Positions 1 to 64,000 of a stretch of 64,000 nt of DNA are shown here, piece after piece. Origin of the DNA: Aporhodopirellula aestuarii (GTDB lineage Bacteria > Planctomycetota > Planctomycetia > Pirellulales > Pirellulaceae); assembly GCF_023701485.1 (NCBI RefSeq), contig NZ_JAMQBK010000032.1, forward strand, positions 1-64,000, written 5' to 3'. The translations under genes were made by a program, and so were the position numbers. Each line of letters opens with the position of its first letter. The stretch's first letter is position 1. The notes under the pieces were generated by a model. That model was not told the origin of the DNA. It did not search any database and saw nothing but the letters and a program-made list of their open reading frames with translations.

Positions 1-15
1 TGTTGAAAATCAACA
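1..15 (-). terminator. Small hairpin beyond the glycosyltransferase stop
   Basis: Six-base perfect inverted repeat TGTTGA / TCAACA with an AAA loop, lying just past the stop of the leftmost minus-strand gene. It is placed like a transcription terminator but has no clear U-tract, so it may simply be an intergenic repeat cut by the window edge. Confidence 0.25.
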
Positions 16-28
16 GGCTGTTAGGGCG

Positions 29-1108
29 TTAGAGATCTTGATAGCAGCGAAGCGTTAACTCTGCCGTTCTATCCCATGTAAGCTCACGGGCATTCTTCAC
101 AGCATTCTCTCGAATCTTCAACGACAAGTCACTTGACAATGCCTTTGAAACAGCCGTCGCAATTGATCCCGATGAGCATGGATCAAAATAGATTGCGCTG
201 TCTCCGGCCACCTCTCGAAAGACAGGCAGGTCACTTAGCACCGGAACCGTTCCGCAGTTCTGACTCTCTACAACAGGTAAACCGAAACCTTCGGAAAGAC
301 TTGGAAACACAAAACAAGCGGCGCGAGAATAAAGATTTCTCAGCGTGGAGTCATCGACGCGTCCCAAATTCTCTACACGTGACTCAAGTTGCTTGAAACG
401 AAGCAGATTCAACTCATCATCACTAAATGGTGACCCAACAACCTTCAAAGGAAGGTTCCCCGGCCATGCCGTGTGCAACATCGCTTCGAGCAGCATCAGG
501 AAGTTTTTGTACATCCCGCGATTCCCGACGAACAAACAGAATGACTCAGCTTCTTCTACAGAGCGTTCCACAGCCGGCCCAAGGTGCTCCGACCCAAGAG
601 TTGCGACTGTTACGCGCCCCAACAGCCAAGGATAAAACAGACAGACGTCCTTCTTTGTAGACTCGGAGACCGCCAACACATGCTTGGCCTGAACAAAACA
701 CTTCACTTTCTCTGAAGTTTGCTCACAAAGAGATGGATCGAAATAGAAGTATTTTTCTGACGTGCAATCGTGCGCCGTTACTACGGATTTTGAATTCCTA
801 CGTGGATCAGGTGTATAAAACGTCGAATGCCAGATCGCACCGGCGTAAGCTTTTTCGAGGTGTCGAATTGATCTGCCTCGGGCAATGCGTCGCAAAACAA
901 ACTTTCGCGAATTCGAATTTTGCCGATGAAAGCTGCGCCTTACTTCCACGTTTGGAGGAAGTTCTTTGACCGCATCGTTTTCCAGAAGTACGACGTAATT
1001 CACGTCTTGAGAATTGCGGCGCATGACTTCATAGAAGACTCTCCAAACCCCATTCTGGTGAGGATTCTCAAATGCAACGCCGTCTACAAGGACAGTTATT
1101 TTTGACAT
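29..1108 (-). CDS. GT4-family glycosyltransferase
   Basis: A 359-aa cytoplasmic glycosyltransferase with the two-Rossmann GT-B layout. The C-terminal half carries the family signature: a FVG..G..KN nucleotide-binding strand near residue 190 and the acidic E-x7-E motif (EGFGLPVVE, residues 273-281) that contacts the nucleotide-sugar in GT4 retaining enzymes. No signal peptide or membrane segment is seen. Its start overlaps the end of the upstream methyltransferase by 13 bases, so the two are probably co-translated. With the ABC exporter immediately upstream, it most likely adds a sugar to a surface polysaccharide before export. Donor and acceptor cannot be read from the sequence. The family call is firm, the role is inferred. 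Confidence 0.9.
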   Translation of the reverse strand: MSKITVLVDGVAFENPHQNGVWRVFYEVMRRNSQDVNYVVLLENDAVKELPPNVEVRRSFHRQNSNSRKFVLRRIARGRSIRHLEKAYAGAIWHSTFYTPDPRRNSKSVVTAHDCTSEKYFYFDPSLCEQTSEKVKCFVQAKHVLAVSESTKKDVCLFYPWLLGRVTVATLGSEHLGPAVERSVEEAESFCLFVGNRGMYKNFLMLLEAMLHTAWPGNLPLKVVGSPFSDDELNLLRFKQLESRVENLGRVDDSTLRNLYSRAACFVFPSLSEGFGLPVVESQNCGTVPVLSDLPVFREVAGDSAIYFDPCSSGSIATAVSKALSSDLSLKIRENAVKNARELTWDRTAELTLRCYQDL

Positions 1109-1998
1109 GCCGAACTTCCGCCTGGACGATCGGGCTGTTGTGCCTTCGTATTTTTCAACTGCTCAACTGCATTTGCAAAATCAGCAGGTAGAAGACTTTC
1201 GCGGCGGTTTGACTGAGTCCGCATACGCTTCCCGCGACGCCAAACTGGTTCAGCTAACAAGCGAAACAAGCTAGATGACGACCGCTCAGCTGGAAACGGA
1301 TCTATTTCCAGCTTTCTAGCTGACAGGATGTGATTCGCTGTGTTATCAGAGTAAAGGAAGAGATTGAACTCCTCCGCCAACGAGTGCAGTGCTTTCCGGC
1401 TATAGAAACTGACGTGCTGGCCTGTTTCAGGCGTAAAATACCACCAGTCACTCTCAGCGTTCAAGGGTTGCTCCGGAACAAGTTCAGTGGAAAAGAGAAT
1501 GGTGCCCGACACAGAGAGAAGTTGGCGAATTAATTCCCGGGGATTGGGTGCATGCTCAAACACTTCCCACGCAGTCACCAGATCGAACTTCGACAACCCG
1601 ACGGGCTCCAACGCGTCCAGCTCAAATCCTTTCGCAAAAATGTTCTGGCAGTAGATATCGTAGTGCCGGAAATCAAATCCTTTGTCTCGCATTAATCTCG
1701 TGAACAGACCGTATCCCCCGCCAAAATCTAGAAACGTTTTGGCGTCTGGCAGGGCCCGATCGATTAGCCGTTCAGCTGCTTCCGCCTTGTTCACATTGCG
1801 ACCCGCCAGCCCAAGGTCGAGATCCGTGATTGCAGTGGAATAGGCCTCATCGAGCCAATAAGGTTCATCAGTTTGAATGAACATTGTCTCAAGACACTGC
1901 CAATAGGTCACACAATATTTCCCGAGCACTTTCGCATCGAATATCGGCTTAACTGGCCCACCAGTTATTTTGCTTTTGACCGTTTGAGTGCTATCCAT
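1096..1998 (-). CDS. Class I SAM-dependent methyltransferase
   Basis: A 300-aa protein with a Methyltransf_23-type Rossmann fold. SAM motif I is seen as LDFGGGYG (about residues 90-97), followed by a D-I-Y acidic loop and a post-motif region with AWEVFEH around residue 145, where the glycine-rich pocket closes. It lies between a glycosyltransferase and a Wzt-like ATPase on the same strand. In ABC-dependent O-antigen systems a methyltransferase at this position can cap the non-reducing end of the glycan as an export signal, and that is a reasonable inference here. The C-terminal ~40 residues are basic and look disordered. The substrate is unknown; it could equally modify internal sugars. Confidence 0.88.
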   Translation of the reverse strand: MDSTQTVKSKITGGPVKPIFDAKVLGKYCVTYWQCLETMFIQTDEPYWLDEAYSTAITDLDLGLAGRNVNKAEAAERLIDRALPDAKTFLDFGGGYGLFTRLMRDKGFDFRHYDIYCQNIFAKGFELDALEPVGLSKFDLVTAWEVFEHAPNPRELIRQLLSVSGTILFSTELVPEQPLNAESDWWYFTPETGQHVSFYSRKALHSLAEEFNLFLYSDNTANHILSARKLEIDPFPAERSSSSLFRLLAEPVWRRGKRMRTQSNRRESLLPADFANAVEQLKNTKAQQPDRPGGSSACQK

Positions 1999-2085
1999 CT
2001 GAAATCGTCATGTAAAGTTAAGCTGCAGTGTACGTCTATGCGGTCGCTACTCCCGCGATCTTAGCAACACAAATTGGCTCCCTCG

Positions 2086-3357
2086 CTAAGAAACTTGGCC
2101 TGCTTGTTCATGCCAATCACATCGAACATAGACACAACCCACGTCGACATCTTTATAGCGGGAGAAATGATAGCCATCATCGACAATTTCGAAACGAAAC
2201 ACCTCTTTCAAAATCTGCACAATTCGAGAGTTGGGCACACTTGCGGCTAGTTCGACAGTGTAGTGGCCCGGAACAAGCGTCTCAGCTGGGATTGACACTG
2301 TCGCTTCGGACAAACCAACTGAAACGGGATGATCGAAACACATGGATCTTTCCGAAGTAAACACCCGATTCCCATTGACACCATATATCGCGACAGCAAG
2401 CTCCAAACCGACTATCTCAACTTCCAAAAAATACTCGAACTTGAGATTTACCTTGGATCGAAAACCAATTTTGTCGACGCTGCCATCCGACGAGTCGAGG
2501 GAAACAGATCGAAACTTGAGTTCGCTGTCTAACTGCAAGGCGATTAAATCTTTTGGGGATTGATACAACGGAGAACTGTCGTGGTAAAACCTAATTGCAT
2601 TCTGCGGTGACTCGACAATTGCGAGCGCACCTTGATCGAGGACTACGGCGCGGGTGCAAAGATTTGCCATCGCTCCCATGTTATGACTCACAAACAGCAC
2701 GGTTTTCCCCGCCCCACTCGAGACACTCTGCATTTTTGCAATGCAACGCTTCTGAAATTCGGCGTCGCCAACAGCGAGCACTTCATCGACAACTAAGATT
2801 TCACATTCAAGATGAGCGGCTACCGCAAACCCAAGTCGGACCATCATCCCGCTGCTGTATCGTTTAACCGGGGTATCGATGTATTTTGCACAGCCGCTAA
2901 AGTCAATGATTGCGTCAAGCTGCCTCGCTATCTCCGGTCGCTGCATACCCAAAATTGCGCCGTTGAGGTAAATGTTTTCGCGTCCAGTGAGCTCAGGATG
3001 AAAACCGGTCCCAACTTCCAACAGACTTGCGATGCGTCCCCTGGCTCTTATCCGCCCAGCGGTCGGCGCAGTGACCCGGGATAGCAATTTTAACAGTGTG
3101 CTTTTACCGGCACCGTTGCGACCGATAACCCCCAGTATTTCCCCTTGCTTGACATCAAACGAAATATCCTTGAGCGCCCAGACGTATTCGCCGCCTTTTT
3201 GCGCACGGTCGTTGACCGAGCCCACTAACGCAAAAGGGTCAGGCTTGCCACGAAGCTTCGCCCACGCCCGATGCAAGTCGTGCGATAGCGTTCCCGTTCC
3301 GACTTCACCGAGTCGGTACTGTTTGGAAACGTTTTCAAAGCGGATGGCAGCTGTCAC
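2086..3357 (-). CDS. Polysaccharide ABC exporter, ATP-binding subunit (Wzt-type) with C-terminal domain
   Basis: A 423-aa ATPase of the Wzt/KpsT/TagH branch. Walker A is GRNGAGKST at residues 79-87, the family-typical signature loop is YSSGM near residue 165, and Walker B is ILVVDEVLAVGDAEF near residue 190, ending in the D-loop. From about residue 260 there is an extra ~160-aa beta-rich domain typical of Wzt subunits that bind the modified end of the exported glycan. It works with the permease encoded 147 bases upstream and sits in the inner membrane complex. The methyltransferase downstream fits a terminal-modification recognition mechanism. Family assignment is secure; the exported polymer is not known. 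Confidence 0.93.
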   Translation of the reverse strand: MTAAIRFENVSKQYRLGEVGTGTLSHDLHRAWAKLRGKPDPFALVGSVNDRAQKGGEYVWALKDISFDVKQGEILGVIGRNGAGKSTLLKLLSRVTAPTAGRIRARGRIASLLEVGTGFHPELTGRENIYLNGAILGMQRPEIARQLDAIIDFSGCAKYIDTPVKRYSSGMMVRLGFAVAAHLECEILVVDEVLAVGDAEFQKRCIAKMQSVSSGAGKTVLFVSHNMGAMANLCTRAVVLDQGALAIVESPQNAIRFYHDSSPLYQSPKDLIALQLDSELKFRSVSLDSSDGSVDKIGFRSKVNLKFEYFLEVEIVGLELAVAIYGVNGNRVFTSERSMCFDHPVSVGLSEATVSIPAETLVPGHYTVELAASVPNSRIVQILKEVFRFEIVDDGYHFSRYKDVDVGCVYVRCDWHEQAGQVS

Positions 3358-3504
3358 AATCTGATCAGTACGGATTTAGGTTAGTTGGAGGTGGCAAGCC
3401 ATTCTGCGGTTCTTCCCGAACTTGGTGAGGGGAGCACGTTTGCTAATCTTACGCTGGGCTATCAGATTCACTGCAATCGCAACGGCGTTTCTTCTCGTCC
3501 CAAC

Positions 3505-4377
3505 TCACACTGTGTCCATAAACGTTCGCTCCACCCGATTAAAGATGAGCGTCGAGATCAAAAAAACGCCGATCGAGAAGAGCACGGAATACGCAATGCC
3601 CATCGGACTCACACTACCCGATCCCAAAAATCCGTGCCGCGCCGCTTCGAATACCGGGATCAGAGGGTTCCATGCAAACAATGGCTGTAGCTTCTCGGGA
3701 ATTTGCGAAAAGGGGTAGATCACAGGACTCGCATACATCAAAAGCTGAACACCAAACTGCAGCAAGAATGCCATGTCGCGATACTTGGTCGTCATCGCCG
3801 AGAACAACATACCAAGCCCTAAACCGAGTACTGCCATGATCGCAACGAGCAGAGGAAACAGCAAAACGGTCAACTGAAGATGAACCTCGCCACGCCAGTA
3901 GTAATAGCCAGCAATGAGCAAGAAGAGGACAAACTGAATTGCGAACCGAAACAGATTGGACAGGACGATCGAAAGCGGGGTAATGATTCTCGGAAAGTAG
4001 ACTTTGCCGAACAGGCTTGCATTGTCACGAAACACGGTGGCCGTTTTGGTGAAACACTCCGAAAAGTAATTCCAAAAAGCGATGCCGCAGAGGTAGAACA
4101 ACACCTGCGGTAAGCCATCGGTCGAAAGCCCAGCAATTTGGCCAAACACGAGAACGTAGATGGACGTCGTCAGCAGCGGCTGAATGAAGAACCAAAGCGG
4201 CCCCAAAATGGTTTGCTTGTAGAACGAAACAATGTCTCGTCGCACAAAGAGATATAGCAAATCGCGATAACGCCAGACTTCGCCAAGCCGAAGAGACAAC
4301 AGCGACGCGTGGGGCTCGATATCGAGATCCCATGCTTCATCTTCTTCCGTATCGCTGGGAGCGCAAATGCTATTCAT
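3505..4377 (-). CDS. Polysaccharide ABC exporter, permease subunit (Wzm-type, ABC2)
   Basis: A 290-aa integral membrane protein. After an acidic cytoplasmic N-terminus it has the amphipathic segment and first helix typical of O-antigen/capsule permeases (YRDLLYLFVRRDIVSFYKQ followed by LGPLWFFIQPLL), then about six hydrophobic spans ending with an F-N-R-x-E-R-T-F-M-D-T-V tail characteristic of the ABC2 polysaccharide subfamily. Length matches the usual 260-290 aa. It is first in the four-gene minus-strand set and partners the ATPase downstream. The promoter should lie in the divergent gap to its right. Confidence 0.93.
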   Translation of the reverse strand: MNSICAPSDTEEDEAWDLDIEPHASLLSLRLGEVWRYRDLLYLFVRRDIVSFYKQTILGPLWFFIQPLLTTSIYVLVFGQIAGLSTDGLPQVLFYLCGIAFWNYFSECFTKTATVFRDNASLFGKVYFPRIITPLSIVLSNLFRFAIQFVLFLLIAGYYYWRGEVHLQLTVLLFPLLVAIMAVLGLGLGMLFSAMTTKYRDMAFLLQFGVQLLMYASPVIYPFSQIPEKLQPLFAWNPLIPVFEAARHGFLGSGSVSPMGIAYSVLFSIGVFLISTLIFNRVERTFMDTV

Positions 4378-4868
4378 CGCCCGTGATCAACCTGAATATC
4401 ATCTGCAAGAACATTGGATGTGGTTTTGTCCGTGGCGAAGTAGTTATCGGTGGCGAGAAACAGCAGCACATGCGACTCGGAAAGAGAAGACTGCGCGGAC
4501 TTCGTCTCCTCGGGTGACACCAACTACGGACTCAAAACGAGCCCCGTCCAAGTTTAGCGAAACCGAGTCCATTCAGGGAAACGACGTCCAAAACATGAAC
4601 TTTCAGGGCATCACCGACGCATATCAAGCAAACGACGCACTGAAACGGTCAAGCACCTTGCCGCGAAACACGCAAAACATCAGTGCCCGGCTACGAAGTA
4701 ACGGACGCATCGGTTCATCCATTTCGCTAAGTCGCAACAGCGAGACTCGAGTACGCAAGCGAAAAAAGAACCTCTTTGGGGGGACCGATCGCTTCAAATG
4801 AGCCCAGCAGAGCGTATGATAAGGCAGTGGAGCCCGAAGTATTCCCACGTTAACCGCGACGATCATCA
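4378..4868. other. Divergent intergenic region, no gene seen
   Basis: A 491-base gap between the start of the polysaccharide permease (minus) and a secreted protein (plus). Short open frames on both strands lack coding character. It must hold two divergent promoters, but no clear -35/-10 pair, operator or hairpin was identified by eye. Confidence 0.5.
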
Positions 4869-6710
4869 TTGCACGAGTTTTTTATGGCTACGACAGGGAC
4901 AACAACCCATCCGATTGTGATGCGTGGATTCGAATGTTCAATCAGCTCTCGCATGCAAACTAGCAAAAACACGGGTCTAGACCGCGGCGTCCCGGGAAAG
5001 AGTTTGAAACCGTCTGCCAGCCTGAAAAACAGCTGGAAACTGCGATCTTTTCCCGTGGGGCACATTTCCATTGCCGCCTTGCTGCTCACATCATTCATCG
5101 CGAATTCCGCCTACGGGTACACATCGAATGACCCGGTGGTGAAATCGATGATCGACCAGGGAATCAAACGGCTTGAAAAGGACCTCAAAACGGCGACCCA
5201 CTACCCTGTAGGGGTATTCCATTCTGGTGGTACCGGTGAGCATTCATTAGCTGGCTATGCAATGATGAAACTGACTCACGACCCAGCCAATCCGGTTGTC
5301 CAACGCGGCATCCAATCATCACTCCTGTTTGTCCGCAGTATGTCTGGGAGAGATCCAGGCGGTGCAAACAGCAAAACAGTTTACTCCGCTGCGGTAGCAA
5401 CACTTCTGTTGGCAGAAGTGGACAAAATGAAATACCGCAAAGAACTCAACTCACTCGAATCCTATTTCCGTCGAGTTCAATTCCGAAACGGCGGCTATGG
5501 ATATGCTGGGACGCAAAAAGGCGACGTGTCTCAAACCCAGTACGCGATTCTGGCGCTCTGGACACTCGACAATGCCGGAATCGTGATCGATTACGACGGC
5601 ATTGCAAAAACGATGCAGTGGCTGCTGCGAGTTCAGGACATCAGTGGCGCTTGGCCATACCAAGGGATTGACCCGCCCGGTGACGCGAGAATCAGGCAGA
5701 CAATCGAGGTGGGGTTATCAATGGCGTATGCGGGCGGAAGCGCTTTGTTAATCGCTGCAGACATTCTGCAACTTTGGGATGCCGAATCCGAGGCGTCACT
5801 TCTCAAAGGGATGCCTCGTTCTGTTCGCCTGTACGAAGAAGGCATGGAAAACCTCGCCGTCAGACGACCAAAATTCCCAGTTGATAAGGTCCGTGCCTCG
5901 ATCAAAGACTGCGACGCATATATAGCGAAGCATGGCGACGGTCACGTCGCGTGGCCGTACTACTGTATCTACACAACTGAGAGATACGAAAGCTTTCGCG
6001 AGATCGCATTCAATCTTCCCAAAAACGCGCCCGCGAAATGGTACGACGAGGGCGTCGATTTTCTAAAGGGAAAGCAAGCGAATGGAGGTGGTTGGACGGG
6101 CACGTCTCAATTCGTCACCGCGAGCACGGCAAGTTCATTTGCGGTCTTGTTTTTGAGTCGCAGCACCCAGCACGCGATTGAGCAGGCTGCCGAAGGCTAC
6201 TTGACGGGAGGACAAGGACTTCCGGGCGACACTACAAAAATCCGAGTCGAGGGATCGCAGATCAAAGGCGAACCGGTTGCCGAAGCGGTGACGGATCTGC
6301 TCGACATGCTCGAAGGGGACGACGCCAACTCGCTGGAAGACAAGTCGTTGCCAGAGAACATGAAACTGGCGACGGACCCGAAGGCTCGACGCGCTCAACT
6401 TGATCGGCTCGAAAGGCTGGTTCGAGGTTCATCGTCGTGGCAGGCCCGCCGGGTGGCCGCTCGCCTGCTGGGGCAAAGCGATGAAATTCGCGTCGTCCCT
6501 TCTTTGATCTTTGCTTTGGACGACCAGGATACCACCGTTCGGACCTTTGCTCGCGACGGCCTGCGATTCATCAGCCGTAAATTCGAAGGCTTTGGGATGA
6601 AAATTGAACCTGGCGAAAAGCAAGACTACGGTGAGGTCCGCCGCGCTCAACGACTGTGGCGTGAGTGGTACCTAACCATGGACCCTGGGTACATTTTCTT
6701 GGCTGAGTAG
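4869..6710 (+). CDS. Secreted alpha/alpha-barrel (squalene-cyclase-like repeat) protein with HEAT-like C-terminus
   Basis: A 613-aa protein with a long N-terminal leader: a basic stretch, then a hydrophobic core (ISIAALLLTSFIANSAYG, about residues 60-78) that looks like an unusually long planctomycete signal peptide. A start at the internal Met near residue 18 or 29 is also possible. The mature part contains repeated helical hairpins ending in glycine-aromatic turns (GGYGYAG, GAWPYQG, GGGWTG), the pattern of prenyltransferase/squalene-cyclase-like alpha-alpha barrels. No catalytic DxDD cyclase motif was seen, so it is probably a fold relative and not a terpene cyclase. Residues ~500-580 resemble HEAT repeats. 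Its role is unknown; similar proteins are common and uncharacterised in planctomycetes. Confidence 0.8.
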   Translation: MHEFFMATTGTTTHPIVMRGFECSISSRMQTSKNTGLDRGVPGKSLKPSASLKNSWKLRSFPVGHISIAALLLTSFIANSAYGYTSNDPVVKSMIDQGIKRLEKDLKTATHYPVGVFHSGGTGEHSLAGYAMMKLTHDPANPVVQRGIQSSLLFVRSMSGRDPGGANSKTVYSAAVATLLLAEVDKMKYRKELNSLESYFRRVQFRNGGYGYAGTQKGDVSQTQYAILALWTLDNAGIVIDYDGIAKTMQWLLRVQDISGAWPYQGIDPPGDARIRQTIEVGLSMAYAGGSALLIAADILQLWDAESEASLLKGMPRSVRLYEEGMENLAVRRPKFPVDKVRASIKDCDAYIAKHGDGHVAWPYYCIYTTERYESFREIAFNLPKNAPAKWYDEGVDFLKGKQANGGGWTGTSQFVTASTASSFAVLFLSRSTQHAIEQAAEGYLTGGQGLPGDTTKIRVEGSQIKGEPVAEAVTDLLDMLEGDDANSLEDKSLPENMKLATDPKARRAQLDRLERLVRGSSSWQARRVAARLLGQSDEIRVVPSLIFALDDQDTTVRTFARDGLRFISRKFEGFGMKIEPGEKQDYGEVRRAQRLWREWYLTMDPGYIFLAE

Positions 6711-7244
6711 CGAACCCTTCTTGCGAATACCAGCGCACCGATTGGCTCACGATCAATTTGTCGACGGATAGCCGTCGGAAAACGCCACCGAAAGCTGCTG
6801 GCTTTGCCCGTCACGGCGGTAAACGCCGGAAGGTCGTCTAGGACAAACGCGCGGACATGCTCGTTCTATCACAGAATAGTTTTCGAACGCTCCCCGCAAG
6901 ACGCCGTGCTCACTACCCTCGACGCCACCCCCTCGCACGGCCAAACACGCATCCCCCGTCATCAATCCGATGAGCCCGACTTCTTAGATCCTGAAGCCGC
7001 AAAATCCCCGCGATTCACAACGCCCCTGCCCTCGGCAGCTACTGAACTAATTTACAATCAATAGCTGGACGGCGCCCACGACGAACCGGTGCTTTCCCGG
7101 CGCATGAGCGAGGCAACATCGTTTTTTCCTTCAGGCGTTGGGTTGGTCGAGGAGCGTGACCTAACGGCTTACTAGTAAGTCACGCCTTTTGAACAGATGT
7201 TGACGTTGTCCGGTTATCCACATTTTCTTGTTTGGAGTTCCTCA
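6711..7244. other. Intergenic region with a 12-bp palindrome
   Basis: A 534-base gap between two plus-strand genes of unknown role. An 86-codon open frame inside it has no convincing coding character. Near the right end is a perfect palindrome, CTTACTAGTAAG, at 7168-7179, about 65 bases before the next start. A ribosome-binding site GGAG at 7234-7237 precedes the ATG at 7245. Confidence 0.55.
7168..7179. repeat. Perfect 12-bp palindrome
   Basis: CTTACTAGTAAG is self-complementary. The flanks read GTGACctaacgg on the left and TCACgcc on the right, so GTGA/TCAC extends the symmetry at a distance. It could be an operator or part of a dispersed intergenic repeat; no second copy was spotted in this window. 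Confidence 0.4.
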
Positions 7245-9032
7245 ATGCGCACTGATTCCCCCCAGCGCCGACGACACAACGTTCACATTTTCTTCGCCGC
7301 GTTTGCGGTCTTTGTTTTCTGCTTGGGATCGGTAGCGACTGCCAATCCGTCGGACCGCAAACCAGTTGCGGCCTTGGATGTACACGGAACGATTCCGCAA
7401 GCAAACGCCTTAGCGGAAAGGCTGTACTCCCTCTTCAATGCTGCCGAGCCACTTCGGCTAGAAGGACATGCGTCGGGAGGCGACTACTCCAAATTACCAA
7501 TTGGCGAGTTGATGCGTGGGACGGGTGAAATATGGAAAGCGCACCGCGATGCCGTTCACTTGAAACTAATGGGTGAACCCGCAGGATATGAAATTGAGCA
7601 ACGACTGGCTGACCAAAGAAAGGACTATCCCGGTTTTGCATGGCGTTATGGCCAAACGCCTGATGGCCAGAAGATCAAAGCCAAAATGGAGATTAAGCTC
7701 CAGAGGGCAATGCCCAAAATTCAAAAATTGGCTGAACGAGCCGCACAGACACTGGCAGCCGGTAATCTCGATGCGTTTGAGTCAATGATGGAAAAAGAGG
7801 GAATTCAACTTAAACAGGACCTGTCTATTTTCCATCCAAACGACGCCCCAAAATTCGACTTCTTCTTTAACCTACTTGCTGAGGGAGACGCTCAGATCGC
7901 AAGGGCTCGGAGTACGGAGTATGCATTGATCGCCGAGAAAGCAGTAGCCAAGAACCTAGGAACTGCAAATGCGTTCGACGCGTTTGCCTCTGACGTCGTA
8001 TCGCAGCTTTCGCAATCAGGAACATTCAGGTCGACGGACGGCAAAACCGCAGATGCCGTCGCTGCAATTTCGAAAATAATCCGTGGATGGGAAAATGCGT
8101 GCGCGGCATTACTAAGAGCCAATGCCATTCGCGTCGCGTTTGGCATTAGCGCAGATCAAAGCGGCGACGCCGAGATCATTGCACGAATGCAATCGCTCAA
8201 CGATCGCGCGATCACCACGATTGCGTCCAGCATTGCCGAGGCGTCAAAACACGTCTCCGGCGACCAAGTGCCAACACTGTACCGCGGATTGCTTGCCCCC
8301 CTCAGCATTGCACTCAGAAGATCGGGGCCCGGTGCGGTTAAACTCTCGAACGCCTGTGCAGAACCCCTCAGCAATCTGGCAGCTAGAAATCCGGTGTTTG
8401 CCAAACAGCTCGACTCGTACCGGATGGCTACACAAGAAACGCTCCGCTGGCGTGAGAGCTTTGCCACAAAGCACGCAAAGCACATTTCAAGCGGCTACCC
8501 TTCTTCGGCGACTTTCTTGACAAACTCAAAGGTTCCTTCAGTACTCAACCCCTGGATTAATCGATACATGCCAACCACTGCTTCACAGCTGTTGTTGAAA
8601 AAAGTTTCTGATCAAGCCGTGACGCCACTTTCGGCAGGAGGACGTTTGGGTGTCGTTGCGTTCCAGGATCAGCACTACTCACTGATCGCTCTACCACTTC
8701 CTGTTGACGAGCAGATCGACGCTTTGAAGGTTTCGCTCCTGGTCAAGGACGAAAGTCCTCCACTAACCTTAGAAGCCGTCGACGCAATCACCTCTGGCAA
8801 TCGACAAGAATTTCTCTCAGTCGGTGGAGTGATCCGCAACGTGTCTCTCGAACCACTGCTGGTTCGATTCGCAGCCCTTCCGAACAGCGCAAGTATGGTC
8901 GTGCCATTAGGCACCATCCCAAGCCTCGGCGACGATAGGCGGCCACCGCTAAAGGCTGCGTGTTGGCGGCTAGATATCCAACCGCACTGGGCACAACACC
9001 GGTACTTTGTGGCAAAGGCATCCGCCAACTGA
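7245..9032 (+). CDS. Exported helical protein of unknown function
   Basis: A 595-aa protein starting at the ATG that follows a GGAG site at seven bases' spacing; an in-frame start 48 bases upstream lacks such a site. The first ~33 residues form a classic signal peptide with an arginine-rich n-region (QRRRH), a hydrophobic core (FFAAFAVFVFCLG) and a VATA cleavage site. The rest is mostly alpha-helical, with alanine- and lysine-rich stretches around residues 130-330 and a more beta-like C-terminal 120 residues. No known catalytic motif or domain was recognised. The C-terminal region could be a carbohydrate-binding or immunoglobulin-like module, but this is a guess. Confidence 0.75.
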   Translation: MRTDSPQRRRHNVHIFFAAFAVFVFCLGSVATANPSDRKPVAALDVHGTIPQANALAERLYSLFNAAEPLRLEGHASGGDYSKLPIGELMRGTGEIWKAHRDAVHLKLMGEPAGYEIEQRLADQRKDYPGFAWRYGQTPDGQKIKAKMEIKLQRAMPKIQKLAERAAQTLAAGNLDAFESMMEKEGIQLKQDLSIFHPNDAPKFDFFFNLLAEGDAQIARARSTEYALIAEKAVAKNLGTANAFDAFASDVVSQLSQSGTFRSTDGKTADAVAAISKIIRGWENACAALLRANAIRVAFGISADQSGDAEIIARMQSLNDRAITTIASSIAEASKHVSGDQVPTLYRGLLAPLSIALRRSGPGAVKLSNACAEPLSNLAARNPVFAKQLDSYRMATQETLRWRESFATKHAKHISSGYPSSATFLTNSKVPSVLNPWINRYMPTTASQLLLKKVSDQAVTPLSAGGRLGVVAFQDQHYSLIALPLPVDEQIDALKVSLLVKDESPPLTLEAVDAITSGNRQEFLSVGGVIRNVSLEPLLVRFAALPNSASMVVPLGTIPSLGDDRRPPLKAACWRLDIQPHWAQHRYFVAKASAN

Positions 9033-9081
9033 CGGCCTAAGCATCTACTGACGTCCTTGCCTCGTATAAACCGCGTTAAGG

Positions 9082-10020
9082 CTACATCCGGGTGCTGGTG
9101 CCTTGGGTGAGGGCCATGAAGGCGGATTCTAGGTCGAGCTCTTCTTCGGCGAAACGGCGGAGGCCGATGCCGTTTTCGATGAGGAGTTTGGGCAGTTCGC
9201 TGTAGTCGTCGGTGTCGCTGTTGAGGATCACTCGAACGGCGTCGTCGCCGGGTTGCGTGGACTGGACGAGAGGATGACCGCTGAAAAGGTCGGCGACCTT
9301 TTGCATCTGGTCACGTTGACTCGGTTGGATGATCAACACGGTGTGCTCGCGGACCATGCGGATGACCTCGGTAACCTTGGCATTCTGCTTCAGCTCGCCA
9401 CGGTCGATGATACCCACTTTGTTACATACGTCGGCAAGCTCGGGCAAAATGTGACTGCTGACGATGACGGTTTTTCCCATTTCGCCAAGACGACGCAGCA
9501 GGTTTCTCATCTCGATCCGTGCACGCGGGTCGAGTCCCGACAACGGTTCGTCAAGCAACAAGACTTGCGGATCATGCAACAGAGTCCGGGCCAGTCCGAG
9601 ACGCTGTGTTTGTCCCCGAGACAGCGTATTGGCAAACGCATCCCGCTTGAAATCGAGATCGACGATGTCGAGCATTTCGTTAACGCGTTTGCGCCGGTCG
9701 GCACCACCGATCCGATACGCGGCGGCAAAGAATTCGAGATACTCGACGACGGTCATGTCGTCGTACACGCCAAAAAAGTCGGGCATGTAACCGACTAACC
9801 GACGGATTTCTTTGGGTTGCGTGTGAACACTGTGGTTGCACACGTAAGCTTCCCCCCAACTCGGTTCCAGCAACGTCGCGATGATCCGCATCGTCGTCGT
9901 TTTCCCCGCCCCGTTGGGGCCGATGAACCCAAATAGATCACCCGCATCGAGGTTCAAGTCGATCGATTTGATGGCGAACGCATCGCCATACTTCTTGGTC
10001 AAGTCAACGGTTTTGATCAC
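9082..10020 (-). CDS. ABC transporter ATP-binding protein (ABC-2 export type)
   Basis: A 312-aa ATPase if translation starts at the GTG at 10020, which gives the normal family N-terminus VIKTVDLTKKYG; an upstream ATG at 10104 would add 28 hydrophobic residues atypical of the family. Walker A is GPNGAGKTT (residues 34-42), the signature loop is LSRGQTQRLGLAR, Walker B is VLLLDEPLSGLD, and the switch His is in VSSHI. The C-terminal ~80 residues form an accessory regulatory region as in the CcmA/NatA branch. No permease gene is adjacent; the upstream gene encodes a large membrane protein that may stand in as partner. The transported substrate is unknown. Confidence 0.9.
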   Translation of the reverse strand: MIKTVDLTKKYGDAFAIKSIDLNLDAGDLFGFIGPNGAGKTTTMRIIATLLEPSWGEAYVCNHSVHTQPKEIRRLVGYMPDFFGVYDDMTVVEYLEFFAAAYRIGGADRRKRVNEMLDIVDLDFKRDAFANTLSRGQTQRLGLARTLLHDPQVLLLDEPLSGLDPRARIEMRNLLRRLGEMGKTVIVSSHILPELADVCNKVGIIDRGELKQNAKVTEVIRMVREHTVLIIQPSQRDQMQKVADLFSGHPLVQSTQPGDDAVRVILNSDTDDYSELPKLLIENGIGLRRFAEEELDLESAFMALTQGTSTRM

Positions 10021-10126
10021 GACGATTACAGAAAAAAGGAAGCCGAAGAAACAAAAGGGGACACCAAAATCACAAACCATCCAAACCGCGAGCGACAACC
10101 GCAATCAATCCGCACAACGTGACCGC

Positions 10127-12484
10127 TCAACGTCGCACCTCTTTGACTGGCAGAATGACGCGAACCCATGATTGAGATTCACCTTGAGGGGTAATAAACG
10201 AATCCGTCGACGCCGCCCCCTCCGTACGCGCTGAGTTTTCGCGTCTTGTCACGCTCACATCCATCGTCAACCAAGGCTCTGCACACCGACCGACCAAAAT
10301 ACATTGTTCCTTGGTCAGCAGGTCGGTTAGATCCAGATCACCGAGAATTTCGTTTTGCAAACCGGTGTAGTCGACCCCACCGACGACTTCGTGAAACATC
10401 AACATTTCGGCGAGTCGCTCGGGCTGGTCACTGCGAGTCACGTCCCAGGCTTCGGTTTGAGAAGAGCTTTCGAGTGCCCGCTGCCGCGACAATTGCCAAC
10501 GGAAATTCTTTTGCCGCAGCTGATCGACCTCTTTGACCGTTGCCTCGGCGGGGAATCGGGTCGGCAACAGATAAACAATGTTTTGGTAGATCAACATCGC
10601 ATCGAGCAGATCCACGTCGAGCGGATTGACGAGGCTGCCTTGCAACGAATCTGAGTTGCGCCGCCGATTCAATGGCAAGGCATCGACCGCGGATTGGAAT
10701 TGCATCCTGGCGGCGATCGACTTGCTGCTGCGTGGGGCCAATTCGAGAAACTCGATGCGGCTGGTCAAAGGCACCCCACCCGTATCCGACGCGTCCTGCG
10801 AATTTGAAGTCAAACGAGAAACCGGGACGCGTAGTGGATCGCTCCATCCGTCGATTTGAATGCCCCCCATGGAGCGACCGGGGGCACCGAAAGGGCTGAG
10901 CACCTGATATTCGACATCACGGGAAATCGCACGCAGCGCCGGACTCGGACTCGCCTGCACATTGACGGTTTGCGCGGGATGCGAATACAAATATGACCAA
11001 CGAAACAATCGCCCCGACTGCGTGTTGCTGTCGATATCAAGCAACTCAATTGCGTTGGCTCGCAACAAACTGTCCTTGCCGGTCGGATTCGATGTCGAAG
11101 CCCCGGCCTCTGATTTGGCGGTGGTGCTCGAAAGTGACCGCGGATTCGCTGCGATCACCAGGGCCACCGACAGCACAACAGCGACCACCGGAAACGTCGC
11201 CCAACCGAGCAACGGATTGCCCAAGTAACGCCGAACGAATAGGTAATCCAGCGGTGCCACCAGGGCAATCAGTGTGGCAATGATCAATGCGATGATCGAG
11301 AAACTCACGTTTCGCTTCGTTGAAAAACGATCCAACGTCCGGCGGACTTGGCCCGACAGGTCGGAGTACCCACCTAAGCGAAAACTGCTGCCGACTTCCG
11401 CTCGCTCTTGAGTCAACAGCTCACCCGTCAACTTGGTGACCAAGTCAAGACGCTCGGGCCATTGGATGAAAGGGGCGGAATCGAGGTCCGCCGAAACGAT
11501 CGTGATTCTGCCCATGCCAGCGGTGTAGCGAACGGCCAACGGAAGCCCGATCCGACGCGATGTCCGCCCCGCGATCAATGCTTCGCCGACACTCGATAAC
11601 GTCACGCCACCGGCTCCGATCGTTTTGGGTAATTGCCAACCATCAAACGCGCTCAACCGCGTTTGACTATTGGCAAACGTTTCCAAACCGGAGGGATCCA
11701 TTCGGGTCACGGATGAAGACCCCACGCCTGGGGGCAACAATTCGACCAACCACTGCGACGCATCGAGCGTCCTGGGAGCGTTCCCGCCCAGGGTGACAAA
11801 CAGCTCACCGCCGCTGCGAACCCAATCCGCGATCGCCGCACCTTGGGCGGTGCTTAGTTGCTCCAACACGTCCCCGCCGGAACCTGTGATCATGATCATG
11901 TCGACGCCGGAGAGCCCAAGCACATGATCGGGAACACTCTCGGCCGCAGTCACGCGCGTGACGGCAACGGACGCATCCCGGTCGAGCAGCTCGTTAGCAC
12001 CAATCTTTTCGATCCCCAACGGATCGCCGAAGACCACGATCCAGGGCATCTCTACCGGGATCATCGCGGGACCTTCGGCAGGCGTACCGATCTCGGGGAA
12101 CCGGGTCTTCAACGCCGCGCCGCCTGCCGCGCCATCAGCTTGGTTAGCTGGTGCCTTCGAGGCGCTGCGAATGATCAGCGGTGCCGCTTCCGTGCCGGGG
12201 ATGCAGTAACCAAAAACGGTATTCTTGCCGCTTGCGGTGGTGCTTTCCTTCGATGCGTCCTTCAGAAAATCCTGTTCGTAGAAAACCGGAACGCCATCCC
12301 CATCGGTTGTTTCGAGTACGGCGTCGGGGACCATTTCAAAACGAACGGCAGTCCATTGTCCCGCACGGTAGTGGCCCTTGATGCCGACAAAATCAACGGC
12401 TGGCATCGACGCGGGGGCGTCTTGAGCGGTAGCGGTGCCGATCAGCGAACAGAACGCTGCAACGAAGAGAAGCACAACAATCAT
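10127..12484 (-). CDS. Large signal-peptide membrane protein, GATase-like periplasmic domain, unknown function
   Basis: A 785-aa protein with an N-terminal signal peptide (MIVVLLFVAAFCSLIGTATA, residues 1-20) and two closely spaced transmembrane segments near residues 395-450 (IIALIIATLIALVAPLDYLF and a second span ending VALVIAANP). Between about residues 140 and 260 the pattern MIMITGSGG...IADWVRSGGELFV resembles the class I glutamine-amidotransferase-like fold seen in Bacteroidetes and planctomycete gliding or aerotolerance-type membrane proteins, without an obvious catalytic Cys. It overlaps the upstream MazG-like gene by four bases (ATGA) and precedes an ABC ATPase, so it is probably part of that transport system. 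The exact role cannot be assigned. Confidence 0.8.
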   Translation of the reverse strand: MIVVLLFVAAFCSLIGTATAQDAPASMPAVDFVGIKGHYRAGQWTAVRFEMVPDAVLETTDGDGVPVFYEQDFLKDASKESTTASGKNTVFGYCIPGTEAAPLIIRSASKAPANQADGAAGGAALKTRFPEIGTPAEGPAMIPVEMPWIVVFGDPLGIEKIGANELLDRDASVAVTRVTAAESVPDHVLGLSGVDMIMITGSGGDVLEQLSTAQGAAIADWVRSGGELFVTLGGNAPRTLDASQWLVELLPPGVGSSSVTRMDPSGLETFANSQTRLSAFDGWQLPKTIGAGGVTLSSVGEALIAGRTSRRIGLPLAVRYTAGMGRITIVSADLDSAPFIQWPERLDLVTKLTGELLTQERAEVGSSFRLGGYSDLSGQVRRTLDRFSTKRNVSFSIIALIIATLIALVAPLDYLFVRRYLGNPLLGWATFPVVAVVLSVALVIAANPRSLSSTTAKSEAGASTSNPTGKDSLLRANAIELLDIDSNTQSGRLFRWSYLYSHPAQTVNVQASPSPALRAISRDVEYQVLSPFGAPGRSMGGIQIDGWSDPLRVPVSRLTSNSQDASDTGGVPLTSRIEFLELAPRSSKSIAARMQFQSAVDALPLNRRRNSDSLQGSLVNPLDVDLLDAMLIYQNIVYLLPTRFPAEATVKEVDQLRQKNFRWQLSRQRALESSSQTEAWDVTRSDQPERLAEMLMFHEVVGGVDYTGLQNEILGDLDLTDLLTKEQCILVGRCAEPWLTMDVSVTRRENSARTEGAASTDSFITPQGESQSWVRVILPVKEVRR

Positions 12485-12801
12485 GGTTTTTCATCCAAAC
12501 TGCATTCGCACTCGAAGCGGTGGCAACCAGGACATCCCTGGCCATATTTGGCAGACAGGGCTTCGGCCAAATTCACGTCGGCGACGTTCGCGATGGTGAA
12601 CAACCATGCGATCACGTCGGCAAACTCTTCTTTGAGATTCTCGCGATCATTGCCACGCAAAGCCGAGGCTAACTCCCCGACCTCCTCCATCAACCACATA
12701 AACGTACCGTCGACCCCGCGTGCGACGTCTTTGTCGTAATACATCCGACGAATGTGTTGTTGCAGATCTTCAATGGAAAGATCACTGGCGGGAGTGGGCA
12801 T
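12481..12801 (-). CDS. MazG-like nucleotide pyrophosphohydrolase with Cys-rich tail
   Basis: A 106-aa protein from the ATG at 12801; a start at 12849 would add 16 residues of no family character. It has the all-alpha NTP-pyrophosphatase metal motif: EEVGE around residues 35-39 followed by EFADVIAW about 20 residues later, where acidic side chains bind Mg. The family hydrolyses non-canonical nucleoside triphosphates. The C-terminal 20 residues are cysteine-rich (GCPGCHRFECEC), an unusual tail that could bind a metal. It is translationally coupled (ATGA overlap) to the membrane protein downstream. Confidence 0.88.
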   Translation of the reverse strand: MPTPASDLSIEDLQQHIRRMYYDKDVARGVDGTFMWLMEEVGELASALRGNDRENLKEEFADVIAWLFTIANVADVNLAEALSAKYGQGCPGCHRFECECSLDEKP

Positions 12802-13069
12802 GATAAAATCGGTGAAAAAGACGATGTGTCGGAGCGGCTGAGGCCCCACCTGAGTCGGAAAATTGCATAAAATCCCGGCCTCGGCACTGACAGCTGATGG
12901 GCCTCGGCGGGATCACGCTTTATCCTTCACGGCGGAACGCGTGCCAGAACAGTCTAACGTCGTATTTCGTTGGAGGGAGACGGCACCTGGCGAACGGCCA
13001 GTCGCCAGACGTTCACTCGAGCTCTTTTGTTCGCCCGAATCGGCCTTTTGCCTTGGACTTTCCTCATTC

Positions 13070-14194
13070 ATGCCCGAGTCTTCACTGAATCGCTACCCGT
13101 TTTATTGCCCAAGGTTTTGGCATGGGATGCGACCGTCGGCGTGGTGGCGTTTGTTGCGTGGCGGCGGGTTTGCGATTAGCCCGTCGAGGCTGCCGCTGGC
13201 CGTGTCGGTTTCGATCGCAACGCCCTTCAATACGCTCTTGATGGGCCTGCAAAACGTCCTCTATCGCCGCCGGATTCGCGAGGCCGAACTACACGGCCCC
13301 CCCGTTTTCATCATCGGACACTGGCGGAGCGGCACGACGCTGCTGCACGAATTGATGGTTCGCGACGAACGGTTCAGCAGCCCGTCGACGTTCCAGTGTT
13401 TCGCGCCGTCACATTTCTTGCTAACGGAATGGTTCTTTCGCCGGTTCGCCAAATGGCTGCTGCCGGGCAAGCGACCGATGGACAACATGGACACCGGATG
13501 GGACCGCCCACAAGAAGACGAGTTTGCGCTCGTCAATCTCGGTTTGCCCTCACCTTATCGCCGCATTGCATTCCCACGAGGCGGCCCGGTCGACATGGAA
13601 TACCTCGATTTCGAAGGTGTGGACAAACCGGCACGCGAGCATTGGATTGCCACGATGCAGGCTTTTCTGCATCGGGTCAGCGCCTCGACCACGCGTCCGC
13701 TCGTGATCAAGAGCCCCACGCACACGGGACGAATCGGACACCTCGCGGCCGCGTTCCCTCAAGCAAGATTCATTCATATCACCCGAGACCCGCGAGCCGT
13801 GTTCCCCAGCACTTGCCGGTTGTGGCGAAGCCTCGACGAAGTGCAAGGCCTGCAAGCCCCGAAATCGGACACATCGGATGACGGCATCGAAGAATACGTG
13901 CTCGATTGTTTCGAACGAATGTATCAAGCGTTTCATCAACAACGCAAACAGATCGACCAGCATCACCTGATTGATATCCGGTACGAAGATCTGATCGCGG
14001 ATCCTGTCGGAACGCTGCAAAAAATCTACGATTCTCTGCGGCTCGCCGATTTCGAAACGGTTCGCGAAGACATCCAAACGTGGACTGAAACGGAACACCA
14101 AAGCTATCAAACCAATGCCCACCAATTATCCTCGTCTCAAGAGCAACGGCTTCGGGAACGATGGGGCGATTATTTTGAGCGGTACGGTTACTAA
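13070..14194 (+). CDS. Sulfotransferase family protein
   Basis: A 374-aa protein from the ATG at 13070; the frame is open further upstream but that extension is not family-like. The PAPS-binding 5'-phosphosulfate loop GHWRSGTTLL (residues 83-92) and the 3'-phosphate motif RDPRAVFPS (239-247) are both clear, with a conserved K-S-P-T-H-T-G segment near residue 214. Members transfer sulfate to carbohydrates or lipids. Planctomycetes of this group carry many sulfatases and sulfotransferases for handling sulfated glycans. It sits upstream of the DUF1080 lipoprotein, suggesting glycan metabolism, but substrate and direction are not determined. Confidence 0.88.
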   Translation: MPESSLNRYPFYCPRFWHGMRPSAWWRLLRGGGFAISPSRLPLAVSVSIATPFNTLLMGLQNVLYRRRIREAELHGPPVFIIGHWRSGTTLLHELMVRDERFSSPSTFQCFAPSHFLLTEWFFRRFAKWLLPGKRPMDNMDTGWDRPQEDEFALVNLGLPSPYRRIAFPRGGPVDMEYLDFEGVDKPAREHWIATMQAFLHRVSASTTRPLVIKSPTHTGRIGHLAAAFPQARFIHITRDPRAVFPSTCRLWRSLDEVQGLQAPKSDTSDDGIEEYVLDCFERMYQAFHQQRKQIDQHHLIDIRYEDLIADPVGTLQKIYDSLRLADFETVREDIQTWTETEHQSYQTNAHQLSSSQEQRLRERWGDYFERYGY

Positions 14195-14261
14195 ACCGCC
14201 CCCACGATATCCGCGCAGCCCGCTCGCAGCGATTTAAGCCCCACTCCCATTCCCGCCTTCG

Positions 14262-15629
14262 ATGTGTGCCATGTCCTCTCGCGATACCCACTCATCCCAA
14301 ATGATCTCTCGCCCCGCACTCTTGATTGCGTTGATGATTGTCATTGTCGGATGTTCGTCAAAATCGACCTCGCCCAAAACAGACGCCAAAGCGGACGCCA
14401 GTCCCTCCGATTCGATCGCCACAAACGACACGGAAACGAAAGCCGAAGCCGAGACGCCGTTCGTATTTGAGGCGCAAGCGTACGAAGCGAGCGCCGAACA
14501 ATTACTCGCCGCCCGATTACCGATCGAACAAACCACTCAAGGATGGGTTCGGCTGTTCGACGGACACACGATGTTTGGATGGATCATCGCGGGCGAAGCG
14601 AACTGGCGTATCGAGGACGGCGCCCTGGTCGCCGATCGCGGAAAAGAATGCCTGCTAACCACGTCCACACGATGGTCGGACTACGAACTCGAACTCGAAT
14701 TTCAAAGCGAAGCCGCCACTAACTCGGGCATCTTCCTCCGCACGAGCATCGACCCGAAAGATCCCGCGACCGATTGCATTGAGGTCAACATCGCTCCAGA
14801 TGACAATCCGTTCCCGACCGGCGGGATCGTCAAGCGAAAGAAGGGCGAAGCGTTCACCGGCGATCCCAACGAATGGCACACCATCAACATGGTTTGTGAT
14901 CACGAAACCGTGCGAGTAAAAATTGACGATGACTTGATGTGCGAAATCAACGATGCCAAGTCGCCACGGATCGGATACATCGGCCTGCAATTCCGTTCCG
15001 GAAAAGTGAGTTTTCGCAACATTCGCGTCCGCCCGCTTGAACTCGAGGACATGGTCGACACGGAACTCACCCGGTGGACGCGATACGATGACATGCCAGG
15101 CGAAATTAATATCAACGACGAGAACCACCTCGTCGTTGACGGCGGGAAACAACAGCTCGAATCGAAAGAAACGTTCGGTGACTTCACGCTGCTGGCCGAC
15201 TACAAGATGGACGATCCCAAATCCAACTCAGGCATCTTTTTCCGCTCGATTCCCGGCGACGTGATGATGGGATACGAGTGCCAAGTCAACAACGAAATCG
15301 TGAACGACAATCCGTTGCAGCCTGCCGATTGCGGGGCGGGCGGAATTTTCAAACGGCAAGACGCTCGCATCGTGGCGGGTGAACCTGGACGCTGGAACTC
15401 GATCCTGCTATCGGCCGACGGATCGCACTTCGCCACATGGGTAAACGGGCTCCAAGTGACCGACGTTTATGACGATCGGAAAGTGGACGAGAACCCTCGC
15501 CGAGGACTGCGTCTCGATCCCGGAACGCTGATCATCCAAGGCCACGACGAAACCACCAAAGCAACCTACCGCAAGATCGCGATCAAACCGTTATTCGATC
15601 CTGCGGACAGCGTACAAGAAACCGAGTAA
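14262..15629 (+). CDS. Lipoprotein with two 3-keto-disaccharide hydrolase (DUF1080) domains
   Basis: A 455-aa predicted lipoprotein. The leader ends in a lipobox (MIVIVGC, Cys about residue 31), followed by a low-complexity Thr/Asp/Glu linker. Two homologous beta-jelly-roll domains follow, about residues 90-255 and 265-445. Both contain the family landmarks W-x-x-x-D-G-x-L/H-L-V at the start, an N-S-G-I-F-x-R-S strand (NSGIFLRTS and NSGIFFRSI), and a C-terminal R-G-L/G-Y-I-G-x-Q strand. The family includes 3-keto-glycoside hydrolases and lyases. A start nine bases later (MSSRD) is equally possible. The gene is four bases upstream of the Tat-exported isomerase-like gene, so they are likely one operon. 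Confidence 0.92.
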   Translation: MCAMSSRDTHSSQMISRPALLIALMIVIVGCSSKSTSPKTDAKADASPSDSIATNDTETKAEAETPFVFEAQAYEASAEQLLAARLPIEQTTQGWVRLFDGHTMFGWIIAGEANWRIEDGALVADRGKECLLTTSTRWSDYELELEFQSEAATNSGIFLRTSIDPKDPATDCIEVNIAPDDNPFPTGGIVKRKKGEAFTGDPNEWHTINMVCDHETVRVKIDDDLMCEINDAKSPRIGYIGLQFRSGKVSFRNIRVRPLELEDMVDTELTRWTRYDDMPGEININDENHLVVDGGKQQLESKETFGDFTLLADYKMDDPKSNSGIFFRSIPGDVMMGYECQVNNEIVNDNPLQPADCGAGGIFKRQDARIVAGEPGRWNSILLSADGSHFATWVNGLQVTDVYDDRKVDENPRRGLRLDPGTLIIQGHDETTKATYRKIAIKPLFDPADSVQETE

Positions 15630-15633
15630 AGCC

Positions 15634-16671
15634 ATGACGCAAGGTCCTTCTCGCCGTCAGATTCTCGGCGCCGCCACTGCCACCGGTTTGCTCAGCGGCA
15701 TGCATCACGGCCGATCGGCTTTTGCAGCCGAGACACACGCCGGCAGATCGTCTGCCGAATCGAGCAACGATCCCACGTCTCGTGCATCGATATCAATGCC
15801 GAAAATTTCGCTCAACACGAGTACCATCCGGGGACATCAATTATCTGTTCCCGAACAAATTCGGGTCACCGCCGACGCGGGTTACGACGCGATCGAACCG
15901 TGGATCAAAGACCTTCGCGGCTTTGTCGATAGCGGTGGAAAACTCTCGGATCTAAAAAGGCAGCTCGATGATTCCGGTATCGGAATCGCCGGCGCGATCG
16001 GGTTCGCCAAATGGATCGTCAACGATGCCCAGGAACGTCAAGCGGGACTCGATGAAGCCCGGCGGGACATGGAGATGGTCCGCGAACTCGGCGGGGTAGT
16101 TATGGCGGCGCCACCGATCGGCGCCCACAACGAAACCGCCCTGCGGGACTCGGGACCGATTGAATTGGAAGTGATTGCCGAACGCTACCGAGCATTGCTC
16201 GAAATCGGGGATGAAGTGGGTGTCACACCGCTGCTCGAGTTATGGGGTTTCTCCCCCACGCTCAGCCGACTCGGCGAGTTGGCCTATGTGTCGACGGCGG
16301 CAGCACACCCCAGCGCCGCGGTATTGCCTGATTTTTATCACATCTATAAAGGCGGCAACTCGATGACATCGCTCGCGATGATCGAAGCGTCGCGGATGCC
16401 TCTCTTTCACATCAACGACTATCCGGACCAACCGCCGCCGGCCACGATCGCCGATAAAGATCGGGTATTCCCAGGCGACGGAGTCTGCCCGCTCGTCGAT
16501 ACGATCACGATGCTATTGAACAACGGATTTGCGGGAACCTTTTCGCTCGAATTATTCAACCCCGAATATTGGAAGCGGCCAGTCGGCGAAGTCACCCAAG
16601 AAGGTTTTACAAAATCAAAAGCCGTGATCGAACAGGCCGTCGTCAAGGCAACCGCAAACTCGCGATCGTAA
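15634..16671 (+). CDS. Tat-exported sugar phosphate isomerase/epimerase-like TIM-barrel protein
   Basis: A 345-aa protein with a twin-arginine leader (SRRQILGAATATGLLSGMHH), so it should be exported folded. The mature part is an AP-endonuclease-2/xylose-isomerase-like TIM barrel: LNTSTIRGH start, E at the end of strand LLELWGF, D and H in VLPDFYHIYKGG, H in FHINDYPD, and the final E in FSLELFNPEYW, the expected metal-ligand positions. Members next to DUF1080 hydrolases are proposed to handle 3-keto or epimerised sugars. It ends 29 bases inside the convergent gene on the other strand. The family is secure, the substrate is not. Confidence 0.9.
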   Translation: MTQGPSRRQILGAATATGLLSGMHHGRSAFAAETHAGRSSAESSNDPTSRASISMPKISLNTSTIRGHQLSVPEQIRVTADAGYDAIEPWIKDLRGFVDSGGKLSDLKRQLDDSGIGIAGAIGFAKWIVNDAQERQAGLDEARRDMEMVRELGGVVMAAPPIGAHNETALRDSGPIELEVIAERYRALLEIGDEVGVTPLLELWGFSPTLSRLGELAYVSTAAAHPSAAVLPDFYHIYKGGNSMTSLAMIEASRMPLFHINDYPDQPPPATIADKDRVFPGDGVCPLVDTITMLLNNGFAGTFSLELFNPEYWKRPVGEVTQEGFTKSKAVIEQAVVKATANSRS

Positions 16672-17914
16672 ACGGTATCTGTTGTTGCTCGGTCTGGTAA
16701 TGCGACCGGACAATATCCATGTCGATTTCGGCTCGCCAGCGAGCCTCCTCGATGGTCAGCGAGCGGAGTTCCTTGAGTGGCCTCTTATACAAATCGACTG
16801 CACCGGTTTTTTGACCACACTCGACGCCGAGATCAAACGCAGACTGTAGAAATCCTGGAATGCGATAGGGTTCCGGATAAACGTGTGCCATTAAAAACTT
16901 GAACACATGGTACTGGATCCGACTGATTTTTTTCGCCGTTCCCATCGCGAACCCGAGCACGAAGGCTTCGTCCTGGTCTTGCAAGCCGCGTCCCAACAGC
17001 ACATGCAGCACATCATGATCGTGCAAATCGATGGCGCCCCGAAATCGGATCGGACTGGTGGGATTTTCGAACAACCGGACGATCCAAGGGATTGCGGTCG
17101 CGGGCGCCGCGGGCATCGAACGGATCACTTCATCGACGGTCCGCTGATCGTCATCCACGCCGGGATACCACGCCAACCACAGGTCGGTATCAGTGTAAGA
17201 ATCACGTGAGCGGCCGTGCTCGTCGAACAGCCATGCACTGGTATCGAATAGGCTCAAAATCGATTCGGGACGAGGATGATTCGTTGCCGTGATCACGGCC
17301 GCTGAGGCAACCCGATTGAGACAATCCAACACGATGCCTTCGGCATCGAGAGTTAACGCAGGATCGGAATCAACCGGCGTCTGGTAACGGGCGAACGCGT
17401 CGGTGATTTCCTGAACGGCTTCACGTGACCACTGCCGCAGCGTTTTCTGGTTGTTCGCTCGATAGTCCGATTTGAGCAAGCCGGCATGGTTGGCGGCGCG
17501 AATAATAGCGAGCGTCCACGCGACCTCGGCCCGCTCCGCCGTCGCCCGTCCGGAACCTCCCCGAGGCGAGTCAGATCCCTCAACCGGTTCACCAGAAACG
17601 GCAATCACACACTGCCATGCGTCATTCACGTTTTCGATCTGTTGCGAAATCACATGCAACGGTTTGCGACAAATCTGCGAGATGACAGCAACGATTGCCG
17701 CGACCTCGGTTTCGCCGCTGGCGACGAGCAACGTGCCGCCGCACGAATCCGGTTCGACGTCGCGATCGGTTTCGATTGATTGGGAACTGAGTTTTTTAAT
17801 TCGCAAACTGCACTGGACGGGCCCGGGCGGTGATTTCGCGATCGTCACGTCGCGTACCTCCACCATCGCGACACGCAGGGGCAGAGCTCGTGCTTGCAGA
17901 GGATCGACGGACAT
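16643..17914 (-). CDS. Uncharacterised protein with a Coq4-type HDxxHx11E metal motif
   Basis: A 423-aa soluble protein; an alternative start at codon 17 gives 407 aa. The N-terminal 120 residues (mixed alpha/beta) and the central helical part have no recognised domain. The C-terminal third contains H300-D301-x2-H304-x11-E316, the exact spacing of the Zn-binding motif of Coq4, a ubiquinone-biosynthesis protein, set in a helical context (VLHVLLGRG...EAFVLGFAMG) also like Coq4. Planctomycetes generally use menaquinone, so a ubiquinone role is doubtful and this may be a repurposed Coq4-like fold. The 3' end overlaps the convergent isomerase gene by 29 bases. Confidence 0.8.
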   Translation of the reverse strand: MSVDPLQARALPLRVAMVEVRDVTIAKSPPGPVQCSLRIKKLSSQSIETDRDVEPDSCGGTLLVASGETEVAAIVAVISQICRKPLHVISQQIENVNDAWQCVIAVSGEPVEGSDSPRGGSGRATAERAEVAWTLAIIRAANHAGLLKSDYRANNQKTLRQWSREAVQEITDAFARYQTPVDSDPALTLDAEGIVLDCLNRVASAAVITATNHPRPESILSLFDTSAWLFDEHGRSRDSYTDTDLWLAWYPGVDDDQRTVDEVIRSMPAAPATAIPWIVRLFENPTSPIRFRGAIDLHDHDVLHVLLGRGLQDQDEAFVLGFAMGTAKKISRIQYHVFKFLMAHVYPEPYRIPGFLQSAFDLGVECGQKTGAVDLYKRPLKELRSLTIEEARWRAEIDMDIVRSHYQTEQQQIPFTIASLRLP

Positions 17915-18176
17915 GGATTACCTCGGGGACGAATTCGATCAGCCGATTCACACCATCGATGTTGCCTGCTGCATCGATACAGCAACCACATCGAGACCGG
18001 GAGAACGTCTTCCGCCATTATACGCTCCCCACGAAACGGCCATTGAGCGAAATGCCCATTGGGAATCGAGACGAGCGGGCAATCCGTGGGAGTCCGCCTC
18101 CTGCATTGGCTGGAACTTTGATACGATCGCCGCGTCCGCCGAATATTGTTTTCCCGTCCAGACGCGTTGACTCCTC

Positions 18177-19250
18177 ATGACCAAGCCAAAATCGTTTGAA
18201 TCAATCCGCCGGATCGTTTTGTGCTACCCGGTGGAGCCGCATCACATCGTGCAGATCAAACAGACCCTGACTGACTGTCTGAATGACGACGCGATTCCAC
18301 TGGATCATGAAGTTGAAGTCGTCGATGCGGGCCAGGAACGCATCGATCAACTGTTGCCGACCGCCGACATTTTCATTGGCCATGCGAAAGTTCCGGTCGA
18401 TTGGGACCGCGCCCTCGCGGCAAAGCGTCTGCAGTGGATTCAGTCGTCGGCGGCGGGTCTCGATCATTGCCTTGTGCCTGGCGTCATCGCCGAACCTCGG
18501 ATCGTGGTCAGCAGCGCGTCGGGACTATTCGCTCCCCAGGTCGCCGAGCAAACCTTTGGGCTGCTGTTCGGACTGCTGCGACGGATCGGATTATTCGAAC
18601 GGGCCCGGCAAATCCCTGAATTCATTCGTCGCCCTACCGACGACTTACGTGGCAAAACCGTCGGAATTGTCGGACTGGGCGGCAACGGACGCGAAATCGC
18701 CAAGATGCTGCGGCCTTGGGAAGTTCGAATTTTGGCGACCGATTTCTACCCTGAGAACCAACCCGACGAAGTCGACGCACTGTGGTCAGCAGATCGGACG
18801 GACGAATTGTTCGCCGCTTCGGATATCGTAATCCTGACGCTGCCGCTGAATCAGTCGACCCATCACTGTGTTTCGGAAACGCAGCTTTCTGCGATGAAAC
18901 CGGGCGGCTATTTGGTCAACGTGGCACGGGGTGCGGTCGTCGACGAAGCCGCCCTGGTCGCGGCTCTCGCGAGCGGGCATTTGGCGGGGGCGGGGGTCGA
19001 TGTGACCGGGTTCGAACCGTTGCCGCCGTCGAGCCCGTTGTGGACCGATCCGAACGTCTTGATCACGCCCCACGTGGGCGCTCAATCGTTTCGCCGGGTC
19101 GACGACACGACTGATCTGGTTTGTATCAACCTCCGACGCTACTTTGCAGGTCTACCGCTGTACAACCGCGTTGACAAAACCCTCGGTTTTCCCCACCCGA
19201 GCGTTTCGTATCGGGTTGCCGGCGCCGAATCGGATGATTCGCAAAAATAA
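18177..19250 (+). CDS. D-2-hydroxyacid dehydrogenase family protein
   Basis: A 357-aa NAD(P)-dependent dehydrogenase. The nucleotide loop is VGIVGLGGNGREIAKML (about residues 160-176), the catalytic Arg lies in VNVARGAVVDE, the Glu in TGFEPLPPSSPLW, and the active-site His in TPHVGAQSF. Length is slightly above the usual 310-330. The GLGGNG loop differs from the usual GxGxIG only in the fifth position. A second, divergent member of the same superfamily lies at 56041-57024. The substrate cannot be told from the sequence; family relatives act on phosphoglycerate, glyoxylate/hydroxypyruvate or lactate. Confidence 0.9.
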   Translation: MTKPKSFESIRRIVLCYPVEPHHIVQIKQTLTDCLNDDAIPLDHEVEVVDAGQERIDQLLPTADIFIGHAKVPVDWDRALAAKRLQWIQSSAAGLDHCLVPGVIAEPRIVVSSASGLFAPQVAEQTFGLLFGLLRRIGLFERARQIPEFIRRPTDDLRGKTVGIVGLGGNGREIAKMLRPWEVRILATDFYPENQPDEVDALWSADRTDELFAASDIVILTLPLNQSTHHCVSETQLSAMKPGGYLVNVARGAVVDEAALVAALASGHLAGAGVDVTGFEPLPPSSPLWTDPNVLITPHVGAQSFRRVDDTTDLVCINLRRYFAGLPLYNRVDKTLGFPHPSVSYRVAGAESDDSQK

Positions 19251-19312
19251 CGTTTTCGGGCCTGACGATTCGATTTCACCCACTTTCATCCAATCAACCG
19301 ACGAGTTCGACG

Positions 19313-19570
19313 ATGAGCAGTAACCGCCAGCCGATGCCGTCCCACGCGATCGTGACCCACAGTGGTCGCCCGGTCGGCCCCATGATGCTGCCGGCAAACA
19401 ATGGGGATTCTTTCGTTGAGGAATTCAACCGCACCTACCGCTCAATCGGGCTGACGGTGACCCTCAACGAACACGGCCGCCCTTTAGTCTCACAGGTGAA
19501 AGGTTTACACTCTCCCATGGAGTGCTGTTCTCCCGGACGCGCCGATGCGATTGCGTCGGGAACCGTTTGA
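19313..19570 (+). CDS. Small hypothetical protein
   Basis: An 85-codon frame with GC-rich third positions like its neighbours and a coherent amphipathic composition (EEFNRTYRSIGLTVTLNEHG). No domain is recognised and no strong ribosome-binding site is visible. It lies 62 bases after the dehydrogenase and 73 bases before the DUF3127 gene on the same strand. The last ~20 residues look less protein-like, so it may be a small real gene or chance. Confidence 0.42.
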   Translation: MSSNRQPMPSHAIVTHSGRPVGPMMLPANNGDSFVEEFNRTYRSIGLTVTLNEHGRPLVSQVKGLHSPMECCSPGRADAIASGTV

Positions 19571-19643
19571 TCGGGCACGAAACACGGCAGCACCGAGCTG
19601 GCGTGATATTGATTTTGACCGGGCGAATTTGATCGAGAATACA

Positions 19644-20009
19644 ATGAGTGATGCAAAAGTACGTGGCGTAGTCCATTTGATCGAGGAAACCAAAACCTAC
19701 GGACAAAAGGGATTTCGCAAGCGGATGGTGGTGTTGGAACAGGACAAAGGCAGTTTCACCAACTACGTTCCTGTCGAATTCACACGTGACGCTTGCGATA
19801 GCGTCGACGAAATGAAAAAAGGCGACGAAGTCGAAATCGCCTATCGCCTCAACGGACGCCGTTGGCAAAAGGACGCCAACAGCGAAGTCAAATTCTTCGT
19901 CAACGTCGAGGCTCTTTCTTTCCAAGTCGTCGGCGATAGCCCGTCGTCGAGTGGATCGGCCAACGATGCGTTCGCGGAAGCTGGCGAAGAAGACGACGCC
20001 CCGTTCTAA
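19644..20009 (+). CDS. DUF3127 (SSB-like OB-fold) protein with acidic DDAPF tail
   Basis: A 121-aa protein from the ATG at 19644. The body is a DUF3127 domain: KVRGVVHLIEETKTYGQKGFRKR, VLEQDKGSFTNYVPVEFT and K-x-G-D-E-V-E-I-x-Y-x-L-N-G-R-x-W, the pattern of a single OB-fold related to single-stranded DNA-binding proteins. A disordered Ser/Ala linker leads to the terminus GEEDDAPF, which copies the acidic-Pro-Phe tip that SSB uses to recruit repair and replication enzymes. It may bind nucleic acid and compete for the same partners. The canonical SSB is encoded separately at 33291-33782. Confidence 0.88.
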   Translation: MSDAKVRGVVHLIEETKTYGQKGFRKRMVVLEQDKGSFTNYVPVEFTRDACDSVDEMKKGDEVEIAYRLNGRRWQKDANSEVKFFVNVEALSFQVVGDSPSSSGSANDAFAEAGEEDDAPF

Positions 20010-20119
20010 AGCCGCTCGGTGCAGGCAAATCACGCGTTTGCGACAGCAATTTGAGATTTTCTCGAAAAACTCTCGCAAACATTAGACAAAAGACGCCCTA
20101 AGGCGCATCTTGTGGGGTG

Positions 20120-20722
20120 ATGAGCCACTCTAACCCACCACCGCATGCCGCCGCATTTTCCGACCGGGTCCGCACCAGCGCCCGGCAACTCGCCGAACTC
20201 GGCGAGGATGCGATCAGCGGCCTGATCGACCTAACGTCGCTGCGGCTAGTCCGATTTGCGACCACGATCACCCGCAACCAGCACGATGCGGAAGACGCCG
20301 TGCAAGCGACCTTGGTCAAAATTGCGGCGCAGCCCGGACGGCTGCATCAATGCGCCGACCCGTGGGCATTCCTGTTGCAAATGGCCCGCAACGAATCCCT
20401 GCTGATTCTCCGGCGGCGACCGCGCTGGAATCTGATCGGCGACCTCTGCGATCTGCTGACACGTTGCCGTGTCGACGAATTAGAACGCGAAGAAAGCTAC
20501 CGCGAGATCTGGCGGGCAATACGAACCCTGCCGACTCAGCAAAGCGAAGTTGTTGTCCTGAAGATTTGGGAATCGATGACCTTCGCTGAAATCGCGGGTG
20601 TGTTGGAGATCTCCCCATCGACCGCCGCGAGCCGGTATCGATACGCGATCGCGAAACTCAACAGTCAACTCCGCGGGAAAATCGAGTCATCGGCGAGCGA
20701 GGATCTGCAACATCATGTTTGA
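20120..20722 (+). CDS. ECF-type RNA polymerase sigma factor
   Basis: A 200-aa sigma-70 family protein from ATG 20120 (a GTG three bases earlier is also in frame). Region 2 is seen around residues 35-95 (VRFATTITRNQHDAEDAVQATLVKI then WAFLLQMARNESLLILRRR), and region 4 with its helix-turn-helix around 135-190 (LPTQQSEVVVLKIWESMTFAEIAGVLEISPSTAASRYRYAIAKL). No region 1.1 or 3 is present, as expected for ECF factors. It is the first gene of a nine-gene, mostly overlapping operon for a pseudopilus-like system, so it probably controls that system or is part of its sensing loop. Confidence 0.9.
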   Translation: MSHSNPPPHAAAFSDRVRTSARQLAELGEDAISGLIDLTSLRLVRFATTITRNQHDAEDAVQATLVKIAAQPGRLHQCADPWAFLLQMARNESLLILRRRPRWNLIGDLCDLLTRCRVDELEREESYREIWRAIRTLPTQQSEVVVLKIWESMTFAEIAGVLEISPSTAASRYRYAIAKLNSQLRGKIESSASEDLQHHV

Positions 20723-21236
20723 TCCCTACCCAACCCATCGCACGGGCGACCACTCCAAGCCATTCAACGACGAGTTCGAGAATCTGTTCGGAGACGAATC
20801 ACTCGGCCCCGATTCCATTAACATGTCACTGCACGGTGACTCCGACTTGGAAGATTTGATTCGTGGTGCCGGCAACTACGTGCGTCCCGGTGATCAACTG
20901 CGTGCTCGTATTCTCGAGTCGGTCGCTCACCGACGTGAGCGTCGGTACATGTGGCAGCGTTTCTTTGGCGGTTTCGCCTTGGCAACCACCGTCGTGCTGG
21001 CCTTAGTCATCATCGGCCAAATCGGCCTCGCGATCGCCCCACGTGGGCGAACGGCTAGTGACTTGCAACGTCAAGCCGCTCGTCGAGCAAACGCCGATGG
21101 GGTTGCTTGGGAGTGGGCGCTCACGGAAGTGGTTTATGATTGGCGTCGTTCCACGACGGGCCGTTTGGATAATCCATCCGTCCCCTCCAAACCGTTCACG
21201 CCGCTATCGACGCAAACCCAAGGCGACGCGCGATGA
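20715..21236 (+). CDS. Single-pass membrane protein paired with the ECF sigma factor
   Basis: A 173-aa protein whose ATG lies inside the sigma-factor gene (8-base overlap), so the two are translationally coupled. An acidic N-terminal ~80 residues is followed by an arginine-rich stretch (RERRYMWQR) and one transmembrane helix (FFGGFALATTVVLALVIIGQIGLAIA, about residues 77-102, basic side in), then a short periplasmic tail. Position and topology are those of an anti-sigma factor, but the zinc anti-sigma motif HxxxCxxC is absent. Anti-sigma function is an inference from context. Confidence 0.75.
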   Translation: MFDPYPTHRTGDHSKPFNDEFENLFGDESLGPDSINMSLHGDSDLEDLIRGAGNYVRPGDQLRARILESVAHRRERRYMWQRFFGGFALATTVVLALVIIGQIGLAIAPRGRTASDLQRQAARRANADGVAWEWALTEVVYDWRRSTTGRLDNPSVPSKPFTPLSTQTQGDAR

Positions 21237-22204
21237 CGGACCATCCTGAGGACACCAATGACTTGACCGAACGCCTGCGATCGTTTCACCAGTCGCTGCG
21301 AGCCGCTGTGATCGCGGGAACAAAACTGGACCTCGGAACACCTCGAGCCACCTCGGCGACAACAACCACGCACCCCGGGTCACCCGTTGCCCGCACACCG
21401 CTCGGTGGAATCGCAACACTCGCCAAGATCGACCAACTCGAGCCGCTGCTCGCGGAGCTTATTCAATCGGAACAAACTCAAACGGGTAAAGCCGCAACGC
21501 CCGAGGAGCAGGATGTGCCGCATACTCTGCCCACATCCTATGTTTCCGCCTTTCGCGTGTTTCAACAAACCCGCCGCATTGATCTAATCCTTGATTCGCT
21601 CACGCTGACGCGGACGATTGCGGACGACCTCGCCGGAGCGGTTCGACCGGTCTGGTTTTACCTTGCCATGATGCTGGTCGTCGCCACCGCGGGAGTTGCC
21701 ATTTTTGCGAATTTCTCGTCTCCCAAAATAGCCGCGATTCGAGCGGATTTGGAGCTGACGCCCGCTGGCGAAACTAGCGAATCGTGGATAGCAGAACCCA
21801 ACCTCAAGGGACTGTTGGTGGCGTTGCCACTGTTGGCTGCCGGCATGATCTTGCTGGGCGTGACGACAAAAGGATCCGCGGCAATCGTCACCGGTTTGGG
21901 CGGGCGTCGCTATCGCACAGACCGATCGCGTGCCGTCCTTGCGGAAATAGAAAGAGCACGCTGCGGAGACGACAGCACTTCGGATCCCTCCGCACGCCGC
22001 AACCGTTTATCGCTGATCTCGAGAAACGCCGGTTCCTTGGCCCAGCATCGGTTGACGCGGCTCAAGATCGGACTGCCTTCCCTGCTGATCGCTGTGCTCG
22101 GCGGCGGCGGTGCGCTGCTGTATTGTCTGACCCTGTTCGGCCCCTTGATTTGGCTGATCCACGACTTAGCCACCATCGCCACCGAGCATGGAGTATGGCC
22201 GTGA
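21233..22204 (+). CDS. Membrane protein of the pseudopilus operon, possibly a diverged GspF-like protein
   Basis: A 323-aa protein starting with an ATGA overlap on the upstream stop. Residues 1-130 are soluble with a helical repeat (LRSFHQSLRAAVIAGTKLDLG), then hydrophobic spans occur near 140-162, 193-213 and 285-318, interrupted by a basic cytoplasmic loop (RRYRTDRSRAVLAEIERARCGDD). The helical domain followed by paired spans is reminiscent of GspF/PilC platform proteins, and the two following genes are clearer members. Sequence alone does not settle this. Confidence 0.7.
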   Translation: MTDHPEDTNDLTERLRSFHQSLRAAVIAGTKLDLGTPRATSATTTTHPGSPVARTPLGGIATLAKIDQLEPLLAELIQSEQTQTGKAATPEEQDVPHTLPTSYVSAFRVFQQTRRIDLILDSLTLTRTIADDLAGAVRPVWFYLAMMLVVATAGVAIFANFSSPKIAAIRADLELTPAGETSESWIAEPNLKGLLVALPLLAAGMILLGVTTKGSAAIVTGLGGRRYRTDRSRAVLAEIERARCGDDSTSDPSARRNRLSLISRNAGSLAQHRLTRLKIGLPSLLIAVLGGGGALLYCLTLFGPLIWLIHDLATIATEHGVWP

Positions 22205-23424
22205 CCGATGCACAGAACTCGCCGGAAACCGATACCCAGTGGATCAACGCCTGGCTCCCTTTCCAAGACAAGATCGTTTCCGCGATCACGCTGACCGCTG
22301 ACGCTTTATCGGGAACGGCTCGCCGGAAACTCCATCGCCTGGCGGATGAAATCGCGTTCGTCCGTTCCGAAACCGATGTGCTGAAAAACCCGCTGGCGTT
22401 GGAAATCTTTCTCAATCTTGCGTCGATACCAAATGTCGCGGATGCATTGACCTCGTTTGTCAAAACAGCGCCATCGAGTGGTTTCCAGTCGGAAGCCGAA
22501 CCATCGGACACTTCGACCGAATCCGATCGATCGACAAGAGATCTAGAAACGAAAATCGAATCCGCCGTCAACAGCGTCTTGTTGGCGCACCAACCGGTCC
22601 AAGCCAACCGTCAAAACATCATCACCGTCGTCGCCTACCCCGTCGTCGTACTGGGCATTTGCTGTCTCGTGCTGGGATTGATCAGCGTGATTGTGGTGCC
22701 GACATTCCAACAAATGTTCGACGAGTTCGGGCTACAACTCCCGATGTTCACCCGGATCCTTTTCGGCGTTTCCGATTTCATTCAGTCACCAATGACGTAT
22801 GTCGGCTTGGCTTTGTTCTTGACCTGCTGTGGGCTATTCGCTTGGCTTCGATGGGGCGCGTCGTCCCCACTGCATGCCCGGGCTGCCAAAACAGCGGGCT
22901 CGGCGGTCAATCTGCATGGCTCAGGTTTACGTTCGACACGCGGTGCCTGGGCGGATTGGGCATGGCACGTGTCGTTACTGATGCGTGCGGGGCGGTGCAA
23001 AGCCGATGCGATTGAAATGGCCGGCGCGGCATCGAATCAATTGTGGCTGCGCCGTGGCAGCGGGTTCTGGGCCGATGCGATTCGCAGTGGAGAAAACCCT
23101 TTCCATGGAGTCACTCATTTTCGCAGCGTGCCGTGCCATTTGCTCGCTGACGCACTCGGTATCGATATCGCCCTGAGTCAACCGCCCCGCCCCCGCCCCG
23201 GCGTATCCCCCGCGACTCCGGCGAACGCCGATTCGCTGAAGCTCTATCAAGCGGGTGTGCTACGTGACATCGCCGAAATCTATTGGGATCGGGATCAACG
23301 CGGCAAGGTTTGGCAATTGGGTTGGTTGTCACCCCTGATCATTTTCGGCGTCGGCTTCATCATTTGGTTTGCCGTCATTGCGCTCTTCGCGCCACTGGTT
23401 GAGCTGATCACAGGGTTATCATGA
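22195..23424 (+). CDS. Type II secretion/type IV pilus inner-membrane platform protein (GspF/PilC family)
   Basis: A 409-aa protein starting at ATG 22195, ten bases inside the previous gene. The family landmark VVPTFQQMFDEFGLQLPMFTRIL, after the first transmembrane span (VVAYPVVVLGICCLVLGLISVIV), is clear. A second region has spans near residues 190-215 and a C-terminal span (LIIFGVGFIIWFAVIALFAPLVELI). GspF proteins form the rotor or platform that assembles pseudopilins. It overlaps the next gspF-like gene by four bases (ATGA). Confidence 0.85.
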   Translation: MAVTDAQNSPETDTQWINAWLPFQDKIVSAITLTADALSGTARRKLHRLADEIAFVRSETDVLKNPLALEIFLNLASIPNVADALTSFVKTAPSSGFQSEAEPSDTSTESDRSTRDLETKIESAVNSVLLAHQPVQANRQNIITVVAYPVVVLGICCLVLGLISVIVVPTFQQMFDEFGLQLPMFTRILFGVSDFIQSPMTYVGLALFLTCCGLFAWLRWGASSPLHARAAKTAGSAVNLHGSGLRSTRGAWADWAWHVSLLMRAGRCKADAIEMAGAASNQLWLRRGSGFWADAIRSGENPFHGVTHFRSVPCHLLADALGIDIALSQPPRPRPGVSPATPANADSLKLYQAGVLRDIAEIYWDRDQRGKVWQLGWLSPLIIFGVGFIIWFAVIALFAPLVELITGLS

Positions 23425-24464
23425 GCAACGCGGAGCATTCCTTCTTTCAAGTCACCGCGCCGCATGAACGAGCGCTCGTGCGGGTGCTGGCGATCTCGCT
23501 GCGACGGCGTCTCAACACGGCGATGATGGTCGACCGACTAGCCCATGAGTTCACACGCGGACCTGGTCGGGCGTTACGGCAGGTGGCCCGCCTGCTTGCT
23601 GAAGGAACTCCCATTGTCGATTCGCTTGAACAGACGCCCCGCGCCCTCGACCCAACGGCGGTCTTGCTGCTGCGACTCGCGGCCGAAACCGGCACCTTGC
23701 CCGAAACACTGCAATCGCTCGTTACGACCAACGGGCCATCCGATCCCGTCAAAGACCTCCACAAGACTTCGGTTGAAAACCAGCTTTATCAGGTCGCGAT
23801 CGGCTTCATGATGGCGTGGCTGATGATCACGTTCTTGCTGACATTCATCATCCCAACCTTCAAAAAGATGTTCGAGGAGTTTGGCGTCGAATTACCAGCG
23901 ACAATGCTGTTGCTCATTGCGATCGGTGATTATTGGCTCTTGATGCTATTACTGTCTCTCATATTTTTCATGCTGCTCTTAACCGTGGGACCGTTCGCTT
24001 TTGGGAAATCGATGTGGCCGTTTGGCTTAGGTCGGCGGATTCCGCGAGCGGGGTCGGACCTGCTCGCTTTATTCGCGATCATCATTCAATCGGGCCGTCC
24101 GCTGGCGTCAGGCATCGACACGTTATCTCGAATACATCCGGTCGGTCGCCTCCGCAAACGTTTGGTCGTCGCGTCGACGTCGATTGACCAGGGTGAAGAC
24201 GCTTGGCAAGCACTCGCGACTGAAAAAATTATCGGCCCTAAAACTTTGGCCGCTCTTCAACTCGCCGAAGATAAGACCGCACAAGCATGGTTGTTGCGTC
24301 GCGCGGCGCGACTGCGCAAGTCGTGGACAGATCTCTGGACCGCTTCCATTATCCGGTTCTTTTCCATGGCGTTACTGCTGATGTTGGCCGCAATCGTCAT
24401 GCTGGCTGCGGTGGCAGTTTTCATGTCAGTGTATGGACTCGTTGATGCGTTGGCGGCGTTATAG
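23421..24464 (+). CDS. GspF/PilC-family platform protein
   Basis: A 347-aa protein with the best GspF match in the operon. The N-terminal domain has GRALRQVARLLAEGTPIVDSLEQ and LLRLAAETGTLPETLQSLV. The first span is followed by IIPTFKKMFEEFGVELPATMLLL. A second domain repeats the theme (ALFAIIIQSGRPLASGIDTLSRIHP...ALQLAEDKTAQAWLLRRAARL) and ends in a C-terminal span. This is the usual two-repeat, three-span architecture and length. Having several GspF-like proteins side by side is unusual, because most systems use one. Confidence 0.88.
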   Translation: MSNAEHSFFQVTAPHERALVRVLAISLRRRLNTAMMVDRLAHEFTRGPGRALRQVARLLAEGTPIVDSLEQTPRALDPTAVLLLRLAAETGTLPETLQSLVTTNGPSDPVKDLHKTSVENQLYQVAIGFMMAWLMITFLLTFIIPTFKKMFEEFGVELPATMLLLIAIGDYWLLMLLLSLIFFMLLLTVGPFAFGKSMWPFGLGRRIPRAGSDLLALFAIIIQSGRPLASGIDTLSRIHPVGRLRKRLVVASTSIDQGEDAWQALATEKIIGPKTLAALQLAEDKTAQAWLLRRAARLRKSWTDLWTASIIRFFSMALLLMLAAIVMLAAVAVFMSVYGLVDALAAL

Positions 24465-24472
24465 GTGATTCG

Positions 24473-24880
24473 ATGAAAAAGAACCAACCACAATTACCCC
24501 GACGTCGCGGAGTCACCATGATCGAATGTGTGGTCGCCGCCTCAATCCTGCTGGTGGCGATGAGCACCGTCACGACGATGGCTTTTCGCGTCAATCGCGT
24601 ATGGATCGACGTTGCCGATCAGCGGATCGCCATGAATGAATTGGCCAATGCGATCGAATCGATTACCGCATTACCCGCCGAAACAATCGACGATGCCATC
24701 AAGGAACTGCAACCTTCCGCGACAGCCACGGCAAGCCTGGATCAACCACAACTATCAGGCATTCGCATGAATGATGAACTCGGTGACCGCGTGGTGCTGA
24801 CGTTAACGTGGAGGTCAACGCATCCGCTTCACCCTGTCCAGCTGATCGGCTGGATCGATCCGCCGGAGGCGACACCGTGA
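24473..24880 (+). CDS. Minor pseudopilin (GspI-like)
   Basis: A 135-aa protein with a type IV prepilin leader: basic n-region ending RRRG, then VTMIECVVAASILLVAMSTV with the Glu at position +5 of the mature protein as needed for prepilin peptidase processing and N-methylation. The C-terminal ~90 residues are a small soluble domain. Its place after the platform proteins and before two more pseudopilin-like genes suggests a tip subunit. The stop overlaps the next start (GTGA). Confidence 0.82.
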   Translation: MKKNQPQLPRRRGVTMIECVVAASILLVAMSTVTTMAFRVNRVWIDVADQRIAMNELANAIESITALPAETIDDAIKELQPSATATASLDQPQLSGIRMNDELGDRVVLTLTWRSTHPLHPVQLIGWIDPPEATP

Positions 24881-25470
24881 ACGGAACTCCCCAACATCGT
24901 ACCGGGTCATCGCTGATCGAAATCATCGTACTCCTGTCGGTCTCGTCGACACTATTTGTAATCGCAATCGGTTGGATTCACCAATCGTTTCGCTTGGCAT
25001 CGATCATGCGGGATCACGAGCGACATCACCAAAGTCTGCTTCGACTATCACGACAATTCCGCGACGACGCCCACCTCGCCACACAGGTGACCAGCGAAGG
25101 CGACACGATGATTTTCCAAGCCGATGAGTTTGAGATTCAGTATCGCCGCGATGGCAATACGGTCCGCCGCAGCCTTCGAAATTCATCCGATGATGCTGCG
25201 TCCGGCGAAGAAAGTTACCAACTTTCTGAACACACCGCGGTCCGCTTCGACATCGACGAAACTCCCGACTGGGTCGCCCTCACCGTCCACCGCGTTGATC
25301 CTGCTAGTAGGTCAAACGCAGAAAGCGGCGAGGAAACCGAAACCGAAATCGACGATTCGCCTCGCGATGTCGCAATCCGCGCCGCCGTCGGACGATGGCG
25401 TGGTGATCGCGACGAGCCGCTCGCCCCCGAATCCACGGACAGCCTTGAGTCCGAGGAGGCACAACCGTGA
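24877..25470 (+). CDS. Pseudopilin-like protein (GspJ-like)
   Basis: A 198-aa protein read from GTG 24877, which overlaps the preceding stop (GTGA). The N-terminal region HRTGSSLIEIIVLLSVSSTLF is a prepilin signal variant with a hydrophobic helix and Glu at +5, followed by a helical stalk (HQSLLRLSRQFRDDAH) and a beta-rich domain. The tail is rich in Glu, Asp and Ser. Comparable proteins are annotated GspJ-like or hypothetical. The next gene again starts within its stop codon. Confidence 0.78.
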   Translation: MNGTPQHRTGSSLIEIIVLLSVSSTLFVIAIGWIHQSFRLASIMRDHERHHQSLLRLSRQFRDDAHLATQVTSEGDTMIFQADEFEIQYRRDGNTVRRSLRNSSDDAASGEESYQLSEHTAVRFDIDETPDWVALTVHRVDPASRSNAESGEETETEIDDSPRDVAIRAAVGRWRGDRDEPLAPESTDSLESEEAQP

Positions 25471-25961
25471 CTCCGCCCCCATACCCACGCCACCGCTTAA
25501 ACGCACTTCCACGTAGGCAACCCCATCGCGGAGCCATCTTGCTCGCGGTACTGGTTTGCTTGGTGGTCGCATCGGCAATTACCGGACTGGCGATGCAAAC
25601 GAGCCTACGTGCCCGACACCAGATGAAGGTTCACTGGCAACTCGAACAAACTCGTATGTTGCTCGATGTTGGTATTCGTCGCACTCTGAAACTTGCTGCT
25701 GAAGACGTCGACTACGAAGGCGAGTCGTGGGTCCTCGACGATGCGTTTGAAACTTTTTCCCAAGCTCGAGTCGAAATCAAATCGCTTCCTCCGGACGAAT
25801 CCAACGAACAAGCGTCAAGACGATTCGAAATCATCGCGACCATCCACAATCTCGATTCGGTACCGGTCCAAACCAAACGTTCGCGCATCATCCCGGTGCA
25901 AATCTCCTCATCTTCAAACGAATCCGACTCTGCCAATAACGGCCCGTCCGATAACTCTTAG
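25467..25961 (+). CDS. Pseudopilin-like protein (GspK/PilX-like)
   Basis: A 164-aa protein starting with GTG 25467 in a GTGA overlap. An N-terminal basic segment (RRQPHRG) precedes a helix AILLAVLVCLVVASAITGLAM without the +5 Glu, the arrangement of GspK and PilX subunits that cap the pseudopilus. It is followed by a helical RARHQMKVHWQLEQTRMLLD stretch (position of the GspK A-x-x-A...-E helix) and a small C-terminal domain. It is shorter than true GspK (~300 aa), so it is probably a reduced version. Confidence 0.75.
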   Translation: MTPPPYPRHRLNALPRRQPHRGAILLAVLVCLVVASAITGLAMQTSLRARHQMKVHWQLEQTRMLLDVGIRRTLKLAAEDVDYEGESWVLDDAFETFSQARVEIKSLPPDESNEQASRRFEIIATIHNLDSVPVQTKRSRIIPVQISSSSNESDSANNGPSDNS

Positions 25962-25970
25962 GAGCTTCCC

Positions 25971-26876
25971 ATGACTCGAAAATCACATCGCACATCGACT
26001 GCGTTTACATTGGTGGAACTGCTGGTCGTCATCGCAATCATCGGCGTGTTGGTCGGACTGCTGTTACCAGCCGTCCAAGCCGCCCGCGAGGCCGCCCGAC
26101 GTTGCTCGTGCTCAAACAACTTGGCCCAACTCGGCCTTGCCACACACAACTTCGAATTCTCGAGAGAACACTTGCCCGCCGGTTCTATCAACCCGACCGG
26201 TCCAATCCTTAGCGAACCAGTAGGGCAACACGTCGGGTACCTCGTACAACTCTGCCCTTACATCGAACAACAAGCAATTGCGAATCAATTCGACATTGCC
26301 TTGGGAACATACGACCCCGCCAACGCACCGGCTCGCGCCCAAACGATCAGCACATACCTTTGTCCGTCGTTTCCCTATGGGCAGAACAACGACTTCTCGT
26401 CAGGGCTAACCAATTACGCAGGATGCCATCACCACACCGAAGCCCCGATCGACGCTGATAACACGGGCCTGCTGTTTCTCAATAGCCGCGTACGCTACGG
26501 CGACATTTCCGACGGAAGTTCGCACACGATCCTGATCGGCGAGATGACTCCCGAGCAATCGAGCCTGGGATGGGCATCGGGCACCCGCGCCTCCCTGCGG
26601 AACACGGGTTCCTTCGGCGGAAAATCGATGTCGCCGAACACAACCGATCAAGAGAACCTCGGCGACGGATTCGACATAACGGGCGACGGCGACTTGGGTG
26701 AAAGCAATGAAGCCGACAAGAAATATGTTGGTGGATTTGGCAGCAAACATGCAGGCGGTGCCCAGTTCTGCTTCGCCGACGGCTCAATTCGCTTTTTAAC
26801 CCATTCCATCGACCCGGTTCTGTATCAGAACCTCGGACACCGAGCCGATGGCGCCATGATGGGCATCGAATATTAG
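25971..26876 (+). CDS. DUF1559 prepilin-type protein (planctomycete H-X9-DG family)
   Basis: A 301-aa protein. The leader KSHRTSTAF is followed by TLVELLVVIAIIGVLVGLLLPAVQAAREAARR, the type IV pilin N-terminal signal with Glu at +5. The Cys-containing segment RRCSCSNNLAQLGLATHNF and the C-terminal HAGGAQFCFADGSIRF motif define the DUF1559 family, which is greatly expanded in planctomycetes. It is last in the ECF-GspF-pseudopilin operon, ten bases after the previous gene, and is probably the most abundant subunit. The gene for the prepilin peptidase is not in the window. Confidence 0.93.
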   Translation: MTRKSHRTSTAFTLVELLVVIAIIGVLVGLLLPAVQAAREAARRCSCSNNLAQLGLATHNFEFSREHLPAGSINPTGPILSEPVGQHVGYLVQLCPYIEQQAIANQFDIALGTYDPANAPARAQTISTYLCPSFPYGQNNDFSSGLTNYAGCHHHTEAPIDADNTGLLFLNSRVRYGDISDGSSHTILIGEMTPEQSSLGWASGTRASLRNTGSFGGKSMSPNTTDQENLGDGFDITGDGDLGESNEADKKYVGGFGSKHAGGAQFCFADGSIRFLTHSIDPVLYQNLGHRADGAMMGIEY

Positions 26877-26940
26877 TCACCCAGCGGCAGGCAAAACTGT
26901 TTTCCGTCGCAGCGTGCACAATCAATTTTGCGTGCCACGA

Positions 26941-28221
26941 TCAAAACTGAACTGCCGCTTCTTGCATCGCGTCGAAGCGGTTCATCCATCGTTCGTCGCG
27001 AGTACCATCCCAACGATCCGAAGCGGAACGCAGCACACCCCGGATATCATGGGTCCATCCCTCTTGCTCGGCGATCGCAATCGCGAGCTTTAATTGGTAG
27101 CGAGCTTGCGGCAAAATCGGGACGCCGCGAGCCTTCAACGACAGTTGCCCCAAATCGAGCTCGTGCCAAGAATCGCCTTCGTTGTCCTCCGCGACAAACT
27201 CACGAAGACCAGGCGACAGATCGTCCAACGTGCTGCGATGAACCTCAACATGCACGCGACTGTTGTGCGGCGAATACAACGCCCACGACAACCAATGATC
27301 CCAATGCCAATCGCCACGATCATATCGCCCCCGTCGCTCCGTCATGGGGAGTGTCACTGCCGCCAACACGATCACGGACGCCAGTGACACACGAAGGGAC
27401 CGACAGCAAATATCTTCGTTTTCCGGCAACCTTGGGTCCGAAGTCGCGTCTGAACGATGCCGTTGCGGATAGACAAACAACCAATACGCCTGCCCCGCCA
27501 AAACGGCGTTCCAACAGATCACTCCGGGACTGTGACCCATTCCCCATGGGGACAAAATCACAATCAATCCGAGATGCATCCCGATCGCCATCACACCGCC
27601 AATCAAGCGTGTCCGCGGAACGATCAGCAGCAGGGCCAGCGTTAACTCTGCCACCGGAAAAACACCTGCGGCGAACAATCGGCTGCGTTGGCCCCACTGT
27701 CCAACATCGATCCCAATCCAGCTTGTGACGGTACTCAAAAAATCTTGACCGACCGTGTGCAAAAACTGGAAATCGAATTTCCCGATCGAGCTGTAAAAGT
27801 AGATGCTAATCGTCAACACTCGGAAGGCGGTCGCCGTGAGACGAGAGGACAACAAGCAAAACAGACATGCGTAAAGAAATGACTGATACGCCCACGGTTG
27901 CAAACGGTGCTGATCAGCAACAAATCCAAACGCCAACGCAACGGCAATGACCAACCAGCCCATGCGCCGGAACAATGGCGTACGATCGGCGAAAAAGACA
28001 ACGCCACAGGAACCGATCGTCAACGGAATCAAGGCCCAACTGACGCTTGAAATCAACCACCGCGGCACCGCGAAAAAGGGGACCGCCGGATAGAACGTTG
28101 TATACGTCCACTCGGGAGGCACCCACAGCCGAAACGACGCGGCGATCAAGAGTGCCAGTGACGCGGCCCAGTACCGCGACATCGGATCGTGACGATCGAG
28201 TTGCTTCGTCGAAAAATTCAT
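26941..28221 (-). CDS. Polytopic membrane protein, HTTM/DoxX-like, unknown function
   Basis: A 426-aa protein with about eight hydrophobic spans in residues 15-320 (for example YWAASLALLIAASFRLWV, GWLVIAVALAFGFVA, VFPVAELTLALLLIV) and a soluble C-terminal ~110 residues. The conserved segment YFYSSIGKFDFQFLHTVGQ between spans is typical of HTTM and DoxX/MauE-like membrane families (heme-free vitamin-K-carboxylase relatives and redox-associated proteins). No catalytic residue can be assigned. It directly follows the glycosylase gene with a one-base stop-start overlap (TGATG), so they are one transcript, perhaps without functional connection. Confidence 0.78.
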   Translation of the reverse strand: MNFSTKQLDRHDPMSRYWAASLALLIAASFRLWVPPEWTYTTFYPAVPFFAVPRWLISSVSWALIPLTIGSCGVVFFADRTPLFRRMGWLVIAVALAFGFVADQHRLQPWAYQSFLYACLFCLLSSRLTATAFRVLTISIYFYSSIGKFDFQFLHTVGQDFLSTVTSWIGIDVGQWGQRSRLFAAGVFPVAELTLALLLIVPRTRLIGGVMAIGMHLGLIVILSPWGMGHSPGVICWNAVLAGQAYWLFVYPQRHRSDATSDPRLPENEDICCRSLRVSLASVIVLAAVTLPMTERRGRYDRGDWHWDHWLSWALYSPHNSRVHVEVHRSTLDDLSPGLREFVAEDNEGDSWHELDLGQLSLKARGVPILPQARYQLKLAIAIAEQEGWTHDIRGVLRSASDRWDGTRDERWMNRFDAMQEAAVQF

Positions 28222-28907
28222 CAGCTAACAATCGCCGTGGATCGGTTTCGGTTGAACAAGTACAGCGTCCAAATCATTTTGGTTGCCATGGAGCGGTATG
28301 GTCGCCAAACCTCGGCCCGCTCGCAAATCGCGTCGACGGATGGACCAACCGATGGATCGAGTTCTTGAATCCCTTTGACGAGTGCGAGGTCGCCGATGGG
28401 CAGGATATCATCCCGCCGCAATGCCATCAGCAAATAGATGTCGGCCGTCCAGTTTCCCAATCCCATTCTCTCCGTGATGGATTGACGAACCTCATGGTCG
28501 TCCATCGACGCGAGCGCGGCGATCGAAAACTTTCGCTGCCGCACATCGTTAGCGAGCAAGCTGACGTAACGTGCCTTCTGACGACTGAGCCCACATCGTC
28601 GCAGGTCCTCGTCGCTGAGCGTTAAAATCCGTTTGGCATTGATCACCCCGCCACACGCTGATCGCAACCGATCAAAGGTTACCTTGGCGGAGGCTAAGGA
28701 CACCTGCTGCTCGAGGATGATTCGAGTGAATGTTGCGAACGTAGCAGGTCGCGTCCAGGCAAGCGGTTCGCCGACGCGTTCACGAACGAGTTTGAGCTGC
28801 CCGTCGCGACGACAAAGGTCGTCCAGCGGAGAGTGAACCGGGTGATTGCTTCGCAACGACAAAGACTCAATTCCAATCGGGCACCTGACGCAAACGCGGC
28901 GAGACAT
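28221..28907 (-). CDS. DNA-3-methyladenine glycosylase II (AlkA-like HhH-GPD family)
   Basis: A 228-aa base-excision repair glycosylase. The N-terminal part has the FTRIILEQQVSLASA helix, and the helix-hairpin-helix plus catalytic Asp are clear: MGLGNWTADIYLLMA, then DDILPIGDLAL, where the Asp of PIGD activates the abasic transition state. It lacks the C-terminal iron-sulfur cluster of MutY/Nth, placing it with AlkA/MPG. It removes alkylated purines, probably 3-methyladenine. The first ~25 residues are Arg/Cys-rich and may not be translated; a later start is possible. Confidence 0.9.
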   Translation of the reverse strand: MSRRVCVRCPIGIESLSLRSNHPVHSPLDDLCRRDGQLKLVRERVGEPLAWTRPATFATFTRIILEQQVSLASAKVTFDRLRSACGGVINAKRILTLSDEDLRRCGLSRQKARYVSLLANDVRQRKFSIAALASMDDHEVRQSITERMGLGNWTADIYLLMALRRDDILPIGDLALVKGIQELDPSVGPSVDAICERAEVWRPYRSMATKMIWTLYLFNRNRSTAIVS

Positions 28908-29005
28908 TCAATGCCTCGCCGCGTGCGATGTTTGTTAATGACGGAGTCGCGGTCATTGAGACGACCGCTCCGATGCCGACACGTGCGATCGGACCGGGCA
29001 GAGAC

Positions 29006-31225
29006 CTATGCCAACGACTCGACAATCTGATTGAACGTGGGGCTCGGACGCATCGCCTCGAAAGCCGCTGCTTCGTCGGGGAAGTAATAACCTCCGATAT
29101 CAACTGCTACGCCTTGGGCATCGTTGAGTTCACCGACAATTTTGTCTTCGTTCGCTGCCATTTTCTGAGCGATCGGGGTGAAACGTTCCTTCAACGTGGC
29201 GTCTTGATCCTGAGCCGCAAGTGCCTCCGCCCAGTACAAGGCGAGATAGAAATGGCTGCCCCGGTTGTCGAGTTCGTTGACTTTGCGGGACGGCGATTTG
29301 TCTTCATCCAGGAAACGTCCGGTCGCTTCGTTGAGCGTCGAGGCGAGCACGGCGAGTGATTGATCGCCAGACTTTTCAGCCAAATCCTCGATCGAGACCG
29401 CGATGGCCAAAAATTCTCCGAGCGAATCCCAACGCAGGTGATTCTCGGCGAGAAACTGCTGAACGTGCTTCGGAGCCGACCCACCGGCACCGGTTTCGAA
29501 CATCCCGCCGCCTGCGAGCAGAGGCACGATCGAGAGCATCTTCGCACTCGTACCGAGCTCGAGAATCGGGAACAAATCGGTGAGGTAATCACGCAGCACG
29601 TTGCCGGTGACCGAAATCGAATCGAGCCCTTTCCGGCATCGGCCACACGCATGCAGCGTCGCTTCGACCGGCGAAAGAATCTGCAGATCGAGTCCCTCGG
29701 TATCGTGCTCCTTCAAATACGTTTCGACTTTCGCGATCAGGTTACGATCGTGGGCACGAGCCGAATCAAGCCAGAAGACTGTCGCCGCACCGGTCGCTCG
29801 GGCACGCGCGACCGCCAAGCGCACCCAATCCGCGATTGCAACGTCTTTGGTTTGGCAGGCTCGCCAAACGTCGCCGCTGTTCACCGTGTGCTTCAGCAGA
29901 ACCTCACCGGCCGCGTTGACGACACGGACTTCTCCGGCGGCAGACATTTCGAAAGTCTTGTCGTGAGAGCCGTACTCTTCCGCCTTCTTCGCCATCAGGC
30001 CGACGTTTGCGACGCTGCCCATCGTGGACACATCGAATTTCCCATTGGCTTTGCAATCATCAATGACGGCTTGGTAAACGCCGGCGTAACAGCGATCGGG
30101 AATCATCGCGATCGTGTCATGCAGTTTGCCATCCTTGCCCCACATTTTGCCGCCCGCGCGAATTGCCGCTGGCATCGACGCGTCGATGATCACATCGCTC
30201 GGAACGTGCAGGTTCGTGATGCCTTTATCTGAATCCACCATTGCCAACGGCGGCAATTCCGATTCGATTTTGGCCATCGTCGCTTCGACGAGAGCCCGCT
30301 CGTCGGCGGGTAACGTTTGAATTTTGCCGAGGACCTGTCCGAGACCTTGGTTCGGATCGACACCCGCCCGGGCCAAAATTCCTGCGTACTCTTCGAACAA
30401 TTCGGAGTACAGCACGCTGACGGCGTGACCGAACAGAATCGGATCGGACACCTTCATCATCGTGGCCTTCAGGTGCAAGGACAGCAAAACACCCTGTTCC
30501 TTGGCAGCCGCAGCGGTCTCGGCAATGAATTTTCGCAAATGCTCGCGGCTGAGCACGGAAGCATCGAATACTTCGCCTTCCTCAACCGAGATCGATTCAC
30601 GCAGCACCGTCACCTTACCTGACTCGTCGACGTGCTCGACTCGCAAGGTATCGGCTGCTGGCATCACGACCGACAATTCGCTGCCGTAGAAATCCCCATC
30701 CGTCATGTGAGCAACCCGCGTTTTGGATTGCGAAGTCCATTCGCCCATCGAGTGTGGATTCTTCTGAGCGTATTTCTTGACAGGAGCGGCGACGCGGCGA
30801 TCCGAGTTCCCCTCACGCAGGACCGGGTTAACGGCACTGCCGAGAACTTTTGCGTAAGCCGCACGAACCGACTTTTCCTCCTCCGTCTGCGGGTCGGCGG
30901 GGAAATCGGGCACATCGTACCCCTTGGCTTGCAACTCCGCGATCGTGGCGGTGAGTTGCGGGATCGACGCACTGATGTTCGGAAGCTTGATGATGTTCGC
31001 GTGGGGTTCCTTCACGAGCGCCCCCAACTCACCAAGGGCGTCCGCAACACGCTGGTCGTCCGACAAGCGATCCGGGAAGCTCGCAAGGACTCGCGCGGCG
31101 AGCGAAATATCTTTCGCCTCAAACTCCAGCCCCGAAGCCGCTGTGAAGGCACGCAAGATCGGAAGCAGCGAGCGGGTCGCTAGTGCGGGAGCTTCGTCGG
31201 TAATCGTGTATACAATCGTTGCCAT
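29006..31225 (-). CDS. icd: NADP-dependent isocitrate dehydrogenase, monomeric type
   Basis: A 739-aa protein of the standard monomeric IDH length, with family landmarks [10 protein letters not shown] at the N-terminus, [57 protein letters not shown], and the C-terminal [23 protein letters not shown]. It oxidises isocitrate to 2-oxoglutarate in the TCA cycle, producing NADPH, in the cytoplasm. It stands alone on the minus strand with a 288-base gap to the ribosomal L25 gene on the plus strand. Planctomycetes more often encode the dimeric enzyme, so the type is worth noting. Confidence 0.97.
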
Positions 31226-31513
31226 GGAAAATCCCGACAGTAATGTGATGTGAATGGTGTTGAGGTCGGCCTTACGGTCGCCCCACGCTCGTCAGAGCAT
31301 GGAATCCGGGATCGACGAGCCAAAAACCCGCGACGGGGGGTTCGACGTCGATCCACTACAAATCGCCCCAAAAGCCTGTAGAGACGGACTTCATCTGTCA
31401 ATGCCGAGTCACCCCAGTTTGGGCTTGCAGTAGAGAGCAAAATCGCCATACTGCCGTGCTTCAAAAAAAATCCACCATCCCACACTTCTATTTTTGCCGA
31501 ACCGGTTCCCGCC

Positions 31514-32140
31514 ATGACGGACGTGATTCAAGCCACCAAACGAGACTCCACCGGAACCGCAGCGACCATCCGCTTGCGCCGAAACGGACTTGTTCCCGCA
31601 GTTCTTTACGGCCACGGTGAAGCCAACGAACACCTGGCGATCCCAGCGACCCAGGTCAAGAGCTTGCTGCGTCACCACTCGAAAATGATCAAACTCACCG
31701 GTGACGTCGATGAAAACGCGCTCGTCAGCGAAATGCAGTGGGACGCACTCGGTATCGAAGTGCTCCACCTCGACCTGATCCGCGTTAACCTCAAAGAAAA
31801 AGTCGAGGTGACCGTTGCCATCGAAACTCACGGCGAAGCTGCTGGAACCCGCGAAGGCGGTATCCTGATCGAGAACCTGCACGAAGTTGATATCCGCTGC
31901 TCAGCCGGAGCGATCCCTGAGAACCTGGTTGTCGACATCAACGATTTGCACCTCGGCCAAAATGTCACCGCGAGCGACCTTCAATTGCCTGAAGGCGTTG
32001 AGCTGATAACCCCCGGCGACACCGTGATCGCTCACGTCGAAACCCCACGTGAAGAAGTCGCCGAAGAGACTGAAGACGGCCTCGGTGCCGAACCGGAAGT
32101 CATCAGCAAGGGTGGTGGCGAAGAAGACGACGAGGCGTGA
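31514..32140 (+). CDS. rplY: 50S ribosomal protein L25, long (Ctc) form
   Basis: A 208-aa 5S-rRNA-binding ribosomal protein. The N-terminal half is L25 (IPATQVKSLLRHHSKMIKLTGD pattern after GLVPAVLYGHGEANE), and the C-terminal half is the beta-rich TL5/Ctc extension, ending in an acidic tail (EETEDGLGAEPEVISKGGGEEDDEA). First gene of a plus-strand translation-related run. The stop overlaps the GTG start of the peptidyl-tRNA hydrolase by four bases, so the two are coupled. Confidence 0.97.
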   Translation: MTDVIQATKRDSTGTAATIRLRRNGLVPAVLYGHGEANEHLAIPATQVKSLLRHHSKMIKLTGDVDENALVSEMQWDALGIEVLHLDLIRVNLKEKVEVTVAIETHGEAAGTREGGILIENLHEVDIRCSAGAIPENLVVDINDLHLGQNVTASDLQLPEGVELITPGDTVIAHVETPREEVAEETEDGLGAEPEVISKGGGEEDDEA

Positions 32141-32706
32141 AGCTGATCGTCGGACTGGGGAACCCCGGTCGGAAGTATGACCAAACACGCCACAATGTCG
32201 GATTCATGGTCGCGGCTCAACTCTGCCGCGAGTATGCGGGGACGACCCCGAGTAAAAAATTTGACGGCGAAATTAGCGAAATCCGTATCGGTGCCGAAAA
32301 AGGGCTGGTACTTTGTCCCCACACTTACATGAACGCGAGCGGAAAAAGTGTCCGCAAAGCGTTCGACTTTTACAAACTCGACCTAGAGGACCTGATTTTA
32401 ATTTGTGACGATCTGAATTTGGCCACCGGCCGAATCCGGATCCGCCGAGGCGGCTCGGCAGGCGGTCAAAAAGGACTCGCCGATACCATCGCTCACCTCG
32501 GTACCGACCAATACCCGAGGCTGCGAATCGGAATCGATCGCCCGCCCGCAAAATGGCAAGTCACTGATTATGTCCTTGGAAATTTTACCGAAGAGGAACG
32601 GACTGATATCGAATTGGCCATCATGCGATCCTGCGATGCGATCAAATGCTGGGCGACAGAAGGAATCGGTGAAGCAATGAGCCGATACAACGCAAACGCG
32701 ACCTGA
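32137..32706 (+). CDS. pth: Peptidyl-tRNA hydrolase
   Basis: A 189-aa enzyme starting with GTG in a GTGA overlap with L25. The family motifs are complete: GLGNPGRKYDQTRHNVGFM with the catalytic His, PHTYMNASGKSV, the Asp in LICDDLNLATGRIRIRRGGSAGG, and HLGTDQYPRLRIGIDRP. It recycles peptidyl-tRNA released from stalled ribosomes. The L25-Pth pairing is a common bacterial order. Confidence 0.97.
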   Translation: MKLIVGLGNPGRKYDQTRHNVGFMVAAQLCREYAGTTPSKKFDGEISEIRIGAEKGLVLCPHTYMNASGKSVRKAFDFYKLDLEDLILICDDLNLATGRIRIRRGGSAGGQKGLADTIAHLGTDQYPRLRIGIDRPPAKWQVTDYVLGNFTEEERTDIELAIMRSCDAIKCWATEGIGEAMSRYNANAT

Positions 32707-32819
32707 ACAACCGATACCAACCGTTCACGAACGCAGCTCGCTGCGATTCAACTTCGAACAAAATCACCGTTACGTTTTTTCAATTTCAAACATCTTCCGA
32801 TTTCCCCGCGATCTGACCC

Positions 32820-33236
32820 GTGGCTAACGTCAAAACCTACGAAACGCTTTTCATCCTCGATAGCAACCACTACGCCCGCGACCCTGGCGGAGTGGCCAAG
32901 CAGCTAGAGGACCTTATTGCCGAAGCTGGCGGCGAAGTGCTCGTCAGCCGGATGTGGATGGAGCAAAAGCTCGCCTATCCGATCGACAAGCACCAAAAAG
33001 GCACCTACTACCTCATCTACTTCAGCATGGATGGGCCACACCTGCCTAAGCTCGCTCGCTCATTCAAGCTGTGCGAACCGGTCGTTCGTGAATTGACCAT
33101 TCGCCTCGACCCACGACTCGTTGAGCCGATTCTGGCTAACGCCCGTGGCGAATTGTTCAGCGGACCGAGCGGCGCCGAAGCGGGTGAAGCTCCTGAGGAA
33201 GTGGCGAACGAAGAGGAAGCCGTCGCGGACGCCTAA
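32820..33236 (+). CDS. rpsF: 30S ribosomal protein S6
   Basis: A 138-aa protein starting at GTG 32820. The S6 core is clear (YETLFILDSN, EAGGEVLVSRMWMEQKLAYPIDKHQKGTYYLIYF, RSFKLCEPVVRELTIRL), followed by a ~35-residue acidic tail with EEVANEEEAVADA. In many bacteria S6 is followed by S18; here SSB follows directly, without S18. Confidence 0.97.
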   Translation: MANVKTYETLFILDSNHYARDPGGVAKQLEDLIAEAGGEVLVSRMWMEQKLAYPIDKHQKGTYYLIYFSMDGPHLPKLARSFKLCEPVVRELTIRLDPRLVEPILANARGELFSGPSGAEAGEAPEEVANEEEAVADA

Positions 33237-33290
33237 GTCGCTGCGACTTAAGCCCCCCATGCCGACGACCAAGCGGAGGAAACAGAATCC

Positions 33291-33782
33291 ATGGCAAGTT
33301 ATAATCGCGTAATGTTGATGGGCAATTTGACCCGAGACATCGAGCTGCGCTACTTGCCGAGCGGAATGGCAGTTTCGGAATTCGGCTTGGCAGTGAACGA
33401 CAAACGCAAGAACAACGAAGGCCAATGGGTCGACGATGTCAACTTCTTTGACATCACCCTGTTCGGCAGAACTGCGGAAGTCGCGAGCGAGTATTTGTCG
33501 AAAGGCTCACCCATCTTCATCGAGGGTCGCCTCAAGCAAGACACGTGGGAAAAAGACGGCCAAAAACGCTCCAAGGTCAAAGTGATCGGCGAGCGGATGC
33601 AGATGATCGGTGGACGAAGCGAAGGCGGTGGAAACTCCGGTGGCGGATCTGTCCGTGAATCAGCACCCCCACAGCAACGCTACGTTAACTCGAACGATAG
33701 TGCTCCACCCTCGCAAGCACCCCGCGATGCCCAACCGACCGGTGGCGGGCCCGGATACGACGAACCTGAGATCCCGTTTTAA
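33291..33782 (+). CDS. ssb: Single-stranded DNA-binding protein
   Basis: A 163-aa SSB. The OB-fold spans residues 1-107 ([60 protein letters not shown]), followed by a Gly/Ser/Pro-rich linker and the acidic tip YDEPEIPF that recruits replication and repair proteins. It is placed between S6 and L9, where it is co-expressed with the ribosomal proteins, as in many bacteria. Confidence 0.97.
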
Positions 33783-33923
33783 TCGGCCTCACCTGTTACA
33801 CGAAGCCTCGGCTTCCCCCAAGTAAATTGCTGGCGACACGGCTTCCACTTTCCCCGCGATCGCCTCCACCAACAAACCTAACCAACCCATTCGCAGTCAC
33901 CTCTGTTTAATAGTCAATCCGCT

Positions 33924-34466
33924 ATGTCCAAAGCTGCCACTCGCCGAGCCTCAAGCCACTTCAAACGCCTCCCCAAGGGAAGCAACGGCGGGATCCAACT
34001 GCTGTTGATCCACAATGTCGAGCACCTCGGAAAACAAGGTGACTTGGTCGAAGTCAAAGCAGGATTCGCGCTGAACTACCTGTTGCCCCAAGGCCTCGCC
34101 ACTGTCGCAACCGACCACCACAAACGGATGGTCGAGAAGCACCGCGAGAAACTCCGCGAAATCGAAATCCAAAAGCTGCAAAGCTACCAGGACCAAGCCG
34201 ACGAATTGGCCAAGCAATCGATCACGATCGAAGCCAACGCCAACGACGAAGGTCACCTGTACGGCAGCGTCGGACCTCACGAGATTGTCGATTCGCTCAA
34301 GAGCGTCGGCATCCACTTGGCCCAAGACCAAATCCGTCTCGACGGACCGCTCAAAGAACTCGGCCTCTACACCGTCAAAGTTCACCTGCACAGCGAAGTG
34401 CAAGCGAGCCTCAAGGTTTGGGTTGTGCCGACCGTTGCATCGGAAACCGGCGAACCAGGTGCCTAA
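33924..34466 (+). CDS. rplI: 50S ribosomal protein L9 with N-terminal extension
   Basis: A 180-aa protein. The L9 signature is LLLIHNVEHLGKQGDLVEVKAGFALNYLLPQGLA, but it starts at residue ~26, after a basic extension (SKAATRRASSHFKRLPKGSN) that ordinary L9 lacks. The rest is the long helix and C-terminal domain (NDEGHLYGSVGPHEIVDSL). The extension could be a wrong start or a real lineage-specific tail; no better internal Met is available in the segment. It is the last protein gene before tRNA-Leu. Confidence 0.95.
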   Translation: MSKAATRRASSHFKRLPKGSNGGIQLLLIHNVEHLGKQGDLVEVKAGFALNYLLPQGLATVATDHHKRMVEKHREKLREIEIQKLQSYQDQADELAKQSITIEANANDEGHLYGSVGPHEIVDSLKSVGIHLAQDQIRLDGPLKELGLYTVKVHLHSEVQASLKVWVVPTVASETGEPGA

Positions 34467-34580
34467 CTGGGCACTCGGCTGCGAACGACCTGTTGGCAGC
34501 CATTGCAAAAAGTCGATTCGAGCATCGCTCTAATCGCGTGAAAACGAATCAGCTACGACCAAAATGCGAGTAGCTTGCCC

Positions 34581-34664
34581 GGGGCTGTGGCGGAACTGGC
34601 AGACGCGCTGGATTTAGGATCCAGTTCCTTTACTGGAGTGCAGGTTCGATTCCTGTCAGCCCTA
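34581..34664 (+). tRNA. tRNA-Leu (UAG anticodon)
   Basis: Class II tRNA of 84 bases. Acceptor stem GGGGCTG pairs with CAGCCCT (one G-U at the end), D-arm GCGGAACTGGCAGACGC, anticodon stem CTGGA/TCCAG with loop TTTAGGA giving anticodon TAG at 34615-34617, a long variable arm with stem TCC/GGA, and T-arm GCAGG/CCTGT around TTCGATT. Discriminator A at 34664. CCA is not encoded. Decodes CUA and related leucine codons. Confidence 0.96.
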
Positions 34665-34696
34665 TCTCATAAAACCCCGTCAATAACGTGGTTTGC

Positions 34697-34733
34697 AAAA
34701 AGCGGGTTACCTTCGGGTTACCCGCTTTTTTTT
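34697..34733. terminator. Bidirectional rho-independent terminator
   Basis: An 11-base perfect stem (AAAAAGCGGGT at 34697-34707 with ACCCGCTTTTT at 34720-34730) with a 12-base loop and T-rich tail on the plus strand and A-rich start for the minus strand. It ends the tRNA-Leu transcript on one side and the small membrane protein gene on the other. The minus-strand gene's last codons and stop lie inside the right-hand arm. Confidence 0.85.
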
Positions 34734-34945
34734 CGCCCCCTCACCATCACGCCAATCGACCAGATTGAAAACGCCAGCATCAACGCGCCGAGCCCATTGG
34801 CGAGCTCGCCGGATGCTATTTCCACGACACCGATGACAACGAACACACCGGCCACAATCGTTGTGGTGTACGGGCGGTTGCTAGGCGGATCTTGTCCGGC
34901 ATTGTCGTCGTCGACTTCAGGCGGCGATTTGTACAAATTGCTCAT
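34718..34945 (-). CDS. Small two-TM membrane protein
   Basis: A 75-aa protein with a 25-residue polar N-terminus and two hydrophobic helices (TTIVAGVFVVIGVVEIASG and LGALMLAFSIWSIGVMV), ending in the basic tail RGRKKSG. The final codons AAA AAA AGC GGG and the stop TAA form one arm of the terminator hairpin it shares with tRNA-Leu, strong evidence that the 3' end is correctly placed. No family is recognised. Convergent with the tRNA. Confidence 0.75.
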   Translation of the reverse strand: MSNLYKSPPEVDDDNAGQDPPSNRPYTTTIVAGVFVVIGVVEIASGELANGLGALMLAFSIWSIGVMVRGRKKSG

Positions 34946-35158
34946 GGTGTCTCTTCCTTGTCATCCATCGATAACCGGGCTTCCCTCTTGGTCCGTCGCC
35001 GGTCGTCGGGACGCTAAGCGGCGGCGCGAAAGAATTCTACCCATTCATCGCACCGAACACCCAGACGCCATGCACTCCAAAGTGGGCTAGCTGGTAACGC
35101 TTCAGCCCGCCCCACCTCAGCGGAAGATAAACAATCTCTCGCTAGAAATCGTCGCAAT

Positions 35159-36394
35159 TCAATTGCGTTCCTGAATGGACTCCTGGGCGACGGTGGGAAG
35201 TTGATGTTCCATCTTGTCACGTTTGGTCGTCAAGTAACTGATGTTGTGCTTGTTGACTGGAGGCAAAATGGGCACTTGGTCGATCACGTCAATTGGAAAC
35301 CCGTTGTGTTCGAATGCGTCTGTTTTCTTGGGGTTGTTGGTCAGCAACCGAACCCGCTCGATCCCCAAATCAGCCAGAATTTGGATACCAACCCCGTACT
35401 CTCGCTCGTCGGCGCGGAAACCGAGTGCAAGATTCGCTTCGACAGTATCCATGCCTTGCTCTTGGAGGGCGTAAGCTCGGATTTTGTCGACGAGTCCAAT
35501 TCCGCGTCCCTCTTGGGGCAAGTAGACGATGGCCCCTCGACCGTCCCGAGCAATCATCTCAAGCGCCAATTGCAGTTGATCACCGCAGTCGCAGCGGAGC
35601 GAGCTCACCAGGTCGCCCGTGAAGCAGCTTGAATGCATCCGCACGAGAGGTGCCGCCGCGGAGGCGACATCCCCCATGACCAAGGCAACGGGCTGCTCCG
35701 TTTCATGGTCAACGTTGTAGGCAATGATTTTCATTGTGCCGTATTTGGTAGGAAGCGTCGCTTCGGCAGCCCGGTGAACCAGCTTTTCATGGCGACGACG
35801 ATAACGGATCAATTGCTCGATTGAGACGATCAGCAAATTGTGCTTTTCGGCAAGTTCGAATAAGTATTCACGACTGGGCCGGTCTCCCTTTTCGTCCAAG
35901 ACTTCACACAGCACGCCGACCGGAGCGAGGCCGGCCATCCTTGCCAGATCCATCGAAGCCTCGGTGTGACCGGCGCGGCGGAGAACGCCGCCCTGCTTGG
36001 CCAACAGTGGAAACACGTGACCGGGGCGAACAAAATCCGTGGTGGTGCAAGTCGCGTTTGCCAAGTGCCGAATCGTCGTGGCCCGTTCGTAGGCCGTGAT
36101 CCCCGTTTTGCAACTTTGGTGATCGACCGGCGTGAGGAAGGCCGTCGACAACGGGGCATTGTTATTTTGAACGACCGGCTGCAGATCACAGCGAGTTGCA
36201 ACGTCAGGCAAAACGGAAACGCACAATTGTCCGCGTCCGTTAAGAATGAAGTTGATGACTTCGGGAGTTACCGTTTCCGCGGCACAGACGAAGTCGCCTT
36301 CGTTCTCGCGATCTTCGGCATCGACCACGATAATGACCTCGCCACGCGCGATCGCTTGGACGGCTTCCGGAATGGTTGAGAACGAACCTGACAT
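35159..36394 (-). CDS. ribBA: Bifunctional 3,4-dihydroxy-2-butanone-4-phosphate synthase / GTP cyclohydrolase II
   Basis: A 411-aa fusion that makes both precursors of riboflavin. Residues 1-205 are RibB: DAEDRENEGDFVCAAE (Mg-binding acidic loop), the YERATTIRHLAN segment, and the catalytic RRAGHTEASMDLARMAG. Residues 210-411 are RibA: VRMHSSCFTGDLVSSLRCDCGDQ with the zinc Cys triad, then YLPQEGRGIGLVDKIRAYALQE and the C-terminal TNNPKK. Length and motif content are complete. No FMN riboswitch was recognised upstream. Confidence 0.97.
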   Translation of the reverse strand: MSGSFSTIPEAVQAIARGEVIIVVDAEDRENEGDFVCAAETVTPEVINFILNGRGQLCVSVLPDVATRCDLQPVVQNNNAPLSTAFLTPVDHQSCKTGITAYERATTIRHLANATCTTTDFVRPGHVFPLLAKQGGVLRRAGHTEASMDLARMAGLAPVGVLCEVLDEKGDRPSREYLFELAEKHNLLIVSIEQLIRYRRRHEKLVHRAAEATLPTKYGTMKIIAYNVDHETEQPVALVMGDVASAAAPLVRMHSSCFTGDLVSSLRCDCGDQLQLALEMIARDGRGAIVYLPQEGRGIGLVDKIRAYALQEQGMDTVEANLALGFRADEREYGVGIQILADLGIERVRLLTNNPKKTDAFEHNGFPIDVIDQVPILPPVNKHNISYLTTKRDKMEHQLPTVAQESIQERN

Positions 36395-36526
36395 GGCGAA
36401 TTTCCTTCAAAGCAAGCAGTTGGAAGTGGTGCTGGACGTTCCCCGAATACCGGCCCCGAACACTGGACTGGGCTTGGAACTCCTTTCCCAAGCGTCAGTC
36501 GCTTTCAAATGTTTCTGCAAACTCGG

Positions 36527-37975
36527 CTAAATCGTGTTGGTCAGTCGCATCAGGTCGAAAGCAGCCCGAAATGACACGGATCGCACCGCGATATATTCAC
36601 GCTCAATCCAATCCGTGCCCCATTTCGTCTTGTAAGCGACCTGCGAATCAGTGGGATACCATCTCGCTCCGTTCTTGCGGAGCCAGTGGATGGCTCGGTG
36701 TAGCCAGCCACACGCCAACCCTTCCGCTTCATCGTCCACCACGAAGGGTGTGAAGCCGAAGTGCAGATAGCTCACGCCTTCCGCTTGGAATCGTTCGATC
36801 GCCGTTGCGTTGCACAATTCCATGGCTCCGACCGGAGCATCAGCGATTTTTCTCGTCAGGTCGTGCAAGTAGCCGGGCTGTTCCTTTCCACGGACAGGAA
36901 CATAGGAGATGAATGCGACTGGACGTTCTTCGGCATCCATCACCAAAAAGATGCGTCGTTGGTCGAGCAGATCGCCCTCGAGGTCTCCCACCATAAAATC
37001 CAGTTCGGGTTTGCGTTTTTCGCTCAACCAACTTTGACTAATCGCATCGAGTTGTGCTCGCCAATCCTGGTCCGCCGGCACGTCCTTCCCGAGTTCGACG
37101 ACTCGTAATCCGTCCTTCTTGGCACGATTGATCTTATTTCGAAGTTGCATCTTCTTCTTGCCGGAAAAACTATACGCTTCCAGCTTGACCGCGTAGGTGC
37201 TTCCCATTTGATTGACGGTGAAACCACGACTGGTAAAAAGTTCGACCTGCGATGCCCGCACTTGGACCGCAGCGACTCGTTTTCCCGACGCGGCTGCGAA
37301 GCTTGCGAATTGATCCAACAGCTTCGCCGCATCCTCCGCCGCCGCGTGGACACCACCAAACATCCACAAGTGCTTGCCTTGTTCGCGATAGGAGATGAAT
37401 CCCGCCACCCCATCAACCGCAAACTTGCTGTTGCGTTTGGAGAGTGACAAATTTCCCGACGGATGTGCTAGCACCTCGTCCAACACCTCCGGGGACACCA
37501 ACTCATCAATATCGTTGGTCGTGCGAATGTTGCTTGGCTTGCGACCGAGCGCCGATAGGATCTCTTCGTCGGTGTGTTCGCATACTTCAAAGGCAAGTTC
37601 TTTCGGCTTGAGAATATTGCCAAACACGCCACGGTCGATCGAAAGATGGAATGGCACCGCCAACATGGCCCACTCGAACCCTCCGAAGTACGCCCAGATT
37701 GCGACGGCAACCCCGGTGACTAAATACGTGTGTGCGAAGTTGTACGCGTGGTAGTACCAATGATCAATCTTCTTGTCGACTGACTTGCGAAACGCCATCG
37801 CTCCAGGAAGATATCCAACAACGTCAATGATTGCGAACGCAAAGATGGCTCGCAGCCAGTTGATGTTTCCAGCGTTCCATAGAATCAACCCTCCCGAAAC
37901 TGCAAGCACGAGCAAGTGCTCGCCTCGTATAATGCGGTAGGTCGTCTTTGAATGAATCAGGTTACGGGCGTCCAC
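36527..37975 (-). CDS. Membrane-anchored DUF2156 (MprF C-terminal-like) transferase
   Basis: A 482-aa protein. About three hydrophobic spans lie in the first ~120 residues (HLLVLAVSGGLILWNAG, AIFAFAIIDVVGYLPGAMAF, YLVTGVAVAIWAYFGG), and a soluble cytosolic domain follows from ~150. That part has the DUF2156/GNAT-like double fold of aminoacyl-phosphatidylglycerol synthases: MQLRNKINRAKKDGLRVVELG, AFISYVPVRG...GYLHDLTRK, GAMELCNATAIERF, and a late LHFGFTPF. The family transfers amino-acyl groups from tRNA to lipids or other amines. It is the most downstream gene of the lipid-like cluster, so it may modify the cluster's product. Substrate unknown. Confidence 0.82.
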   Translation of the reverse strand: MDARNLIHSKTTYRIIRGEHLLVLAVSGGLILWNAGNINWLRAIFAFAIIDVVGYLPGAMAFRKSVDKKIDHWYYHAYNFAHTYLVTGVAVAIWAYFGGFEWAMLAVPFHLSIDRGVFGNILKPKELAFEVCEHTDEEILSALGRKPSNIRTTNDIDELVSPEVLDEVLAHPSGNLSLSKRNSKFAVDGVAGFISYREQGKHLWMFGGVHAAAEDAAKLLDQFASFAAASGKRVAAVQVRASQVELFTSRGFTVNQMGSTYAVKLEAYSFSGKKKMQLRNKINRAKKDGLRVVELGKDVPADQDWRAQLDAISQSWLSEKRKPELDFMVGDLEGDLLDQRRIFLVMDAEERPVAFISYVPVRGKEQPGYLHDLTRKIADAPVGAMELCNATAIERFQAEGVSYLHFGFTPFVVDDEAEGLACGWLHRAIHWLRKNGARWYPTDSQVAYKTKWGTDWIEREYIAVRSVSFRAAFDLMRLTNTI

Positions 37976-38009
37976 GTTACTTTCCTATTTTGATGGTTGT
38001 TGAAAGGGG

Positions 38010-39419
38010 TTAAACGAAACGATCGATCATCTGGGTTGACCATGCCCCAAGTTTGATCCCACACCAGCGTGCAATTTCAGTGGGAACACGAGGTGCTTGG
38101 TTGCGAAACCAAGGCTGTGCCAATTCGGCGGCGGAGTGGTCGGAGCGGAGGCCTTGCGGAGCATCGGAAGTTCCGACAATTAGGTCGCTGACCCATCTCC
38201 CCGCGTACACGCTGAGCGCGATCCCATGGCCACACCAACCTCCGACATGCAGGACATTGGGAAATCGTGTGGGGCTACCAATCACGGGAAGTGTGTCGAT
38301 CGAGTAGGCGATCACTCCCGTCCATGTGCGTTCGATTTCGACACCGGACAATTGCGGAAAAAGCTGCCTCAGGTCTGCGGTAAGGCTGGCCACGTCCGGG
38401 CCCGTTGACGCGAGATCTTGCACGCCGCCTTGCCAACGGTACCGAGGTACTCCTCCGCCTAAGATCAGTCGATGGTCATCCGTCAAACGGAAGTAGTTAA
38501 ATACGCGGCGTGAATCGATCACTCCTTCACGCTGATGCCACGCCAAGGCGCTGCGTTCACTCTCGGTGAGCGGCCGCGTCGCAATCATCCGCAGGTGCAT
38601 GGGTATCAGTCGCCCCCGCTGCATGCCGAGCGAAAGATCATAGGCGTTGGTGGCCAGGACGACCTTTTTTGCGCGAATTGCCAAGCCGCCGGCCAAGTCG
38701 ACACCGGAGGACGAGACATGCTCCACTTTTGTGTTTTCGACGATCCTGCCGCCGAGACGCAGCACCGCCGCCGCGAGTCCGCGCACCAATCGGGTTGGAT
38801 CCAGCACGCCAGCGACTGACAACTGCAAAGCGGCTGGGCCCTTGCCGGGAGCATCCAGACTGATCGAGACGCGGCCGGCTAAACCCACATCGTCCAATTC
38901 CCTACAGGGCAGGTTGAGCTGCCCCATCAACGCGGCTTGTCGAGCGAGACGCTGTCGTCCGGCGTGTCCACGCGCGACGATGAGCTGTCCCGTCCATCGC
39001 AAACCAAAATCCATTTGCTCGCGATGAGACAACTCCGCGAGATATTCCACCGCCGCTAGCGACGTGCGGTACATCATGCGAGCTTGCTCCGCACCGTACT
39101 TTTTGACCAGTGCTGCTAGGTTTTGGCCAATGCCTGGTGTCAGCATTCCGGAGCTTCGTGTCGAGGCCCCGTAGCCGATCGTTTGTGCTTCCAAGACGAC
39201 AACTCGCAGCCCCGGCTGAGCACGCAGCAAGTGGTATGCTGCGGATAAGCCAGCCAATCCCCCGCCCACAACGACCACATCGAACGTCTCCCGATGGAGG
39301 CAGTCGCTGACATCCGGCTCCTGACGGAAATCATTTTCGATACCGTCAGGAACCGTCAATGGTGACGCAGACGTGCACCAAACGGATTGCGATGGTAGAG
39401 GAGAGAGTTCAGTTGACAT
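38010..39419 (-). CDS. FAD-dependent amine oxidoreductase (DAO/PuuB-like)
   Basis: A 469-aa flavoenzyme. Residues 46-65 give the FAD dinucleotide motif DVVVVGGGLAGLSAAYHLL; the adenine ribose-binding acid is in VVVLEAQTIGYGASTRSSGM. The C-terminal flavin-binding segment FPNVLHVGGWCGHGIALSVYAG is like that of gamma-glutamylputrescine oxidase (PuuB) and other amine oxidases, and a Y-R-W-Q-G-G-V-Q-D-L segment fits. It carries an extra ~40-residue N-terminus without domain character. It sits two genes downstream of the aminotransferase-reductase fusion, so a role in oxidising or remodelling an amine product is plausible, unproven. Confidence 0.86.
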   Translation of the reverse strand: MSTELSPLPSQSVWCTSASPLTVPDGIENDFRQEPDVSDCLHRETFDVVVVGGGLAGLSAAYHLLRAQPGLRVVVLEAQTIGYGASTRSSGMLTPGIGQNLAALVKKYGAEQARMMYRTSLAAVEYLAELSHREQMDFGLRWTGQLIVARGHAGRQRLARQAALMGQLNLPCRELDDVGLAGRVSISLDAPGKGPAALQLSVAGVLDPTRLVRGLAAAVLRLGGRIVENTKVEHVSSSGVDLAGGLAIRAKKVVLATNAYDLSLGMQRGRLIPMHLRMIATRPLTESERSALAWHQREGVIDSRRVFNYFRLTDDHRLILGGGVPRYRWQGGVQDLASTGPDVASLTADLRQLFPQLSGVEIERTWTGVIAYSIDTLPVIGSPTRFPNVLHVGGWCGHGIALSVYAGRWVSDLIVGTSDAPQGLRSDHSAAELAQPWFRNQAPRVPTEIARWCGIKLGAWSTQMIDRFV

Positions 39420-39454
39420 GGAATTTCTTGGTGCAGTTGTTGGTTGTTAAGCGT

Positions 39455-39910
39455 CTACGCTGACAAACGAACTTGAGAACGCTGCACAAAGTGCTGCAGC
39501 CCCGTTCGTAGCTCTCGCGTGACGAGTGGTTTGACGAGCATCATCATCAACGGCGTGATCGGCAGGTCTGGCTCGACGGTTTCTCGGTAGTGAATCTCAC
39601 TGCCGCCGTCTGGGAGAGTTGCGATTCGGATCTCTCCGTCGTTTCTCAAGTTTCCTTCAATGAATTCCCACGCAACGCGTTGCCCGTCTTCACAGGTGTA
39701 TTGCACGGTGTAGTCGGGTTGAAAGCGAATGCCTTGATCGGATTGTTCTTCCAGCAACCAACGCACGCGGTCCTCTTCCATCACTTCACAGCGTAAAACG
39801 CCTTCCATTGCTTCACGAAATAGATGTGGTTTTGAAAAGAATTCGTAGGCGGACGACGCATCCGCGGTGACATGAAACGTGCATTCTTCGGTAACAGCGA
39901 CTTTGGCCAT
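39455..39910 (-). CDS. SRPBCC-family (polyketide-cyclase/START-like) protein
   Basis: A 151-aa protein from ATG 39910, which is preceded by a GGAG site. The pattern is START/Bet v 1: VTEECTFHVTADASSAYEFFSKPHLF (helix-grip start), RWLLEEQSDQGIRFQPDYTVQY, VAWEFIEGNLRNDGEIRIATLPDGGSEIHYRETVEP and a long C-terminal helix. SRPBCC domains bind lipids, polyketides or other hydrophobic ligands. In this cluster it may hold a fatty intermediate. Forty-five bases follow to the amine oxidase gene. No catalytic residues can be assigned. Confidence 0.82.
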   Translation of the reverse strand: MAKVAVTEECTFHVTADASSAYEFFSKPHLFREAMEGVLRCEVMEEDRVRWLLEEQSDQGIRFQPDYTVQYTCEDGQRVAWEFIEGNLRNDGEIRIATLPDGGSEIHYRETVEPDLPITPLMMMLVKPLVTRELRTGLQHFVQRSQVRLSA

Positions 39911-39982
39911 GGGTCTATCTCCAAGACTGAAATGGGAACTGACAAAAACAAGTTGAGATGTGTGGTTTGGAAAGCCGATCAC

Positions 39983-41908
39983 TCAACCAACTTTGAGTGC
40001 TCGTGCGAAGCGTTCGTCTATCATCTGTCGAATCCGCGGCATCACTTCGCAGGCAGCTTGGTAGCCGGTTTCGGCGAGTTGATGTGCTTTGGAAAAGTCT
40101 TCGAATTCGAAACGGGACGTATCGATCCAAATCATCTGATCCGCGTCACGATGATCGGTTCGACTCACGTGATAGGTACGGATCTCGTTGAGACGAAGAG
40201 CCGTTTCCAACATGGATGGCTGTCGCACAGAGTCTTCGTCCTGTTTGTAGGACTTGCGTCCAAACCCACGCGGAAGGTGGCTGCAGACATCCACACCAAT
40301 CACGGTTGTCGCGCCGCGCGGTCGCAGCAGATTAATAGGCACGTTGTTTAGGATGCCGCCGTCTACCAACACGCATCCATCCCGAAGAATGGGTTTGGAG
40401 ATGTATGGAAGATTGATACTCTCGAGGATCGCGGCGACGCTATCGCCCGATTCGCGAATGATTTGACCGCCACGCAGGAGGTCAGCGGACACGGTACAGA
40501 GTGGAATCTGCAATTGATCAAAAGTCGCGTGCTCGAAGAATTTTCTTAAACTCGATTCCCAGCGTCGCAGGCGAAACTTCAATAACATGAACCACGTTTT
40601 GCCGCGGGGAAGCACGCGGAAAAAGCGACTCGGAGTCAATTCGTCACGAAAATTGGCTTCAGCCTCCGCTGGACTCCATCCGGCTGTGTAGCTAAGGCCG
40701 ACCAGCGCCCCCATGCTGGTTCCCGAAACCAAATCAATTCCAATGTCCTGTTCTTCGAAGGCTCGCAGCACACCGAGGTGCGCCAGACCGCGAGCGCCGC
40801 CACCGCCTAGAGCAATCCCCACGTTTTGATCAAAGAGTGACCGGACAATACGGCGTAGGCCGCGTCGCGTGGCGGAATCGCCGCTCGGGTTCCAATGTCC
40901 GGACAGCGGAACCTTAAAGTCACGCCCCATGCTGGCGATCAGCGGCCGTACCGGTTCAGCAAACCTGACTCCTTCAGGAATCAAACGGACGCAGTGAATA
41001 CGTGGTGCCAATTTAGGATTGGTTGCCACTAGCCTCTCAATGGTTTGTAGGCTCACGCTATTGTTCACGGATTCGACGAAACACAAGACGCGGTCGCAAC
41101 CCATGATCGTGTCCAAGTTGCGTTCGACATCTTCGTAGCTCGTCGACAACAGCACGCGGTCATATTGCTCACCGAGATGGAGCAACTCCGTTTCAGACGG
41201 AAAGACTGACTGGGCACGCGTATTGGTTGAGCATCGTGACCTCGAGTGACTGGATTCCCTGGCGGTTCTCAAAACCTTGACGCTAGCACCCATCGCAGAC
41301 ATTTCGTCGCACAAGCGTTCACTTAGCTGCTCGGCACAGTCGGAGCCCCACAAAATTCCAATGTTTCGATTGGTGGTCTCCGTGGCCGAACCGGGTGCGG
41401 AACAGGCCAGTCGAACAGCCAGTGTTTCTGAGATCAGTGCAGCAAACGCGGGCTCATTCTTGCACAACGCGTTAAAATCACTGCTTTCAATTTGCAACAA
41501 CTGGGTGTTGGTAACCGCGAACACGTTGGCGGTACGTCGACTGCCGGTGAGCACCGACATTTCTCCGAAATGCTCATCGCGATCCAAATACCTCAGAACA
41601 CGTTCGCCTTGGTCGGAATCACAAGTCACTTTGACGCGTCCATGGAAGACGATGAACATGCTGTTGCCGTCTTCGTTCTGCTTGCAAATCAATTGTCCGG
41701 CTTTGTAACTCACTAATTTCAACGAATGCGAGAGTGCCAACAGGCCCTCGGCAGACAGTTTTGAAAAGAGCCCTAACGTTCGCAGTTCCTGACAACTCAG
41801 ACTCGAACTTGGACCGTTTCGCTTCTTCGAACCGCGAGAGTCGCTGGAGACACTCCAGAAATCCGGTAGATCCTCTGGGAATGCTGGGATAACAGATTGG
41901 GTGATCAT
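39983..41908 (-). CDS. Patatin-like phospholipase with cyclic-nucleotide-binding domain (NTE/RssA type)
   Basis: A 641-aa protein from ATG 41908 with GGAA upstream; the open frame extends 55 codons further but without family character. Residues ~45-160 form a cNMP/CRP-like domain with the phosphate-binding cassette FGEMSVLTGSRRTANV. A central ~200-residue region follows. The patatin domain from residue 368 has the oxyanion loop GGGGARG, nucleophile elbow GTSMG (Ser398) and the D-G-G dyad (516-518), so it should hydrolyse acyl esters of phospholipids or similar. The architecture matches neuropathy-target-esterase-like bacterial lipases. It sits between the AAR fusion and SRPBCC genes and could release fatty acyl groups for the cluster. 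Confidence 0.9.
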   Translation of the reverse strand: MITQSVIPAFPEDLPDFWSVSSDSRGSKKRNGPSSSLSCQELRTLGLFSKLSAEGLLALSHSLKLVSYKAGQLICKQNEDGNSMFIVFHGRVKVTCDSDQGERVLRYLDRDEHFGEMSVLTGSRRTANVFAVTNTQLLQIESSDFNALCKNEPAFAALISETLAVRLACSAPGSATETTNRNIGILWGSDCAEQLSERLCDEMSAMGASVKVLRTARESSHSRSRCSTNTRAQSVFPSETELLHLGEQYDRVLLSTSYEDVERNLDTIMGCDRVLCFVESVNNSVSLQTIERLVATNPKLAPRIHCVRLIPEGVRFAEPVRPLIASMGRDFKVPLSGHWNPSGDSATRRGLRRIVRSLFDQNVGIALGGGGARGLAHLGVLRAFEEQDIGIDLVSGTSMGALVGLSYTAGWSPAEAEANFRDELTPSRFFRVLPRGKTWFMLLKFRLRRWESSLRKFFEHATFDQLQIPLCTVSADLLRGGQIIRESGDSVAAILESINLPYISKPILRDGCVLVDGGILNNVPINLLRPRGATTVIGVDVCSHLPRGFGRKSYKQDEDSVRQPSMLETALRLNEIRTYHVSRTDHRDADQMIWIDTSRFEFEDFSKAHQLAETGYQAACEVMPRIRQMIDERFARALKVG

Positions 41909-41987
41909 GGCAAGTTCCAAGTTTGAAGCGTCAATGACGAGGTGTAAGGACCGAGAGAACCAATAACGGTTGGCGCGAACGGCTCGG

Positions 41988-44729
41988 CTAAGCAGCCATC
42001 CGGATACCGCGTGCAGCGAGCAAGCGATTCCAATCGTTCTGATCGAGAGGCACTCCAAAGCGACGAAGCCCACCGACGCGGAACCCGTGCTCGGCAGCCA
42101 AGCGACGCAGTTCTCGCAGTGTTTCCGGATCGAGATCGGTCCCCAGGCTCGTGTCTTCGAAATGCCCAGCCAAGGTCAACAGCATGGTTTCCGCCATACA
42201 TGAAAACGCATGGCCTGTACCGATGCCGAATCGCCCAAGCTCGGGAAGTCCCGGCACGCGGATCACTCCGCCGTCGATCACGAGCACGTCAGGTCGCAAC
42301 TCCGCAACATCACGACTGACGTTAAACGGACGCGACAGGTCGCACACGATCGCACCGTGTTTGAGATCACGTGGACCAAGCAGCGAGTTGGTTGCACTCG
42401 TCGCTGTCACCAGAATGTCAGCGTCTGGCAACACGCCGAGGTCTTGAGTCAACACGATGTAGCCTTCCAACTCCAATTGCTCGATGAGGGTGTTGTAGAA
42501 ATCGGCATCGAGTTTTTCAGAATTCTGCGCGGCATGAAGCACGCGGCTACCCAAACTGAGCGGCTCAAACGCACAGCCTTCCGCTGCACTCGTAACTAAC
42601 TGCTCGCAGACCGTGGTCGCAACATGATGCAGTCGCGTACGGACGTGTTCTGGAACGCTGTCTGGATTTCCGAGCAGAACGAGACGGCCAACGTTTTCGG
42701 CGAGCAGCACCGCCATCGAGCGACCGATCGCACCGGTCGCACCAACGATCGCCGCACAGTGTTTGGCACTCAGTCGATCGCCTAGCTGATTGAGCGCCAT
42801 CGCAATTCCTTCCGCACACGCGACGGCGGTGTAGGAGTTGCCCGTGGTCAACGGAACGGTTCCCGAAAGAGCTTTACCGCCGCGGGTGACAACGGACGTG
42901 AAAGCTCCCAGCCCCACGATTTGGGCTCCGCGATCGCGACCAATTTCAACGCCTTCACGTACGATCGCCATGGCGTCTTCCCGTGGCATGTCAGCCAATT
43001 GTTCAGCAGTCCGTGGAATCACGATGAACTCGCCATAAATGCTTTCCCCGGCCTCCGATTGAATCCGTGCATGGCTCAAGACGAATGGGTCCACCAAGTC
43101 GGTTAGACGCTGTGCGATGTCCTCCAACTCAGGTTTCGGAAGCCAGGCCAGTGTTGGATCAAAGTCACCAGCACTCATCAATTCCAACGGGTGCACCAAG
43201 AACGCAAAACGCCGCTCGCCGATTTGTGGCTCGCACGCAAGAGGATCCGCCTGCATTTCGGTCTCAGCAAGTTGTGGGGCCGACACCTCCATCTCATTCA
43301 GGATCGCGCTGATAATCTGCCCGATGTTGCCCTTGTCAAATACTTCGAGGGTTCGTTGGAAGGCAGCGAGCAACTCCTCGCACTCACACCACTTCATGCT
43401 CAGTGGCGGCTCAATACGAATCACCGCTTTTCCATTAAGAGTGGGGGCAACTCGCACGCCTTCGACATTTAAGAGGTACGATGCAAACAGCGGTGACAAC
43501 AATGACTGCTCGGCCGCGACGCCCAGCAAGCTACCACGCCATGTATGGCGGTCAGCACCTAACTTGATGCCCAGCAAATAGCCTCGACCACGGACTTCGG
43601 CGATCAATCGTGGATACTTTGCACGAAGTTCTTCGAGGCGAAGTTTCAGCAGGCGGCCGTTGCGGTGGACGTTATCGATCAGCAGCCCGTCGTCTTGCGT
43701 TAAGACATCGAGCATCGCCAATCCGGCACGCGCAGCGAGCGTGTTTCCAGCGAATGTGGAGGAGTGTTTGAGGGCAAAGTGCTTGGAAAAAGCACGTTCG
43801 TTCGAGAGCACCGCACCGATCGGCATGAGCCCCCCGCCGAGTGCTTTGGCAAGTGTCATTACGTCAGGAGCGACACCGTCCGCTTCGCAAGCGAACATCG
43901 TTCCGGTACGACCAAGACCGGTTTGGATCTCGTCGAAAATCAAAAGTACTTTGTTCTCATCGCACAATTTGCGAACGGCAAGCAGATATTCCGGCTGAGG
44001 TTCAACAATCCCACCTTCACCTTGAATCGGTTCGACCAAAACAGCCGCGATCTGATCCGCACGCTCTTCGAGCACGATGCGTAGCGCGTCGATGTCTCCA
44101 AAGGGAACATGAGTGATCTGTTCAGTCGGTGCGGCGAAGCGATCTTGATAGTCTGGGTTGCCGGTCGCCGCGAGCGCACCCAGAGTTTTTCCGTGAAAGC
44201 TATTGTGGGTCGCAACAATCCCCGATCGCCCGGTAGCCGCACGACACATTTTGATTGCGGCCTCGACGGCTTCGGCACCACTGTTGGCAAAGGTGACGTA
44301 TTTGAGATCACCAGGAGCCAGTTCGATCAGCCGAGCGGCGAGTTGACCGGCCGCGTCCAAGCACGATGGTTGCACCAAGCTGGGTTCGCCCGTCGAATGC
44401 ACGTTAAGCAGCGCACGCCAGATCGGCTCAGGATTGCTGCCCAGCGGAAGGGCACCGTACGCAGCAATGCAATCCAAATACTCCCGACCACGAGCGTCGC
44501 TCAAACGGCATCCATGTCCCGAAACAAAACACTTGTCCAAGTTAAGAGCGTTTAACAACTCCGCCAGATACGGATTGACGAATTCCGCATAAGGGTGACA
44601 AGTCGCAGGTGCGTCTTCATGCATCGGTTCGGATACTACCGTGCCAATGCGTTCTGTTTGAGGGACGACAGCAACCTCCGGTAGAGCCGCTGCCATACAA
44701 AGGTTTTCGAAGTTGTAATCAGTATGCAT
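41988..44729 (-). CDS. Class III aminotransferase fused to an acyl-ACP reductase (AAR)-like domain
   Basis: A 913-aa two-domain protein from ATG 44729 (AGGA at nine bases); an in-frame ATG at 44831 adds 34 residues. Residues ~40-470 are a class III PLP aminotransferase: FANSGAEAVEAAIKM, FHGKTLGALA, LIFDEIQTGLGRTG, catalytic Lys295 in MTLAKALGGG. Residues ~506-913 resemble cyanobacterial AAR: VGLGAFTSVV, LTTGNSYTA, nucleotide loop AAIVGATGAIGRSM, and FSCMAETMLLTL, where Cys844 lines up with the Cys that carries the acyl thioester in AAR. Inference: the reductase half turns acyl-ACP into a fatty aldehyde and the other half transaminates it to a fatty amine. Confidence 0.88.
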   Translation of the reverse strand: MHTDYNFENLCMAAALPEVAVVPQTERIGTVVSEPMHEDAPATCHPYAEFVNPYLAELLNALNLDKCFVSGHGCRLSDARGREYLDCIAAYGALPLGSNPEPIWRALLNVHSTGEPSLVQPSCLDAAGQLAARLIELAPGDLKYVTFANSGAEAVEAAIKMCRAATGRSGIVATHNSFHGKTLGALAATGNPDYQDRFAAPTEQITHVPFGDIDALRIVLEERADQIAAVLVEPIQGEGGIVEPQPEYLLAVRKLCDENKVLLIFDEIQTGLGRTGTMFACEADGVAPDVMTLAKALGGGLMPIGAVLSNERAFSKHFALKHSSTFAGNTLAARAGLAMLDVLTQDDGLLIDNVHRNGRLLKLRLEELRAKYPRLIAEVRGRGYLLGIKLGADRHTWRGSLLGVAAEQSLLSPLFASYLLNVEGVRVAPTLNGKAVIRIEPPLSMKWCECEELLAAFQRTLEVFDKGNIGQIISAILNEMEVSAPQLAETEMQADPLACEPQIGERRFAFLVHPLELMSAGDFDPTLAWLPKPELEDIAQRLTDLVDPFVLSHARIQSEAGESIYGEFIVIPRTAEQLADMPREDAMAIVREGVEIGRDRGAQIVGLGAFTSVVTRGGKALSGTVPLTTGNSYTAVACAEGIAMALNQLGDRLSAKHCAAIVGATGAIGRSMAVLLAENVGRLVLLGNPDSVPEHVRTRLHHVATTVCEQLVTSAAEGCAFEPLSLGSRVLHAAQNSEKLDADFYNTLIEQLELEGYIVLTQDLGVLPDADILVTATSATNSLLGPRDLKHGAIVCDLSRPFNVSRDVAELRPDVLVIDGGVIRVPGLPELGRFGIGTGHAFSCMAETMLLTLAGHFEDTSLGTDLDPETLRELRRLAAEHGFRVGGLRRFGVPLDQNDWNRLLAARGIRMAA

Positions 44730-45237
44730 GACAGGGGTCCTAAAGATTGCCAGTAAGCCGAGTGTTTGGAATCGACATCGTTTGTCGAACGGGACGTGCG
44801 CCACGTCATCGATGCGTTGGCGTTCATCCATTCGCTACATCAGCAAGCGTGAACCAATGCCCTGCGTTACAAGCTGCAAGTGTTTCTTTGAAATAGATGC
44901 GACTTAAATTTGTCGCCCTCGAGGCGGCGCAGGTGCGTGCTAGCCTTGATCGCAATCCAAAAAACGAGTGGGCAGTGAGCGATAAGGCACTTGCCCGTAG
45001 GAGGCTGGGCGGTGTGTTCCGGCTGGCCGCCTACACGACGCTGCTCACCAAAAAGAAAGCGATCGAGCCGCGGGGTGCATCATCAAAGACTGAGTGTCTC
45101 TTGGTCACCGTCTGAGATACGAAAGCTGTGTCCGAACACTTTTTTTAGTAAGCAGCGATGCGTGAGCCATTGAGCAGATAGGCAGGAATCATTGGGGACA
45201 ATCCTGTTGGCCGTTTGGGAGTTGGCCTGGGTTGTTC

Positions 45238-45486
45238 GCTGGACAACGACAGTTGCTTGTAGACGTATTGCCGTTTTCGCCTCTCACGAGCTGGATCTCT
45301 CCGAGGCTCATAAAGCGGGCAACTCCCGCAATTCTCGGTCTCGGGGACGTCGATTGTATTACTGAAGGATTGCAAAAGCAGCGGAACGGCGCGAGCCGTC
45401 CGGTGACTCGGGACCGGACGGCTTGCGCCGTTCCGCTAAAAAGAGCACTCATTCACTCGACGTCCCGAGACACCGAGATACGTGAA
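45238..45486. repeat. Dispersed repeat copy A with a 58-bp palindrome
   Basis: A 249-base unit starting GCTGGACAACG and ending CGTGAA. It contains a near-perfect palindrome at 45380-45437 with 25-base arms (AGCGGAACGGCGCGAGCCGT...) differing at one G/T position and an 8-base loop. Copy B lies 343 bases to the right in the same orientation, and a shorter relative is at 50297-50433. Confidence 0.85.
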
Positions 45487-45500
45487 GAGTGGTGCGAACC

Positions 45501-45560
45501 AGTAGTGGTGACTTTCAGCCGCCAGCGGTCGTGCGTTGGCGGCTGGAAGCCACCACTACT
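45501..45560. repeat. 60-bp hairpin between the two repeat copies
   Basis: Arms of 24 bases at 45501-45524 and 45537-45560, differing at two positions, around a 12-base loop. The arms start AGTAGTGGTG and end CACCACTACT. It sits between repeat copies A and B and is unrelated to their internal palindromes. Confidence 0.85.
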
Positions 45561-45580
45561 TGAAAGATGCAAGTGATCTA

Positions 45581-45831
45581 GCTGGACAGCGTCACTTGCT
45601 AGCAGACGTATTGCCGTTTTCTCATCTCACGTTGCTGAGGCTCTCCGAGGCTCAGTCATCAGGTAACTCCTGCGATTCTCGGTCTCGGAGAGCGTCGAAC
45701 TAATCACTGCGGAATTTAAAAAGCAGCGGAACGGCGCGAGTCGTCCGGTGACTCAGGACCGGACGGCTTGCGCCGTTCCGCTAAAAATGGCACTAAAGCA
45801 ATCAACGTCCCGAGAGACCGAGCCACGTGAA
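45581..45831. repeat. Dispersed repeat copy B with a 58-bp palindrome
   Basis: A second direct copy of the 250-base unit, from GCTGGACAGCG to CGTGAA. Its palindrome at 45725-45782 is nearly identical to that in copy A (two differences, in the left arm and the loop). The flanks have diverged more, which suggests selection or gene conversion of the palindrome. Confidence 0.85.
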
Positions 45832-45955
45832 AGCAAACGCTGAATCCAATTGAGACACGGGGAATGGTCGCACGCTCAACCGGTTTCCCCGACGCGCATC
45901 TGCCGATGCGTTGGTAACAAATCTCTGTACGGATCACTCACAAAGCATGAACCGA

Positions 45956-48295
45956 TCAAACCGTACTTCTGCCGAACGCAAGTTTTGCAACGACGCTGGC
46001 GACACGACGCGACCGCGGCAAGCTCAAGACAGGCATCTTCGCCGTCAGCAGCACCGGTAGAAAAACCAGGTCGCAGAGTAGGCAAACCACCATCGTGACC
46101 GCTACCAACAATCCCAGACTGATGACGGGCAAAAAGTTGGAGAGCATCAGCACGCTAAAACCGCAACAAAGAATCACTGACGTCGTCATCATCGGTCGCC
46201 CCACCGCGTTGAGCGTCGCGTGGATTGCGGCCTGCACATCATTCAACTCGGTGAGTTTCTTTCGGTAGGTCACCATGAAATGGATGGTATCGTCCACCGC
46301 AATGCCAATCGCGATACATCCCGTAATACTCGTCGCCGCGTTGAGCGAAATGTCAACGAGTCCGAGCATCGCATAGTTTACCGCGACGGGAATCATATTG
46401 GGAATCATCGCCAAAAGCCCCAGTTTGACCGAACGGAACAGCAGCATCATCACGAGGCAGATAGCTCCCATCCCAACTGCCAGGCTACTCGCCAAACCGC
46501 TGGTGAACTGGATGTTCGTGAGGTAAGTCAGGTGTGCGTTCCCGGTGATCTTCTTGATTTTCAGATCGGAGAAATGTTGAGCAAGATATTCGTCGACTCG
46601 CTGCGCAAACTCTACCCCCGCTTCGGATCCCAGCAGTGATGACCGAGCCAGAATATTGGCGGCACGGCCATCGTCAGTAATCAACGTGTCCAGCCCTTCG
46701 ATATTTTCGCTACGTGCCAACATCATGACCTGCGCAACGCCCGCACGGTCATCGGGAATCCGATACCAGGATGCGTCACCACCAAGTGCCCGAAACAGCA
46801 CTTTGTTCACGTCCGCGATGGAGTAAGTTGTGTCCACGTCCGCTTGAGACTCAAGCCAGCGTTGTAGTCCGGCGATCCGCGTTAACATCTCGGGGTCTTG
46901 AAATGTCCCTGCTTTGTCCGACTCCAACAAAATGTTGTAGGGGGTGATCCCAGCCATGTGCTGATTGGCATAGTCCACCGCCAGTCGCGTTTCGGAAGTG
47001 CGCGGGAACCAGCCTACCGGCGCCGTATCGACTCGAATTCGCATGATGGCGAAACCGCTGACGACGACGACTAGGATCGTACCAGCCCAAATGATTCGTC
47101 GGTTCGCCAGAACACGATCTAAAAAACGATCCCAAGAGGCAACACGAGGATTTGCAGAAGGCGTTCTGGGCCGGATCGGAACGAAAAGAGCTAAACAGGG
47201 CATGAATACCAGAGCCATTAATATGCTGACCATCACACCCCAGACTGCGATCGTACCGAACTCGTCGATCACCTCCAGGTGATTCATCTTCAAAGCAGCA
47301 AATCCGACCATGGTCGTGAACCCGGATAGAACGACGCTCAGTCCAGTTTTCTGGAGTGCGAGGCGGATCGCGGTTGGCCGGTCTTTTCCCGCGTCGATCC
47401 CTTGGAAAATTGCCGAGGCGACGAAGATACAATACGTGGTACCGATCGCGATGATGATGATTGGCAAGCTATTGGTGACGATGGTCATCGCGTGACCAGT
47501 GACAACCATGCCACCAATGGTCCAAATCTGCGCCGTCCCGATGGCCGCGAGTGGCAGGACCACGCCGGCGATCCGCCGAAAACTTAACATCAGCAGCACC
47601 GATATCACCACTGCCATGACCGGCAATAGGACACGCAGGTCACGTTCCATGTAGTTAGTAAGATCGGCTTTAATCACTGGCCATCCTGCCAAGTGAAATC
47701 GTTCGCTACCAGATATCTGCTGCAGCGTATCGCGAACTTGCTGTACCAGTTCACGCTGCATGCCGAGTCTCGCCTCAGCCTGCGGTTGCAGGCGTAAGTT
47801 GATGGCGGCATTCAATCCGTCCTCGGAAACTAAATTGTTACGGACAGCCGGATCGCTATCAGCGAGCGTACGAAGCTCATCGACCGAGGCGCCCTCGGCA
47901 AGTCGCTGCGAGATGCTAGACGTCGTCAGCATCCCATATTGACTGTCGACGAGGCGATAGTTGGTGAGACCAAAGACGTCGACAACGCCTTCCAACTCCG
48001 CGAGCGTTTCACTCAACTGCTCGAGCTGTCGTAGTTTTCCTGGCTCCCAAACGGTGTCATCAGAATTGATCACGATCGAGATGACTTCGTCGGTTCCAAA
48101 CAGCTCCTTAGCATGTTCATGGAATACATTTTCAGGACCATCCTTGAGCATGATTCGCTCAATCGAACCGTCGATAACGAGCTGCGGGAGGCTAAATAGC
48201 AGACAGCCACTTACCACCGCGATCGACAGTAGCCAAACCGTCTTCCTGCGTAAGACGAAGTCGACACACTTGGTAATAACTGATTCCGAGAACAT
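45956..48295 (-). CDS. RND-superfamily exporter, MMPL/HpnN-like
   Basis: A 779-aa transporter with the two-fold RND layout: TM1 (WLLSIAVVSGCLLFSLPQLV), a large periplasmic loop (~residues 40-205), a five-helix bundle (VMAVVISVLLMLSFRRIAG onward), then TM7 near 405 (IIWAGTILVVVVSGFAIMRI), a second loop, and a final bundle ending in a basic tail. The mid-membrane segment GTTYCIFVASAIFQGI contains the amphipathic helix of the HpnN/MMPL branch, which moves lipids such as hopanoids between membranes. It is followed, downstream, by the repeat nest and the AAR fusion; the LolA-like gene is 47 bases upstream, so it likely exports a lipid product with that partner. Confidence 0.92.
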   Translation of the reverse strand: MFSESVITKCVDFVLRRKTVWLLSIAVVSGCLLFSLPQLVIDGSIERIMLKDGPENVFHEHAKELFGTDEVISIVINSDDTVWEPGKLRQLEQLSETLAELEGVVDVFGLTNYRLVDSQYGMLTTSSISQRLAEGASVDELRTLADSDPAVRNNLVSEDGLNAAINLRLQPQAEARLGMQRELVQQVRDTLQQISGSERFHLAGWPVIKADLTNYMERDLRVLLPVMAVVISVLLMLSFRRIAGVVLPLAAIGTAQIWTIGGMVVTGHAMTIVTNSLPIIIIAIGTTYCIFVASAIFQGIDAGKDRPTAIRLALQKTGLSVVLSGFTTMVGFAALKMNHLEVIDEFGTIAVWGVMVSILMALVFMPCLALFVPIRPRTPSANPRVASWDRFLDRVLANRRIIWAGTILVVVVSGFAIMRIRVDTAPVGWFPRTSETRLAVDYANQHMAGITPYNILLESDKAGTFQDPEMLTRIAGLQRWLESQADVDTTYSIADVNKVLFRALGGDASWYRIPDDRAGVAQVMMLARSENIEGLDTLITDDGRAANILARSSLLGSEAGVEFAQRVDEYLAQHFSDLKIKKITGNAHLTYLTNIQFTSGLASSLAVGMGAICLVMMLLFRSVKLGLLAMIPNMIPVAVNYAMLGLVDISLNAATSITGCIAIGIAVDDTIHFMVTYRKKLTELNDVQAAIHATLNAVGRPMMTTSVILCCGFSVLMLSNFLPVISLGLLVAVTMVVCLLCDLVFLPVLLTAKMPVLSLPRSRRVASVVAKLAFGRSTV

Positions 48296-48342
48296 GATAT
48301 TTTCCGATTTCCTACATGTAGTTGATTGATACCGTCAAAAGC

Positions 48343-49125
48343 CTACTTTTGCTCTCGCATGAACTCGGCGGTGAAAGTGCGTGCGGGAAGGTCTGCATCG
48401 GCTACGTTGGTTTGAAAGTTCGTAACCTCAAGCACGGTTCGAGATCCGCTCGTCAGATCTTTCATCTCGATTTGAGTCGCTAGCCGCGTGTCGGCGACCG
48501 TATCGAACGAACGCACTAACAGATCTTTGATCATCTTGTGTCCGGCTTGATAGAAACAAACCCGCAGGACAGTGAAGTCCTTCTTGTCGATGGTGAAGAG
48601 AATCCACTCGTACATGCTGGGAGATGATGGCCGAGCCGCCACGACCCAATGCCGATCCGTTTCTTCAACGATTTTGCGTTGCCCCAAATCGGAAGGCCGG
48701 ATCTGCAGATCGGCGATCGAAAAATCGGAGTTAAGAAACTTCTTCTCTCGAGCCGCTGCGGGAATCTGCCGGACTTGTTTCGTTGCGGGGATGTACAGCA
48801 AGAGGCGATCATCCGAGGCTGACATGCGATTGCGGACAAACTGCATGCCCTTCAACGACGCCGGCTCCATCACCCCGATCCAACTCTGAACGACTTCACC
48901 GTCGCGACGAAGTCGAAACTCCACACGGTTCTCTCGGGGCGTTCCCGAAGATGGAGAAATAGTCAATTTGGTTTTTAGAATGACGTTGCCCAATGAGTCC
49001 TGTGCATGGCTGGCTCGATCGACAATTTGATCCAGGTTTTCAGCCGGTAGGGGTTTGGGTGTCGCAAGGAGGAGACCGAATGCAATGCCCAGCAAAACGG
49101 GCGAACGCGAAACGAGGAGGTTCAT
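48343..49125 (-). CDS. LolA-like outer-membrane lipoprotein-sorting family protein
   Basis: A 260-aa exported protein. Signal peptide residues 1-28 (LLGIAFGLLLATPKPLPA). The mature part is the LolA/LppX-like half-barrel family (outer membrane lipoprotein-sorting protein): DQIVDRASHAQDSLGNV, EFRLRRDGEVVQSWIGVMEPASLKGMQFV, LLLYIPATKQVRQIP, and the C-terminal VADADLPARTFTAEFM. Such proteins are commonly encoded beside MMPL transporters, as in aryl-polyene and hopanoid loci, and carry hydrophobic cargo across the periplasm. It lies directly upstream of the exporter. Confidence 0.9.
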   Translation of the reverse strand: MNLLVSRSPVLLGIAFGLLLATPKPLPAENLDQIVDRASHAQDSLGNVILKTKLTISPSSGTPRENRVEFRLRRDGEVVQSWIGVMEPASLKGMQFVRNRMSASDDRLLLYIPATKQVRQIPAAAREKKFLNSDFSIADLQIRPSDLGQRKIVEETDRHWVVAARPSSPSMYEWILFTIDKKDFTVLRVCFYQAGHKMIKDLLVRSFDTVADTRLATQIEMKDLTSGSRTVLEVTNFQTNVADADLPARTFTAEFMREQK

Positions 49126-49768
49126 GGGAGATCCTTGAAAGGGGATGGTGTAGCTAGCACTGCCTAGCGGACGACTCCGAGAACTGTTTCACCGCCGCGT
49201 CGTATTTTCTCGAAGAGAAGCTGGCCGTTTATCGCGAATCCCCCCTTCGCAGCAGCGTTTTTCCAGAGCCGCAGTCTCTTGCTGAAACCTGGCTTCGCCG
49301 AAGGTCGACCGGAAACGAAGAGCACGGTCCAGAGCAACTTCAGCATCTCAAGCTGTGAGAATGAGATACTTCCCACCGGTGACGCATCGGGAAGGTAGAT
49401 GGCATTGGTTCGAGTGAGCCGCGTCGCGCAAGCAGTTGGGAAACTCCCAACATCCGGTCCTCACAGCCCATGGCTCACAAGGGCGTTTGAAATTTTCTAT
49501 CGACAATTCGAACCCGGGCCGGCGTTCGGGACTAATCGCCTGCCGTCGCTATCACGATAAAAAATGGCGTGCGGTGTGACTTTCCGAAAGCGAATTTCGA
49601 ATCGTTAAAATGCAATCGCGGGACTGAACATGATAACGATGGCGCATGACGCTCTGTCCGATCGTTTTCACGCCGATGATCCTGTGGATCGCATCAGCAC
49701 TGAGAATGGAACTCACGGTTGCCTCAAGCCCATTCCCATGTACAAAAACTGTTTTTCACACCGCGGTG
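49126..49768. other. Intergenic region inside the lipid cluster
   Basis: A 643-base gap between the LolA-like gene and a small membrane protein gene. A 70-codon minus frame (49164-49376) and a 48-codon plus frame (49630-49776) were inspected; neither has a recognisable product or strong start signal. GTG-rich and AT-rich patches alternate. A promoter for the LolA-RND pair probably lies here, but no element could be fixed. Confidence 0.5.
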
Positions 49769-50152
49769 TCATTTAACGACCGCAATCGGATCTGCCGCGT
49801 CGGCTCGTAATGCGTGAAGGGTCCATAGCCCGGTGAAGACATCGAGGATGCCGCAGCTCAGTACCAAAGGACTTTCCAGGCCTTGAATCACGAATAGGGA
49901 TAGGAAAAGGATCGGAATCATGCGAGCGCGAGCACCCCAGAGCATGAACTGCCGGTTATCGGCGCGGGCGGCTTCCAGAAAAAAGTACCCCATCGTCCCC
50001 AACAACATTCCGCTGAGCCGCAACCACATGCCGTTTCCCGGGTCATGCAACCCTACCCAGGTAAATAATGATGTGGGGGCAATGAGTATCATTGCTCCCG
50101 CTGATAGCAAGTAGGCCGACCAAACATACGTGGAAAACTGAGCGCGATTCAT
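49769..50152 (-). CDS. Small four-TM membrane protein
   Basis: A 127-aa protein with about four hydrophobic helices (WSAYLLSAGAMILIAPTSLF, LRLSGMLLGTMGYFFL, IPILFLSLFVIQGLESPLVL, LDVFTGLWTLHAL) and short charged loops (RADNRQ). The order resembles small DoxX-like or DUF membrane proteins. No catalytic motif. It lies between the desaturase and the LolA-like gene on the same strand, so it is part of the cluster by position. Function unknown. Confidence 0.7.
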   Translation of the reverse strand: MNRAQFSTYVWSAYLLSAGAMILIAPTSLFTWVGLHDPGNGMWLRLSGMLLGTMGYFFLEAARADNRQFMLWGARARMIPILFLSLFVIQGLESPLVLSCGILDVFTGLWTLHALRADAADPIAVVK

Positions 50153-50296
50153 CGTAAATCTCCTTTAGGAAACGATCTGAGGGTACTTCGACTTTGACGA
50201 GTGGGACTGATGCTTTATCAGCATTAAAAATGGGTGAGACCGGACGGCTCGCACCGTTTCGCTACGCTTTTTCAGCGACAGGCGACGAGCTGACTG

Positions 50297-50433
50297 GACA
50301 ACGCCACTATGTGGCAGACGTATTGGAGTTTTCGCCTCGCACGTATGCTGAGTCGCTTCGAGGTTCCGAATGCGGGTAACGCCCGCAATTCTCGGTGTCG
50401 GAGAGAACGAGCGACGTGAAAAGTGGCGTTGTC
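50297..50433. mobile_element. Short MITE-like repeat with 12-bp terminal inverted repeats
   Basis: A 137-base element bounded by GACAACGCCACT (50297-50308) and its exact inverted complement AGTGGCGTTGTC (50422-50433). The interior shares GTGGCAGACGTATTG, TTTTCGCCTC, a GGGTAACGCCCGCAATTCTCGGTGTCGG-like block and CGTGAA with repeat copies A and B, so it is the same family. It encodes nothing and starts beside the desaturase stop. Confidence 0.8.
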
Positions 50434-50436
50434 TGC

Positions 50437-51363
50437 CTAATCCGACTGTGTTTGACTCTTCGATCTCTCGCCAAAATTCAGCCAGTGGGCACCTTTGACG
50501 ATGCAACGCTCTTCCGCTGGCGGCAGCATCGGCGTGACCTCAGCAACCCGTGTCCAATGGACCTGCGGGCGGAAATGATGCTCTTGGTGGAAACCGTTGT
50601 TAAACCAAATCCAGTTGTAAAAACGGCTGTAACAACTGACCGCGTTGTGTTCCCGATCCCCGGGCGTTCCGCCATGATGCTCAAGGTAGTTTTGGGCCTG
50701 AGACCCGATCGTGCCCAACAGCCAGACTGGCAGGTAGAAAACGAAAAATCCCATCGGATTGAACACCCCGAACGTAACCAGCATCACCAGGATGGACAGC
50801 GTCTCAGCAATGAGAAGTTTGTGATGCCGTTTCTTGAAGGCGGTTCGCACCAGGAAGGGAATATCGTTTCGGAAATAGCTCAAGATGGCGTAACGCAACA
50901 GCGGCTCTTCCATTCCGGTCGAATTGCCAAAGCGATACGTTGAACCGATGTCGCCGCGCAAGCCTGTTCGTGGGTCGGTAGCCGCGTTGTCGTATTTGTG
51001 GTGATTGAAATGGTAGATTCGGTGCAGCGTTTCCGGAGTCCCCAACAGCATGGAGTTGAAACAACTGAATACTGAATTGGCCAGTGCACTTTGGAAGAAC
51101 GGATTGTGAACAAAGTTGTGGGCAACGGTAAAATAGTTGGTACATAGCAACGCTGCCGAGGTAATCGCCAACGGCAAACTAATGAACCAGGCAATTTTGC
51201 CGAACGAGAGCGTTCCAAAAACCAGAATGGCAAACTGAATCAGCGCGAGCAGGACGAGCCAGCCATCGAGTGGGCTATGGCGAAAGACTTTTTGAAGCCT
51301 CCCCGGTGCCACTGGATATTGCGGAGATCGTTCCGTAGGTTTCTTCTGAGTCATGAGTGCCAA
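50437..51363 (-). CDS. Membrane fatty acid desaturase
   Basis: A 308-aa integral membrane enzyme of the FADS superfamily. The three histidine boxes that bind the diiron centre are intact: H82NFVH, H118FNHH, and H259QEHH. About four hydrophobic spans flank them (GWLVLLALIQFAILVFG, IAWFISLPLAITSAALLC, ILVMLVTFGVFNPMGFFVFY). It introduces a double bond or hydroxyl into a lipid acyl chain using O2. It is five bases from the FAD enzyme gene upstream and very close to the acyl-CoA dehydrogenase-like gene, so these act as a set. A start nine bases later (MTQKK) is possible. Confidence 0.9.
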   Translation of the reverse strand: MALMTQKKPTERSPQYPVAPGRLQKVFRHSPLDGWLVLLALIQFAILVFGTLSFGKIAWFISLPLAITSAALLCTNYFTVAHNFVHNPFFQSALANSVFSCFNSMLLGTPETLHRIYHFNHHKYDNAATDPRTGLRGDIGSTYRFGNSTGMEEPLLRYAILSYFRNDIPFLVRTAFKKRHHKLLIAETLSILVMLVTFGVFNPMGFFVFYLPVWLLGTIGSQAQNYLEHHGGTPGDREHNAVSCYSRFYNWIWFNNGFHQEHHFRPQVHWTRVAEVTPMLPPAEERCIVKGAHWLNFGERSKSQTQSD

Positions 51364-51367
51364 ACTC

Positions 51368-52702
51368 CTACGATAGAGTTGATAAGGTTGCTGGATTGTT
51401 GAGTGCCTGCTCAGGCGTCACCGCCACCTGAGGTGTGGACTTGTTAGCGGACAGCACCTCCATTTGTTTCAGGCCTAACCGATGTTTCAGATGAACGAGG
51501 CCGATTCGCCAAAGATTTGCCGCCGAAACCAATTTCAATGGGCTTGATTCGCGACGGATCATCGAGAAGGCGTTCTGCGCAACGCGTGAGTCATGCACCG
51601 CCGCGGAAAAGAGAAGACGTTCAAACCAACTCGAGGATTTCCTTCGTGAGAAACTCGCGATTTGCTGGTAGTGCATGAACGTGGCGCGGTTCTGGCGTCG
51701 CTGATACACGCCCAAGGCTTGATCGATACTCTTCTCGGTGCCGCTTGATTCGCTTCGTTGCGTCTGCGCGAGTGCCGTCACCAATCGATCGGCCGACGCC
51801 ACCGCGAAGGACAGACCGGCTGCCCACATGGGGTCGATCGACATGACCGCATCGCCGACGAGAGCCAAGCCGGGCATGGCCGCAGGACGAAGCTGGTTTG
51901 GATAAGAAACGTAGCCACGCAGCGGAGCAATCGGTTCCGCCGACCCGATGGAAGGCGCGTTCGGCACGCTATCCCAAAACGACCGAAAGTTCGCTGCTGG
52001 ATCGCTGCGGAAACTCGCAAGGTCCTCTGCCGGGAGAAAGATCCCCAAGAGTGACGTCCCATCCCCATTTTCGTATCCGAAGGCAAGTTTCGATTCCAGG
52101 TGCCAGAAATTGGCATTACCACCCGCCGTTAACAGTCCACCGTCATAGTAGGTGTAGTAGCTGAATCGCGTATTGTTGCTGCTCCGCACCGGAATATTGG
52201 CCAGCTTGGCGACGGTCGAATTGCGTCCATCTGCGGCGACAACCAATGGTGCATGGAATTGCCGCGTTGTTCCTTGAACTCGAGCCACGACACCTTGTAC
52301 CCGCTTACTCGCATGGGTGACGAGTTTCTCGACATTCGCTCCCCTATGGAATTCGACGCCAGACTCGGACGCTGCGTAGGATCGGATCAATGGATCAAGC
52401 GTGCGGCGGGATAGGTTGATGCCACGTTGCCTGTAATCGGTTTCGGGTTCTTCAATCCATCCCCAAGGAGTACACAGTCGCATGTCCGTACGAACTCCGC
52501 CCGCCGCTTCCATGGCATCGGTGACCCCGAGCGCATTCAGAATTGGAATCGCGGAGGGTTGGATAAAATGCGTGCAGAGTTTTTTGTAGTTGTCTTGATT
52601 GGGACTCCGCTCCAACAACGCGACTTTCCAGCCACACCGCGCCAGCCGTATCGCTGTTGTGCATCCGGCAAGACTGGCACCGACTATCACAGCGTCATAC
52701 AT
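51368..52702 (-). CDS. FAD-dependent monooxygenase/oxidoreductase (PHBH/GGR-like)
   Basis: A 444-aa flavoprotein from ATG 52702. Residues 4-24 hold the FAD motif AVIVGASLAGCTTAIRLARCG with E in LLERS; the second FAD contact is ALVGDAVMSIDPMWAAGLSFA. The segment CTHFIQPSAIPILNALG and the VARVQGTTRQFHAPLVVAADGRNS region fit the p-hydroxybenzoate hydroxylase fold, which includes monooxygenases, halogenases and geranylgeranyl reductases. Its place between a desaturase and an acyl-CoA dehydrogenase suggests it acts on a fatty or isoprenoid chain. A compound palindrome sits just before the start. Confidence 0.88.
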   Translation of the reverse strand: MYDAVIVGASLAGCTTAIRLARCGWKVALLERSPNQDNYKKLCTHFIQPSAIPILNALGVTDAMEAAGGVRTDMRLCTPWGWIEEPETDYRQRGINLSRRTLDPLIRSYAASESGVEFHRGANVEKLVTHASKRVQGVVARVQGTTRQFHAPLVVAADGRNSTVAKLANIPVRSSNNTRFSYYTYYDGGLLTAGGNANFWHLESKLAFGYENGDGTSLLGIFLPAEDLASFRSDPAANFRSFWDSVPNAPSIGSAEPIAPLRGYVSYPNQLRPAAMPGLALVGDAVMSIDPMWAAGLSFAVASADRLVTALAQTQRSESSGTEKSIDQALGVYQRRQNRATFMHYQQIASFSRRKSSSWFERLLFSAAVHDSRVAQNAFSMIRRESSPLKLVSAANLWRIGLVHLKHRLGLKQMEVLSANKSTPQVAVTPEQALNNPATLSTLS

Positions 52703-52725
52703 CGCAAACCTCCAAACCCTTAAGA

Positions 52726-52818
52726 ATTGTCCCGAAATAAAATGCCTGGGCCTTCCAGCCGCGGACTGTTGCTGGAAGCCCCAGCCACGAGGAGAACGGG
52801 AAGTGATTTCGGGACAAT
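52726..52818. repeat. Compound palindromic element
   Basis: A 93-base element bounded by ATTGTCCCGAAAT (52726-52738) and its perfect inverted complement (52806-52818). A second inverted repeat lies inside, TGGGCCTTCCAGC (52747-52759) with GCTGGAAGCCCCA (52771-52783), one mismatch. Together they would fold into a long stem. It lies between the FAD enzyme and acyl-CoA dehydrogenase genes. Confidence 0.85.
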
Positions 52819-52889
52819 CGCCTGGTGACCGACTTTCCGCGAGAACATGAGCGAACGAGCAAACCGTTGGGTTCGCGGCGCGGCACGAC

Positions 52890-54113
52890 TTAGCTGACGT
52901 CGAGTTCTCCGCCTCGGGCGAATTCGTCGAGAGCGTCCAGGGCAAACATTCGTCCGGGCGGATGAAAGGCCATGGCGCGGCAAGCACACATGCGGTAGGT
53001 ATGCTCCGGCGTCGACATGAACGACATGCCACCTAAGAGTTCCACACTTCGCATGGCCAAGTGTTCGATGACACTTTGCGCGGCATAACGGGTCGACAAG
53101 GCACGACTCAACAGTCGTTGATGATCCTCGCGAGCTTGCAGGGCATAAGCGAGACCATCCAGGGCGGTCGCTTGGTTTTCCCACTGAATGACTAATTGGG
53201 CACGTTCCTGTGCGTTCCCTTTTTCAGACTCCAAAACGCGTTCCACAAGTGCGCTGACCACGCCTAAGTAGGTGGATGAGAGCGCGAGTTGAAACCAGAT
53301 GTATCCCGTGATTTCGACGGGATTGAGCGCATCGGTATCATCGACCACGAAAACAAAGTCGTCGGGTACGTGCGCGTCGGTGAGGATGACTTCATCGCTT
53401 TCCGCGCCCGCGAGAATTTCGGTTTTCCAAAACGGCCGGCGTTCGATTCCTTCGGCGTCCGCAGGTATCAACCCAACGGCGCGACGCCAAACACCCGGTT
53501 CGGTTTCCGCAATTAGGCCGCAAGATAGGAAATCCATCGAGTGAGTCAGTGTGCAGGGTTTCTTCTTGCCTGACACAAGCCAGCCTCCGCCCGGTGCCCG
53601 TCGTGCACGCATGGTCATGTCCAGCGGCCGCGCACCACTGCGTCCTTCCGCAAAGCCGGATGCCACGTACATGGCGTTTTCGGCCAGCCCCGAGAGCAAT
53701 AGTTGTCCATATTCCTCGCCAAAGATCGCCCATTCCACCAGTGTTGAAACTGAAAAATTGTGCATCGTGCAAACAATTCCCAATGACGGGGCGCGAGAAC
53801 TAATCGCCCGCAACATGCGTGAGGCTTCGACGGCACTTGCCCCCAATCCGCCGAATTCTTTGGGGATCAGCATGGCCGGACCCTTGCGACGCTTAAATAG
53901 CGAGATGCCCGGATTGGATGGACTCTCTAGGTCCGAAAATGGAATTGCTTGAAGTTCCTCGTCCAACTTTGGAAAATAGCCTTCAAGCGTTTCCCGCTCC
54001 AGGCTCAAAAAGTTTCGAGGTCGTGTGTTCGCATTTTCAGGAGTTGAGTTCGACGTCGGCACTCCTGAAACGAACGGAGAGACGCCATGAGAGGTGGTTT
54101 GGATCGCGGTCAT
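52890..54113 (-). CDS. Acyl-CoA dehydrogenase family protein
   Basis: A 407-aa flavoprotein from ATG 54113 (GGAAG six bases upstream; an ATG at 54128 adds five residues). It has the ACAD order: helical N-terminus with KRRKGPAMLIPKEFGGLGASAVEASRMLRAI, the beta domain with GWLVSGKKKPCTLTHSMDFL (FAD and substrate contacts), a C-terminal helical domain with RLLSRALSTRYAAQSVIEHLAMRSVELLGGMSFMSTPEHTYRMCACRAMAFHPPG. The usual catalytic Glu could not be located with confidence. It should oxidise an acyl thioester. It appears to be the first gene of the cluster, as the next gene upstream is divergent. Confidence 0.88.
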   Translation of the reverse strand: MTAIQTTSHGVSPFVSGVPTSNSTPENANTRPRNFLSLERETLEGYFPKLDEELQAIPFSDLESPSNPGISLFKRRKGPAMLIPKEFGGLGASAVEASRMLRAISSRAPSLGIVCTMHNFSVSTLVEWAIFGEEYGQLLLSGLAENAMYVASGFAEGRSGARPLDMTMRARRAPGGGWLVSGKKKPCTLTHSMDFLSCGLIAETEPGVWRRAVGLIPADAEGIERRPFWKTEILAGAESDEVILTDAHVPDDFVFVVDDTDALNPVEITGYIWFQLALSSTYLGVVSALVERVLESEKGNAQERAQLVIQWENQATALDGLAYALQAREDHQRLLSRALSTRYAAQSVIEHLAMRSVELLGGMSFMSTPEHTYRMCACRAMAFHPPGRMFALDALDEFARGGELDVS

Positions 54114-54294
54114 CGGAAGCTTCCACATTCGGTAGGGGATTCATGGGAAAGCATCGCAAACGGGATGCGCCATGAGTTACCCAACCAAGCGAAGCGGAAA
54201 CGAGAGTGTTACCAACTTTTTCGTGGTAACCTGTTTACGTCTATCGATGCTAATCCTAGGGAGCAATCGATACCGACAAGGCGGACTGCGTCGA

Positions 54295-54471
54295 ATGACA
54301 AATGAGAACCGAATCATGCCCGCACAAGTGCCAAAACAGATCCGCCCTCAGCTTGGTGCAGCCAAGCCTTCGGTGGGTGCGGGCTGTTTTATAGGTGCCA
54401 TTGTTTTGATCAATGTCATCGGAATCACCATGGCCAAGTTGCTACCCTGGCTCAACCAATACTTGCAATGA
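54295..54471 (+). CDS. Small single-TM protein, uncertain
   Basis: A 58-codon frame starting at 54295, or 51 codons from 54316, with a transmembrane helix (CFIGAIVLINVIGITMAKLL) and a Pro/Lys-rich N-terminus. It lies in the divergent gap between the acyl-CoA dehydrogenase and BrkB genes and ends nine bases before the convergent BrkB stop. No family recognised; coding potential is uncertain because of its size. Confidence 0.4.
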   Translation: MTNENRIMPAQVPKQIRPQLGAAKPSVGAGCFIGAIVLINVIGITMAKLLPWLNQYLQ

Positions 54472-54479
54472 CAACTCTT

Positions 54480-56048
54480 TTAGACAATCACATCGGCCAA
54501 CGTTTGCTCGCCTGCGGCATTGCGTTCGGCAAGCTTGAGGCTGGCGAGCGTTTTCCAGGCCCGGTGATTGTTGGTCGGGCGCGCTTGATGGGCGAGCTCC
54601 AACACGTCTGAAATCAAAATTCGCTCGGCGGGTCGAGCCAATGTCAGTCGATCTTCTTCGCCCGCCGCCCCCGGGACTCGCCGCAGACAACCACCGTTAA
54701 TCAAGTGATTCTCCATCTCGTGAACGACGCGGCTGCTGAGCCCTAATTCCTCAGCCAACTCTTGTCGCCCGATCGCTTTACCGTCGCGAAACGCACTGGC
54801 CACCTCGGTCATGATCGGCAGCATCCAATCCGGGTCACCTGCGGGCAACGCATCAGCATCCTCGAACTTGCGGCGTAATCGCCGACCTCGCATCGTCTGT
54901 GTCGTGTAGGTCAGAATCAGACCGAACAACACGATCAGCCATGTCACGTAGATCCAAAACAGGAACAGCGGGATTAAACCGAGCGAGCCATACAGGGCCG
55001 AATAGGGCACCGCCTTGCTCACGTAAATCTGAAACCCGTACTTCGCAAACTCCCACAACACCGCCCCCACAGCAGATCCGATCGCGGCGGCGCGCAGCGA
55101 GACGTGCGTGTTGGGCATCAATGCGTACAGCAAAAACAGCAGCACCCAACCGGCCAACAACGATAACGCGTGCTGCAACACCCACGTCGGCCGCGACCCC
55201 GCACCAATCGTGTTGAACCAGTCGACGACCTGCCCCGACATGTACAAACTCAGCGCCAACAGACCGCTGCCGAGCGTGATGATCGACCAATGAATTGCCA
55301 GCCGCAGATGAATCGGACGCTGACTCGGCGCGTCATAAATGATGTTAAACAAATGCTCAGTCGAATCTGCCAGCGCGACCGCGGCGTATAGAAACAAGAG
55401 CAACCCAAACACACCGATCGAGGCAAAATCGAGGGTCGCGATCTGCGACGTGACTTCGTGCAACGTCCTGCGGATACTTGCGCGGGCTTCCATCGCGGTC
55501 GCCGCTTCACCCGCCTTTTGCTCGACGGCATCCACCAATGCTTGGTCTACGTCGGCACCGGGCTCCTCACCATTAAGCTCATCGCCATCGGAAACGATCG
55601 AGCCTGCATTTCCGCTGGGTCCATTGAACTCCCCTGAAATCGAATCGGCATTTTCCCCACCCGCGAGCGTTTCTGCGATCCGCCGTTCCGATTCCTCTTT
55701 AGCCTGCTCGGATTCCTGTTCGATCTCTTCAGCCTGCTCGTGCAAATACTGGATCGGGATTTCCGGCACACCAAAAAACGAATAGAGCTGGTTCTCGACA
55801 CGGGTTTGCACATCCTCGAGTCCGCCGACGACGCGGAACATGACCAGACCGAGCACGACGACCGGGATCAACGAAAAAATCGTGCGGTAGGTCAGCTCCG
55901 CCGCCATGCCTTCGGCGCGATGGCGTTCGAGTTGGCGACCGCAGTAGACCACGAGATCCCAGCCATAGCGAAGCTGATGCTGTCGCTTGGACAGCTCTTC
56001 CCGTGGACGCCGGATCGCATCAAATAGGTACGTCAGCCAATTAGGCAA
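54480..56048 (-). CDS. YihY/BrkB-family membrane protein with acidic insertion and winged-helix-like tail
   Basis: A 522-aa protein, longer than the usual ~300-430. Family landmarks: the N-terminal AAELTYRTIFSLIPVVVLGLVMFRV (first span), about six spans through residue ~400, YALMPNTHVSLRAAAIGSAVGAVLWEFAKYGFQIYV, and LYGSLGLIPLFLFWIYVTWLIVLFGLILTY. Between ~110 and 190 there is an acidic Glu/Gln-rich insertion, and the C-terminal ~110 residues look like a soluble winged-helix domain (AIGRQELAEELGLSSRVVHEMENHLIN). Once named RNase BN, the family's function is uncertain. The start overlaps the upstream dehydrogenase stop by eight bases. Confidence 0.88.
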   Translation of the reverse strand: MPNWLTYLFDAIRRPREELSKRQHQLRYGWDLVVYCGRQLERHRAEGMAAELTYRTIFSLIPVVVLGLVMFRVVGGLEDVQTRVENQLYSFFGVPEIPIQYLHEQAEEIEQESEQAKEESERRIAETLAGGENADSISGEFNGPSGNAGSIVSDGDELNGEEPGADVDQALVDAVEQKAGEAATAMEARASIRRTLHEVTSQIATLDFASIGVFGLLLFLYAAVALADSTEHLFNIIYDAPSQRPIHLRLAIHWSIITLGSGLLALSLYMSGQVVDWFNTIGAGSRPTWVLQHALSLLAGWVLLFLLYALMPNTHVSLRAAAIGSAVGAVLWEFAKYGFQIYVSKAVPYSALYGSLGLIPLFLFWIYVTWLIVLFGLILTYTTQTMRGRRLRRKFEDADALPAGDPDWMLPIMTEVASAFRDGKAIGRQELAEELGLSSRVVHEMENHLINGGCLRRVPGAAGEEDRLTLARPAERILISDVLELAHQARPTNNHRAWKTLASLKLAERNAAGEQTLADVIV

Positions 56049-57024
56049 GGGGCACCTCGCAGCGCAGCGGACTATCGCTCAACCCGGCTAAGACATTGTC
56101 CACCGCGATCTCGGACATGGCGTGGCGACTGGTATCCGTGGCGCTGCCGATATGGGGCAATATCAAAACATTGGGCAAGCCGACCAACGGATGCGTAGGC
56201 GGCAAAGGTTCTGGCGTTGTCACGTCCAACCCGGCTGCAAAAATTTGCTTGTTCCTGATCGCGTCGACCAGGGCCTCCTGATCGATGATCTCGCCGCGGG
56301 CGGTATTCACGATCACCGCGGTCGATTTCATTTTCGCAAACGCGTCCGCATCAATCAGGTGCCGAGTCTCGTCGTTGAGCGCCACGTGCAGGGAGATGAA
56401 ATCACTCTCGCGGAGCAACTCGTCGATCTCCACGTGGCGACCACCGAGCGATTCGTCGACATCCTGTTTCGCCGCACGCGACGTGTACAAGAGCTTCATC
56501 CCCCATCCCCCGACCATCCGCTCGGCAAACGTTTTGCCGATCCGGCCCATTCCGATCACGCCCAGGGTTCGACCGGCCGGCTCAACGCCCAACAAAACGT
56601 CCGGCTCCCAAGCTCCCCAGCGACCTTCTCGGACTTGCGCCGAGGCCTCTGGAACGAGTCTAGCCGCCGCGAGAAGCAGCGTTACCGCGAGATCGGCGGT
56701 CGCGGCGCTAAGCACATCAGGCGTATTTCCCACGCGGATCCCACGCTCGCGAGCGGCCACCAAATCGATATTGTTGTATCCGACCGCATAATTGCTGACC
56801 ACTTTCAATTGGGGCCCGGCCGCCTTCATCACGGATTCATCGATCCGATCGCTCAACATCGTCAACAAGCCGTCACAACCAGCCACTCTCTCGAGCAATT
56901 CGGTTGGCGTCGGCGGCACTCGATCTGGCCAAATGGACACGTCGTGCAGTTGACAAAGGCGGTCCAACGCCGCCCCCGGGATCTGGCGAGTGACGAAAAT
57001 GCGGCGACGGGTGGGTTCAGTCAT
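56041..57024 (-). CDS. 2-hydroxyacid dehydrogenase (glycerate/glyoxylate reductase-like)
   Basis: A 327-aa NAD(P)-dependent enzyme of the D-isomer family. Landmarks: YAVGYNNIDL, the nucleotide loop LGVIGMGRIGKTFAERM (about residues 155-171), catalytic Arg in VNTARGEIIDQEAL, Glu in DVTTPEPLPP, and His in LPHIGSATDTSR. This is the exact pattern of D-glycerate dehydrogenase/hydroxypyruvate reductase. It overlaps the YihY/BrkB gene by eight bases. It is much closer to the family consensus than the other member at 18177-19250. Confidence 0.93.
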   Translation of the reverse strand: MTEPTRRRIFVTRQIPGAALDRLCQLHDVSIWPDRVPPTPTELLERVAGCDGLLTMLSDRIDESVMKAAGPQLKVVSNYAVGYNNIDLVAARERGIRVGNTPDVLSAATADLAVTLLLAAARLVPEASAQVREGRWGAWEPDVLLGVEPAGRTLGVIGMGRIGKTFAERMVGGWGMKLLYTSRAAKQDVDESLGGRHVEIDELLRESDFISLHVALNDETRHLIDADAFAKMKSTAVIVNTARGEIIDQEALVDAIRNKQIFAAGLDVTTPEPLPPTHPLVGLPNVLILPHIGSATDTSRHAMSEIAVDNVLAGLSDSPLRCEVPLA

Positions 57025-57249
57025 TTTTGCTCATTTGGTTGGTTTTCGATATTTCCACGATCCAAAACGCTCTCGCGAAACGCATCATCGCGACAAAGCA
57101 CCAGATTTACCTAGGTTTGGTCTTCGCTGCAGTTGCCGGCCCCGCCATAATTACTAACTGAGGCTCTTATCGGACGAAAGATGATACGATGCGCCGATGC
57201 ATCGTCCCATCCAGACGAAACACCACGAACCACAATGCGAGAATACAGG

Positions 57250-59061
57250 ATGAATCGAAAAAACATCATAACGGAGTCCGCCCGCCCTCACGACCGAATC
57301 GTGGCCCCTCATCCAGGCTCGGTCGTATTAGAGCCCGTACGGTTGCGATGTATTCACGGATTTTTTCGTTTCTTTTTAGCCACCGCGATCTGCAGCCTGC
57401 TGGCCGCCGGCACCACGTCTGCCCAAGAAGAGGCCGTTCCGGAACCGCCACCGATTAACGCCCAAGTCGACCCGGGACAATCCGATCTCGACGAAGCGGT
57501 GCTCAAACGGATCGACGCCGAATCCAATCGCGATCTCGAAGCGGTCGCCGCGTTAATCGAATCGGCGCTCGCCAAAGGCCTCAGTGAAGAGAACGACTCC
57601 TTCGCCCGTAAAATGCTCGGCAGCGTGCAACTCCAACGCGGCCAAGGACTCGCCGCCGCGATCATCCGGCTTCGCGGCCGACAACAACTCCAAGCTCGCA
57701 CCGAAGCAGCCGAAGCACTTACCGAAGCGGTCAAACATGACCCCGAATTGGCGGAAGCACACATGCTGATCGCTCAGCTAAATCTGCTTCCCGATGGCGA
57801 CATGGAAGTCATCAAGAAGTCCACCACCGCCGCGATCGAACTTTACGAAGACAACCCGGTCGAACAAAGCAAAGCGTACCTGCTGCGTGCGGTCGCCCAA
57901 ACCGACGTCGACAAGAAACTCGAAGACCTCAACGCTGCAATCAAGGCGGATCCCAAAAACACAGGTGCCCTGCGTGAACGGGCCGGGGCTCAACTGCAAA
58001 ACGGCGACGTCGATGGCGCCGTCAAAGACTTGCAAGCTGTGCTCGAAATCGACCCCACCAACCAGCAAATCGCACAAGCGACCGTGCAACAACTCGTTGA
58101 TCTCGATCGTGCCGATGAAGCCGTCGAGTTGCTCAGCAAAACCATCGCCGCCAACCCAAGCGAAGGTTTGTATCGCTTACGGGCAATCCTCTATCGCATG
58201 CTCGATAAAGAAGACGAAGCCTTCGCCGACCTCAACAAAGCACTCGCGATGCAACCTCGTGATCCGATTGCTTTGCTCCAACGTGCCGAAATCGCGTTGG
58301 GACGCGATGACGTCAAATCCGCCAAGCGTGACCTCAAAGCCGCGACCGACATCGCCCCACAGGTCGAACAAATTGACCAAGCCATCATCGTGCGTTGCTT
58401 CATCGCAATTGAAGAAGGGCGGATGGCCGACGCGATCAACGACATGCAAATCTTGATTGAACGCAATCCGAACGATACCTTTCGCCAACTTCAACTGGCG
58501 AGTCTCTACCTCCAAGACGACCGCCCTCGCAAAGCGATCGAAGTCCTGACCCGAGTCCTTGAGAGCGATCCCAGCAACGCGGCTGTTTTGCGTTCCCGCG
58601 CGGACGCTTACCTCGCTGTCGGCGAACATCGCAATGCGATTACCGATTATGAAAAAGCACTCAAAGCGATCGGCAAGGACGATGACCAAGAGAACAAGAG
58701 CATTCTCTCGGGCATCTTGAACAATCTCGCGTGGGTCTTGGCGACTTCGCCCCAAGATGGAATTCGTGACGGCAAACGTTCCGTCGAACTCGGCCTACGC
58801 GCCGTTGAACTGACCGAAGAGAAGGAAGCTCATATCCTCAGCACGCTCGCGGCGGGATACGCCGAGAGCGGCGACTTTGAAAACGCAATCTTGTGGAGCG
58901 AAAAGGCCGTCAAGCAAGGCACCATCGAGGAGAACGAACAACTCGAGCAGCTCAAAGAGGAACTTGATTCCTACCGTAAAAACGAGCCATGGCGTGAGAA
59001 GCAGGAAACCGAGGAGAACCAACTGCCGATTCTCTCACCTGAAGATCTCATCGACACCTGA
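57250..59061 (+). CDS. Exported tetratricopeptide-repeat protein
   Basis: A 603-aa protein from ATG 57250 (upstream ATGs at 57181 and 57235 are in frame). A signal peptide with a long n-region ends in FRFFLATAICSLLAAGTTSAQ, about residues 40-60. The mature part contains about ten TPR units of 34 residues (examples: AYLLRAVAQTDVDKKLEDLNAAIKADPKN, LRSRADAYLAVGEHRNAITDYEKALKAIG) and an acidic C-terminal tail rich in Glu/Gln. TPR scaffolds mediate protein contacts; no enzymatic domain is present. Monocistronic on the plus strand. Confidence 0.85.
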   Translation: MNRKNIITESARPHDRIVAPHPGSVVLEPVRLRCIHGFFRFFLATAICSLLAAGTTSAQEEAVPEPPPINAQVDPGQSDLDEAVLKRIDAESNRDLEAVAALIESALAKGLSEENDSFARKMLGSVQLQRGQGLAAAIIRLRGRQQLQARTEAAEALTEAVKHDPELAEAHMLIAQLNLLPDGDMEVIKKSTTAAIELYEDNPVEQSKAYLLRAVAQTDVDKKLEDLNAAIKADPKNTGALRERAGAQLQNGDVDGAVKDLQAVLEIDPTNQQIAQATVQQLVDLDRADEAVELLSKTIAANPSEGLYRLRAILYRMLDKEDEAFADLNKALAMQPRDPIALLQRAEIALGRDDVKSAKRDLKAATDIAPQVEQIDQAIIVRCFIAIEEGRMADAINDMQILIERNPNDTFRQLQLASLYLQDDRPRKAIEVLTRVLESDPSNAAVLRSRADAYLAVGEHRNAITDYEKALKAIGKDDDQENKSILSGILNNLAWVLATSPQDGIRDGKRSVELGLRAVELTEEKEAHILSTLAAGYAESGDFENAILWSEKAVKQGTIEENEQLEQLKEELDSYRKNEPWREKQETEENQLPILSPEDLIDT

Positions 59062-59257
59062 GCGTGGGCTCCCATTCGACACTGCATTCCGTCGATCGTT
59101 CACGCATCTGCAATCTGCGATGCACACGAACAATCGGCGGATTTTTTTTGACCATGCGAGTCATTTGCTGACGCGAGTCGAATCAACCAAGGGTGCGGTT
59201 CAACTTCCAGTCGCCGCCGAATGGATCAAACAGGGAGCGATCGCCGAGCGACCGGTG

Positions 59258-59680
59258 TCACACATCGCTTTCACGATTTTCACCTGCTCGGACCGACGGG
59301 TCGTCCACCGCGTATGCCGCAATCTCGAACGGATTGCCGCGATATCCATCTCGACCGATCGCGTACAGCAACACGGAAATGCCGAGGTAGGCTGGCAAGA
59401 AAAATGGCCCCCAGCAGGCAAACTGGTGAACGTGCACGCGTTCATGCGCCCGTGTAGCGGAGAGCACTGCACGGTCACGACCGAGCACGACGTGTCCGAG
59501 CGTCATCGCCACCGCCGGCACAAACATTTTCGCGAGCGCCGCGGATACCCGCGGCCCGTGGACCTCGAGAACTCCGTCAACCCGCTCAAAACGTCCACCG
59601 AGCAAAAACCCGATCGCGATGCCCAGAAATGTATTGGGCGAGGCCCAAACATAACCGAGCCAACGCAAGACAACTTTCAT
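59258..59680 (-). CDS. Small membrane protein with HERVH motif
   Basis: A 140-aa protein from ATG 59680 (AGGA ten bases upstream; a start at 59710 is also open). Two hydrophobic segments flank a soluble middle. The motif ATRAHERVHVHQF, near residue 88, resembles the HExxH zinc-binding core of metallopeptidases, followed by WGPFFLPAYLGISVLLYAIG and NPFEIAAYAVDD, a pattern recurring in small planctomycete and cyanobacterial proteins of unknown function. It lies 38 bases downstream of the pyruvate kinase stop on the same strand, so it may be co-transcribed. Confidence 0.75.
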   Translation of the reverse strand: MKVVLRWLGYVWASPNTFLGIAIGFLLGGRFERVDGVLEVHGPRVSAALAKMFVPAVAMTLGHVVLGRDRAVLSATRAHERVHVHQFACWGPFFLPAYLGISVLLYAIGRDGYRGNPFEIAAYAVDDPSVRAGENRESDV

Positions 59681-59718
59681 GAATTCGATATCCTTGTGAT
59701 ATCGATCCATTGTACTGG

Positions 59719-61137
59719 CTAGCGGACTTGGCGGAGTTGCATTGTGTCGATGATCTTGTCATCCGCCAAAGCGTTCGTGATCACCACCAACCAAGCACCC
59801 GCCGGACACCATTTGTTGTTGCGGAGTCGGGACAATGCGTTGCGAATGGTTTCCTCGGGGTCATCCGAAAACGGCATCAAGAACGGCTCAACACCCCACG
59901 GCATCAACATCTGGCGAAAGGTCGGCTCAACGTCCGTGAAGGCAAAGATCGGAATCCCACGCGGTCGCAGTGCACCGAGCACGTACGCCAAAAACCCACT
60001 GCGGGTGAAGACGACGATCCCCGACTGGCCCAACTCCTGAGCCAAGATGGCGGAGGAACGAAGCATTTTGTCTTTCGGAGCACGTAGTTTGATCCGGCTA
60101 TTGAGCTGACTACTCACCGACGGTTCCGTACTCATCAAGATGCTCTTGAGCACCTCAACCGATTCCGCCGGGTAGGCCCCCGTGGTGGTCTCGCCGGAGA
60201 GCATCACCGCATCGGCCTGTTCACGCACCGCATTACAAACGTCGGAAATTTCTGCCCGGGTTGGTATCGGAGACTCGATCATCGACTCGAGCAAGTGAGT
60301 CGCGATAATGACCGGCTTGCCCTCGGCCTGGCACGCCTGCACCAATTCCGTTTGCACCAACGGCAAACGATGGAAATCAATTTCGATTCCGAGGTCACCA
60401 CGTGCGACCATGATCGCATCGGCTGCTCGAATGATGTCCTTCATGTTTCGGACACCCGCTTGCTCTTCAATCTTCGCAACGATCCGAGCCGGCGAACCGT
60501 GTTCTTTCAGAAAGTCACGCAGCGTTTCGACATCTTCGGCGCGTCGTACGAACGATAAGGCCACGAAATCGACGCCGGCTTCCACGCCAGCTTTCAGATC
60601 AGCTTCGTCTTTCGCCGTGAGTGCGGGCAAACGTACTTCCACACCGGGCAGATTGATGTGCCGACGAGACCCCAAGGCTCCTGGTGTGAGCACCTCGCAA
60701 CGGACCGAATGTTCATCCGTTGCAAGAATCCGCAGCCGCATCAGTCCACTATCCACCAAGACCGTCGCACCGATTTCAACATCGTGAGGCAACAGCGGAT
60801 AGTTGACCGTGACACTGGCACAGTCTTCCAACGCGAGATCTTCTTCACGTACGCAAAGACGCAGGATGTCCCCTTTTGCGAGCTTGATCGGCGTGTCGAC
60901 CGGCCCGGTCCGGATCTCAGGGCCTTTGACATCAATCATCATCGCGACGTGCCGTCCAACCTGTTCGGACACACGACGCACGCGCCCGATAATATCGCGA
61001 ACCCATTGGGCAGTGCCGTGGGCCATGTTCAATCGCATGACATCGACGCCGCCGCAGATCAACTTCGCGAGCATTTCTTCGGAGTCAGTTGCGGGGCCGA
61101 TCGTGGCGATGATCTTGGTATGTCGATAGGTCGACAT
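59719..61137 (-). CDS. pyk: Pyruvate kinase
   Basis: A 472-aa enzyme from ATG 61137; the open frame extends 44 codons upstream, but the family normally starts at STYRHTKIIATIGPA. It has KIEEQAGVRNMKDIIRAADAIMVARGDLGIEI (catalytic Lys, Mg ligand Asp), IIATHLLESMIESPIPTRAEISDVCNAV and LSGETTTGAYPAESV. It transfers phosphate from phosphoenolpyruvate to ADP. Differences from the usual pattern: RLNMAHG in place of RxNFSHG and DVKGPEIR in place of DTKGPEIR, positions that bind the monovalent cation; the Glu typical of K+-dependent enzymes is kept. Confidence 0.95.
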   Translation of the reverse strand: MSTYRHTKIIATIGPATDSEEMLAKLICGGVDVMRLNMAHGTAQWVRDIIGRVRRVSEQVGRHVAMMIDVKGPEIRTGPVDTPIKLAKGDILRLCVREEDLALEDCASVTVNYPLLPHDVEIGATVLVDSGLMRLRILATDEHSVRCEVLTPGALGSRRHINLPGVEVRLPALTAKDEADLKAGVEAGVDFVALSFVRRAEDVETLRDFLKEHGSPARIVAKIEEQAGVRNMKDIIRAADAIMVARGDLGIEIDFHRLPLVQTELVQACQAEGKPVIIATHLLESMIESPIPTRAEISDVCNAVREQADAVMLSGETTTGAYPAESVEVLKSILMSTEPSVSSQLNSRIKLRAPKDKMLRSSAILAQELGQSGIVVFTRSGFLAYVLGALRPRGIPIFAFTDVEPTFRQMLMPWGVEPFLMPFSDDPEETIRNALSRLRNNKWCPAGAWLVVITNALADDKIIDTMQLRQVR

Positions 61138-61583
61138 GACTGCACCTTCCGCACAGTCGACATGAGTCGAATTCGCCACAATCTGCGATCCAGAGTCCAT
61201 CTGTATTGTCCCGCGATTCGTCATTGTTCGCCCAATGGGTGAAAGAAAGTAGGCTACCAGACCCGCCATCGCGACACCGAAACCTCGCTCCGATGTGCTC
61301 CACTGTTATAACCCGAGTCGAATCGCCACGGCATCAACAACAATACCCCTCAGAAGGCGATGTAACTGACATGAACCGCATCGCCCATTCACGGAGCGAT
61401 CCGCCCCATTGCGCAAGCAACGCTTGCCCCTCAATTTGCTTCGGTCAACAAACGCACACATCCGCAGACGCTCTACAGAGCGGAATTCGGCCAATCAACC
61501 GCGCCGGCCATCTCCACCGAGACATCACCAATTCTCATGGTTCGACTCGCCGCGATACCGTCCGTTGGCGTCGTCAATCGAAA
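61138..61583. other. Intergenic region, no gene seen
   Basis: A 446-base stretch between the pyruvate kinase start and the Dus stop. It includes the in-frame upstream extension of pyruvate kinase (to 61269), and CA-rich sequence. No ORF with coding character or clear regulatory element was found. Confidence 0.5.
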
Positions 61584-62702
61584 TCAACACTCTTCCTGCG
61601 AACCGTGTAACTCTCGAGGGATGTATCGGCCAGGGCCGTCGACGGCGTAATGCTCCGACAACGCTGTCTCAAAATCCGCCCGTGTTTTGAGCCGCGGAAA
61701 CGCCAATCGCACCGTTTCATACTGTGGATGATTTTGAGAGTACTTGATGCAAAACTTGCGCATCAATAATGGTGCTCGCTCGACCGAATAAGTCTGCTCG
61801 CACAAATCGAAGTGTTCACGCATCACCCTGGCTTGCTCGTGCAATGTCGGAGGTGGAGGCAATGGTTGCCCCTCCGCCAGACGCCGAGCTTGATCGAAAA
61901 CCCAGGGGTTGCCGATCGCGCCGCGCGCGACCGTCACGCCATCCACACCGGTCTGTTCGATCATCCGCAGACAGTCTTCGGCGTTAAACAAATCCCCGCT
62001 GCCGAGGATCTTAAATTCGCTCCCAACGTGCTGTTTCACCTCTCGCAAAAACTCCCATCGGCTCGGCCCGATATATCGCTGCACGACGGTTCGCCCATGC
62101 ACCGTCGCCGCGGCGAGCCCGGCCGCGATCGCGCCGTCGAGGATTTCAAAGAACTGATCCCGCGCCTCAACACTGTCATCGATCCCTCGTCTCATCTTGA
62201 CCGTCACCGGTATTTCGTCGGGCACGATGTCCCGTGTCCGTTTCAAGATCTCGATGGCCACCGACGGCTGCGACAGATGAAAACCACCGCGGCACCGGCC
62301 GAGCACTTTCTTGACGGGGCAACCGAAGTTCACATCAATAATGTCGAACCCCGCCTCGACGAGTTTCATCGCACCAAGCGAAAACTGCTCGGGTTCCGCA
62401 CCCATGAGTTGGCCACCGACGGGATGCTCTTCGTCTGCAATATCGAGAAAGTGCTTGGTTTTCTGACGCTTCGTCAACGACAGCAGGAATTGATCGAGCA
62501 TCACCTCACAGACGCTGTAGCTGGCTCCGTGACGCCGCGCGATCACACGCATCGGCAGATCGCTGTACCCCGACAGAGCAGCCTGCACGACCGGAAAACC
62601 GATTTCGACGTTGCCGATCATCAGCGGAGGCAGGCCTGTTCGCGGAACCGTTTCCGATGTACCGGATCCGGCTCGGTCCTGCACGTTCAATGGTGAATTC
62701 AT
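61584..62702 (-). CDS. tRNA-dihydrouridine synthase (DusB-like)
   Basis: A 372-aa flavoenzyme from ATG 62702; the frame opens 47 codons earlier but the family start is here. TIM-barrel FMN site: VVQAALSGYSDLPMRVIARRHGA, active-site Cys128 in DVNFGCPVKKVLGRCRGG, KMRRGIDDS, ATVHGRTVVQRY, and the phosphate site GSGDLFNAEDCLRMIEQTGVDGVTVARGAIGNPWVF. The C-terminal helical domain binds tRNA. It reduces uridine in the D-loop. The family is certain; the exact Dus subtype (B) is inferred from overall similarity. Confidence 0.93.
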   Translation of the reverse strand: MNSPLNVQDRAGSGTSETVPRTGLPPLMIGNVEIGFPVVQAALSGYSDLPMRVIARRHGASYSVCEVMLDQFLLSLTKRQKTKHFLDIADEEHPVGGQLMGAEPEQFSLGAMKLVEAGFDIIDVNFGCPVKKVLGRCRGGFHLSQPSVAIEILKRTRDIVPDEIPVTVKMRRGIDDSVEARDQFFEILDGAIAAGLAAATVHGRTVVQRYIGPSRWEFLREVKQHVGSEFKILGSGDLFNAEDCLRMIEQTGVDGVTVARGAIGNPWVFDQARRLAEGQPLPPPPTLHEQARVMREHFDLCEQTYSVERAPLLMRKFCIKYSQNHPQYETVRLAFPRLKTRADFETALSEHYAVDGPGRYIPRELHGSQEEC

Positions 62703-63002
62703 GTGGAGTATCTTACCTGGAACCTTCGCAAACCCAATCCACCGTTGTACCAAGCGACATTTGTTCGTTCGAGGGGCAACGGACGAGCTAACCGCAACGA
62801 CCGCGGGCTCCTCACCAGCCGTGCCCCCCTTGGTAACCACCACCTCACATCGGGAAAACTCGCCCGACTAAAATTTTTATGCCGGCCACGCTCTCGCGGC
62901 GCAGCCGGACCACGATCCACTCGCGAGTGAAAGAACCGCCCCTTGCCCCGCCGAACCCACCACCGAGTTCTCTCCACCGAGTGGCTATGTTGGTGTGTCT
63001 GG
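62703..63002. other. Divergent promoter region
   Basis: A 300-base gap between the divergent Dus and YejM-like genes. No open frame with coding character. It should contain both promoters, not resolved by eye. Confidence 0.45.
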
Positions 63003-64000
63003 ATGTTTCTTTTTGCGGTGCTTCACCCGTGGGGTAAGGCACCGTTGCATGACGGCACCCCCGTTCATTTCGGCTGGATCGTCCTGCAGTGCGTTTCGCT
63101 GCAGGTCCCAGCAATGGTCATCGTCGGTTGCTGGAATCAATGGCGGCCAACGGCAAATCGCCCCGTGGGAACGTTGCTTTTTGCCATCGCTCCCACGTGG
63201 TTCGCCCTGGATGTCCTGGTCTTCCGGTGGAGCGGCTTTCATCTATTCACGCGGGAATTCGCCTCGCTCCTTCGCGAGCACGTTCCCAACCTGCTCGCAT
63301 TCTTTTCATGGGGCATGCTGCTACCTCTGTTCGCCGTCGTGATTTGGCTCGCGGGCGGTTTCGTCGTTACCACACTTACCGCCCGCCTGGTTAATCCTGC
63401 CCCCACACCACGTCTCGTGGCCGGTACCACCACGCGGGTAGTCGTCACCCTCGGAATGCTCGCTGGGCTGCTCCTACTCGCGACGCGGCCGACATCAGAT
63501 GAGTTGTTCAAGAGCGTGCGAGAACATCCGTCTCGGTATCCCTGGACGGCGTTACGCGACTACCACAGCACCACCGCCCCAATCCAACCATTCCAATACG
63601 ATCGCAATCGGCTTGCCGACGTCACCCACAGCCGCATCCAGCAGATGCGGATGAACGTGGTAACTCAGCCCGCTGAAATAACGTCGCCCGCCAAGTATCC
63701 CGATGTGCTAATCATCGTCTGCGAGTCACTCCGGCCCGAGATGCTCGATCCAGCGATCATGCCGCATGCGGATGCTGCGTCACGTTCGGGCTTGCGTCTG
63801 AACCATCATTACTCCGGTGGCAATGCGACAAGCCTGGGGATGTTCTCAATCTTCAGTGGCTTGGAAGCGGTTTGGTTCTACAAATCTGAAATGCGGTTCG
63901 CGCCTTCGCTCAATCGGCTCTTTCATCAAACCGGCTACGAACTGGGGTTCTTTGCAGGACATGACGATTGGGGCACGTTCCAAATGGATGCGTTTGTCTC
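63003..64000 (+). CDS. YejM/LtaS-like membrane phosphatase/sulfatase-fold protein (5' part)
   Basis: The frame from ATG 63003 stays open to the window edge (332+ codons, 3' end missing). Hydrophobic spans occur near residues 15-40, 55-75, 97-125 and 142-160, and the alkaline-phosphatase-superfamily domain starts near residue 235 with YPDVLIIVCESLRPEMLD, followed by HHYSGGNATSLGMFSIFSGL. These resemble the YejM (PbgA) and LTA synthase families, which sense or transfer lipid-linked groups in the envelope. The catalytic nucleophile position cannot be judged in the fragment. It is divergent from the Dus gene. Confidence 0.85.
   Translation, partial: MFLFAVLHPWGKAPLHDGTPVHFGWIVLQCVSLQVPAMVIVGCWNQWRPTANRPVGTLLFAIAPTWFALDVLVFRWSGFHLFTREFASLLREHVPNLLAFFSWGMLLPLFAVVIWLAGGFVVTTLTARLVNPAPTPRLVAGTTTRVVVTLGMLAGLLLLATRPTSDELFKSVREHPSRYPWTALRDYHSTTAPIQPFQYDRNRLADVTHSRIQQMRMNVVTQPAEITSPAKYPDVLIIVCESLRPEMLDPAIMPHADAASRSGLRLNHHYSGGNATSLGMFSIFSGLEAVWFYKSEMRFAPSLNRLFHQTGYELGFFAGHDDWGTFQMDAFV

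Follow-up and report, generated by a model that had tools for sequence, protein, structure and literature searches.

COQ4 is a disease gene, and according to the accessible part of PMC11495197 the chemistry of its product was assigned only recently. For the Nostoc homologue Alr8543, the accessible part of PMC9774615 names the residues H120, D121, H124 and E136; the same text describes the solved Coq4 homologue with Mg2+, zinc being an earlier proposal. Our searches of the literature on Coq4-like and Coq4-family proteins found no description of the family presented here, and searches on Coq4 in phage or virus genomes and on the isopropylmalate synthase regulatory domain in planctomycetes found nothing. 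A search on phage proline dehydrogenase as an auxiliary metabolic gene pointed only to work on a giant virus. A second known system that matters here is the regulatory fold of LeuA and citramalate synthase, which dimerises and binds an amino acid.

The gene that we analyzed is located on the minus strand of the window, i.e., the whole stretch of 64,000 nucleotides under study. The two-domain architecture of its product is well supported, and the features are as follows:

16643..17914, minus strand: two-domain protein of 423 aa with an ATG start; 16643-16645 is the stop codon
17480..17878, minus strand: LeuA-type regulatory domain of strands and helices, residues 13-145 (AF2, VIA-align, hhalign)
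17228..17464, minus strand: linker of predicted helices, residues 151-229, with a conserved RANNQK motif (152-157)
16646..17227, minus strand: Coq4-like helical domain, residues 230-423 (AF2, VIA-align, hhalign), which is also found on its own in proteins of about 150-217 aa
16967..17017, minus strand: putative metal site H300, D301, H304 and E316 within HDVLHVLLGRGLQDQDE, residues 300-316

At its 3' end, the gene shares 29 bp with the end of a convergent gene (15634-16671, plus strand); another gene, on the opposite strand, starts at 18177. The orthologues of R. rubra (L001) and R. sallentina (L002) have the same start and end as the open reading frame in the window.

HDVLHVLLGRGLQDQDE is the sole match to HDxxHx11E in the six frames of the 64-kb window. 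The motif arose in 13 of 20,000 shuffles of the window protein, and the chance of finding it in a single protein is therefore small but not nil. We regard it as genuine because it is conserved across the family, the shuffles alone leaving some room for chance. An earlier note on this DNA had described the motif, as H300-D301-x2-H304-x11-E316 in a helical region, and this description was borne out: the match is exact, and in the AF2 model of residues 230-423 its two halves are located on successive helices (model residues 68-78 and 84-96). The four residues, for which a lack of conservation among orthologues had been considered, proved to be conserved instead. They are kept in all five full-length proteins and are invariant in 46 of the 46 aligned family members (alignment A5), a count favoured by the fact that the viral rows were retrieved with peptide patterns from the motif region. 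The motif is also kept in the rows found without such patterns, namely two planctomycete rows found with a profile, and those of a Streptomycetaceae strain and Nostoc found with tblastn. Altogether, the invariant positions of the 46-row alignment are E283, P285, G293, L297, H300, D301, H304, G310, D315, E316, A317, F318, G321, M324 and G325.

Another explanation is that the helical domain has a non-catalytic, structural or scaffolding role, the motif being kept for folding or for protein contacts. COQ4 itself has been regarded as a scaffold (accessible part of PMC8969065), and a relative encoded on a plasmid of Chondrocystis (25.5%, E 6e-4; L015 6025-6687) has lost the motif, reading HERLH plus an insertion; nature thus provides in it a way to test the need for the metal site. 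Such a role is unlikely in our judgement, since the four would-be ligands are invariant throughout an alignment in which some members are only 27% identical to the window protein.

The C-terminal half was poor in the first full-length AF2 model, which was based on a shallow alignment, and the domain was refolded from 46 sequences (A5). The resulting model of residues 230-423 is all helical, with a mean pLDDT of 92.3 and a pTM of 0.89. When this model was compared with the PDB using Foldseek, ranks 1 and 2 were taken by the Coq4 protein Alr8543 (E 0.36 and 0.43; probability 0.85 and 0.87), and the other 48 among the matches listed had probabilities of 0.09 or less; on their own, the E-values for Alr8543 are not significant. 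With VIA-align, the domain model matched 6e12 (Alr8543) with a Z of 6.7 over 117 residues and an rmsd of 3.9; for a helical protein, however, this Z is only middling, and according to the tool's own warning a common arrangement can produce such a value. The second match was 3msq (Z 5.6), and the next chain, unrelated to Coq4, had a Z of 2.9. Hence, when the predicted fold was compared with that of Coq4, the latter was the closest solved match. Model residues 26-170 are aligned with chain residues 78-216, which fits a register in which motif residues 71, 72, 75 and 87 of the model would correspond to H120, D121, H124 and E136 of Alr8543.

Profile comparison gave a similar picture. Using hhalign, A5 was aligned with six Coq4 proteins with a probability of 80.4% and an E-value of 1.3e-5 for the pair, the HD motifs being aligned. 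The six reference rows are plasmid-borne proteins out of eight regions fetched, and all six score above the Pfam cut-off. None of the 46 members reaches the gathering cut-off of PF05019 (Coq4; 22.9 bits), and in the scan of these members the domain did not attain the cut-off of any Pfam family. Sub-threshold matches to this family were found in 10 of the 46, which makes it the most frequent family, with a best E-value of 0.011; the two members for which Coq4 scores were shown had 13.3 and 15.4 bits. The window protein itself had no match to Pfam Coq4 at E 10. A PDB sequence search with the domain profile placed 3msq third with a non-significant E-value of 1.7, and a fold search of BFVD gave nothing at E 0.001. 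Residues 230-423 are thus Coq4-like but are not filed in PF05019, because no member reaches the Pfam cut-off and 3msq came only third at E 1.7. Neither NCBIfam nor PHROG gave a match for the window protein. Two candidates were set aside for it: Pfam Sec6, a chance match (E 0.26), and MenH, the PDB sequence search having given only chance matches.

The earlier note held the N-terminal part to be unrelated to Coq4; a pairing control confirmed this, and we could identify this part as similar to the LeuA regulatory domain. The full-length AF2 model is mostly confident at residues 13-145 only and has low confidence in the linker, where 31 of the 79 columns are invariant among the five full-length proteins. 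According to VIA-align, residues 13-145 resemble M. tuberculosis LeuA (3hpz; Z 11.4, rmsd 2.7, 111 residues aligned) and the LiCMS regulatory domain (3f6g; Z 10.9), and the next unrelated row has a Z of 6.0. The structure titles among these matches include LeuA with leucine and LiCMS with isoleucine. When the five N-terminal sequences were compared with 13 planctomycete LeuA domains, hhalign gave a probability of 51.6% (E 1.5e-4) for an in-register alignment spanning 77 columns (residues 63-142); two unrelated pairings gave 0.1% and 0.2%. At E 10, PF08502 (LeuA_dimer, cut-off 24.9 bits) had no match at this locus and matched only two other loci of the genome (C142 and C96). Where real LeuA has GDGP, the window protein has GETE and that of R. 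rubra GESP, and the GxGP signature of the first LeuA_dimer repeat is absent from the window protein; the ligand, if any, may therefore differ. Among the five full-length proteins, residues 13-150 are 28-59% identical to the window protein with 19 of 138 columns invariant, versus 71-88% identity and 117 of 194 invariant columns for the C-terminal 194 residues. Judged from this difference and from the GETE sequence, the LeuA-type domain may even have lost ligand binding.

We also screened the genome for markers of quinone synthesis. The VitK2_biosynth family (MqnA/MqnD of the futalosine route) has two matches in the genome; no COQ7 was found above the cut-off (best E 0.126), and Pfam Coq4 had no match across the genome at E 10. 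These findings fit the earlier remark that planctomycetes usually make menaquinone rather than ubiquinone. As judged from the markers searched (COQ7, Coq4 and VitK2_biosynth), ordinary ubiquinone synthesis is unlikely in this organism. Since the organism seemingly uses menaquinone, the Coq4-like protein is unlikely to serve that pathway. A genuine Coq4 function, i.e., the C1 oxidative decarboxylation of a ubiquinone-type precursor, would agree with the fold and the motif; given the Pfam scores of the family and the quinone markers of the genome, we consider it very improbable. The earlier reading of the domain as a repurposed Coq4 fold is partly supported: the structural proximity to Coq4, the conserved residues and the menaquinone markers all agree with it.

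The full-length protein has a narrow distribution. It was present in 4 of 60 genomes (the own genome and relatives), namely G000, G001, G003 and G012, which all belong to the window's genus (13 of the genomes searched). In a scan of genome contigs with the full-length query, R. rubra gave a match with 73% identity over its best segment, R. sallentina one with 64% and a metagenome bin one with 65%. The matches of G003 and G012 have the same positions on equally numbered contigs as those of R. rubra and R. sallentina, from which we take the window's genus to be Rhodopirellula; outside this genus, the full-length protein was seen only in the bin. A search of 392 genomes of the phylum with the full-length profile added two genomes (G063 and G076) that contain the C-terminal domain only, and the domain profile detected the domain in 3 of the 392, the own genome included. 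With the G076 protein as tblastn query, plasmid-encoded stand-alone relatives were identified in a Streptomycetaceae strain (39.5%) and in Nostoc sp. HK-01 (43.1%); the diverged Chondrocystis relative came from this search as well. The Streptomycetaceae plasmid has two matching places (L013 5983-7494), and the first gene there is followed by a second hypothetical gene of 609 bp; an AarF/ABC1/UbiB gene lies beyond the latter on the other strand. Besides its stand-alone relative, G076 carries a second, different Coq4-like protein of 161 aa (L032 1300-1785) with the sequence HDMHH...GE, which scores 22.1 bits against the Pfam cut-off of 22.9.

Viral contigs were scanned as well. The full-length profile found no relative (46 stretches); the fusion was therefore not seen in viruses. 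The domain profiles yielded 16 and then 44 loci, encoding 40 distinct proteins that all contain the motif, a figure biased by search patterns drawn from the motif region. The family has a signature of its own, HDxxHxLLGRGLxxxDEAFxxGxxMG. In a phylogenetic tree, the five fused proteins group together with a support of 1.0, and their tie to the viral proteins of L016 and L035 is weak (0.54). Two viral members had no relative among annotated phages at E 0.1, and a planctomycete member had a single match at E 1. None of the seven proteins scanned against PHROGs (the window protein and six members) had a match better than E 0.064, the matches of the six members being weak and to short families of unknown function.

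The flanking genes in R. rubra and R. sallentina match those of the window, and those of L003 and L007 differ (by eye). Inspection by eye of the Rhodopirellula loci revealed no conserved operon partner, the neighbours varying between lineages, and no PutA or proline dehydrogenase was recognised in their lists of open reading frames. In the metagenome bin (L003 1996-4454), the full-length gene is flanked divergently by genes that, by eye, resemble those of an aldehyde dehydrogenase and a microcompartment shell protein.

At 7 of the 44 viral loci, a full PutA abuts the Coq4-like gene (gap 0), in both gene orders: it is located downstream in L017, L018, L019, L036, L037 and L038, and upstream in L021. 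The Coq4-like proteins of L017-L019 are identical, and a scan of the PutA of L021 showed that it contains Pro_dh and Aldedh. Examples of these PutA genes are:

L017 4983-8359: viral PutA abutting the Coq4-like gene
L036 4983-8362: viral PutA abutting the Coq4-like gene
L021 2028-5485: viral PutA abutting the Coq4-like gene

By clustering and by eye, we assigned a separate proline dehydrogenase (PRODH) at a distance of 0.7-1.8 kb at five further loci (L022, L023, L028, L039 and L040) and an aldehyde-dehydrogenase-type PutA relative at 1.2-2.6 kb at four (L029, L031, L048 and L058). In the fetched DNA, neither PutA nor PRODH is present at 32 of the 44 loci, and none of the three types at 28. Reciprocal searches found the Coq4-like gene at 7 of 13 viral PutA loci and at 6 of 34 viral PRODH loci, both counts leaning towards co-occurrence because the query rows were taken from Coq4-like loci. 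Judged by contig names, five further PRODH contigs carry a Coq4-like gene elsewhere, which brings the total to 11 of 34. The Coq4-like gene is missing from six PutA loci, among which L109 is cut at the PutA start and L111 soon after the PutA end. Among 50,697 phage records, PutA was found at a coverage of at least 80% in two and PRODH in seven; these records and the viral loci are different collections, so that the comparison can serve only as a guide. One phage group may account for most of the PRODH loci, and the link to PRODH may reflect shared phage ancestry. The phages of L053 and L055 look T4-like by eye, with the Coq4-like gene among structural and replication genes.

Two further observations concern these viral regions. 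A membrane-type protein of 73-95 aa is encoded downstream of the Coq4-like gene, mostly abutting, at 21 of the 44 loci (e.g., L022 5570-5794); a single one was scanned, and it gave a match to the end of the NMN transporter family. Directly upstream of related viral PutA genes there are stretches of about 400-455 bp (L111 5547-6001, L112 2122-2577, L113 5546-6001 and L116 5599-6001) in which no ATG open reading frame of at least 55 aa was called, overlapping frames having been dropped; in the L017 group, the Coq4-like gene occupies this position.

For a role outside ubiquinone synthesis, there are two readings. In one, the protein is a Coq4-like metal protein that binds lipids and acts on, or carries, a prenylated molecule other than ubiquinone, such as a menaquinone precursor, a carotenoid or another isoprenoid. 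The proline dehydrogenase of PutA passes its electrons to quinone, which would agree with this, and the Streptomycetaceae copy has an ABC1/UbiB-type gene more than 1 kb away on the opposite strand. According to the accessible parts of PMC9774615 and PMC11495197, Alr8543 was solved with geranylgeranyl monophosphate (an entry since replaced) and with oleic acid, and the human COQ4 protein reportedly carries out the oxidative decarboxylation of CoQ precursors; the accessible part of PMC8969065 describes a COQ4 paralogue co-expressed with the plant naphthoquinone (shikonin) pathway. Against this reading, the gene is patchy within its genus (4 of 13 genomes) and rare in the phylum, which argues against core menaquinone synthesis, and amino-acid enzymes adjoin it at part of the viral loci. 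We consider a prenyl-lipid role possible, though on the doubtful side.

We modestly favour a role in amino-acid metabolism, on account of two weak and independent hints, namely the adjacency to PutA or PRODH and the presence of a domain whose known representatives bind amino acids. The protein would be a fusion of a LeuA-type regulatory domain (residues 13-145) and a divergent Coq4-fold domain (residues 230-423), in which a divalent metal is most likely bound by H300, D301, H304 and E316, beside a pocket that would accept a small or prenylated substrate. The Coq4-like domain could then be a metal-dependent enzyme of amino-acid metabolism, or a substrate- or quinone-binding partner in it. Some stand-alone versions would work beside proline dehydrogenase or PutA. 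In Rhodopirellula, a small ligand, perhaps an amino acid, would act at the LeuA-type domain to set activity or assembly. The computation itself shows the two folds, the conservation of the motif, the distribution among genomes and viruses, the PutA or PRODH neighbours at part of the viral loci and the outcome for the quinone markers searched; metal binding, catalysis, substrate and ligand control are inferred in this proposal. We give not quite an even chance to its general form, in which a divergent metal protein with the Coq4 fold and a LeuA-type control domain acts elsewhere than in ubiquinone synthesis, probably in the metabolism of amino acids. Its most specific form is rather unlikely; it supposes an unnamed Coq4-fold metalloenzyme family of amino-acid catabolism, which acts beside a quinone-linked PRODH in phages and is under allosteric control by the LeuA-type domain in Rhodopirellula.

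If the proposal is true, a Coq4 fold acts far from ubiquinone and is switched by a small metabolite. A compact relative in phages and in apparent menaquinone bacteria would reveal the role of HDxxHx11E beyond the CoQ complex and might lend itself more readily to assays, and in the fusion the LeuA-type regulatory module would have been put to a new use.

Compared with Coq4/COQ4 (PF05019; 6e12 and 3msq), the domain shares the all-helical fold over about 117 residues, with the C-terminal part in register, as well as HDxxHx11E and a glycine four residues past the second H. It differs in that its family remains below the Pfam cut-off, has its own signature, is fused here to a LeuA-type domain and occurs in a genome without COQ7 above the cut-off. 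The N-terminal domain shares with LeuA_dimer (PF08502; 3hpz and 3f6g) of 2-isopropylmalate and citramalate synthases the fold over 110-116 residues (Z 10.8-11.4), but it is below the Pfam cut-off, has an altered GDGP and is joined to a Coq4-like domain instead of a TIM-barrel synthase. PutA/proline dehydrogenase (PF01619), a neighbour at 12 of the 44 viral loci, has no homology to the Coq4-like protein. The Coq4 fold was already known; new here is a Coq4-fold family with a new partner domain.
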